Below, piece by piece: positions 1 through 32,685 of a stretch of 32,685 nucleotides of DNA; the stretch's first letter is position 1, and each line of letters starts with the position of its first letter. Position numbers and translations under genes: made by a program. Source of the stretch: a virus; the IMG/VR virus record IMGVR_UViG_3300011116_000515, positions 1 to 32,685 of that record. One strand, written 5' to 3'. The notes beneath the pieces are model-generated. The model did not search any database, was not told the origin of the DNA, and saw only the letters and a list, made by a program, of their open reading frames with translations.

Positions 1-21
1 CATGTCCGAAATGATATTCAT
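1..21 (-). CDS. Start of a further sugar-operon gene (cut by left edge)
   Basis: Two bases after the nucleotidyltransferase TAG an ATG opens the frame M-N-I-I-S-D-M, continuing past the left edge. A GGGGGAA stretch 12 nt upstream, inside the previous gene, could serve as ribosome site. Only seven codons are visible, so the product cannot be named; the packing pattern of the operon is the main evidence. Confidence 0.35.
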
Positions 22-23
22 CT

Positions 24-431
24 CTACATGTTTCCCCCAATAACAATACTTTCAATGGTTTTTGAAGTAGAGTATTCAGGGATTCTTTCGAAAAATTTGA
101 CTTCTTTTGCATGTTCACTACCAATCACGGGTTTCCCCATCCAATCTGAACCGACAATCATTATATCTGGTTCAAATTTTTTTACAAGGGATTTTAATTG
201 TTTATCATTTTCAAAAACATAAACTGCATCAACATATCGAATTGCAAGTAACATTTCCTTACGGACTTCACTAGTATTTATGGGTCGCAAATCACCCTTC
301 TTCTCTTTGACTCGTTCGTCTGAATCAATACCAACAACTACTTTGTCGCCGAGCGATTTTGCATATTTTAACATTTCTATATGACCGGGATGTAGTATAT
401 CAAAACAACCATTAGTAAATACTATTTTCAT
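24..431 (-). CDS. HldE/RfaE C-domain-like sugar-phosphate nucleotidyltransferase
   Basis: 135 residues of the cytidylyltransferase-like fold. FTNGCFDILHPGHIEMLKYA near residue 5-24 holds the H-x-G-H site, GDKVVVGIDSDERVKEKKGD and RPINTSEVRKEML follow, and YVDAVYVFEND, PDIMIVGSDWMGKPVIGSEH and a final EYSTSKTIESI match the order of HldE C-terminal domains (heptose-1-phosphate adenylyltransferase: G-D-x-x-x-V-G-x-N-S-D, R-P-I-N, Y-S-T-T). Glycerol-3-phosphate cytidylyltransferase is the alternative. The ATG at 431 (MKIVFTNG) is preferred because GGAT lies 7 nt before it; an upstream ATG at 449 has no ribosome site. With the transketolase genes it may form part of a heptose pathway. Confidence 0.82.
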   Translation of the reverse strand: MKIVFTNGCFDILHPGHIEMLKYAKSLGDKVVVGIDSDERVKEKKGDLRPINTSEVRKEMLLAIRYVDAVYVFENDKQLKSLVKKFEPDIMIVGSDWMGKPVIGSEHAKEVKFFERIPEYSTSKTIESIVIGGNM

Positions 432-460
432 TTGTTTTATCCAAAGCATACTTTAACGAA

Positions 461-1411
461 TTACCAAATAAAATTATTTTTATAATACGAAACTATTGAT
501 TTGATTTCTGTATCAAAGTTTTTTTTACATTTCCATCCAAGAGATTTTAGTTTAGTATCATCTATAGAATACCGAACATCTTGGCCCATTCGTGTTGATG
601 TAAAATCAAAATAATTTTCACAAACAATTTGTTTTGTATTAAAAAATGCTTCCAGTATTTTTTTTGCAACATCTAAATTTTTTAATTCGATGTTTCCAGA
701 TATATTATATATCTGATTGGTTATTCCGGTATCAATAATTTTTACTACAGCATTGGCAGTATCATCTACATGTAACCAAGTTCTTATCGGACTGCCCCCC
801 TCATGTAACGGAATTTTGTTTTCAAGATTTAACATTTTACATGTCTTTGGAATAAATTTTTCAGTATACTGTCCAATTCCATAATTATTAGTTGGTCTAA
901 CGATTACATATGGAATTTTATAAGTTCTGGACCAAGCCAATACCAACATATCTGCTGCTGCTTTAGATGCACTATATGGATTACTTGGTTTTAAAATATC
1001 GTTTTCTGTGTGGCTTCCATCTATTATGTCGCCATACACTTCATCAGTACTAAACTGTATTATAGTTGGTATTTTAAAATGTTTTTTGGTTAAAATTAAA
1101 TTTAATAAATTTTCAACACCAAGAATATTGCTTTGAATAAATTTTGATGTTCCTATTATAGAATTGTCTACATGCGTTTCTGCTGCTGTGTTTATCACAT
1201 AATCACAATCTATTAAACTATCCATATCTATAATATCAACATTATTGTATTTAAAATTTTTATATTTTAATAATTGTGGTAAAATATTAGTATTTGCGGC
1301 ATAAGTTTCTTTATCTATTCCAAAAACATAATGTCCTTTATCTAATAATTTTTTACATAAATTAGATCCAATAAATCCTAAGCAACCAGTCAAATATATA
1401 ATTTTTTTCAT
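461..1411 (-). CDS. dTDP-glucose 4,6-dehydratase-like sugar-nucleotide dehydratase
   Basis: 316 residues of the extended SDR type, close to RmlB. The NAD site is IIYLTGCLGFIGSNLCKKLL near the N-terminus (Ala/Gly changed to Cys in G-x-x-G-F-I-G). NTAAETHVDNSI near residue 73-84 is the A-A-E-[ST]-H-V-D-x-S-I motif specific for dTDP-glucose 4,6-dehydratases, QFSTDEVYGDI near 120 carries the catalytic Thr-Asp-Glu triad, NPYSASKAAADMLVLAW near 145 the Y-x-x-x-K pair, and RPTNNYGIGQYTEKFIPK near 172 follows RmlB closely. The IRTWLHVDD segment near 211 is also typical. The 4,6-dehydratase reaction is therefore likely; the nucleotide (dTDP or other) is not certain. Confidence 0.85.
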   Translation of the reverse strand: MKKIIYLTGCLGFIGSNLCKKLLDKGHYVFGIDKETYAANTNILPQLLKYKNFKYNNVDIIDMDSLIDCDYVINTAAETHVDNSIIGTSKFIQSNILGVENLLNLILTKKHFKIPTIIQFSTDEVYGDIIDGSHTENDILKPSNPYSASKAAADMLVLAWSRTYKIPYVIVRPTNNYGIGQYTEKFIPKTCKMLNLENKIPLHEGGSPIRTWLHVDDTANAVVKIIDTGITNQIYNISGNIELKNLDVAKKILEAFFNTKQIVCENYFDFTSTRMGQDVRYSIDDTKLKSLGWKCKKNFDTEIKSIVSYYKNNFIW

Positions 1412-1412
1412 A

Positions 1413-1895
1413 TTAAATAGATCTTTTTAAATTCAAATAGCATGGTTGTGGTGAATATACGAATTCTTCCCAACAATTTTTTAATTCATCGATTGTATTT
1501 GGTTTATATATTTTAATATTTGACATGGCTTTTAATACAACCTCATCATCTTCTGCCCAGTGACTAATACCATCGTGGGAATAATCTCTATCTCTGCCGC
1601 TACCAACCAGTTTTACCGATAAATTTTCATAATTTACATAATTTCTTAAAAATTCAAATGGTCTGTATAATAAAAATGGAGTTATAGAATAGCAAATTGG
1701 TATTTTTTTATTTTCTGCTAAACCTATTCCAATTCCTATCATAAGTTGCTCTGCGGCACCAGTATTAAAAAATCTTTCTGAAAAGTTATTTTTACAGTTA
1801 TCAAGAATACCAAAACCCAAATCTGCCGTTATTGCATAAATATTAGTATTATTTTTCATTTCAGAATAAAGAAGATTGCCAAATGTTTTTCTCAT
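1413..1895 (-). CDS. Transketolase central (pyrimidine) subunit
   Basis: 160 residues corresponding to the transketolase pyrimidine-binding domain. FGNLLYSEMKNNTNIYAITA at the start is followed by FNTGAAEQLMIGIGIGLAEN near residue 43-62, in which the Glu of G-A/I-A-E-Q is the catalytic glutamate that activates TPP. PICYSITPFLLYRPFEFLRN and a GRDRDYSHDGISHWAEDDEV segment with conserved His match the family. It lacks the third C-terminal transketolase domain, ending at NLKRSI, so it is shorter than a usual ~310-residue C-subunit. Its ATG overlaps the stop of the N-subunit gene by 4 nt, which supports 1:1 assembly. The likely product is a ketose phosphate or a C2-extended sugar. Confidence 0.85.
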   Translation of the reverse strand: MRKTFGNLLYSEMKNNTNIYAITADLGFGILDNCKNNFSERFFNTGAAEQLMIGIGIGLAENKKIPICYSITPFLLYRPFEFLRNYVNYENLSVKLVGSGRDRDYSHDGISHWAEDDEVVLKAMSNIKIYKPNTIDELKNCWEEFVYSPQPCYLNLKRSI

Positions 1896-2515
1896 AAATT
1901 TTTATCATCTTCCTGCTTAAGAACATAATAATGTGTAAGCAAACCTTTACCAAAACTATATTCGGGTGGATTGGTTACTGTGATATTTATTGATGGTAGA
2001 AATGCTTTTAATCTTTTAACTAAATTGTCCGAATCCAAATAATCATAAGCACTCATACCATTTATATTGACATAAACCTGAATGTTGTTCAACTTTTGTT
2101 TATGGATAAAGGCTAAAGATTCCCATATAGAACCTTCAGCACATTCTCCATCAGAGATTAGACACCAAACATTTTTATTGGCATTTGCTAAAGCGTGGCC
2201 GACTGCTATTGGCAGTCCTGAACCCAGACTCCCCGTAGAACAATATAATTTATTATCTAGGTCTTTTCCTGGATGTATTCCGTGTTTATGCAATAGCATT
2301 ACTGGATCTATTTTATAATAATGCTCTAATACACAATATAGAGCCAATCCAGCATGTCCATTGCTTAAGATGAAAACATCATCATCTTTTTTCTTTGAAT
2401 ATATATCAAGAATAATAGGGAGAGATCCTAGACAACTACTCAAATGACTTAAAGATTCTTGATATGTTATATCAATTATTCTTTTTTTAATTTTATTGAA
2501 TATGATATTATCCAT
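1892..2515 (-). CDS. Transketolase N-terminal (TPP pyrophosphate) subunit
   Basis: A 207-residue protein equal to the thiamine-pyrophosphate-binding N-domain of transketolase. LSSCLGSLPIILDIY near residue 24 is the usual start, FILSNGHAGLALYCVLEHYY near 47-66 the S-K-G-H-A region (here SNGHA), STGSLGSGLPIAVGHALA near 91-108, and LISDGECAEGSIWESLAFIH near 116-135 the G-D-G-x-x-x-E-G TPP motif followed by VNINGMSAYD. The ATG at 2515 is chosen because it follows the FkbM stop and starts the homologous region; the frame is open upstream to 2737 but that part overlaps the FkbM gene. It pairs with the next gene to give a split transketolase, as found in sugar biosynthesis clusters. Confidence 0.88.
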   Translation of the reverse strand: MDNIIFNKIKKRIIDITYQESLSHLSSCLGSLPIILDIYSKKKDDDVFILSNGHAGLALYCVLEHYYKIDPVMLLHKHGIHPGKDLDNKLYCSTGSLGSGLPIAVGHALANANKNVWCLISDGECAEGSIWESLAFIHKQKLNNIQVYVNINGMSAYDYLDSDNLVKRLKAFLPSINITVTNPPEYSFGKGLLTHYYVLKQEDDKNL

Positions 2516-2522
2516 ATATTTT

Positions 2523-3218
2523 TTATTTCCAAGCAAACAATCCATCGTAACCAACATATTGAACATTGTAGTTATATTTTTTAAATATGTTTGATAAAGT
2601 ATCCATATTCTGTGGAATTGTACCATTTGGGGTGTCGTGTGTTTCCACAAAAAATGACTTAATTCTTTCTGAAACTTCTGAAATTGTTTTGTCGGTGATG
2701 GCCAACATTTCAGATCCTTCAATATCAATTTTTGCAAAATCTACTATATCAAAATTGTTTTCATCTAAAATAGTTTTTAGCGTTTTTCCTTTTACTTTTA
2801 TATTTCCTGAACCATAATTATTTGCAATAGAATTCATTGTTGTATTTTCATTACAAAAATAAAAATCTATTTCACCATTATTTGGGCTAAGAGCTGCTTC
2901 ACATAAAGAAATATTTGGACACCGAGATGTTAATTGTTTAAAAATATAAATGTGATTTGGTGTAGGTTCTACGCTTACAATTTTTTTAGCACATTCAAAT
3001 ACATGCAAAGCAAATAGTCCTATATTACCACCGCAATCTAAAATATTTAAATCATTTTTATTTTCAAAAAACGAATCATATAACTTTCCAGTAAACTGAT
3101 CTAAAATATTTTTAGTGCAATTTGTGGGAGAAGAAAAATGTTGTGCTAAAATTGGTTCACTAACATCTAATGTTAGAATATTGTTTTTTACAGTTCTTAA
3201 AGTTCTTGTGTTTGACAT
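2523..3218 (-). CDS. FkbM-family methyltransferase
   Basis: 231 residues. LNILDCGGNIGLFALHVFEC near residue 58-77 is the AdoMet motif I of FkbM-type O-methyltransferases, KKIVSVEPTPNHIYIFKQL near 79-97 is the E-P-x-P/N segment, and IVDFAKIDIEGSEMLAI near 157-173 is the very characteristic K-I-D-I-E-G-x-E motif. FkbM enzymes usually methylate sugar hydroxyls. The ATG at 3218 lies inside the end of the epimerase gene with an AAGGAAAC site before it. The transketolase N-subunit gene follows 7 nt later. Confidence 0.87.
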   Translation of the reverse strand: MSNTRTLRTVKNNILTLDVSEPILAQHFSSPTNCTKNILDQFTGKLYDSFFENKNDLNILDCGGNIGLFALHVFECAKKIVSVEPTPNHIYIFKQLTSRCPNISLCEAALSPNNGEIDFYFCNENTTMNSIANNYGSGNIKVKGKTLKTILDENNFDIVDFAKIDIEGSEMLAITDKTISEVSERIKSFFVETHDTPNGTIPQNMDTLSNIFKKYNYNVQYVGYDGLFAWK

Positions 3219-4036
3219 AATGTTTCCTTTTTTATTTGTATGAAATCTTTTATTCCATCCTCCAACGAAAAATGTGTTTTAAAATTATACTTTTTATCTG
3301 CATAATTTACATCACAAATCCAAACATCACTCTCAAATGCTTTTACCCTTTTATCGTTAAGTGAAACGCTTCCTTGTTTTTTTGTTATTTGTTTGAATGT
3401 TTCATATACTTCAAAATTTGAATATTGTTTTCCAGATCCAAAGTTTACGATATCCCCACCACAAATGTCGCTATTCAATAAAATATCAATTCCTCTAATA
3501 AAGTCTTTAATATAGATAAAATCGTGGAATCCCTGATTTAGAGTCATATGAACATCATTGTAAAATGAATCAAAAAGTTTTGGAAAAAGTCTATGATTTT
3601 TTTCATAATTTCCGTAAACACTGTAAGGTCGGGCAACAACAATTGGGAGATTATATTCTCTGGCATAACCGAGACACATTAATGATGAGGCTGCTTTTGT
3701 TGCTTCATAAGGATTTCTAGGATCTAAAAAATCTTTTTCTTTGGAAGGATATTTTTTTTCTCCATATTCGGCAGATGATCCTATATGAATGAATTTTATA
3801 TTTGTTTTTTTAACATATTTAATTAAATCATAAACCATTTTAACATTAGAATCAAACATATTTTCTTCTATATAAATTTCTGCACCACAATTTATTATTA
3901 CATCTGGCGCACTTTTTAAAGATGTTATTAGATTATCAGTTTTTTTATGTTTTATTACATTAAAAAATTTTGAATAATATTCAACAAGATTTTTTCCAAT
4001 AAAACCATTTGCACCAATTATTAGCATTTTTTTCAT
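3197..4036 (-). CDS. NAD-dependent sugar-nucleotide epimerase/dehydratase (extended SDR)
   Basis: 279 residues. The Rossmann NAD site is LLIIGANGFIGKNL-type at the N-terminus (IIGANGFIGKNLVEYY). IIHIGSSAEYGEKK-type catalytic Ser/Thr strand: IHIGSSAEYGEKKYPSKEKD near residue 104-123, then RNPYEATKAASSLMCLGY near 128-145 with the Y-x-x-x-K pair, and VVARPYSVYGNYE near 152. These define an extended SDR acting on nucleotide sugars (epimerase, dehydratase or reductase); I cannot separate these from sequence alone. Shorter than usual (300-340). The ATG at 4036 directly precedes the Rossmann strand. It overlaps the FkbM-type methyltransferase gene by 22 nt. Confidence 0.82.
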   Translation of the reverse strand: MKKMLIIGANGFIGKNLVEYYSKFFNVIKHKKTDNLITSLKSAPDVIINCGAEIYIEENMFDSNVKMVYDLIKYVKKTNIKFIHIGSSAEYGEKKYPSKEKDFLDPRNPYEATKAASSLMCLGYAREYNLPIVVARPYSVYGNYEKNHRLFPKLFDSFYNDVHMTLNQGFHDFIYIKDFIRGIDILLNSDICGGDIVNFGSGKQYSNFEVYETFKQITKKQGSVSLNDKRVKAFESDVWICDVNYADKKYNFKTHFSLEDGIKDFIQIKKETLCQTQEL

Positions 4037-4045
4037 AATTTACAC

Positions 4046-4873
4046 TTATTTTGTAATGTTATCTATATATTTATTTACTTCATCACTAACAATAGATCTT
4101 AGCCAATTTCTATATCCTTTATATTTAACATTCAAGTTATGAGCAGCACCTCCACCGGCTTGGTGTAATACTTTTACAATTAAAGTGGTATTTGTTATGG
4201 GATCATCTAAACATAATTGATTGTTTTTAACATATAATTTACTCCAACTTTCCCAATGGTTGTCACCTGTACCCCATGCATTTGATAGACCATATGAAAT
4301 GTTTGTACCAACTTTATCTAATATCTTTGTAGTATACTTCCCGCCATTATTGTGGAAAATATAATTTAAAGTTCCCTGTTCATCTCTCAAACCGTTTATA
4401 TTGTTAAATGCCGAATAATGATTTAATGTAAACCACTCTTTCCAAAAATTTGAATTATTGGAGGCCACAAGACCTGCATTTAAAAAATCAATTGCATTTA
4501 TTTCTATATTTTCTAATTGAATTTTATTTCCCCAGTTATGCGCGCCTGCGTGGCCAGCACTGTTCATATTTCTTACACCAATTATATCTTCATTACTTTG
4601 AATTAATTCATCAAGAGGTCCAGTTATTATTGTATCACCATCTAAATGAATTACCATATCATATTCGTCAATAAATTTCATACATGATGTTGGAATCATC
4701 CAATGAGGTGTTAGCCAAGGATGTTTTTGTTTTTCATTAATAGTATCTAATGTATTAAAAATATAAAAATCAATATTTGGGTGAAAATACTTTAAAGAAT
4801 TAATTAAATTTTCAATACTATTAATCTCACGCCAATCATCAGTACACCATGTGGTTAACATTATTTTTTTCAT
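4046..4873 (-). CDS. GT8-like glycosyltransferase
   Basis: 275 residues. The GT-A donor motif is YDMVIHLDGDTIITGPLDEL near residue 71-90 (D-x-D as DGD), followed by FLNAGLVASNNSNFWKEWF near 129-147, the F-N-[AS]-G segment of GT8 galactosyl/glucosyltransferases, and RDEQGTLNYIFH near 163, the D-Q-D/E-x-x-N segment. The C-terminal LIVKVLHQAGGGAAHNLN supplies the final His ligand region (H-x-x-G). No membrane segment. The family and fold are well supported; the sugar is not known. It is packed 1 nt after the methyltransferase gene. Confidence 0.78.
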   Translation of the reverse strand: MKKIMLTTWCTDDWREINSIENLINSLKYFHPNIDFYIFNTLDTINEKQKHPWLTPHWMIPTSCMKFIDEYDMVIHLDGDTIITGPLDELIQSNEDIIGVRNMNSAGHAGAHNWGNKIQLENIEINAIDFLNAGLVASNNSNFWKEWFTLNHYSAFNNINGLRDEQGTLNYIFHNNGGKYTTKILDKVGTNISYGLSNAWGTGDNHWESWSKLYVKNNQLCLDDPITNTTLIVKVLHQAGGGAAHNLNVKYKGYRNWLRSIVSDEVNKYIDNITK

Positions 4874-4874
4874 A

Positions 4875-5387
4875 TTAATCCTTTAGGTTTATCTTTTCTT
4901 TTTTACCCATTATCATAAATGCATTGTTTAAATCAATACCAGACTTAAAAATATTTCCATACCCACGATCTAACATATAATCTTCAATAATTTGTGGTGT
5001 AAATATATTCACATGTTTTCGATTATTCCAAGGACGCCAATATTCTTGACTATAATCTGGGAGATACAAAAACAATACCCCACCTATTTTTAATTTTGAA
5101 TACCAATAATCCATGGCATCAACCCAACGATCAACATGCTCCAGACAATGTGATGAGAAAATATAATCCAAATCAGTATATGGAAAATCTAAAGCATGGT
5201 AATTTCCTTCCAATATAGGGTCAACTAATTTGGCGCCAGGAAAGGCCCATTCTTCTTTCATACATCCAATATCAACGCCATGTCCACTACACACATGTTT
5301 AGCAAAAGGTATAGCAAATTGAGAGGCATTTCCTTCACTTTGAAATTTTGGGTATTTTTTATTATTAAATGTTATTGTATCAAACAT
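4875..5387 (-). CDS. Class I AdoMet-dependent methyltransferase (type 11-like)
   Basis: A 170-residue compact methyltransferase. HGVDIGCMKEEW near residue 36-47 is motif I (V-D-I-G-C), PYTDLDYIFSSHCLEHVDRW near 69-88 is the motif with the S-H-C/V-L-E-H sequence typical of methyltransferase type 11, and WYSKLKIGGVLFLYLPDY near 94-111 is the post-II L-x-P-G-G-x-L strand. No DNA-methylase motif. Within a sugar operon the likely substrate is a sugar or nucleotide sugar hydroxyl or amine (inference). It starts 8 nt inside the end of the GT9-like gene and is followed after 1 nt by the GT8-like gene. Confidence 0.8.
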   Translation of the reverse strand: MFDTITFNNKKYPKFQSEGNASQFAIPFAKHVCSGHGVDIGCMKEEWAFPGAKLVDPILEGNYHALDFPYTDLDYIFSSHCLEHVDRWVDAMDYWYSKLKIGGVLFLYLPDYSQEYWRPWNNRKHVNIFTPQIIEDYMLDRGYGNIFKSGIDLNNAFMIMGKKEKINLKD

Positions 5388-6141
5388 GAATATATCTCCA
5401 CGGGATGCTAAAAAGGTCAGCGATATCCTCTTCCGTATGTGGACTTCTAGTCACGCATAGAAAATTTGTTTTATTTTTAAGATTCAATTTTTCTAAAATA
5501 TACATTAACGAAGTATCCACTGTTATTATACTTTTCATATTTTCAAATACCTTACACCAATCAAACAAACTGAATTCGTCGTATATTTTCATATGAATGA
5601 ATTTAGTATCTCCAAATGTAGAATAAAATCTAGATAGATTTTTTCTGTGAATATCTGGTGGTGTAACATATTGTTCATTAACAAGACAATAATCTTCGTC
5701 GTCTTTTAATCCCAAAACATCATAAAATAATTTATTTTCTTTTTCGTGGTTTCTGTTAAAATCAAATGAATTTTTCCAACTAGTATAATTTAATGAACAT
5801 ATTTTATACTTTGCTTGCATAACTTGACGAGTAAATGGTTCAACCATATGCGAGGAATATCCCAAAGGTAAAAATAATATAGTTTCATCATTTTTTTTAG
5901 CTACTGCAATTTGTTTTCTTTCATAAAGCAGTTTAAATACATCTTTATGCTCAAAATCATCGTCCGTGCATACAAAAGTAACATTAGGACCTGTTTTTAA
6001 ATATTTTGTTAGTTCTAGTATTGATCGTGCTACAGGCCAAATTATTTGATAACCATTGTTTTCAAACTGTTTACATATTCCTTGACAAAAAAATATATCA
6101 CCAATTCCTGCTTCTTGTTGTATTAGACATGTTTTTTTCAT
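5380..6141 (-). CDS. GT-B-fold glycosyltransferase, heptosyltransferase (GT9)-like
   Basis: 253 residues. The opening CLIQQEAGIGDIFFCQGICK matches the GxGD-x-[IV] start of GT9 heptosyltransferases and relatives, and SIITVDTSLMYILEKLNLKN near residue 205-224 matches the D-T-[SG]-x-x-H/Y-[IL] acceptor/donor site of that group, where D-T-S/G comes after a TVDTS strand. It is shorter than most GT9 enzymes (~320-350) and the middle is poorly conserved, so the donor domain may be reduced. It lies 1 nt from the upstream fusion gene and overlaps the downstream methyltransferase by 8 nt. An ADP-heptose donor is suggested by the HldE-like gene further along the operon but is not proven. Confidence 0.6.
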   Translation of the reverse strand: MKKTCLIQQEAGIGDIFFCQGICKQFENNGYQIIWPVARSILELTKYLKTGPNVTFVCTDDDFEHKDVFKLLYERKQIAVAKKNDETILFLPLGYSSHMVEPFTRQVMQAKYKICSLNYTSWKNSFDFNRNHEKENKLFYDVLGLKDDEDYCLVNEQYVTPPDIHRKNLSRFYSTFGDTKFIHMKIYDEFSLFDWCKVFENMKSIITVDTSLMYILEKLNLKNKTNFLCVTRSPHTEEDIADLFSIPWRYIHV

Positions 6142-6142
6142 T

Positions 6143-7708
6143 TTAGACCTGTTGAGTTAATGTTTCTTTTTGTGACCAGAGATAATGATACATAATCTCT
6201 TCAAAATTATATTCGCTTCTAATCAATTTAGATTCTAGCAACTTGTCACAATAATCCGAATCTTCACCAAAATTTTTCTCTGGGTAACCAATTTTCTTTG
6301 CAATATAAGTCTTAACAGGATTTAAGTGATTCAATGGTCTATACTGCCTACCATTATTTTTAAAATGACCATTGTTTTTATTTGCATGATTAAACAACAT
6401 TGCTGCATTATTATCAACATAATACATTCCCCAGAATCCAATACCATCATACAGTCCGGTATTTAATTTTCTTACTATTTTAGGAATATAAGTTAAAGAC
6501 ACTACATCATCGTCGTCAATAAAAGAAACATATTCACCTTGTGCTTTATTTAAACATTCATTTCTTTTTTGACCTACTGTTTTTGTTCTATTATCTTTAT
6601 TTACTATTATTTCTATTCTGTGCTTGTAACTAACAGGAATAGTGGAATTTAAAATTTCCATAAGACGATTCAATTTATCTTCTCTGCCGTCTACAGTTAA
6701 TATACAAATAGACCAAAGAATATCTTCTTTTTCCATATGAAATTTATGTTCAGTCTTTACGATATTTTCTATTCTACTGAAAAAGGATTTTCCAAATTCC
6801 TGAGCTAACTTATAATTCTTTTCAATATAAGGTTTCATAGATTCATAAGTAGTTTCATCAATTTTATTGATTTTTTCTATAAAATCATCAAAATTTTCAA
6901 CTACAATGATTCCACGAATATCAAAAAAATCATCAATATCGGGAGCACCCCAATAAATAGGAACAGTTTTTGTTAATAAACAATCAATTATTTTTTCTGT
7001 AAAATAAGAAGTTTCTTTTGTGTTTTCTACTGCGATAGAAAATTGATGATCAAATAGGTATAGTTTATCATCGTCCTTTATGTATCCATCATGTAGTGTT
7101 GGTGGATCAGAAAACGGGATAACTTCTTGTGTGTGTGGATCCAAAAATTTCCATGTAGTTGGATGTCTGTTGCTGGAATAAAATTTATTAGGAATTTTTA
7201 CTTTGTCTTTATTATTCCAAATTTTTTTCCGTAATTCATATCCTACTTTTTGTTGCAAGCATGTTGTCAAAAAGGTCACACCAAATTTCTTATCTTTAAT
7301 TTTATCCAAAATAGATGCATCAAAAGAACCTAAAGAATCTAAATGTGAATTTGATTTTTTATTTAACCATGTTCCGCCATATGGAAAAAATATACCATTA
7401 TCTACATTTTCTATAATGTCAGGATGGGATGCTAAAATCAAATCATATTGATGTGCATTATCAATAATAACATCATTTAATTCTCTAGATTTGGAAGATG
7501 CAGGTTCATTAGAACAAATAAAAACTTTATATGCGTCTTTATTTTCAAAAATAATGTTTTCTTGTGATCTATTTTCGTTTCTTTGCTCGATGCGTAAATT
7601 CATTCCCGGTTTATAATTTAGTCCAAACCGAGTAATGTGAATTTCGCATGGAAAATCTAAATTAATTTCATCACAAAAATAATCACCATTTTGTACAATT
7701 GCTTTCAT
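6143..7708 (-). CDS. Two-domain glycosyltransferase: GT10-like N-half fused to GT2-like C-half
   Basis: 521 residues in two parts. Residues ~1-310 resemble GT10: FSIAVENTKETSYFTEKIID followed by CLLTKTVPIYWGAPDI near 224-260 is almost the same signature as in the gene at 8377-9204. Residues ~330-521 form a GT-A/GT2 domain: WSICILTVDGREDKLNRLME, VGQKRNECLNKAQGEYVSFI near 380, the acidic DDDD motif near 398, and a C-terminal GEDSDYCDKLLE catalytic region. A single polypeptide with both domains could add two successive sugars. It is tightly packed between other sugar genes, with no frame break at the junction (around residue 315-330). A fusion created after duplication of the neighbouring GT10 gene is likely. 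Confidence 0.82.
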   Translation of the reverse strand: MKAIVQNGDYFCDEINLDFPCEIHITRFGLNYKPGMNLRIEQRNENRSQENIIFENKDAYKVFICSNEPASSKSRELNDVIIDNAHQYDLILASHPDIIENVDNGIFFPYGGTWLNKKSNSHLDSLGSFDASILDKIKDKKFGVTFLTTCLQQKVGYELRKKIWNNKDKVKIPNKFYSSNRHPTTWKFLDPHTQEVIPFSDPPTLHDGYIKDDDKLYLFDHQFSIAVENTKETSYFTEKIIDCLLTKTVPIYWGAPDIDDFFDIRGIIVVENFDDFIEKINKIDETTYESMKPYIEKNYKLAQEFGKSFFSRIENIVKTEHKFHMEKEDILWSICILTVDGREDKLNRLMEILNSTIPVSYKHRIEIIVNKDNRTKTVGQKRNECLNKAQGEYVSFIDDDDVVSLTYIPKIVRKLNTGLYDGIGFWGMYYVDNNAAMLFNHANKNNGHFKNNGRQYRPLNHLNPVKTYIAKKIGYPEKNFGEDSDYCDKLLESKLIRSEYNFEEIMYHYLWSQKETLTQQV

Positions 7709-7711
7709 AAT

Positions 7712-8380
7712 TTATATCCTATTTAAATTTATTTGCATTTCACTTTCAGTCATACCAACATTAGCAAATTGTTTAAGATTTTCTTCTTTGGATTTATGAT
7801 CTGCTATACCCATTGTTATGTATGGGTCAAGTCCTTGTGGACATTTACCTGGCCAGACACAATAATTCATTGGCAAACAACCAATTTTTAATTGATTTGC
7901 GAGAAATGGTAAAACTTTAAACAACAATATTTCATGATCAAAAAGTTTTTCATTTTTCTTAACTGAGTCTTCGCATTTTTGAATCCACATTTTCAAAAAA
8001 TTAATTACCTTTTCATTGTAGTTACAAAATATGGGCGATGCTTTTGGTTGTAAAACATTTATTTGTGAAGGTTCTACTACAAAATATGCAAAACCTAAAT
8101 CTGCTTCGTGTTCTAATATTCGGTCAAATCCTGTAAGATCTCTATGAATTTGACTATCGATATCAATCCAGACTACTGGTTTTTTCTTTTCTTCTAACAT
8201 ACTTAAAATGTATTTTGGTTTTCGAAGACAATTTAATCTGTAATCATTTTCTGTTCTTACTTTTCTAAAGTCGTGAGGAAGATTCAATCTAAAGCATTCT
8301 TCTTTAATTCTATATGCATGATCGCTGTAATAGGGATCACCACCGACATCGCAGTAAAATGAAATTAATTCTGTTTTCAT
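7712..8380 (-). CDS. Putative GT-A-fold glycosyltransferase
   Basis: A 222-residue protein with a likely nucleotide-sugar site: KKPVVWIDIDSQIHRDLTGF near residue 66-85 gives a D-x-D motif in the typical place after a hydrophobic strand. A short N-terminal strand ELISFYCDVGGDPYYSD and the segment KYILSMLEEKK precede it; FDHEILLFKVLPFLANQLK and LPMNYCVW follow, as in GT-A enzymes of the nucleotide-diphospho-sugar transferase type. I cannot name the family number. It overlaps the upstream GT10 gene by 4 nt and is 3 nt from the next gene. Donor and acceptor are unknown. Confidence 0.7.
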   Translation of the reverse strand: MKTELISFYCDVGGDPYYSDHAYRIKEECFRLNLPHDFRKVRTENDYRLNCLRKPKYILSMLEEKKKPVVWIDIDSQIHRDLTGFDRILEHEADLGFAYFVVEPSQINVLQPKASPIFCNYNEKVINFLKMWIQKCEDSVKKNEKLFDHEILLFKVLPFLANQLKIGCLPMNYCVWPGKCPQGLDPYITMGIADHKSKEENLKQFANVGMTESEMQINLNRI

Positions 8381-9204
8381 AGTAGTTTAAAAAGAATATC
8401 ATCGGCCAGTTCCATATTCTTTACCCTTTCTAGATTATCAATTATTGCTGGAAGTTTACTCTTATAAAGTTCAGGTGTCAATGAAGAAAAATCAAAATCT
8501 TTAGTAAGTTCAATTATTCCTTCTTTATTGAAATAATTACCAATATCAGGAGCACCCCAATAAATTGGAATAGTTCCTGTGGCAAAACAATCCGTTATCT
8601 TTTCAGTAAAATATGTTTCATAACTATCGTTTTCTATAGTTACGGAAAACATATAATCGTTCATTGCTTCAGATTTGTCGGGCCAAATTCCCGCACCAAA
8701 CCGCTTGGAACCATTTGCACCGCCATAGACATCAATTTTGTCTGAATGCTTTGATGCAATTGCATGTCGAAGTTTGTGTCCAAATGTTATTATTTTAGGA
8801 GAAGCAATCATGGATGTCATTTTGCTTTTTGCATGAATTTTATGTTCCTTTACCCAAGGAGCATTACTTCCTGCGAATGCAAATTTTATATTTGGTGAAT
8901 ACTTACACCATCTACGGTCTGATACAAAAATTGTATCATATGAGTTTATTAAACGCTCAATATTCTTTTCCCAAATATCTTCGGGAAACATCCATGCATG
9001 AAAAATAGCACGGGATTCGCATACCCATGCTACTTTCTTCTCATTTGGTTTTTTATTATAGGCAACGCCAGACGCAATTGCTTTGTCTATGAAAACTTTA
9101 ATATCACAATTGTCTGTAGTCCATTCAAATGTTTTTGGTTTTAGATTTGAACAGGAAGAATATTCAATCGGAAACGGAGCACCAATAGCTTGTATTTTTT
9201 TCAT
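8377..9204 (-). CDS. GT10-family (fucosyltransferase-like) glycosyltransferase
   Basis: GT10 enzymes transfer fucose or a related sugar from a nucleotide donor to glycans. The 275-residue protein carries the family signature near residues 187-223: FSVTIENDSYETYFTEKITD followed by CFATGTIPIYWGAPDI, the donor-binding alpha1,3-fucosyltransferase motif. Upstream elements include KKVAWVCESRAI near 60 and a GSNAPWVKEH segment. The N-terminal domain is short. There is no membrane anchor, so it would act in the cytoplasm. It is the first gene of the sugar operon, 19 bp after regA, and overlaps the next glycosyltransferase gene by 4 nt. Donor and acceptor cannot be read from sequence. A paralogous domain lies two genes downstream. 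Confidence 0.85.
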   Translation of the reverse strand: MKKIQAIGAPFPIEYSSCSNLKPKTFEWTTDNCDIKVFIDKAIASGVAYNKKPNEKKVAWVCESRAIFHAWMFPEDIWEKNIERLINSYDTIFVSDRRWCKYSPNIKFAFAGSNAPWVKEHKIHAKSKMTSMIASPKIITFGHKLRHAIASKHSDKIDVYGGANGSKRFGAGIWPDKSEAMNDYMFSVTIENDSYETYFTEKITDCFATGTIPIYWGAPDIGNYFNKEGIIELTKDFDFSSLTPELYKSKLPAIIDNLERVKNMELADDILFKLL

Positions 9205-9223
9205 AATATAAAGATCCTTAAAT

Positions 9224-9619
9224 TTACTTTCCTATATGGTATTTAGGTACGAGTTCCCAGTCATTCTTGTCCTTAAATGAAAGAATTTTAATTCTAGCCA
9301 AACTCAATTTGTCCTTGTACTTTTCGGGATCGATTGGTTGTATCAATCCCCAATCAGTCAACAATTGAACTATGGTGTTTCTTCTTTGTATGTCTTCGAG
9401 AGTTATATCGCTCTCAAGACCATCCATAATAAACATCTCTTTGAAATGCATTATGGCATATCTACCTCGTTTATGTAAAATATGACAAGATTGGTATAGT
9501 TTCTTTTCCTTTTTGGAAGAAACTCCCAACCTTGTCAATGTTTCTTTAACTTTTAAAAAGTCTTCTTTATTTTTTAAATTGACTTCTACGCCCAAACTCG
9601 AAAAAATATCATCAGTCAT
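9224..9619 (-). CDS. regA: Translational repressor RegA
   Basis: RegA binds start-codon regions of many early phage mRNAs, including 44, 45 and its own in T4, and blocks translation. The 131-residue product (T4: 122) is one of the most conserved in the window: EDFLKVKETLTRLGV matches T4 EDFLKVKETLTRMGI, LYQSCHILHKRGRY matches LYQSCHILQKKGLY, and MHFKEMFIMDG, LLTDWGLI and a C-terminal WELVPKYHIGK (T4 WKLVPKYTIGN) follow the T4 protein closely. An N-terminal extension of about 9 residues (MTDDIFSSL) is the main difference. A GGGG-TAATAATT leader precedes the ATG. The sugar operon begins only 19 bp after its stop, with no terminator between. Confidence 0.97.
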   Translation of the reverse strand: MTDDIFSSLGVEVNLKNKEDFLKVKETLTRLGVSSKKEKKLYQSCHILHKRGRYAIMHFKEMFIMDGLESDITLEDIQRRNTIVQLLTDWGLIQPIDPEKYKDKLSLARIKILSFKDKNDWELVPKYHIGK

Positions 9620-9643
9620 AATTATTACCCCATTGTGTGATAA

Positions 9644-9651
9644 TATTTATG
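9644..9651 (-). promoter_or_regulatory. Late-like octamer CATAAATA before regA
   Basis: The minus strand reads CATAAATA, one base off the T4 late octamer, overlapping the gp62 stop codon and ending 24 nt before the regA ATG at 9619. The same variant precedes the portal gene. It could give a separate regA (and downstream sugar operon) transcript. Confidence 0.4.
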
Positions 9652-10036
9652 ATTTTCCTTTTTTTGCGCCGCCTTTATTCAGGGATTGTTTAATATGATC
9701 AATTTGTTCGGGTGGTAACAACCTAAGAACATCTTTAGCCTTTTGAGTAGAATAACCATAATACTCTTTGATGCAGTCTATGGTATTATCTTCTTCGGGT
9801 TTATGCCACTTACTAAAACGGTTCTTTTTTGCAACTTTGATACGCAAATAATCGTACTGTAATCTCTTGTCCAAATAAGGCATTTGATTCATTTGATTTA
9901 CATAGAAAATAGTATCAATGAAATAAGATAGGCATCTATTGGTAATATAAGGAAGGTATTCTTTTTCGCATTGAATGTCCTCCATAAGATTTTTCTTATT
10001 TTGATTAATAGAATTTAGAAAATCTTTTAGTTCCAT
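9647..10036 (-). CDS. gp62: Clamp loader small subunit gp62 (short form)
   Basis: gp62 completes the 4:1 clamp loader with gp44. The protein is 129 residues against 187 in T4, so a C-terminal part is missing or reduced. Family-like segments are ELKDFLNSINQNKKNLM at the start, EKEYLPYITNRCLSYFIDTI near residue 25-44, NQMNQMPYLDKRLQYDYLR near 48-67, RFSKWHK near 75, and a helical DCIKEYYGYSTQKAKDVLRL near 88-107. It ends in a Lys/Gly-rich tail. Start and coupling to gp44 through TAATG support the assignment. The regA gene follows after 27 bp. The match is by motif order and position, and I consider it secure. Confidence 0.9.
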   Translation of the reverse strand: MELKDFLNSINQNKKNLMEDIQCEKEYLPYITNRCLSYFIDTIFYVNQMNQMPYLDKRLQYDYLRIKVAKKNRFSKWHKPEEDNTIDCIKEYYGYSTQKAKDVLRLLPPEQIDHIKQSLNKGGAKKGKS

Positions 10037-10983
10037 TATTTAAACTCACAACGCATCATTAATTCGACCAAACACGCTACAGTATTGATCTCTTGGTCTG
10101 CAACGAACCCAGACTTGTATTGGTACTCTGCAAGCACTAGAACCGCTTCAGGGACGCTAGAAGGGACTAGAGTGTCGTATAGACAATCGTAGATCTTCCT
10201 GAACAGTTCTGTCTGTGAGTTGTCTAAGTTGTTAACTACCCACTTTCGGACACCCGAGAAGTCCTTAATCTTCATTGAAGATACAAGGGTCTTTATTTCT
10301 ATGTCTTTGAGATTTGCTAGAATTCCGGCATCAATAATACCTGATGCTGAATATCTCTGCAATTCATTAATAATGCGCCTAAAGTCAGGGAAATGCTTGA
10401 TGATTAATTGAGATAATGCCTTTTTGTCGTACTTGACCTTCTCGTTATCTAGAATATATTCACAACGACCAAGCAGTTGCTTTGCAATCTCCGGTTTGTC
10501 GGTTGAGCTAATTGCAAAATCAATACAAGTGCATCGGGAATGAATTGGTTGAATAATTCGATTCTTATAATTACAGGTAATAATAAAACGACAATTGTTG
10601 GAAAACTCTTCAATTGCTCCGCGTAGTGCGGGTTGAATGCTTTGGGCATTACTATAATCAAACTCGTCCAGTATTACCGTCTTTTTGGATTCGGAGAGAG
10701 ATACTGTGCTTGCAAACTGGCGAATATCGGTTCTCAATGTATCAATATTACCATTCTCAGAGCAGTTAATAATAATATGATCTACACCAATATCATTACA
10801 TAATGCCCTTGCTACAGTTGTCTTTCCTGTACCCGCCGAACCTGCCAAAAGAAGATTTTGTGGTTCTCCTTTAGCAACCATGTCCTCGAAAGACTTTTTC
10901 AAGGACACGGGCAAAATACAATCTTGTATTGTCTGTGGGCGGTATTTCTCGACCCACAGAAATTCATTTTGCTTATGTTGCAT
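10036..10983 (-). CDS. gp44: Clamp loader ATPase subunit gp44
   Basis: gp44 is the AAA+ ATPase that, with gp62, opens and loads the gp45 clamp. From the ATG at 10983 it has 315 residues (T4: 319); the start gives MQHKQNEFLWVEKYRPQTIQ, the normal opening of the family, one base after the gp45 stop. Motifs: Walker A LAGSAGTGKTTVARALC near residue 47-63, Walker B VILDEFDYS near 99-107 (DE box with F, as in T4), sensor 1 FIITCNYKNRI near 128, and the clamp-loader arginine finger HSRCTCIDF near 143. The C-terminal helical collar follows. Its TAA overlaps the gp62 ATG by one base (TAATG), a translational-coupling arrangement also known in T4. Confidence 0.96.
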   Translation of the reverse strand: MQHKQNEFLWVEKYRPQTIQDCILPVSLKKSFEDMVAKGEPQNLLLAGSAGTGKTTVARALCNDIGVDHIIINCSENGNIDTLRTDIRQFASTVSLSESKKTVILDEFDYSNAQSIQPALRGAIEEFSNNCRFIITCNYKNRIIQPIHSRCTCIDFAISSTDKPEIAKQLLGRCEYILDNEKVKYDKKALSQLIIKHFPDFRRIINELQRYSASGIIDAGILANLKDIEIKTLVSSMKIKDFSGVRKWVVNNLDNSQTELFRKIYDCLYDTLVPSSVPEAVLVLAEYQYKSGFVADQEINTVACLVELMMRCEFK

Positions 10984-10984
10984 A

Positions 10985-11677
10985 TTAATTAAACTTAGAA
11001 TTAGTCTCCATCGCAAACCAATACTTGAGATCTAATGTCTCGTTGTTAAACTGTCCAACGATGTTCTTGGAGAACTCAATAGTATAATCACCGGGAAGAA
11101 TCTTAATGTTTTCCATCTTGAAATTCAAACTGAATTCAGAATTGGATTTATTTGCACCAACATCAACCTTGTAGTTGTTGGTGGTCGGATCCTGCAAATC
11201 TGATACTACTGCCATGATTCGATCATTCTCATTAACAAACGACAAATCGGGCAACTGAAGTACAGAAGACGCTTTCTGTAGTTCCGCAAATGTCTTTTCG
11301 GTAATATCGACCGAAAGAGAAACACTTGGCATATTTACATTCTTAGTCGGGGTTGTCAGAAGTCTGGGTTCTGAATAGAAATAAGTAACACGAGAACCAT
11401 TACCCCCATGTATAACAACCGACTTTTCACCAAATTCAAACTTTGGCGTCGAAAAAAGACTGACAACGCCAAGAAACTTACTAAGATCCCAAATACCAAA
11501 TTCAACATCAAATGTTTCCTCTACTGTTGCTTCCGCCATACCATTTTTGGAAGGCGTAATAGTTCGAAGAACATTACCGGGTTTTACCAAGATGTTAGAA
11601 TTGAGCGTAGAAAAATTCTTTAAAACAGATAGCGTAGTCTTACTTAATGTGATTTCATTTTTTGTCATAGTAGTCAT
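10985..11677 (-). CDS. gp45: Sliding clamp gp45
   Basis: The trimeric clamp holds the phage polymerase on DNA and activates late transcription with gp55 and gp33. With the ATG at 11677 the protein is 230 residues (T4: 228); a frame-open extension to 11746 would add 23 atypical residues overlapping the small gene, and the chosen ATG has a GGAG site 8 nt before it. Conserved segments are LSKTTLSVLKNFSTLNSNIL with KPGNVLRTI near the N-terminus, FDVEFGIWDLSKFLGVVSLF near residue 55, PKFEFGEKSVVIHGGNGSRV near 79, and TIEFSKNIVGQFNNETLDLK followed by YWFAMETNSKF at the end. It is followed immediately by gp44, as in T4. Confidence 0.95.
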   Translation of the reverse strand: MTTMTKNEITLSKTTLSVLKNFSTLNSNILVKPGNVLRTITPSKNGMAEATVEETFDVEFGIWDLSKFLGVVSLFSTPKFEFGEKSVVIHGGNGSRVTYFYSEPRLLTTPTKNVNMPSVSLSVDITEKTFAELQKASSVLQLPDLSFVNENDRIMAVVSDLQDPTTNNYKVDVGANKSNSEFSLNFKMENIKILPGDYTIEFSKNIVGQFNNETLDLKYWFAMETNSKFN

Positions 11678-11678
11678 A

Positions 11679-11867
11679 TTATTCACTCCATTGATCTTCA
11701 TCATCAATATCCAAGTCATTATAGTTGTTCGTGTTGAGATTGTCAACTATATTTCTCAAATCATTTTTCATTTGATTCTTTTTTGACTTCTTTTGTCTTT
11801 CAACAAATCCGCGATCCCGCCTGGGATTGCTATCTCTGTTGTCTTTTTCATGAAAATCTCGTTTCAC
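11679..11867 (-). CDS. Small charged protein between rnh and gp45
   Basis: A 62-residue hydrophilic protein: the first ~35 residues are strongly basic (RDSNPRRDRGFVERQKKSKK), the last ~20 acidic (YNDLDIDDEDQWSE). It is probably disordered and no family is recognised. The GTG start at 11867 is favoured by a GAGGAA site 7 nt upstream inside the end of rnh. The gene fills the rnh-gp45 gap exactly, with one base after its stop before the gp45 ATG, which argues that it is real and translated. A role as a small nucleic-acid-binding or replisome accessory protein can only be guessed. Confidence 0.6.
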   Translation of the reverse strand: MKRDFHEKDNRDSNPRRDRGFVERQKKSKKNQMKNDLRNIVDNLNTNNYNDLDIDDEDQWSE

Positions 11868-11868
11868 A

Positions 11869-12714
11869 TCAAAATTCCTCTATAATTTCTATTAAGTTCT
11901 TTAATCTGTTAGTAATCATATAGGGAAGAACCTTTGACCTATCTGTTACTGACGAATTTTTAGTAAATTCACTAATAATATTAGTCTCTAATTGCTCAGG
12001 AATCATATCAAAATCAATAAGAGTTTTATTCCTATCCCAATTTCTATAATGAGGAGAATCAGAAATAGTATTAATATTTTCCTTGATTTCCGTAATAACT
12101 TTTTGCGTCAGCCTGTTTTGCCGCTTATCATCAACAACAAACACATCATCGTCGGATAGAATATTTGGCACACCATCCCCGGAATCGCCGCGCAAAATAT
12201 GCTCCATCAAGAAATCGTAAGGATTATCACAAACCAAAAGTTGTTTCTTAAATGTGCTGTATTGAAAAACATTTGGATATCTCTGTAATTGCTGAAAATC
12301 CTTATCGTTTGAGATAATCAGAATCTTTTCTTGGTCGTGGTATTTTCTTGCAAGAACGGCAATAATATCATCTGCTTCGGCAGAATCTATCTTTACATTC
12401 TTGTATGGAAAAACATCACGAATTTCATCGCGGATTTTATTTAAGATCTGATAAATTTGATCCCAATCAAATTCAGACTTTTGATGAGCCTTTGCTCTAT
12501 TTGCCTTGTAATTTGGAAAGTATTGCTTTCTCCAAGAATTAGAAGAATCATGGCAAATTACTAATTCACCATATTCATCTTTGAAATGCTTTCTGAGAAG
12601 GCGATACGAATTCAAAACCATGTGCCGAAGCAAATCTTCGCTTATGGTTGAATTGTCTTTTACGCTATGAAAAAGATTCGCTAAAATTATTTGGTTGTTA
12701 TCTAAAAGAATCAT
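11869..12714 (-). CDS. rnh: RNase H / 5'-3' exonuclease (FEN-1 family)
   Basis: T4-type RNase H removes RNA primers and adjacent DNA from Okazaki fragments. The 281-residue product (T4: 305) shows the FEN/PIN metal site: LLDNNQ with Asp5, VICHDSSNSWRKQYFPNYKANR near residue 52-73 (the conserved H-D-x-x...R-x-x-x-x-P-x-Y-K-x-x-R), AEADDIIAVLA near 111, ISNDKDFQQLQ near 134, and the H3TH segment RGDSGDGVPNIL near 174-185. The C-terminal ~80 residues form the variable helical domain. Its own extended-10 promoter is immediately upstream. A small gene with a GTG start begins 1 nt past its stop. The neighbouring clamp and loader genes suit a lagging-strand role. Confidence 0.93.
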   Translation of the reverse strand: MILLDNNQIILANLFHSVKDNSTISEDLLRHMVLNSYRLLRKHFKDEYGELVICHDSSNSWRKQYFPNYKANRAKAHQKSEFDWDQIYQILNKIRDEIRDVFPYKNVKIDSAEADDIIAVLARKYHDQEKILIISNDKDFQQLQRYPNVFQYSTFKKQLLVCDNPYDFLMEHILRGDSGDGVPNILSDDDVFVVDDKRQNRLTQKVITEIKENINTISDSPHYRNWDRNKTLIDFDMIPEQLETNIISEFTKNSSVTDRSKVLPYMITNRLKNLIEIIEEF

Positions 12715-12720
12715 GCACCA

Positions 12721-12748
12721 AGTATACCAAGGTAAAAAGTAAAGTCAA
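12721..12748 (-). promoter_or_regulatory. Sigma70-like promoter directly in front of rnh
   Basis: Minus strand: -35 TTGACT (12748-12743, 5/6), 16-bp spacer, extended -10 TGGTATACT with TATACT at 12726-12721 (5/6). It fills the 34-bp gap between the small fibre-like gene and rnh. Only six bases (TGGTGC) separate the -10 from the rnh ATG, so the predicted transcript starts at or beside the start codon and no Shine-Dalgarno is present. Confidence 0.75.
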
Positions 12749-13069
12749 TTAAAATTCCACCCAATGCAACCCATTCGCATCACTCATTAAAGTATAAGTT
12801 TTGCCTGTGTCGGGATTGAGCCATCGATCTCCAAGAGTTTTAGTAACGGGTTCATCCGTCTGAACAAAAAATCTATTAGGATTGATATCACCTACTCGTT
12901 CCCATCCGCTGTCCTTTGCTAATGGATTTAATCCTATGATTGTCTTCGTGGCGGCATAATAAATGCCATCAAAGTCAACAGTATCACCAATAGAATACTT
13001 AATGATTTTACCATTAGGATCATATTTTTTATAGACTCCTAAGAATTTTAGATTATCTGTTTTGTTCAT
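12749..13069 (-). CDS. Small protein with carbohydrate-binding / fibre-like repeats
   Basis: A 106-residue protein made of two short modules. The first, KYSIGDTVDFDGIYYAATKT followed by NPLAKDSGWERV, resembles the G-D-x-V...Y-x-A...W pattern of small carbohydrate-binding modules (CBM5/12 style). The second, DEPVTKTLGDRWLNPDTGKT followed by an HWVEF end, matches the GDxWxNxxTGxxY...WV motif common in phage fibre and baseplate wedge proteins. No signal peptide or membrane segment. It is the last gene of the gp55-led run; its start overlaps the 371-residue gene by 4 nt and its stop abuts the RNase H promoter. A virion or attachment role is inferred from the motifs, not from the position. Confidence 0.75.
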   Translation of the reverse strand: MNKTDNLKFLGVYKKYDPNGKIIKYSIGDTVDFDGIYYAATKTIIGLNPLAKDSGWERVGDINPNRFFVQTDEPVTKTLGDRWLNPDTGKTYTLMSDANGLHWVEF

Positions 13070-14181
13070 TTTAGCGTTCTGAGCAAAAGAGTATGTGTAT
13101 TAATTCTACCAGTAGGACTAGAATCTTTGGTTTTCTGCGTCTTCCAGTAATTATTTATACTACGAATCCCCTCAGTTTTTGCCTTGGTCATAAATTCAAT
13201 TGGTTTTTTCATCTTCTTCTCAACAGATTCGGAAGAGAACCCAATAAGAGTTGACCCCTTGACACTAATTCCCGGCCCAGTTTCATCTGACTTGAAAATA
13301 CAAGCCTTGCCGGTTTTTACATTGAAAGTAATAAGAGTAGAACAACCAACAATAGATTCAGGCAATATAGATTCAATTCCACTTGAAGTATCTTTGGTTA
13401 GATACTTAAGTTTCTTGATTACCTGTTCAGGCTTCTTCTTTCTCTTCTTTCTTGGTTTTCTATTGCTCTTTGCTATCGTGATTCTAACTGCCAAATGATC
13501 ACATATTGACTTATAGAAATCATGCATCTTTTGTGCTTGCTTCTTGCTGAGAAAGGAATATGCTTCTTTCAATTGAGCGTCCTTGCCTTCTACAACCAAG
13601 GCAAATTCACTCAATCCTCGCTTAAAACATTCAAGCAAGAATTCACAATGCATTGCACTTGGTGCAATTTCTGTCAACCACGATTCAATATCAAATGTCT
13701 TATAATTTGGCATTTTACCGCGAATATAAGATTCATATTCATCGATCTTTTGCTCTAAATATGCACCAAGTTCATATGATTGTTGCCGTACTCGTTCCCG
13801 AACAGGCACTACTGGTACATTCGTATCGTGAATGTTTTTGCCAGTTTTGATAAGATTGGCAATTCCTTCATCGATGTTTGTCTTTACCTTTACAGGCAAA
13901 ATACAATGAGATAGGGCAGTTTCGCATCTGCCACCAATACCCCTAAAAGTAAAATCATCGGTTGGAACTTTTGAAACATATTCCAATCCTTCGATTTTAA
14001 ATTTCTTCATGTATTCTATTACACTATTCTTGTAGTCTCTATCTGTGAATTTGGTATTATACCAATTCAATGCCAAAGCAATAGACCAATATACACGATC
14101 TTCATCTTTAAAATCTTCAGGTTTCCAGTGCTTCCAATTTGGTTGCTTACCGTAAAAGATTTCTTCTGTTTGCGATTTCAT
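13066..14181 (-). CDS. Unknown 371-residue protein of the recombination operon
   Basis: No recognisable family motif. The N-terminal ~220 residues are helical with several Trp (NWKHWKPEDFKDEDRVYWSI) and aromatic-rich segments. There is a highly basic linker near residue 230-250 (SNRKPRKKRKKKPEQVIKK), then a compact C-terminal ~120-residue domain of beta character (CSTLITFNVKTGKACIFKSD, GISVKGSTLIGFSSESVEKK) ending SPTGRINTHTLLLRTLK. The basic linker suggests nucleic-acid contact. Proteins of this type and length occur at a similar place in other marine T4-like phages (recollection, not checked). It is coupled to the methyltransferase gene upstream and the small gene downstream, both by 4-nt overlaps, so it may serve the same process. 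Confidence 0.8.
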   Translation of the reverse strand: MKSQTEEIFYGKQPNWKHWKPEDFKDEDRVYWSIALALNWYNTKFTDRDYKNSVIEYMKKFKIEGLEYVSKVPTDDFTFRGIGGRCETALSHCILPVKVKTNIDEGIANLIKTGKNIHDTNVPVVPVRERVRQQSYELGAYLEQKIDEYESYIRGKMPNYKTFDIESWLTEIAPSAMHCEFLLECFKRGLSEFALVVEGKDAQLKEAYSFLSKKQAQKMHDFYKSICDHLAVRITIAKSNRKPRKKRKKKPEQVIKKLKYLTKDTSSGIESILPESIVGCSTLITFNVKTGKACIFKSDETGPGISVKGSTLIGFSSESVEKKMKKPIEFMTKAKTEGIRSINNYWKTQKTKDSSPTGRINTHTLLLRTLK

Positions 14182-15755
14182 GGCTTATAGTATACAAAAA
14201 CTGGTTCGTATTTCAAATAATTTCCATTCACTTTACAGAAGTTCTTACATTTTGGTTTGCCATCTTCGTCCAACCGATTCTGCCCAGGCATACCTTCCAT
14301 TGCCATTTTTAATGTTTGAACATATTTCATTCCGAGACTTTCTAATATGTCTCTTGAATCTTTTTCTAATGTTAGATATTTGCCAGAAATTTGAATATCG
14401 GCAATGTTCCATAAAAGGTATCTATTATTTCTCAAGTACTCAACACAGGTTTCTAGCGTTGGGCGGAGAAATCCATCTCTCCAAGATTCATAACTGGAGA
14501 ATTTCTTATAAGATTGATTTTCGTTTTCTGAATATGCTTCTCTATTGAAATAAGGAGGAGAGGTAAAAATTAAATCAACTGATCCCTTGTACTTCTGAAA
14601 TTCAACATCATCCTTTATTGTTTCCGAACCATGTTTAAAAATCTCGTAAGTATTGGTGGTTGAGAAGAATGAGTTTCCTCTATAAGTTCTAGTATTATAG
14701 AAATTAGCAAGATCAGCGTACAGGCCGCCATTCCCAACATCAGAAGGGAAATTATCCAAGTTAGGATCAGTCCCGACATAGTGAATATTTCTATTGTCAT
14801 TGACAGACATTGCACCAAGAATGCGGCCGCCCCAACCAGAAGAAGGGTCATAAACCACAATTTGGTTTTGTGTGTAAAAAGATTCCGTAAATTTTTCATA
14901 AAGATACCTTGCCGTCAAAGGCGGAAAATTAACTGCGGGCTGAATATAACCTATTCTAAAACTGGGAAAACATTTGGGAAATACTTTATATCCCTTTTCA
15001 TATACTCTAATTCTAAAAATCTTGTCATCGGGAATATTCTCTGTATCAAAGGTCGAATAGTGCCGATACGACAATTTAGGTTTCCAATTCAGAAATTGCT
15101 GTTTAGTTAGTGAAAGTATTTTTGATTGTTCTATTTGATAATAACCTGTATTCACGCCATCTTCATCGTCATGTTGATCTAAAATAAAATCATGATCTTT
15201 GAAAATGGAGGGATTGCTAAAGTATGCTTCCATCCACTCTTCTCCACTACCAACAGAAACAATAGCGTATTTGCTATCGTTTTTTATGGCCGAACAAGCA
15301 AAAGTATAAAGAGAGTCGCGGCGAATATGCCGGCGAGCACCCTTTATCATTTTTGTTAAATACTTGTCATTTGCAAATAAATCGTAAATAGAATAACCAG
15401 TATCGTTTTCACTGTAGTTTATTCTAGTCTTGTACATATTAGAAAACCATTGATCTGCTTCTGCACCTAAACGAGATTTATTGATAATTACATCTTTCTC
15501 GCCAGTCAATTCATCTACAAATTCAAAAGTATGTACAGGATATCCGGTGAGTTTATTAAACTCTTCGATAATATCATCTTCGTTTTTGCCAGTTCTTGGG
15601 GGACAATTAGTTGCATCCCATGCTTCAAGAACGACTTTACGCATATCTTTTACCCACTCTTCGAATTCGGAGTCATTCATAGAAACAATGTCTTCAAAGA
15701 AAACATTAATTTTATGATTTAAAAGATAATCGTTTCTTTCGTAAAAATGTTTCAT
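14178..15755 (-). CDS. DNA methyltransferase-like protein (TSPPY motif) with unknown N-terminal domain
   Basis: About 525 residues. The C-terminal half is an AdoMet-dependent amino-methyltransferase: motif I VVYDPSSGWGGRILGAM, motif II HYVGTDPN, motif IV DLIFTSPPYFNREAYSE, then a SWRDGFLRPTLETCVEYLR helix and LLWNIADIQI. TSPPY is typical of N4-cytosine or N6-adenine DNA methylases, and the order I before IV is the gamma-like arrangement. The N-terminal ~240 residues are unrecognised and mixed alpha/beta. I chose ATG at 15755 (MKHFYERNDY) because it makes an ATGA overlap with the PLP gene stop; an upstream ATG at 15812 would add 19 atypical residues. The stop overlaps the next gene by 4 nt. 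It may methylate phage DNA or take part in a larger base modification with the PLP enzyme. Confidence 0.82.
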   Translation of the reverse strand: MKHFYERNDYLLNHKINVFFEDIVSMNDSEFEEWVKDMRKVVLEAWDATNCPPRTGKNEDDIIEEFNKLTGYPVHTFEFVDELTGEKDVIINKSRLGAEADQWFSNMYKTRINYSENDTGYSIYDLFANDKYLTKMIKGARRHIRRDSLYTFACSAIKNDSKYAIVSVGSGEEWMEAYFSNPSIFKDHDFILDQHDDEDGVNTGYYQIEQSKILSLTKQQFLNWKPKLSYRHYSTFDTENIPDDKIFRIRVYEKGYKVFPKCFPSFRIGYIQPAVNFPPLTARYLYEKFTESFYTQNQIVVYDPSSGWGGRILGAMSVNDNRNIHYVGTDPNLDNFPSDVGNGGLYADLANFYNTRTYRGNSFFSTTNTYEIFKHGSETIKDDVEFQKYKGSVDLIFTSPPYFNREAYSENENQSYKKFSSYESWRDGFLRPTLETCVEYLRNNRYLLWNIADIQISGKYLTLEKDSRDILESLGMKYVQTLKMAMEGMPGQNRLDEDGKPKCKNFCKVNGNYLKYEPVFVYYKP

Positions 15756-16483
15756 GCGCCAACATTCCAAAATAATGCACCCGGTGTTGCGTGTTCTTTC
15801 ATAAATTTCCATGCCTTTGCGTCATAAGTAGGAACAGAAGGAAAGGGTGGAGCATCAGCAGGATCAACTGCATCGAAGAAAGGAATGTCACACTTGTACA
15901 TTTTTGCTCTACCCAATTCCCTCTGTCCCATTTTATGACCAACAGAAACACAATTAAATTCTGCTTCCGGCCATGCTAACTGCAACCCCCTAGTAAGAGT
16001 TCCACTAGATCCAACAGTCCATACTTCTTTTGGTTGAATCGGTAGAGTCTTTGCTAATTCGCAAATTTCAGATATTACTTCAGGACAATCAAATCCAATA
16101 GGAAATAGTTTTCTATTGTCGGTGTCGGAAGCAACATAATCTCTTGCTCTCTTTTGTGTTACACTAAGCATACCGTTGTCTACTCCGTGTATTGTAGCAC
16201 CATAATTCATTGCTTTCAACTGGTAAGGATGAAGATTCTCCGGTTTTCTTTTTGCCATGAAAAGAATACATTTCTTATTGAAATGCTGACATACTCTTGC
16301 CAATGCAATTTGAGCATATCCTGTTGCTGGCGATGATCCATATACCATCTCAGATTGGGGCGAATTTTTAATTAGATTCTGAACAAATCTAGTTTTAGAA
16401 CCGCCTTCAATCAAATCATCACGAACAACATAAAACTGATTGTGCTTTTCTATAACGGGTTTTGGATTTATCTCGTCGGTCAT
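15752..16483 (-). CDS. PLP-dependent enzyme, ACC deaminase / D-cysteine desulfhydrase-like
   Basis: A 243-residue fold-type II (tryptophan synthase beta family) enzyme. IEGGSKTRFVQNL near residues 26-38 matches the GGNKTRKLE motif of ACC deaminase and D-cysteine desulfhydrase, so Lys30 is the likely PLP lysine. SSPATGYAQIALARVCQHFN near 50 matches the substrate-binding S-N-x-x-x-x-A-A-A helix. TVGSSGTLTRGLQLA near 154-168 is the glycine loop for the PLP phosphate. It ends in ALFWNVGA, matching the FxHTGG near the end of the family, so it is a compact but complete-looking core (usual length ~330). It is coupled by 4-nt overlaps to gp46 upstream and the methyltransferase downstream. The substrate is unknown; a link to DNA or nucleotide modification is inferred from the neighbour only. 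Confidence 0.82.
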   Translation of the reverse strand: MTDEINPKPVIEKHNQFYVVRDDLIEGGSKTRFVQNLIKNSPQSEMVYGSSPATGYAQIALARVCQHFNKKCILFMAKRKPENLHPYQLKAMNYGATIHGVDNGMLSVTQKRARDYVASDTDNRKLFPIGFDCPEVISEICELAKTLPIQPKEVWTVGSSGTLTRGLQLAWPEAEFNCVSVGHKMGQRELGRAKMYKCDIPFFDAVDPADAPPFPSVPTYDAKAWKFMKEHATPGALFWNVGA

Positions 16484-18195
16484 GTAAGTTTACTGAAATT
16501 ATTTTTCTTTTCAAAACCAATAACATGTTGAAACTTATCAACTAATTGATCTGATTTGTGACTAATAACAAAAATATTAGATTTATCACTTACGGCATTC
16601 AATAACTTCATTAGTTCATCCATACCCAAGGCATCAAGAGAAGAATCAAAGACTTCATCAAGAATCAAAATATTACAATTTACGCTATTCTTGGTTCTGG
16701 CAATTTCTCTCCACGCCAACAATAGTGCCAGATCAATTCTCATCTTTTCTCCTTCGCTGAAATTCATATAACTAAATTCATCTCTATGTCTACTTTTGAT
16801 CTTTTCATTGAAATCTTCATCAAGGGTAAACTGTGCAAAAAAGTCCATAGATGACAAAAATTTATTAATGTACTTATTCATAAATGGCAAATAGTACTTA
16901 ATGATTTTTGCTTTAACCCCGGAATCTTTCAATAGCACATGGGCATGTTCGTGATATAAAAGTTCATCTTTATTCTCTTCCTTTTCCTTTTCAAAAACAG
17001 ACAAAGAAGATTTATATTGGTTTAACTTTTGTTTCTGCGAATCAAGATGACTAGTGGAAGTTGTCATATCTGACAACTCTTTATTCAGAGTCGAAAGATA
17101 CTTTTCAGCGTTCTTAATAGATGTCTTTTTCTGTACAATTTCCAAATTTCTATCCTGTATCTCTTTACTTATTTTAGAAATTTCAGATAATCTATTAGAT
17201 ACATTATTGATATTACCATCCAAACTAACTATTGCTTTTTCGTATTCAGTTTTCTTTTCATTTCTTTTAGATACTTCTGTTTTCTTAGTTTCCGAATCTA
17301 TAGTCTGATTGCATGAAGGACAAGAAACATTTTCTTCAAAGAATGAAATATCTTTTTCTATGTTCTTAAGGTTTATATGAATTTTTGTTTTTAGTTTTTC
17401 AAGTTCATTTAATGATTTATTAGATGAAGTCTGATCTGCAATTTGCTTGACTAGTTCAGTAACTCCGCTCTCTAAATCGACAACTTCACCTCGTAGTGTC
17501 TGTATGTCATTTGAAATGTCATTTACTTTGTCCTGTACAAGTTTAATATCTTCATTACTTTTCGCTTCCATACTAGTAATGTGTTGTTGTTGCAGAACAA
17601 TTTTTTGTTTTTCCAAATCTATCTTTGTTGATATATCCCGAAGTGTTTCTTTTATCTGTAGAATCTTACCCTTAAGTAAAATATTCATTGTACTAAAGAC
17701 ATTAATATCAAGAATATTTTCAATTACGGCACGACGATCCGATGCCGATAATTGCATAAAAGGAACAAATGACGAACTACCCAATATCACAACTTGAGTA
17801 AAGGTCTTATAATTCATCTTTATAATTTGATCTTCAAGAACTTCTTGATAATCAAGACTTTTTGCATCCTGATTAACTAAAACACCATTCTTATGAATTT
17901 CAAATAACTTAGGATTCAACCCACGACGAACTAAGTATTCATCAGAACCTTTAGTAAATTCAATTTCAACTAAACAATTCTTATCATTTATAGAATTTAC
18001 TAATTGAGGAATATTGATCTTTCGGAAAGGTTTTCCAAATAGAGCAAATGTAATGGAATCTAGAAAAGCAAATGATTTTCCGCTACCATTATTACCACAA
18101 ATAAGAGTGGTTGGATTTTTGTCAAGAATCAGTTCGGTAAAATTATTACCAAACGATCCGAAATTTTTAAACCGTACCTTCTTGAACTTTATCAT
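16480..18195 (-). CDS. gp46: Recombination endonuclease subunit gp46 (Rad50/SbcC-like ATPase)
   Basis: gp46 is the SMC-like ATPase partner of gp47. At 571 residues it is near T4 gp46 (560). Walker A is CGNNGSGKS at residues 33-41. A long coiled coil runs from about 170 to 460, broken near residue 292-295 by the zinc hook CPSC that dimerises Rad50-type proteins. The ABC signature NFSEGEKMRIDLALLLAWR and Walker B NILILDEVFDSSLD follow, then an ISHKSDQ switch motif near the end. The ATG at 18195 is chosen because it starts directly with the conserved MIKFKKVRFKNFGSFG. The gene begins inside the end of the SET gene and overlaps the PLP-enzyme gene by 4 nt downstream. Confidence 0.96.
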   Translation of the reverse strand: MIKFKKVRFKNFGSFGNNFTELILDKNPTTLICGNNGSGKSFAFLDSITFALFGKPFRKINIPQLVNSINDKNCLVEIEFTKGSDEYLVRRGLNPKLFEIHKNGVLVNQDAKSLDYQEVLEDQIIKMNYKTFTQVVILGSSSFVPFMQLSASDRRAVIENILDINVFSTMNILLKGKILQIKETLRDISTKIDLEKQKIVLQQQHITSMEAKSNEDIKLVQDKVNDISNDIQTLRGEVVDLESGVTELVKQIADQTSSNKSLNELEKLKTKIHINLKNIEKDISFFEENVSCPSCNQTIDSETKKTEVSKRNEKKTEYEKAIVSLDGNINNVSNRLSEISKISKEIQDRNLEIVQKKTSIKNAEKYLSTLNKELSDMTTSTSHLDSQKQKLNQYKSSLSVFEKEKEENKDELLYHEHAHVLLKDSGVKAKIIKYYLPFMNKYINKFLSSMDFFAQFTLDEDFNEKIKSRHRDEFSYMNFSEGEKMRIDLALLLAWREIARTKNSVNCNILILDEVFDSSLDALGMDELMKLLNAVSDKSNIFVISHKSDQLVDKFQHVIGFEKKNNFSKLT

Positions 18196-18979
18196 TTAAA
18201 ATTTTCTCCGGCACTACCATAGAACGGAAAAGCAAATCTTCAGCAGTTTTTTCTTCAGTTGGTTTGGATTCCTGCAAATCTTCCTTTACCAATTCTATCG
18301 GTTCATTCTTCTTTCCGCAAGAAGAACAACCACTAACCGAATCTCTCAAATTCTTACCACTTGGTGGCCACCCCTCAGGCGTGCCACGCTCAAATGTCAT
18401 CTTAGATTCCATCTTAAGACGCATAGAATAACCAGCACCATAATACCATGTAATTTCTTCGTTTTGTTTAATATCAGTCATCGCATGGAGAGTGTAATAC
18501 TTTAATGCTGTGTCTTGTGTCCAATATGCATTTGGTTGTTCGGAATGATTATAAACCATTCCATTTCCTAGAACTAATGCCATAGTATGACCATGCTTTT
18601 CGCATATAGAGCAACCACAACCCCAGGCAAAAGCATATCGATTCAATACCCAATCTTTGTTTTGCGTAAAAGTGCTATCCAACAAAACTACTGGGCATTC
18701 TTCAATAATATCACCGGATTTGATGTCCTCAGATGCAAAAACACCAAGTCCACTAATTTTAGACTTTCCTACATAAACTTTTGGTTGAATGAATTTGCTC
18801 TTTATTGCAAATTTATTTTCCTTTGCGACATATGCGGAAACATAATAACTGTGGGATTTTCTTGCCGGAAATCCATATTCATCATACTCAGGAACCATAT
18901 CATCGTTTCCTGGCAAATAAATGGATGGGTCAAAAATCTTTGGTCTGTTTTCGTTTGATGGCATTTCATTTGTGTTCAT
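18167..18979 (-). CDS. SET-domain protein (putative protein lysine methyltransferase)
   Basis: 270 residues with a recognisable SET domain at about residues 64-185. The opening KVYVGKSKISGLGVFASEDI contains the GxG AdoMet motif with the S-x-x-x-G-x-G-x-F/A pattern; KSGDIIEECPVVLL follows. The pseudoknot motif is YNHSEQPNAYW (the NHS...PN element), and the closing segment is IKQNEEITWYYGAGY, equal to the family's E-E-[IL]-x-x-x-YG. An insert carries CGCSICEKHGH, and a second Cys pair (CSSCGK) follows the domain, so zinc binding is possible. SET proteins methylate lysines with AdoMet; the substrate here is unknown. It overlaps gp47 by 4 nt and gp46 by 29 nt, so it is co-translated with the nuclease subunits. 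Confidence 0.82.
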   Translation of the reverse strand: MNTNEMPSNENRPKIFDPSIYLPGNDDMVPEYDEYGFPARKSHSYYVSAYVAKENKFAIKSKFIQPKVYVGKSKISGLGVFASEDIKSGDIIEECPVVLLDSTFTQNKDWVLNRYAFAWGCGCSICEKHGHTMALVLGNGMVYNHSEQPNAYWTQDTALKYYTLHAMTDIKQNEEITWYYGAGYSMRLKMESKMTFERGTPEGWPPSGKNLRDSVSGCSSCGKKNEPIELVKEDLQESKPTEEKTAEDLLFRSMVVPEKILNDKVQEGTV

Positions 18980-20028
18980 AGGGTTAAACTCTCCATGTAT
19001 AGATCTTTTAATAAAACTTTCAATTTACTTTTATTTTCAATACCCTCAAGTAAATCGATTTCTTTGTTAATTATACTCAATGTATCTTGTGCAACATCAA
19101 TATCGCTCTCAATCAGTTTTTCCTGATAATCTTCTATTATTGATATTTCTTGTGCAGGAACAGCATACAAAGAATCAATAAATTTGTCAAATACAAATGG
19201 TTTTGTTTTATTGGATACTATTATCTTAATAAAACAATTTTTAAATTTGGACGGATCGTCTGACAATAATTGTTGTGTTTCCTGCGTTGTGTCATCATAC
19301 TTTATTGTATGGAAGATCTTGTTTGGATTTTCAATAAATGTCAATTCTCTTGTATCTGTATCCAAAACATGAAATCCCTTGACGCAATTTACATCGCCAA
19401 AATTCAATTGATACTGAGTACCAAGATAATGAATGTTTCTACCTTCTTGCTTCATATGAAAATGACCAGATAGAACCATTTCAAATCTATTGAATTCTTT
19501 TTCTGTTATTCCATGTGGATGCACAACGCCATTTATAACTTGGAATCCTTTTATCTCAAAATGCCCAACCACGATTGGACAACTACAGGATTGTATAAAA
19601 TTCAAACATTCGGTTTCATTATCTTTTGCAATCCAAGGAACCATGCCAATGCAAAGACCATCGAAGTTCAATTCTTCGGGTCTTTCAATAATACGAATTA
19701 CATTGCTCTCATTATAAAACAACTCGCGCAACGAGTTCAATGAATTTGTGTTTTTATAATAAGTGTCATGATTGCCTACTGTTATATAAGTATTGATTTT
19801 ATTCTCAACCAATGGAGCAAAAAATCTATTTCTTACTTGAGAGAGTGTATTAAAGTTAATAAACTTTCTTCTGTCTAATAGATCTCCAAGGTGGAGAACA
19901 TTATTGATTTTGTTTTCCTTCAAATATGGAAAAAATATTTGTTCAAAGAATTCTAAAGAATGCTCTAGGAAAAATGGTGAATCGTTTCTCGCCCCAAAAT
20001 GGGTATCATTAATAATTGCAATTTTCAT
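18976..20028 (-). CDS. gp47: Recombination endonuclease subunit gp47 (Mre11/SbcD-like)
   Basis: gp47 is the metallophosphoesterase nuclease of the gp46/47 complex that resects DNA ends for recombination. At 350 residues it is close to T4 (339). All phosphodiesterase motifs are visible: INDTHFGA near residue 6-13, LHLGDLLDRR near 46, TVGNHDTYYK near 82, VVGHFEIKG near 154 and SGHFHMKQ near 186, giving the Asp/His/Asn metal ligands. The C-terminal third is a divergent capping/gp46-contact region. It starts 6 bp after gp55 and its stop overlaps the SET gene start by 4 nt. In T4, 47 and 46 are adjacent except for small ORFs; here a SET gene lies between them. Confidence 0.95.
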   Translation of the reverse strand: MKIAIINDTHFGARNDSPFFLEHSLEFFEQIFFPYLKENKINNVLHLGDLLDRRKFINFNTLSQVRNRFFAPLVENKINTYITVGNHDTYYKNTNSLNSLRELFYNESNVIRIIERPEELNFDGLCIGMVPWIAKDNETECLNFIQSCSCPIVVGHFEIKGFQVINGVVHPHGITEKEFNRFEMVLSGHFHMKQEGRNIHYLGTQYQLNFGDVNCVKGFHVLDTDTRELTFIENPNKIFHTIKYDDTTQETQQLLSDDPSKFKNCFIKIIVSNKTKPFVFDKFIDSLYAVPAQEISIIEDYQEKLIESDIDVAQDTLSIINKEIDLLEGIENKSKLKVLLKDLYMESLTL

Positions 20029-20034
20029 TGTATT

Positions 20035-20640
20035 TTAATCGAAAAAATTATCTGTCTTTTTCTTTTTACGCTTCTTCTTTCTTTTCTTTTCTTTCGGTTC
20101 CATCTTATCAATGTCTTGTTCCGACAGAAAGAATGTCTTTTGCATAAATTCACTATAAGTACAAGATCCTTGGTTTTCTCTCAACCAATCAGTAAATTTA
20201 CCATCCATATCATTCATTTGCAATGCTTTATATTTTACAAATGCTTGTTTCTTTTCTTTTTCTATTCTACGCAAAAAGGCATAATATATGATTTGGGTGA
20301 AATAAGAAAAGGGATTATTTGATTTTTTGGGATCAAAGTTATGCGCGTATAATAGGCAATTCTCTATACCGTCCCCAACCATGTCCTCTCGGAACGGATA
20401 ATTGATAAAATTGGGTCGGTAAGACAAATGTTCAGCAATTTTGACGAAGCATTCAGCAATATAATCGCTTACAGGGGGTCTAGGATCGTCGCAGGCCTCT
20501 GCGGCGCGCACAAGTTGCTTCCAGTCGGTCATTGCTTCACAAAACTTAACATTATCTATGTAATGTTTTATATTTGTTATTTCTTTTTCCGGGATAGATT
20601 GTTCTACTACTGGATTTTGTTTTTTCTTCTTTTTCTTCAT
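20035..20640 (-). CDS. gp55: Late-transcription sigma factor gp55
   Basis: gp55 is the small phage sigma factor that directs host RNA polymerase to TATAAATA late promoters. The 201-residue protein contains the degenerate sigma region 2 typical of gp55: YIAECFVKIAEHLSYRPNF near residue 68, NYPFREDMVGDGIENCLLYA near 88, then NPFSYFTQIIYYAFLRRIEK near 115-134, the core- and promoter-contacting helix, followed by KKQAFVKYKALQM. Both ends are unusually basic: MKKKKKKQNP at the start and a run of about 15 Lys/Arg before the last residues. The C-terminus TDNFFD could be a sliding-clamp-binding tail like those that link T4 gp55 to gp45 (inference). It heads an operon with its own sigma70-like promoter. 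Confidence 0.92.
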   Translation of the reverse strand: MKKKKKKQNPVVEQSIPEKEITNIKHYIDNVKFCEAMTDWKQLVRAAEACDDPRPPVSDYIAECFVKIAEHLSYRPNFINYPFREDMVGDGIENCLLYAHNFDPKKSNNPFSYFTQIIYYAFLRRIEKEKKQAFVKYKALQMNDMDGKFTDWLRENQGSCTYSEFMQKTFFLSEQDIDKMEPKEKKRKKKRKKKKTDNFFD

Positions 20641-20657
20641 AATTTACCCATGCACAA

Positions 20658-20685
20658 ATTATAACAAGTCACCAGAAGAAATCAA
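20658..20685 (-). promoter_or_regulatory. Sigma70-like promoter for the gp55 operon
   Basis: Read on the minus strand: -35 TTGATT (20685-20680), 16-bp spacer, -10 TATAAT (20663-20658) preceded by TG to give the extended form TGTTATAAT. The predicted start is near 20651, about 11 nt before the gp55 ATG at 20640, leaving a GGG-containing mini leader. Placed at the head of the gp55-47-SET-46 gene run. Confidence 0.7.
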
Positions 20686-20705
20686 GAAATTTGTCCGAAT
20701 TTCTC

Positions 20706-20734
20706 TTGACACCGCTGACTACTATCATTACAAT
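20706..20734 (+). promoter_or_regulatory. Sigma70-like promoter on the plus strand, divergent from gp55
   Basis: TTGACA (exact -35) at 20706-20711, a 17-bp spacer, and TACAAT (5/6 of the -10 consensus) at 20729-20734. It points right, opposite to every gene in the window. No coding sequence follows on the plus strand; a transcript starting near 20741 would be antisense to the Sm-like gene and uvsW. Confidence 0.5.
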
Positions 20735-20782
20735 TCCTGTGTCTGGTATCAAGAAGAACTATAGTTAGACTTTAAAGAAGCT

Positions 20783-21529
20783 TTAAGAGCTCTTGGGTGG
20801 ATCGGTATAATCATTCGAATTCGGGTCGGGACTCCAATCAGTCCAACGATTACCGTAATTTGGATGATTTTTTTCGTCCCCTGTAAATTTATTATCTTTT
20901 TTGACCTTTTTCGCTATTTTGGATAATTGTTTCGGATCCAATATACCGGCGTTCATTAAGTTCATTAATGCTTCTGGGGGGAGCATCATTGAGATATAAA
21001 TCATTGGTCTTTTAATAAAATCTATTTCTTCGTCGTCTTCAGGAAATGGCATGTTAGAATCTTTTGGTTCTTCAATGCTTTGTAATTTATTATATGCGTC
21101 GGAACCCATTTCTTCCATTTCGTGAAACAAATCACCAAATATTTGATTTAATATTTCTTCATCAGTAATTGGTTTTTTGTTTTTGTTTAATTTCTTAAGC
21201 AACGCATTTGCTTCTTCTTCGGTTATTTCTTTTCTGTCTTCGGAAAGAACATCTAATCTTTTCATTTCCATATCATATAATCTAAAAGTATCATCTGTTG
21301 GATCTAACATAGAAGCAATATGTGTTTTAGGAATTTCTATTTGTTGAGAAGTTGTGTGTATTAGCCAATCTTTCAACAAAGTCATATCATAGGGTCTTCC
21401 TATTTTATCCATTAATGTGGTTGTACGAAATACCATAGGTCTGGTAAGAACCAGAGTTCTTTTATTTTTCTCGGTAACATGAGAAATCAATTCTTCGCCA
21501 CTTTTTAATTTCAGAATTTTGTAACTCAT
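20783..21529 (-). CDS. Protein with Sm-like N-terminal domain, function unknown
   Basis: A 248-residue protein. The N-terminal ~90 residues read like an LSm/Hfq-type small beta barrel: YKILKLKSGEELISHVTE (bent first strands), a LTRPMVF strand, and QQIEIPKTHIASMLDPTDDTFRLYDME as later strands. This is a fold guess, not a firm family match. The middle (residues ~95-175) is acidic and helical; the C-terminus has a second short conserved-looking segment (MIYISMMLPPEALMNLMNAG) and ends in a charged, Asn/Pro-rich tail. Proteins with this opening occur between UvsW and gp55 in other marine T4-like phages (recollection, not checked). Its ATG overlaps the UvsW stop by 4 nt. A role in RNA binding is possible but unproven. 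Confidence 0.75.
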   Translation of the reverse strand: MSYKILKLKSGEELISHVTEKNKRTLVLTRPMVFRTTTLMDKIGRPYDMTLLKDWLIHTTSQQIEIPKTHIASMLDPTDDTFRLYDMEMKRLDVLSEDRKEITEEEANALLKKLNKNKKPITDEEILNQIFGDLFHEMEEMGSDAYNKLQSIEEPKDSNMPFPEDDEEIDFIKRPMIYISMMLPPEALMNLMNAGILDPKQLSKIAKKVKKDNKFTGDEKNHPNYGNRWTDWSPDPNSNDYTDPPKSS

Positions 21530-23007
21530 TTTAATTCCTCCAGGCGTATCTTTGTAAGATTATATAAGAACTTCTCATTAGTATATATGTCTATGCGTTC
21601 ATCCATGTGACGGAGCGCATGGTTTCTATATTTTTTATATCGAAGATCATCACCTATATCGTATATTGTGACTTTATCTTTGGTGTCGCTTTTTCTCAAT
21701 CCTCTTCCGATAGATTGTAATACTCTTACTACTGATTTAGATGGCGAAACGAATACAATGTTGTGTATGTTCTTAATATTTATACCAGTCGAACATGTTC
21801 CGTATGAAGCAACCAAGATGCTATCTGTTTGATTATTTACTATTTGTCTTATCTCTTCTCGTTCGGATGCTTCCGTACCACCGTATATGAAGAAACAAGA
21901 CTTGTTGCAATTCTTTTTAATTTCTTCATATAACGGTTTTCCGTGCTTATCGACATAATTGAATAGCACTAAAGTATTTCCTTTAAGATGGCAGCACAAG
22001 TTTACTATGAATTTGTTTCTATTTGTATTTGCAACCAACCACTGTATTTCATCAATGTATTTTGCTTTTTTGATTTCATCTATTTCCTCTTTTGTGTATT
22101 CAAGCAACAAACATTTGATCTTTAAATTAGAAAGAAGATTCTTGTCTATGAGAGATTTGGTTGAAGTCACATTATAGACTGGCCCAAATAAACCTTCTAC
22201 TACTAGTTTATGGACATGGGTTCCGTCTAATGTACCTGTTGTTCCAATTCTATAGGGACAGTCTTTCATCTTTGACATCAAGGTAGTCAGTGATTTTGCT
22301 TTAAACAAATGACACTCATCACCAAAAACACAATAGATGTTCTTAAAAAAGTCTTCTTTCATTTTGTAAATACTTTGCCATGTCGAAATGATTACTTTTT
22401 TATTTGTTTGTTTGTCTTGTCCCGAATATACCACATGACATTTTTTGATGAATCCGTCTTTGTTAGAATAATCTTTAAAGTCGTTGAACATCTGGGCAAC
22501 AAGACCTGTGGTTGGTACTACTACTAATATTTGTTTATTCTCTGGTATTATTTTTTCTAAACATCTGATTAGCATGTAGATTATCAAAGATTTACCACTA
22601 CCAGTTGGTGATATCAAGAGTGTTCTTTGTTTATTCAGTGCATGTTTTACTGCTTCTATTTGGTGTTCATGTGGAGTAATAACACTCCCACCCGAATAAC
22701 ATGTTATTGTTTTTAAAAAAGAATCTATATCTTCTTGTTTTATTGTTTGTTTTGGTTTTGGATTAAACTCTACTTTGTAATTTCGTTCTTCTGCAAATTT
22801 AAAAATGTAATCCAATAATCCTGCATATATTGTATGAGTTAGACTGTTAAACAATCTAATTTTTCCATCCCATACTTTATTTCTGTATGCAGGAGTAAAT
22901 TTAAAATTAGGAACAGTAAAAGTAAAAAACGAACTTAATTCCTTTGCGACTGAACGGTCGCAATCAATTTTAACATTGACTGAATCTAGTTCGTTAATTG
23001 TAATCAT
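21526..23007 (-). CDS. uvsW: DNA/RNA-DNA helicase UvsW
   Basis: A superfamily 2 helicase that unwinds R-loops and branched recombination intermediates, switching T4 from origin-dependent to recombination-dependent replication. At 493 residues it is close to T4 UvsW. Motifs in order: Walker A SPTGSGKS near residue 133-140, VVPTTGLVAQMF (Ia), Walker B GDECH near 230, motif III GTTGTLDG, motif V SYGTCSTGINIKNI, and motif VI VLQSIGRGLRKSD near 435. The N-terminal ~90 residues (SSFFTFTVPNFKFTPAYRNK...WDGKIRLF) form the small DNA-binding domain of the family. It overlaps uvsY upstream and the Sm-like gene downstream, each by 4 nt, so all three are probably translated together. Confidence 0.95.
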   Translation of the reverse strand: MITINELDSVNVKIDCDRSVAKELSSFFTFTVPNFKFTPAYRNKVWDGKIRLFNSLTHTIYAGLLDYIFKFAEERNYKVEFNPKPKQTIKQEDIDSFLKTITCYSGGSVITPHEHQIEAVKHALNKQRTLLISPTGSGKSLIIYMLIRCLEKIIPENKQILVVVPTTGLVAQMFNDFKDYSNKDGFIKKCHVVYSGQDKQTNKKVIISTWQSIYKMKEDFFKNIYCVFGDECHLFKAKSLTTLMSKMKDCPYRIGTTGTLDGTHVHKLVVEGLFGPVYNVTSTKSLIDKNLLSNLKIKCLLLEYTKEEIDEIKKAKYIDEIQWLVANTNRNKFIVNLCCHLKGNTLVLFNYVDKHGKPLYEEIKKNCNKSCFFIYGGTEASEREEIRQIVNNQTDSILVASYGTCSTGINIKNIHNIVFVSPSKSVVRVLQSIGRGLRKSDTKDKVTIYDIGDDLRYKKYRNHALRHMDERIDIYTNEKFLYNLTKIRLEELK

Positions 23008-23444
23008 TGTCCCTGTGTAAATTTAACCCAATCTATGGCAGCACGAATGTTCCATATACGATTGCTTATGGATTTAACCGTACTTTCTAGATAATTTATT
23101 TTCTCTCTTTGCAAATCAACTTTATTGCATAGAAGAATAACATCAGAATCACTTTCGATAAATTTGTCTAGATCTACTCGAAGTATTGAAAGATCAAAAG
23201 CTTCCCATCCTAATTTGGTCAATTGCTCTTCTGACATTTTACCAGAATAGTATAGCCATTTGTTTTTCTTTAGAACTGCAAGATCCGATTCAAACTTTTT
23301 TAATATGAGTTTTTCATCCATCAATATACACAAGTATTTGTTGTGTAGTTGTGGTACATTCAAACTTTCTCTGTCAAGAGAAGTAGAATCAATCTTCATA
23401 TCCTGTTCAATCATTATTTTAATATCGCTAAGTTTTATGCTCAT
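23004..23444 (-). CDS. uvsY: Recombination mediator UvsY
   Basis: UvsY loads the UvsX recombinase on gp32-covered single-stranded DNA in T4 recombination-dependent replication. The 146-residue product (T4: 137) shares diagnostic segments with T4 UvsY: an N-terminal DIKIMIEQDMKIDSTSLDRE (T4 has a matching KKDVFIDSTKLQYE), an LHNKYL segment, KNKWLYYSGK (T4 YYSGR), SILRVDLDKFIESD (T4 VLKVDTSL), and a C-terminal ISNRIWNIRAAIDWVKFTQG matching T4 IKSRGFAIKHIQDMRAF. It lies directly before UvsW, as in marine T4-like genomes, and its stop overlaps the UvsW start by 4 nt. There is no visible ribosome site; a promoter -10 lies immediately upstream. Confidence 0.9.
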   Translation of the reverse strand: MSIKLSDIKIMIEQDMKIDSTSLDRESLNVPQLHNKYLCILMDEKLILKKFESDLAVLKKNKWLYYSGKMSEEQLTKLGWEAFDLSILRVDLDKFIESDSDVILLCNKVDLQREKINYLESTVKSISNRIWNIRAAIDWVKFTQGQ

Positions 23445-23451
23445 AATTACT

Positions 23452-23457
23452 ATTATA
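23452..23457 (-). promoter_or_regulatory. Extended -10 promoter before uvsY
   Basis: The minus strand reads TGGTATAAT, a consensus extended -10 element (TGnTATAAT), in the 22-bp gap before uvsY. No good -35 hexamer is seen at 16-18 bp. The -10 ends 7 nt before the uvsY ATG, so initiation would fall at or next to the start codon. Confidence 0.6.
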
Positions 23458-23466
23458 CCACAAATA

Positions 23467-24042
23467 TCAATAAAGGTCTTCTTTTACTATTTCATAATGT
23501 GTATATGAAAATGTAGCAGTTGCCATTAAATTATCTACATCTTGAATAGAAACATCAAAATCTAAACCAGAAAGACTAGTAGGGTAGACATCATAAAATT
23601 TAAAAGTTACTATTGGTTTATATGCGCTGTTTAAAACATATAAACCTGCTAATGCTGTTTTTTGTTTTTCTTTTAAACGATCTAACATTCCATCGTATGT
23701 GCTTAAATCAATTAACCAATTGTGTATTTCTCTCCAATTAGTCATCTCTTCATCAACAGAAAACCCGATCTGTAGATCTTCATATACCAACTGAGTACCG
23801 GGTCGGTTAATATTAATTGATGTTGGATTTGATTGCACGGATTGACCAAAACCAATTGATGGTATGTTTGCTCTTTGACAAAAGAACATCATAGAGGGCA
23901 ATCGGTTCATAACAAATATAAACTTATTTCCTGTGAGAAAATTTCTATTTGTTGGCTGAAACTCATTTTCTATGAGCAGATCGCCTGGAAGTTTCTCACG
24001 GAAGGAGGCTGGTAATTGATTTAAGTAGTCTACGAATCCCAT
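23467..24042 (-). CDS. Tail-tube-like structural protein in the gp3 position
   Basis: A 191-residue protein that shares the plan of the tail tube fold with gp19 of this phage. RANIPSIGFG lines up with KATSLPGSSIGV, RPGTQLVYEDLQIGFSVDE lines up with the FSGERTYADWSIQIYDS region, and an IHNWLIDLS helix matches FEKWINLMN; a final ATFSYTHYEIV strand follows. In marine T4-like genomes the gene after gp23 is usually called gp3 (tail tube terminator / tail completion), while gp48 and gp54 are other tube-fold baseplate proteins. I can support 'tube-family tail protein' from sequence; choosing among gp3, gp54-like or another role would rest on position. No Shine-Dalgarno is visible; a perfect late octamer ends 5 nt before the ATG. 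Confidence 0.75.
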   Translation of the reverse strand: MGFVDYLNQLPASFREKLPGDLLIENEFQPTNRNFLTGNKFIFVMNRLPSMMFFCQRANIPSIGFGQSVQSNPTSININRPGTQLVYEDLQIGFSVDEEMTNWREIHNWLIDLSTYDGMLDRLKEKQKTALAGLYVLNSAYKPIVTFKFYDVYPTSLSGLDFDVSIQDVDNLMATATFSYTHYEIVKEDLY

Positions 24043-24047
24043 AGAAG

Positions 24048-24055
24048 TATTTATA
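24048..24055 (-). promoter_or_regulatory. T4-type late promoter octamer TATAAATA
   Basis: The minus strand reads TATAAATA exactly, the octamer recognised by gp55 in T4. It overlaps the T-tract of the gp23 terminator, so transcription is stopped and restarted within 40 bp. Only five bases (CTTCT) separate it from the ATG of the next gene at 24042. With the usual late spacing, initiation would fall at or within a base or two of that start codon, leaving no room for a ribosome site. Confidence 0.75.
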
Positions 24056-24062
24056 AAAGAAA

Positions 24063-24086
24063 ACCGGGAGCATTTCTGCTCCCGGT
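24063..24086 (-). terminator. Intrinsic terminator of the gp23 gene
   Basis: On the minus strand a perfect 10-bp stem (ACCGGGAGCA / TGCTCCCGGT) closes a GAAA tetraloop and runs straight into TTTTCTTTT. It begins 27 nt after the gp23 stop codon. Stem strength, GNRA loop and T-tract are all those of a Rho-independent terminator. It would isolate the very abundant gp23 mRNA from the downstream genes and stabilise its 3' end. Confidence 0.93.
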
Positions 24087-24113
24087 CTTCGTGAACTCAG
24101 TTGTTCAGATCAA

Positions 24114-25529
24114 TCAGGGATTACCACCGAAGTAACCACCAGTTTGACCGTGCAGGTTCTTGACGCTAAACAGTCTGTAGTAGACATTTGTAGCGGCGTC
24201 TAGACCATCGCTGTTACCAGTGATTTGGGTTCTGCCCTTAGCGAATGGGTTTGCGACCATTCCGTAACGGGTCTTGAAACCAATCTTTGGTTGGAATGTA
24301 TCTTGCGATACTGCACGAACCATTTGGAGCGGAACATATGGGCAGTAGAACATACCGGCGTCATATGGGGAAACTCCCTTATAACCAACGAGGCAGAAAT
24401 CAATACCTTCAGCGACGAATGGGTCGATATAAACCTTGAACTTACCATTCAATACACCGGCAAAGACATTTCCTGTATCGTCAACATTCAAATTGGTGTT
24501 GAGAGCAGGAGAGAGGTTCAAGAAACCACCCATTGCGAGAGCAGATGCGACATCGGCGCTGCAAAGGATGAAGTTACCCTTTCCTCTACGGGTTTGCTTA
24601 GCGATCAAGTTTGCTTCGCGTTCGATTTGGAACATCAAACCACGGTAGCGTTCTGCACTCCAACGACCATCGGAGTCGTTGAGAATGTCGTATACACCGT
24701 TTCCACCGCCAGCGAGGTCGGTGTTTGCTGCACCCTTCTTCGCAATGAAGTAAACTGCGCGGATGATTTCGCGGTTGATTTCATTGAGAATTTCTGTGCT
24801 GAGAATGTTCGCCAACTCAGATTCAGCATCAAGTCCGTGAACGGCCTTGAGGTCTTGTGCCAATTCTGTGGTGTATTCTGCCTTGAGGGCGCGTGTTCTT
24901 GCTTCGACGGCAACGCGCTCAATGCTGAAGGCCATTTCACGGAATTGGTAGGTATCGTTAGAACCACCAAGATTTTCTGCTTGAGAAGTGATCATTCCAC
25001 GGAACTTGGCCCAATCAGAAATTTGTGTTCCAGAAGCATTGATTGGGGTGACACCGAGGGTGTGACCGGCAAGCATGTTTGGGAGACTATAAGCACCAGA
25101 TGCACCAGATGCACCGGAGAACTGGGACCAGGGCTCATCAAACATAGCCTCTTCACCTGTTTGTGATTGATATCTTGATCTCATTGCGAAGATCAAACCT
25201 GTTGGTGCAGTCATTGGTTGAACGCCAGCGATGTCGTAAGCAACGACATTGGGCATGGCGCGACGAACCAACGAGATGAGGATTGGGTCATAACCTGCAA
25301 GATTACCAGCAGAAGATGTGGCAGCAGAAACGCTGAATCCACCACCCATTGCATTGGCGGGTGCTTCTGTGAGCATTTGCTCTTGGAGAGCCTTCTTTTG
25401 GTTCTCTAAGAGAACCGCGGTTACTCTGCGCTTGTGTACATCTCCGATATTTGGAAGATCCGAATGATTTATAATTGGATCCCATTTTTCTACTAATGTG
25501 TCATACGGTGTTGTTGAATTAAAGTCCAT
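24114..25529 (-). CDS. gp23: Major capsid protein gp23
   Basis: The main shell protein, 471 residues (T4 gp23: 521). The N-terminus (EKWDPIINHSDLPNIGDVHK) and the core segments RAMPNVVAYDIAGVQPMTAP, FAMRSRYQSQTGEEAMFDEP and GKGNFILCSADVASALAMGG are standard gp23 motifs, as is YDAGMFYCPYVPLQMVRAVS near the C-terminus. A probable gp21 cleavage site is MLTE|APANA after Glu55, which would remove a charged helical delta region of 55 residues. Codon use is visibly more GC-rich than in the neighbours, as expected for a very highly expressed gene, and this creates long antisense open frames. An AAGGAGAAAAAG leader precedes the ATG and an intrinsic terminator follows the stop. Confidence 0.97.
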   Translation of the reverse strand: MDFNSTTPYDTLVEKWDPIINHSDLPNIGDVHKRRVTAVLLENQKKALQEQMLTEAPANAMGGGFSVSAATSSAGNLAGYDPILISLVRRAMPNVVAYDIAGVQPMTAPTGLIFAMRSRYQSQTGEEAMFDEPWSQFSGASGASGAYSLPNMLAGHTLGVTPINASGTQISDWAKFRGMITSQAENLGGSNDTYQFREMAFSIERVAVEARTRALKAEYTTELAQDLKAVHGLDAESELANILSTEILNEINREIIRAVYFIAKKGAANTDLAGGGNGVYDILNDSDGRWSAERYRGLMFQIEREANLIAKQTRRGKGNFILCSADVASALAMGGFLNLSPALNTNLNVDDTGNVFAGVLNGKFKVYIDPFVAEGIDFCLVGYKGVSPYDAGMFYCPYVPLQMVRAVSQDTFQPKIGFKTRYGMVANPFAKGRTQITGNSDGLDAATNVYYRLFSVKNLHGQTGGYFGGNP

Positions 25530-25555
25530 CTTTTTCTCCTTGTATACTATGTATT

Positions 25556-25563
25556 AATTTGTA
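25556..25563 (-). promoter_or_regulatory. Weak late-like octamer TACAAATT before gp23
   Basis: In the 44-bp gap before gp23 the minus strand offers TACAAATT, two bases off TATAAATA, 26 nt from the ATG. T4 has a perfect late promoter here, so some promoter is expected, but this match is weak. Confidence 0.3.
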
Positions 25564-25573
25564 TTTTTCTAAA

Positions 25574-26569
25574 TTACTTTTTAGAATTTGTTAATTTTAA
25601 CTGATTGCTAAGTGTTCTTGCATACGCTTCCATGAGTGGATCAGAACCTGTTGGTTTTGTATTTGGTGTAGTTGTTTCCTCCGTAATAGAACCATAATTT
25701 GGTGCTAATGTGTTGTTGACACGATTATTCTTGCCAAAATAAGATTCTTTCAGAATTTTTACCTTGTCTGCATACTGTTCGACACTGTTGAATTCTAAAT
25801 TTTCTGAAAGTTTCGCAAGTTTTTCTACTTCTGTGTCGGCCAAACCATTGCTGATTTCAATGAATGATTCGGCACACAGATGTGCGAGTAGTTGATTCTT
25901 GAGTTCCATGTTTTCTGCCAATGCGGAATTCGCAGCATTCTCTAGTTCAGCATTTGCGGCAAACAGATCGTCTAACACATCATACTTCTCTTGAGGAACA
26001 TCAATGAAACTGTTCTCGAACAATTCCTTTAGTCCCAGAATGAAGTTTTCAGCGATCTCTGTGCGGAAGCCATTTTCAATGGCCAACTTGTTTTCGTTTG
26101 ACCATTCTTCTACAACATAGGTCAGATATTGATCAACATGTTCAACTATAGAAGAAATGTTATTTTGTAACTTCTCTTCAATAATTTCCTTCGTTGCTTC
26201 CAACATCGATTGCTCAATGATTGCAACTTTCTCATTGAGTGCAGCAGTAAAGACTGTTTTAATCTTTTCCACAAACTCAGGAGAAGCATTTGCACCCTCA
26301 AAGATTGCATTGAGAGTATCATTGATATCTACTTCGAGTTGTTCGTTGCGTGTAATGGCTTCCTCGTCGTCTACTTCCCCTGCTTGTGGGTTTGCTTGGA
26401 CTTGAGCACCAGAGGCAGCAGCACTACCATTTGGTCTAAGTGTTGCCTTATTTGCTTCTGAGTTACCATTTGTTTGCAGTGTACCGAGTACTGCACCTCT
26501 TCCGTTTGCATCGCTGTATAGGTTTGGCGATGAAAAACCCATATCTGTTTGTTGTTTATTGTCTTGCAC
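25574..26569 (-). CDS. gp22: Prohead scaffolding core protein gp22
   Basis: gp22 is the main internal scaffold on which the capsid assembles; it is later cut to peptides by gp21. The product (331 residues, T4 269) has a Gly/Asn/Ala/Gln-rich N-terminal ~75 residues, then long acidic helices typical of gp22 (NDTLNAIFEGANASPEFVEK, HVDQYLTYVVEEWSNENKLA, NFILGLKELFENSFIDVPQE). The last of these, with YDVLDDLFAANAELENAANS, is the conserved gp22 signature in marine T4-like phages. The C-terminal tail ends MEAYARTLSNQLK. The chosen start is GTG at 26569 because a strong GGAGGAA site stands 8 nt before it; an in-frame ATG nine codons later is the alternative. It lies just before gp23, as expected. Confidence 0.9.
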   Translation of the reverse strand: MQDNKQQTDMGFSSPNLYSDANGRGAVLGTLQTNGNSEANKATLRPNGSAAASGAQVQANPQAGEVDDEEAITRNEQLEVDINDTLNAIFEGANASPEFVEKIKTVFTAALNEKVAIIEQSMLEATKEIIEEKLQNNISSIVEHVDQYLTYVVEEWSNENKLAIENGFRTEIAENFILGLKELFENSFIDVPQEKYDVLDDLFAANAELENAANSALAENMELKNQLLAHLCAESFIEISNGLADTEVEKLAKLSENLEFNSVEQYADKVKILKESYFGKNNRVNNTLAPNYGSITEETTTPNTKPTGSDPLMEAYARTLSNQLKLTNSKK

Positions 26570-26594
26570 GATATATTTCCTCCACTTTTTGGCA

Positions 26595-26635
26595 ATTATA
26601 TTTAGTATAAACTAAATTTTCACAATACGATTGTG
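26595..26635 (-). promoter_or_regulatory. gp22 upstream region: two inverted repeats and a TATAAT
   Basis: The 69-bp gap before gp22 holds a hairpin CACAAT-CGT-ATTGTG (26621-26635) just after the stop of the basic protein gene, a second inverted repeat TTTAGT-TTAT-ACTAAA (26601-26616) and a TATAAT (26600-26595) that could be a -10 for gp22. The hairpin has no T-run, so it is not a convincing terminator. Confidence 0.35.
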
Positions 26636-26638
26636 TAC

Positions 26639-27295
26639 TTATTTTGTTAATCTTTTTAAAATATGTGAACCAAGCGGCACATTTAAATTATTTTTTCTGT
26701 TTTCGGCAGTAGTTTTTCCGGGATCATAACTATGAATTGTACTTACCATTTTATCAACAAAGCCATTTGCAATTGCACTTGTTACTTTGCCTAATATACT
26801 CTTTTGACTAGAATCTTTAGGAAAAAGATTAGTTCCTGTCGGGGGAGTTGAAAGATTTGCATTCATCATCTTAACTCCACGCACTCCTGCTCTTATTGCA
26901 TTTTGTGCTCCCCTGAATGCTCCTATTGCAGATGATTTTATTGCCGCATTTCCGACTGCCCCTGTATTTCTTACTCTCTGACCTTCCATTGATGAATATT
27001 GCTTATTACTAATAAATTTTCCCCCTACTCTGGGTTGAGGAGAGGTTCTATTTAAAACATTAGAAACATTTCGATTTGCATCTGCTGCTACTTGTGTAGT
27101 ATTACTTATAGTGTTTACTGCTGCACGACCTGCACCTACCACACCACCTAAAAGTCTTGCGCCTGCTCTACCAAGCGCAGCTGCAGCAAAACCAGGCCGG
27201 GAAGCACGAAAAATAACTTCAGAAAGTTCCTGCTGTCTCTTCCATTCGTTGAACTTTTTGATTTCTAGGAGATTTTGTTTACTGATATTCATCAA
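26639..27295 (-). CDS. Unrecognised basic Ala/Gly-rich protein in the head operon
   Basis: I do not recognise this 218-residue protein. It is strongly basic, with an Ala/Gly/Arg-rich stretch near residues 34-62 (AAAALGRAGARLLGGVVGAG) and a second one near 110-140 (GAFRGAQNAIRAGVRGVK), possibly amphipathic or DNA-contacting, and no clear membrane segment. The N-terminal 30 residues form a charged helix holding two L-x-E triplets (NLLE, ELSE) that fit the gp21 cleavage rule. Its start overlaps the protease stop by 4 nt, so it is translationally coupled to gp21, and it precedes the scaffold gene. T4 has a small basic core protein (gp68) before gp21 and packaged basic internal proteins; a gp68-like or internal-head role is an inference from charge and position only. 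Confidence 0.7.
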   Translation of the reverse strand: MMNISKQNLLEIKKFNEWKRQQELSEVIFRASRPGFAAAALGRAGARLLGGVVGAGRAAVNTISNTTQVAADANRNVSNVLNRTSPQPRVGGKFISNKQYSSMEGQRVRNTGAVGNAAIKSSAIGAFRGAQNAIRAGVRGVKMMNANLSTPPTGTNLFPKDSSQKSILGKVTSAIANGFVDKMVSTIHSYDPGKTTAENRKNNLNVPLGSHILKRLTK

Positions 27296-27939
27296 AGTCT
27301 TCTTAGGAAATCTTCAAATAATGAAATTGCTTTCTTTTCTAAATTTCTTTTAGATGTTTTGGTCAATTCTTTGTGATAACCATCAATTATTTTCTCTTTG
27401 AGAAGACCATTATCCCATACCCATTCTCTTCCTTCCATTATGCCATTTACAAATGCATTTGGAGCAGATGGATCTGCAACAATATCGATAGCAGAAAGAG
27501 AAAAATCAGGTTGAACTTCGTTTACTTCGTTGACTTTCTTAAGAGAACCCATGCCTCTGGAGGAAACTCCCAACAAAGCACCTTCGTCAATCAGATTCTT
27601 TACAATGTTTCCCATTGGAGTTTCTGTAAGAATCTTTGCACGACCAACGAAATCGTTTCCATTTTTGCTCAAATTGGTGATCATGTGTGAAACACGATCA
27701 AGATTTACTGTTGGGCCTTGTGGATGGTTTAGTTCACCAAGTGCTCTCTTCTTTACTATAAAGTTTTGTTGATATCTACCTATTTCGTTTTCCAAAATAG
27801 GCAGTGGATATTTTCTTCCATTACGATTTACGGTTTCTGCCTGAAGCATAACGCCTTCGAGGAAGTAATTTTTCTTTCCATCCTCACGAGACTCAACTAT
27901 TGGTTTTACTGTTTCTATTGTCTCAGTTATTAGCTTCAT
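27292..27939 (-). CDS. gp21: Prohead core protease gp21
   Basis: This serine protease (T4 gp21, MEROPS U9-type family with a herpes-assemblin-like fold) degrades the core and trims the capsid proteins before DNA packaging. The 215 residues match the T4 length (212). Visible family motifs are FLEGVMLQAETVNRNGRKYP near residue 26, the catalytic His segment ALGELNHPQGPTVNL near 67-80, the nucleophile Ser in LGVSSRGMGSL near 123-132, and SAIDIVADPSAPNAFVNG near 150-167, which is strongly conserved in this family. It starts 9 bp after the acidic core protein gene with an AAGGT site. Its stop overlaps the start of the next gene by 4 nt. Its likely targets in this window are gp22, the acidic protein and gp23. 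Confidence 0.94.
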   Translation of the reverse strand: MKLITETIETVKPIVESREDGKKNYFLEGVMLQAETVNRNGRKYPLPILENEIGRYQQNFIVKKRALGELNHPQGPTVNLDRVSHMITNLSKNGNDFVGRAKILTETPMGNIVKNLIDEGALLGVSSRGMGSLKKVNEVNEVQPDFSLSAIDIVADPSAPNAFVNGIMEGREWVWDNGLLKEKIIDGYHKELTKTSKRNLEKKAISLFEDFLRRL

Positions 27940-27948
27940 TGGTTTACC

Positions 27949-28476
27949 TTAAATGTTTTGGTTCATAAAACTTTCAACTACTTGTTGAATTTCTTCTTGT
28001 GTTAACTCATAACCAGATTCTTTTTCAATTTGTTCAATGATTTGGTTGAGGGTTTCTTGGAGTTCTTCTTCGGTCAATGACTCATAGACCTTTTTCTTTC
28101 CTTCTTCTCCGTCTTCATCTTCCTCTTCCTCTTCATCTTCGTTTTCTTTATTATTTTCGTCGTCTTCGGTTTCTTCCTCGTCCTCTTCCTCTTCGTCCTC
28201 GTCTTCTTCTTTTTCTTCTTTCATAGAAGCGGATATTTTTTCTCTACGATTCTTTAAATAATCATCAGATTCATCGGAATCGCCGTCATTATCTACATCT
28301 TCGTCCTCATCACCAACTGGATCCATCTTTTCATTGAAAACGGATGGAGCAAATTCAACCAATTGTTGCTCTAAGAGCTTTCCCATCTTTTCATAAAGAC
28401 TTGATTGAATAAGTTTCTTACCCTCTATGAGATTGTTATTTAAAATGCTGTTTACTGCTTTTTCTATATTTGACAT
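27949..28476 (-). CDS. Acidic prohead core protein, gp67-like
   Basis: A 175-residue protein with an extremely acidic middle, about residues 52-125, in runs of Glu and Asp, flanked by helical ends (SILNNNLIEGKKLIQ at the N-terminus; LTEEELQETLNQIIEQIEKE at the C-terminus). T4 places the small acidic prohead core protein gp67 between portal and protease, and marine relatives keep this; position and composition both fit, but there is little direct sequence identity to cite. The N-terminal part contains L-x-E triplets (KLLE, QLVE) of the type cut by gp21-family proteases, in line with a core protein that is degraded during maturation. The low-complexity acidic tract prevents a firm homology claim. 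The ATG follows an AGGAGAAAAAC leader and a TATAAATT late-like element. Confidence 0.7.
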   Translation of the reverse strand: MSNIEKAVNSILNNNLIEGKKLIQSSLYEKMGKLLEQQLVEFAPSVFNEKMDPVGDEDEDVDNDGDSDESDDYLKNRREKISASMKEEKEEDEDEEEEDEEETEDDENNKENEDEEEEEDEDGEEGKKKVYESLTEEELQETLNQIIEQIEKESGYELTQEEIQQVVESFMNQNI

Positions 28477-28500
28477 GTTTTTCTCCTATTTCTATATATT

Positions 28501-28508
28501 AATTTATA
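28501..28508 (-). promoter_or_regulatory. Late-like octamer TATAAATT before the acidic core protein gene
   Basis: The minus strand reads TATAAATT, one base off consensus, over the gp20 stop codon and 24 nt before the ATG at 28476. The leader holds an AGGAG ribosome site. Confidence 0.5.
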
Positions 28509-30090
28509 TTTGCTCAGATTGGTCGGTGCCTTCAGGATTCATTTGCTGTTGTAGCATTTGTTGTTGCATAATTTTTGCCTGTTCTTCTTCAATTTCCTGA
28601 TTCATTTCGTTGATTTCCTCATCGGTTTGTTTCAGGATATGCTTACGAACCCATTTGGCAGAAAAGAATTGGTTTGTGTAATTTGCCATTACATTTAACA
28701 TATCAACCTTTTCTCTCATTATCTCATTTTCTTTGAGTTCGTTGAAGTGAGAATCTTTGTTCCAATCAAAACGAATTTCTTGAGCCAAGTTATTCCAATC
28801 ATTTTCGGTCAAAATGCCCTTTAAAAGGCATTGTTTTTTCAACAAATCAAGGAATAAGAATGAGAATCTTTTTCTCAGTTTTTCTATGAACTTGAAGAAT
28901 TGGACTTCATCTCTGGTAATTTCACCCTGTCTTCCCATATTAAACCCAGTAGAGGTTTCGAGTCTACTGATTGGGACATTCAACGCTCTATAGACTTTCT
29001 TCAGAAGATAATCAACATCGTCCATTTGACCCAAATTCTGACCACCATCTAGTAGCGATATTTCGGTTCCTCTGTTTCCTTCTCTTCGTGGAATCCAAAA
29101 GTCCTCAAGCATAGACATATGATTTCTTTCATCTTTGATCTCTCCTGATTTTGAATCATATGTTATTTTATTTCTATACTTGTTCATCAAACTGGAGATG
29201 TATTGTTCTGCCTTTTGTTTGGGTAAATTACCGACATCGACATAAAACACTCTACGCTCTGGTGCTCTTGAGATTCTGTAGATAACAACGGCATCTTCTA
29301 TTTGCCGTAACATATTTACAGGTCGTACTGCTTTTTGGAGATATCCAATTACTCTTTTGCTTCCGCTATCGACAACACCAGAGTGAACATAACAGATAGA
29401 ATCCACTGATATTTTAATACCAGCAGTAGTAGTTGGTGTTACTGAATCTTTATCCAGATCGGTATAAACATAAAACTCTTCAATATTTTTAACCAATGCA
29501 AGATTGACATGGTTTACATTTTTAACTTCTTTTTCAACTTTTCTGACCTTTTGAATTTTTGTCGGATCTATAGGTCTAAGTTGTTGTATACCCTTTTCTG
29601 GATTTTTTGTGTCAATAATGATATGATAAAATACTTTAGAATCGATATACCATCGTCTAAAAATATCATCTGCTTTATTGCTAAAATCTAAAAGTCTTTG
29701 AATATTTTTAAATTCTTGATGTATTTTTGTTTTAATATTATCAGATATAGTATCAATATTATCCAAATCTAATTTTACGCAATCATATTTGTCATCAAAT
29801 ACAATTGAGTCGTTTACTATATCTTGAATTGCTCTATCGACTTCTGGATATAAAGCCAATGATCGATATTGTTGTATTTGGGTGTTCTCTTGTATGAGAG
29901 CACCACCAAAGTCAAAATAACTACTGAAAAAACCACCACCTTCTACGACATATGTTCCATCGTAGTCTTCGGGCGCAACAAAGGAGGGCTGGGACTTAGG
30001 TGGTTCCAGCCCTCCAAATTCGTTGTCTTTCTGTTGAGATTCTTGCTTATCTTTTTTAAATGAAAAGCCAAATATATCTTTGAAAGCCAT
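28504..30090 (-). CDS. gp20: Portal vertex protein gp20
   Basis: The portal is a dodecameric ring at one vertex that starts prohead assembly, docks the terminase and conducts DNA. The product is 528 residues, essentially the T4 gp20 length (524). Recognisable segments are YRSLALYPEVDRAIQDIVND near residue 80, a PIDPTKIQKVRKV stretch near 170, RISRAPERRVFYVDVGNLPK near 270, and FWIPRREGNRGTEISLLDGG near 330, the most conserved stretch of T4-like portals. FNMGRQGEITRDE and a helical region follow. The C-terminal ~40 residues are Glu/Gln-rich (EEEQAKIMQQQMLQQQM). A late-like octamer and an AAAGGAGA site precede the ATG. It sits between gp19 and the core protein gene. Confidence 0.95.
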   Translation of the reverse strand: MAFKDIFGFSFKKDKQESQQKDNEFGGLEPPKSQPSFVAPEDYDGTYVVEGGGFFSSYFDFGGALIQENTQIQQYRSLALYPEVDRAIQDIVNDSIVFDDKYDCVKLDLDNIDTISDNIKTKIHQEFKNIQRLLDFSNKADDIFRRWYIDSKVFYHIIIDTKNPEKGIQQLRPIDPTKIQKVRKVEKEVKNVNHVNLALVKNIEEFYVYTDLDKDSVTPTTTAGIKISVDSICYVHSGVVDSGSKRVIGYLQKAVRPVNMLRQIEDAVVIYRISRAPERRVFYVDVGNLPKQKAEQYISSLMNKYRNKITYDSKSGEIKDERNHMSMLEDFWIPRREGNRGTEISLLDGGQNLGQMDDVDYLLKKVYRALNVPISRLETSTGFNMGRQGEITRDEVQFFKFIEKLRKRFSFLFLDLLKKQCLLKGILTENDWNNLAQEIRFDWNKDSHFNELKENEIMREKVDMLNVMANYTNQFFSAKWVRKHILKQTDEEINEMNQEIEEEQAKIMQQQMLQQQMNPEGTDQSEQI

Positions 30091-30120
30091 AATATAAAAT
30101 TCTCCTTTAAGTTACTATAG

Positions 30121-30128
30121 TATTTATG
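30121..30128 (-). promoter_or_regulatory. Late-like octamer CATAAATA before gp20
   Basis: The minus strand reads CATAAATA, one base from the T4 late consensus, spanning the gp19 stop codon and lying 30 nt before the gp20 ATG, which has an AAAGGAGA ribosome site in between. Confidence 0.5.
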
Positions 30129-30729
30129 TCTGTGCTGTTGGTGTTGATTCTGTTGGTGTACCGTTTCCGTCGCCTGGTTCCCAGAAATCATATGCCATCG
30201 TCACTGTAAACTCAGCAAAGGTGTCCGTCATGTCATACGACATATCAATTGGAGAAATATCTATTGGAAAACAATGTCTAAGTACATGAGATTGTGTGTG
30301 TCCGCTATCAGCATCGCTTGATACGGAATTTACCACATCTCCATGATAAACTACCCAATCTGATGTTAAACTATAATCCAATATATGCGATTCGCGGTGA
30401 TTCATCAAATTTATCCATTTTTCAAATGTTTGTTTTAGTATTTGACCGGGTGTAGATGAATCATATATTTGAATTGACCAATCGGCATATGTTCTTTCGC
30501 CAGAAAATTTAACAATTCTACCCTGCCAAGCCACAGGTATTACACCTATGCTAGATCCAGGCAATGATGTTGCTTTGCAATAAACATCAAATCTTGCAGT
30601 GGTATCTGATGCGGGTTGATTGCTTATATTCTGTGTAGTTACTGCTGTCGGAAAAGAACCAGAAATTTTAAATCTGTTTGGTCTTGTTCCGAAAAAATTG
30701 TGTCTAAAGTCTCTTATTCCTGTTGCCAT
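30124..30729 (-). CDS. gp19: Tail tube protein gp19
   Basis: gp19 forms the inner tube through which DNA passes. The 201-residue product is longer than T4 gp19 (163). Family features are the N-terminal DFRHNFFGTRPNRFKISG, the strand pair CKATSLPGSSIGVIPV and WQGRIVKFSGERTYADWSI, a helix FEKWINLMNH, and a C-terminal SYDMTDTFAEFTVTMAYDFW strand. A short Thr/Pro/Ser-rich tail (GTPTESTPTAQT) follows and is not part of the usual fold. It lies directly downstream of the sheath gene with a 41-bp gap that contains a late-promoter-like octamer and an AGGGAGA ribosome site before the ATG. Order 18-19-20 is the standard T4 order. Identification is firm. Confidence 0.93.
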   Translation of the reverse strand: MATGIRDFRHNFFGTRPNRFKISGSFPTAVTTQNISNQPASDTTARFDVYCKATSLPGSSIGVIPVAWQGRIVKFSGERTYADWSIQIYDSSTPGQILKQTFEKWINLMNHRESHILDYSLTSDWVVYHGDVVNSVSSDADSGHTQSHVLRHCFPIDISPIDMSYDMTDTFAEFTVTMAYDFWEPGDGNGTPTESTPTAQT

Positions 30730-30757
30730 TTTTGTTCTCCCTTATTTTTGTGCTAGA

Positions 30758-30765
30758 TCTTTATA
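30758..30765 (-). promoter_or_regulatory. Late-like octamer TATAAAGA before gp19
   Basis: The minus strand reads TATAAAGA, one base from TATAAATA, in the gap between gp18 and gp19 and 28 nt before the gp19 ATG. There is room for a start site and the AGGGAGA ribosome site. It is consistent with a separate late promoter for the abundant tube protein. Confidence 0.45.
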
Positions 30766-30770
30766 ATCAA

Positions 30771-31991
30771 TCACATTGGACTTGACAAATTCTTGTTTGT
30801 GAATGTCAATCTTACATAATTGATTGCGGTTACTGGTTTGACCAAGATATCAGCAACAAATATTCTTTGTTGAATCAAATCAGGGGTGTTATTCGAAGAA
30901 TCACAAATGATCTTATAATCACTTACTCCTCTTTGTCCCTTAATTTGGTTCAATGCACTATCCGCAGCAAGACGGAATCTTGCTCTGGTATTTTCATCAT
31001 TTTGCTCGAAGAGTATTGCTCTTGCAACAGGAGACAATAGTTTTCTGAGGAAGATGAATAGTCTAGAAACATTGATTCTAGAAAGAGTAGATGTATCTGA
31101 AGCGCCAGTCTTATCACCAAACAATATGGTTCCTTCGCCTGGGAAGGTAACGACTGGATTAATTCCGGCATCAAACGCTGTATCCTGTTGTGCATCTGTT
31201 AGATTTTGCTCTATACGAACAACATTTAGAATTCTACCACGGATTCTGCCAGCGGGGGAGAACCAAGGATAGAAGTCTCTGTCTGTTCTGGCAATGCATC
31301 CCGCGACATCGGCAGATACATTTGTTCTGATCAAATTACCTGCGGTATCAAAATGCAACTTATGTCCCCATGTATGAACATATTTGTCTGTTTTATAGTT
31401 TGCATTTGCTCCACCAATTGAAGAAGGAACTGCATCACCTGTTCCACAAAGAACTCCAATTGCGGCAAAATCAGTGCTGGTTTTTGCATCAATAACAGTT
31501 CCAAGATCGGTAATATGTGCATCCGAAGTACCACCGTGGAACATAACATCAAAATCTATTTCATTTGGTTGTAGTGATGTATAAACATTTGTTGTGTTCG
31601 CAGAAGCTCCCGTACCGCCGACATAGCAAGAAGCACCATATTGTAAGAAATTATGAACCGCCCACCATTCTTGTTGCCATGATCCGGCCGTAGTATTTGT
31701 TGCAGAAATAAAAGCAGCAGCAGATGGGCCGATAGATGCAGTCAGAGTCGCACCCGTCATGCTAACTGGTGACGCAGCATTTGTATTATAAGTGTAAGTT
31801 CTTAAACGAGTAAACCAGTCATTTATATTGCTTGTAAATAAATAACCTTGTTGTTTTTCTGAAGTTACTCCCATTTTCAGCAAAAGACCGTTGCGAGAAA
31901 CTAATGCTCCTACTGCTGGTCCTAAAACCTCTCCAAATGGGGGTGAAAGTGATTCGTCTACTATTCTTACTGTAACATTTGGTCTTGCCAT
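30771..31991 (-). CDS. gp18: Contractile tail sheath protein gp18 (short form)
   Basis: Sheath subunits polymerise around the tail tube and contract to drive injection. The protein is 406 residues against 659 for T4 gp18. The N-terminus (MARPNVTVRIVDESL...GPAVGALVSRNG) has the usual sheath opening. The C-terminal ~130 residues carry the conserved core: a SRINVSRLFIFLRKLLSPVA helix, FEQNDENTRARF, a YKIICDSSNN strand and a final VADILVKPVTAINYVRLTF strand, which in the family forms the inter-subunit mesh. The middle is rich in Ala, Thr, Ser and Asn and short, so the protruding outer domains of T4 gp18 seem reduced or absent. The ATG at 31991 has a clear AAGGAGA Shine-Dalgarno 7 nt upstream. The flanking terminase and tube genes support the call. 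Confidence 0.93.
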   Translation of the reverse strand: MARPNVTVRIVDESLSPPFGEVLGPAVGALVSRNGLLLKMGVTSEKQQGYLFTSNINDWFTRLRTYTYNTNAASPVSMTGATLTASIGPSAAAFISATNTTAGSWQQEWWAVHNFLQYGASCYVGGTGASANTTNVYTSLQPNEIDFDVMFHGGTSDAHITDLGTVIDAKTSTDFAAIGVLCGTGDAVPSSIGGANANYKTDKYVHTWGHKLHFDTAGNLIRTNVSADVAGCIARTDRDFYPWFSPAGRIRGRILNVVRIEQNLTDAQQDTAFDAGINPVVTFPGEGTILFGDKTGASDTSTLSRINVSRLFIFLRKLLSPVARAILFEQNDENTRARFRLAADSALNQIKGQRGVSDYKIICDSSNNTPDLIQQRIFVADILVKPVTAINYVRLTFTNKNLSSPM

Positions 31992-32043
31992 TTTATCTTC
32001 TCCTTGATAAAGTAATAATATATGTCAGTGATATGTATTGTTT

Positions 32044-32061
32044 TTTACATTTTCATGTAAA
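32044..32061 (-). other. Stem-loop across the gp17 stop codon
   Basis: The minus strand forms a 7-bp stem TTTACAT/ATGTAAA around a GAAA tetraloop, with the gp17 TGA inside the hairpin. It is followed by A-rich, not T-rich, sequence, so it is not a standard terminator. It may be an mRNA-stabilising or processing element in the 61-bp gp17-gp18 gap, or chance in AT-rich DNA. Confidence 0.3.
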
Positions 32062-32685
32062 CCAGTGTTTCATATCTATAGGTGCGTCAAATTCCACTTT
32101 TTTCAGTGGTTTATCGCTTAAGATCCAATAATCTTCGCCTATTTTTTCTGCTTTTTCTGGATCTTGACCACCATCATCAAAAAATCCAAAAGGCATAATT
32201 TCTGATTCTATTTTTTCTATTTCGTGTTTATACATGTCCAGACGAATATCCAGATCTGTCAAATTTTTGAAAAAATCTTGTCTGGTTGCCCATGCAAAGA
32301 AAACAAGACACATTACTAAATCATCGTTATGTCCGTCGTCTGCTTCGAAACTTGTTCGTTTGGCAATAAAGGTCGTCAGTTCGTCTATTATATCTATGTC
32401 TTCGACTATTAATTTATCTTGCTCAATAAGATTCTTTAAAACAGAACAACCTAGCTTTTTGACGAGGGTAGTGGTTCGCACACCCATCTGCTGGTTGCGA
32501 TTTCCGAACTCTGTAATGATTTGACCTTTTCTGCCTAAAACATTAACTTTGATTAAATTTTCATATTCAAGATCAGTATACAAAATATCTGCCACTTGAC
32601 CACCTATGTCATTGACCTCAACCAAACAATAAGCATCATTATACTTTTTGCCAATTGATCTGACTATAGACGGCAACACCAAGGG
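32053..32685 (-). CDS. gp17: Terminase large subunit gp17, C-terminal nuclease part (5' end outside window)
   Basis: The large terminase subunit packages DNA into proheads with an N-terminal ATPase and cuts concatemers with a C-terminal RNase H-fold nuclease. Only the C-terminal ~210 residues lie in the window; the frame is open to the right edge, so the apparent TTG start near the edge is not a real start. Visible nuclease signatures match T4 gp17: a CLVEVND segment followed by a TDLEYE stretch, corresponding to the metal-binding Glu region of T4 (CYIELN...MDLEYE), then GCSVLKNLIEQDKL, and finally DGHNDDLVMCL, the equivalent of the T4 YHDDLVMSL segment with the last catalytic Asp. The C-terminal ~60 residues after the nuclease are acidic and end in KHWFT. 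The sheath gene follows after a 61-bp gap, as in other T4-like phages. Identification is firm. Confidence 0.95.
   Translation of the reverse strand, partial: PLVLPSIVRSIGKKYNDAYCLVEVNDIGGQVADILYTDLEYENLIKVNVLGRKGQIITEFGNRNQQMGVRTTTLVKKLGCSVLKNLIEQDKLIVEDIDIIDELTTFIAKRTSFEADDGHNDDLVMCLVFFAWATRQDFFKNLTDLDIRLDMYKHEIEKIESEIMPFGFFDDGGQDPEKAEKIGEDYWILSDKPLKKVEFDAPIDMKHWFT

Follow-up and report, generated by a model that had tools for sequence, protein, structure and literature searches.

In phage lambda, the antisense RNAs OOP and paQ come from early promoters that read against the end of a timing-sensitive gene, within a switch that differs from the one considered here. Among T4-like cyanophages, the sole antisense RNA in the literature covered, as far as the consulted sections go, is CfrI of S-PM2, which was observed as RNA and maps to psbA and a homing endonuclease gene (PMC2984593, PMC5931967). 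The consulted portion of PMC2984593 also gives NATAAATA as the cyanophage late promoter, reports that motA is absent from cyanophages, and describes the ordering of early, middle and late genes in cyanophages and relatives without MotA and AsiA as unsettled. In T4 itself, UvsW is the product of a late promoter and acts on origin R-loops by unwinding them, according to the part of the source covered here (PMC3016281).

We analyzed a T4-like phage contig of 32,685 bases (hereafter the window), in which all long open reading frames (ORFs) run leftward. The late sigma factor gene gp55 (20035-20640, minus strand; phrog_234, E 2.8e-57) is separated by 142 nt (20641-20782) from a second minus-strand gene (20783-21529; phrog_471, labeled 'methylamine utilization' in PHROG, E 6e-9). 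We call the latter Sm-like after the first-pass annotation; it has no Pfam match and is the predicted first target of an antisense RNA. Beyond it lie the uvsW helicase gene (21526-23007, minus strand; Pfam UvsW_N and helicase domains) and uvsY (23004-23444, minus strand; Pfam UvsY, E 1.2e-25). On the other side of gp55, a SET-domain protein (18167-18979, minus strand; PF00856, E 1e-13) sits between gp47 (18976-20028) and gp46 (16480-18195), an unusual member of a phage recombination operon.

The first-pass annotation had proposed two divergent promoters some 40 bp apart in this gap, which it took to be the largest in the window. Both hexamer pairs were located and the gap is indeed the largest between long ORFs. 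The leftward gp55 promoter (20658-20685, minus strand) reads TTGATT from 20685, a 16-nt spacer and TATAAT ending at 20658, with 10 of 12 consensus matches and a TG preceding the -10. Facing away from it on the plus strand is a sigma70-type promoter (20706-20734) with TTGACA at 20706-20711, a 17-nt spacer and TACAAT at 20729-20734 (11 of 12 consensus matches). The two -35 boxes lie ~20 bp apart, and the distance from the minus-strand -10 to the plus-strand -35 is ~43 bp, in line with the earlier estimate. From the spacing, the rightward RNA is predicted to start at G 20741, so that the region at 20735-20757 (plus strand), conserved as described below, would comprise the discriminator and the first ~17 nt of the predicted RNA. 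A consensus scan of the 4 kb around the gap found no excess of promoters over chance (18 against 19.4 ± 4.4 in shuffled sequence); hexamers alone therefore prove little, and the case rests on position and conservation.

Conservation of the hexamers was a check set beforehand, and it was carried out on the loci that encode a related Sm-like gene (n = 11; L082-L092). The gap was placed in ten of these (L082-L091) by peptide or gp55 search, and the promoter comparison left out L092, which ends inside the gene, and L084, which ends before the -35 boxes. The -35 and -10 of both promoters, together with their spacing, were retained in the window and all nine readable relatives (10/10), with divergent spacer sequences. 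The stretch that varies least among close relatives runs from the plus-strand -10 onward (TACAATnCCTGTGTCTGGTAT). On sequence comparison, both predicted promoters are judged to be real and conserved.

The rightward promoter overlaps a plus-strand frame, SPEEIKK..., that is open for 40 codons from 20642 to a stop at 20762-20764 (frame 20642-20764). As the first-pass annotation had noted, it ends at 20764 without a usable start, ATG, GTG and TTG all being absent in frame before the conserved part. That annotation further suggested a remnant of an inverted gene piece, and the length of the frame, its identity in L082, L083 and L085 and its 82% identity in L086 and L087 speak for a gene or such a remnant. 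However, stops or frameshifts break it in L088-L091, loci that retain the promoter DNA, it has no match in PHROGs, and the best tblastn match among 50,697 phage records reached E = 0.2. With the frame not kept among relatives and no homologue found elsewhere, a gene or gene remnant is extremely improbable. A leaderless peptide starting at TGT was likewise rejected, its second codon being a stop in several loci (e.g. L003, L011, L055 and Melnitz). What is conserved of the frame is the putative promoter plus about 20 nt downstream, and the frame itself, which we do not count as a gene, is on this reading a by-product of promoter DNA.

Across more distant phages, we found 269 gp55 loci, 265 with the upstream gene present and 244 with gaps above 60 nt, which form 89 clusters at 80% identity (pairwise gp55 protein identity 45-100%, median 62%). 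An antisense sigma70-like promoter scored at least 11 in the gap of 81 of the 89 clusters, compared with 0.6% of shuffled gaps, so that the hexamers of an early sigma70-type promoter (TTGACA, 16 to 18 nt, a TATAAT-like box) occur above chance; the gp55 promoter itself reached this score in 52 of 89. In 100-nt bins over the 89 loci, the antisense scores of at least 11 formed a sharp positional peak just upstream of gp55, with 69/89 and 12/89 in two bins and 0-3 loci in each of the others, in a scan running from within the gene out to 2.4 kb upstream. The distance between the predicted antisense start and the stop codon of the upstream gene is 1-55 nt (median 23). uvsW follows upstream of the gap in 88 of 89 clusters, the remaining contig ending early; a count of Sm-like neighbors (41/89) was made under an overly strict position rule and was set aside in favor of the uvsW count. 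A loose pattern of promoter plus start region, allowing at most four substitutions, matched ten times in 1.05 Mb (both strands, 80 gp55 loci), and all ten matches sit just upstream of gp55 in the antisense orientation. The promoter is present in the named phages Melnitz, HTVC008M, S-CAM4, P-SSM4, Sf-CH1b, P-HM2 and S-PM2. Thus a promoter on the opposite strand reads into the candidate target gene, as for a cis-encoded antisense RNA, and the earlier proposal that it is aimed into the Sm-like gene and uvsW is supported at this level.

Loci with gaps of at most 60 nt were counted separately (n = 21). Eight carry an in-place site scoring at least 11 (L016, L019, L028, L033, L040, L080, L135 and L197) and two score 9.4 (L031 and L032). 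The remaining 11 of 21 have no convincing antisense promoter, among them L077, which scores 11.0 at an ill-fitting place; the promoter is therefore not indispensable. In two further loci (L020 and L026), extra DNA places the promoter 265 nt from the gp55 ATG, so the promoter stayed with the end of the Sm-like gene and not with gp55. A second TTGAC occurs 9-11 nt past the first in the -35 region of 12 of 88 loci (L090, L003, L011, L049, L053, L055, L061, L069, L073, L076, L078 and L079), exactly 11 nt away, one helical turn, in nine of them; it could be a regulator site.

Late-type promoter sequences point at the gap from the other side. A late-promoter-like TATAAATA lies inside the 3' part of uvsW (21777-21784, minus strand) and points to the gap; 57 of 80 loci have a counterpart. 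Another stands upstream of the gene preceding uvsY (24048-24055, minus strand). Of 80 loci, 57 carry the late heptamer ATAAATA on their sense strand in the stretch 400-1100 nt preceding the antisense start, and none (0/80) carries it on the opposite strand; the exact heptamer is absent from the searched range in 23 of 80, many of them from the window's family. All 11 genomes (11/11), as well as the window (at 21784), have NATAAATA ~490-1050 nt ahead of this start. Because of this placement and the identity of the motif with the cyanophage late promoter, it is likely that at least the Sm-like gene is transcribed toward the gap from a late-type promoter, against the sigma70-type antisense promoter.

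A promoter at a fixed position in very divergent phages, with gp55-type late promoters opposite it, suggests that the site makes a regulatory antisense RNA. We consider it probable, with moderate confidence, that the gap holds a divergent pair of early promoters, both of host sigma70 type, and that the rightward one is directed antisense against an operon read late. The leftward promoter would make gp55 mRNA, and the rightward one would start an RNA just past the point where the uvsY-uvsW-Sm-like unit ends (its 3' side) and run antisense into it. Early in infection, when host-type polymerase dominates, this predicted transcript or the polymerase making it would keep the late unit quiet by opposing leakage, and antisense transcription would also separate the late unit from gp55. 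After the polymerase has come under gp55 control, the antisense promoter would fall silent and the late unit would be read. The proposed early timing follows from promoter type only.

The conserved start region was compared over 88 clusters scoring at least 8.1 (L020, whose site scores 9.4 and lies 265 nt from the ATG, was excluded). Of these 88 loci, 71 have TG at 6-7 nt past the -10, as do 10 of 162 control promoters, these being other strong promoters of five genomes scored identically; a general trait of early promoters was ruled out by this difference. An inverted repeat of at least five Watson-Crick pairs spans the predicted start in 35 of 88 loci. Swapping the right halves among phages gave 10.9 ± 2.8 such loci (maximum 17), and 9 of 162 controls have such a repeat. 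The outer arms AAC...GTT occur in 27 loci, where the inner two pairs take 13 different combinations, and seven of these show perfect complementarity, where permutation would yield 1.6 (P 0.001). In this wider set, compensatory changes hence exceed permutation, in statistics that ignore the tree and overstate independence, an effect that one count per combination reduces and does not remove. The dyad is weak in the window itself and in its family. Its G-T versus A-C mismatches lean toward the plus strand, a composition bias that the permutations reproduce. Were the RNA to start at the customary spacing past the -10, transcription would not include the left arm, so the repeat would act in DNA, as a one-strand hairpin or protein site, unless the start is earlier than assumed.

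Searching 11 large or complete genomes with only the 23 nt after the -10 as query, we found in four genomes (S-PM2, Melnitz, G010 and G011) a further site that matches at 19-21 of 23 positions and has a -35 and -10 in front. Second promoters whose start region is nearly that of the gp55-gap site in the same genome lie at 162766 (plus) in S-PM2, 72434 and 38506 (both plus) in Melnitz, 39239 (minus) in G010 and 98024 (plus) in G011, and precede small genes in the sense orientation. In the other seven genomes the next best match was 16-18 of 23, with no promoter there. P-SSM4 carries a hairpin-like copy of the start region at 52489 (plus strand; 18/23) that lacks a recognizable -35 or -10. Promoter duplication or a shared factor could explain the second copies. 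The dyad might be an operator for a phage regulator, with the promoter mainly sensing that factor, as its covarying arms would allow, together with the sharing of a start region between two promoters within each of 4 of the 11 genomes. Yet the inner arms vary widely among phages, which suits structure better than a fixed site, and the dyad is weak in the window's family; we regard an operator as very unlikely. Only tentatively do we propose that marine T4-like phages possess a class of promoters with the start site inside a covarying inverted repeat, one arm on each side of the first transcribed base, the repeat differing between phages and sometimes being common to two promoters of one genome. 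Such a promoter might form a structure- or factor-dependent switch beside gp55 that sets when, in the passage from early to late expression, the antisense RNA is made (or an R-loop origin acts).

The second copies and the start region, the most constant part of the locus, also speak for an alternative in which the promoter makes a short trans-acting RNA, or a leader whose first ~20 nt are important as such, its overlap with the Sm-like gene being incidental. Terminator-like signals in the antisense direction fall in the 100-200 nt bin in 8 of 88 loci and in 0-4 per other bin, a hint of a short RNA in some phages. A terminator candidate in the window at 21440 was discarded, not being conserved in relatives. 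Strong terminator-like antisense hairpins also occur inside the coding sequence of the gene upstream of gp55, at distances from the start of +102 and +327 in L116, +165 in L179, +173 in L185, +142 in L239 and +124 in L029. Against a trans-acting RNA or leader, the window gave no Rfam covariance-model match (0) and no stable RNA fold, its fold not being unusual; little is conserved past the start region, and a second copy with a promoter is missing in 7 of 11 genomes. We hold this alternative to be unlikely.

A replication role was weighed as well, in which the promoter primes DNA synthesis and its RNA forms an origin of the R-loop type, the model being oriF of T4, near uvsY. Both uvsY and uvsW are neighbors here, T4 UvsW is described in the covered part of PMC3016281 as removing origin R-loops, and the predicted RNA opens with 20 purine-rich nt (0.63, compared with about 0.41 beyond them) and continues with 20 AT-rich nt. 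Neither a dyad nor a promoter equals an origin, however, and no extreme of cumulative GC skew, the strand-composition signal expected of a T4-type R-loop origin, fell at the site in any of five genomes (5/5), skew being a weak test here. An origin is, in our assessment, quite unlikely.

In the consulted sections of the literature searched, excluding Doron et al. 2016 (Syn9) and Millard et al. 2010, no earlier report of the gp55-gap antisense promoter was found. According to the part covered, strand-specific RNA reads exist for P-HM2 (PMC5082946), one of the cultured phages to which the promoter is tied by name, along with S-PM2, HTVC008M and Melnitz. An antisense promoter of early type, nearly universal here, that faces a late unit next to the late sigma gene would be a concrete, testable piece of the switch.

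In arrangement, the locus resembles lambda OOP and paQ in setting a putative early promoter against a gene end, and differs from them in its switch. Its TTGACA-17-TAnnnT architecture is that of cyanophage early sigma70-type promoters as given in the sections covered (PMC2984593, PMC3037559); unlike those, the gp55-gap promoter faces no sense gene, and its start region is mostly missing from the 162 controls. T4 oriF likewise has a promoter near uvsY and uvsW and an RNA with a role apart from coding, a role predicted for the gp55-gap RNA (PMC3016281, part covered), whereas T4 uses a MotA middle promoter and the gp55-gap site gave no GC-skew sign of an origin. CfrI is also a cis-antisense RNA of T4-like phages of the same group: in the sections covered, CfrI is an RNA observed at psbA, whereas here a predicted RNA would arise at gp55/uvsW from a promoter conserved across the group.
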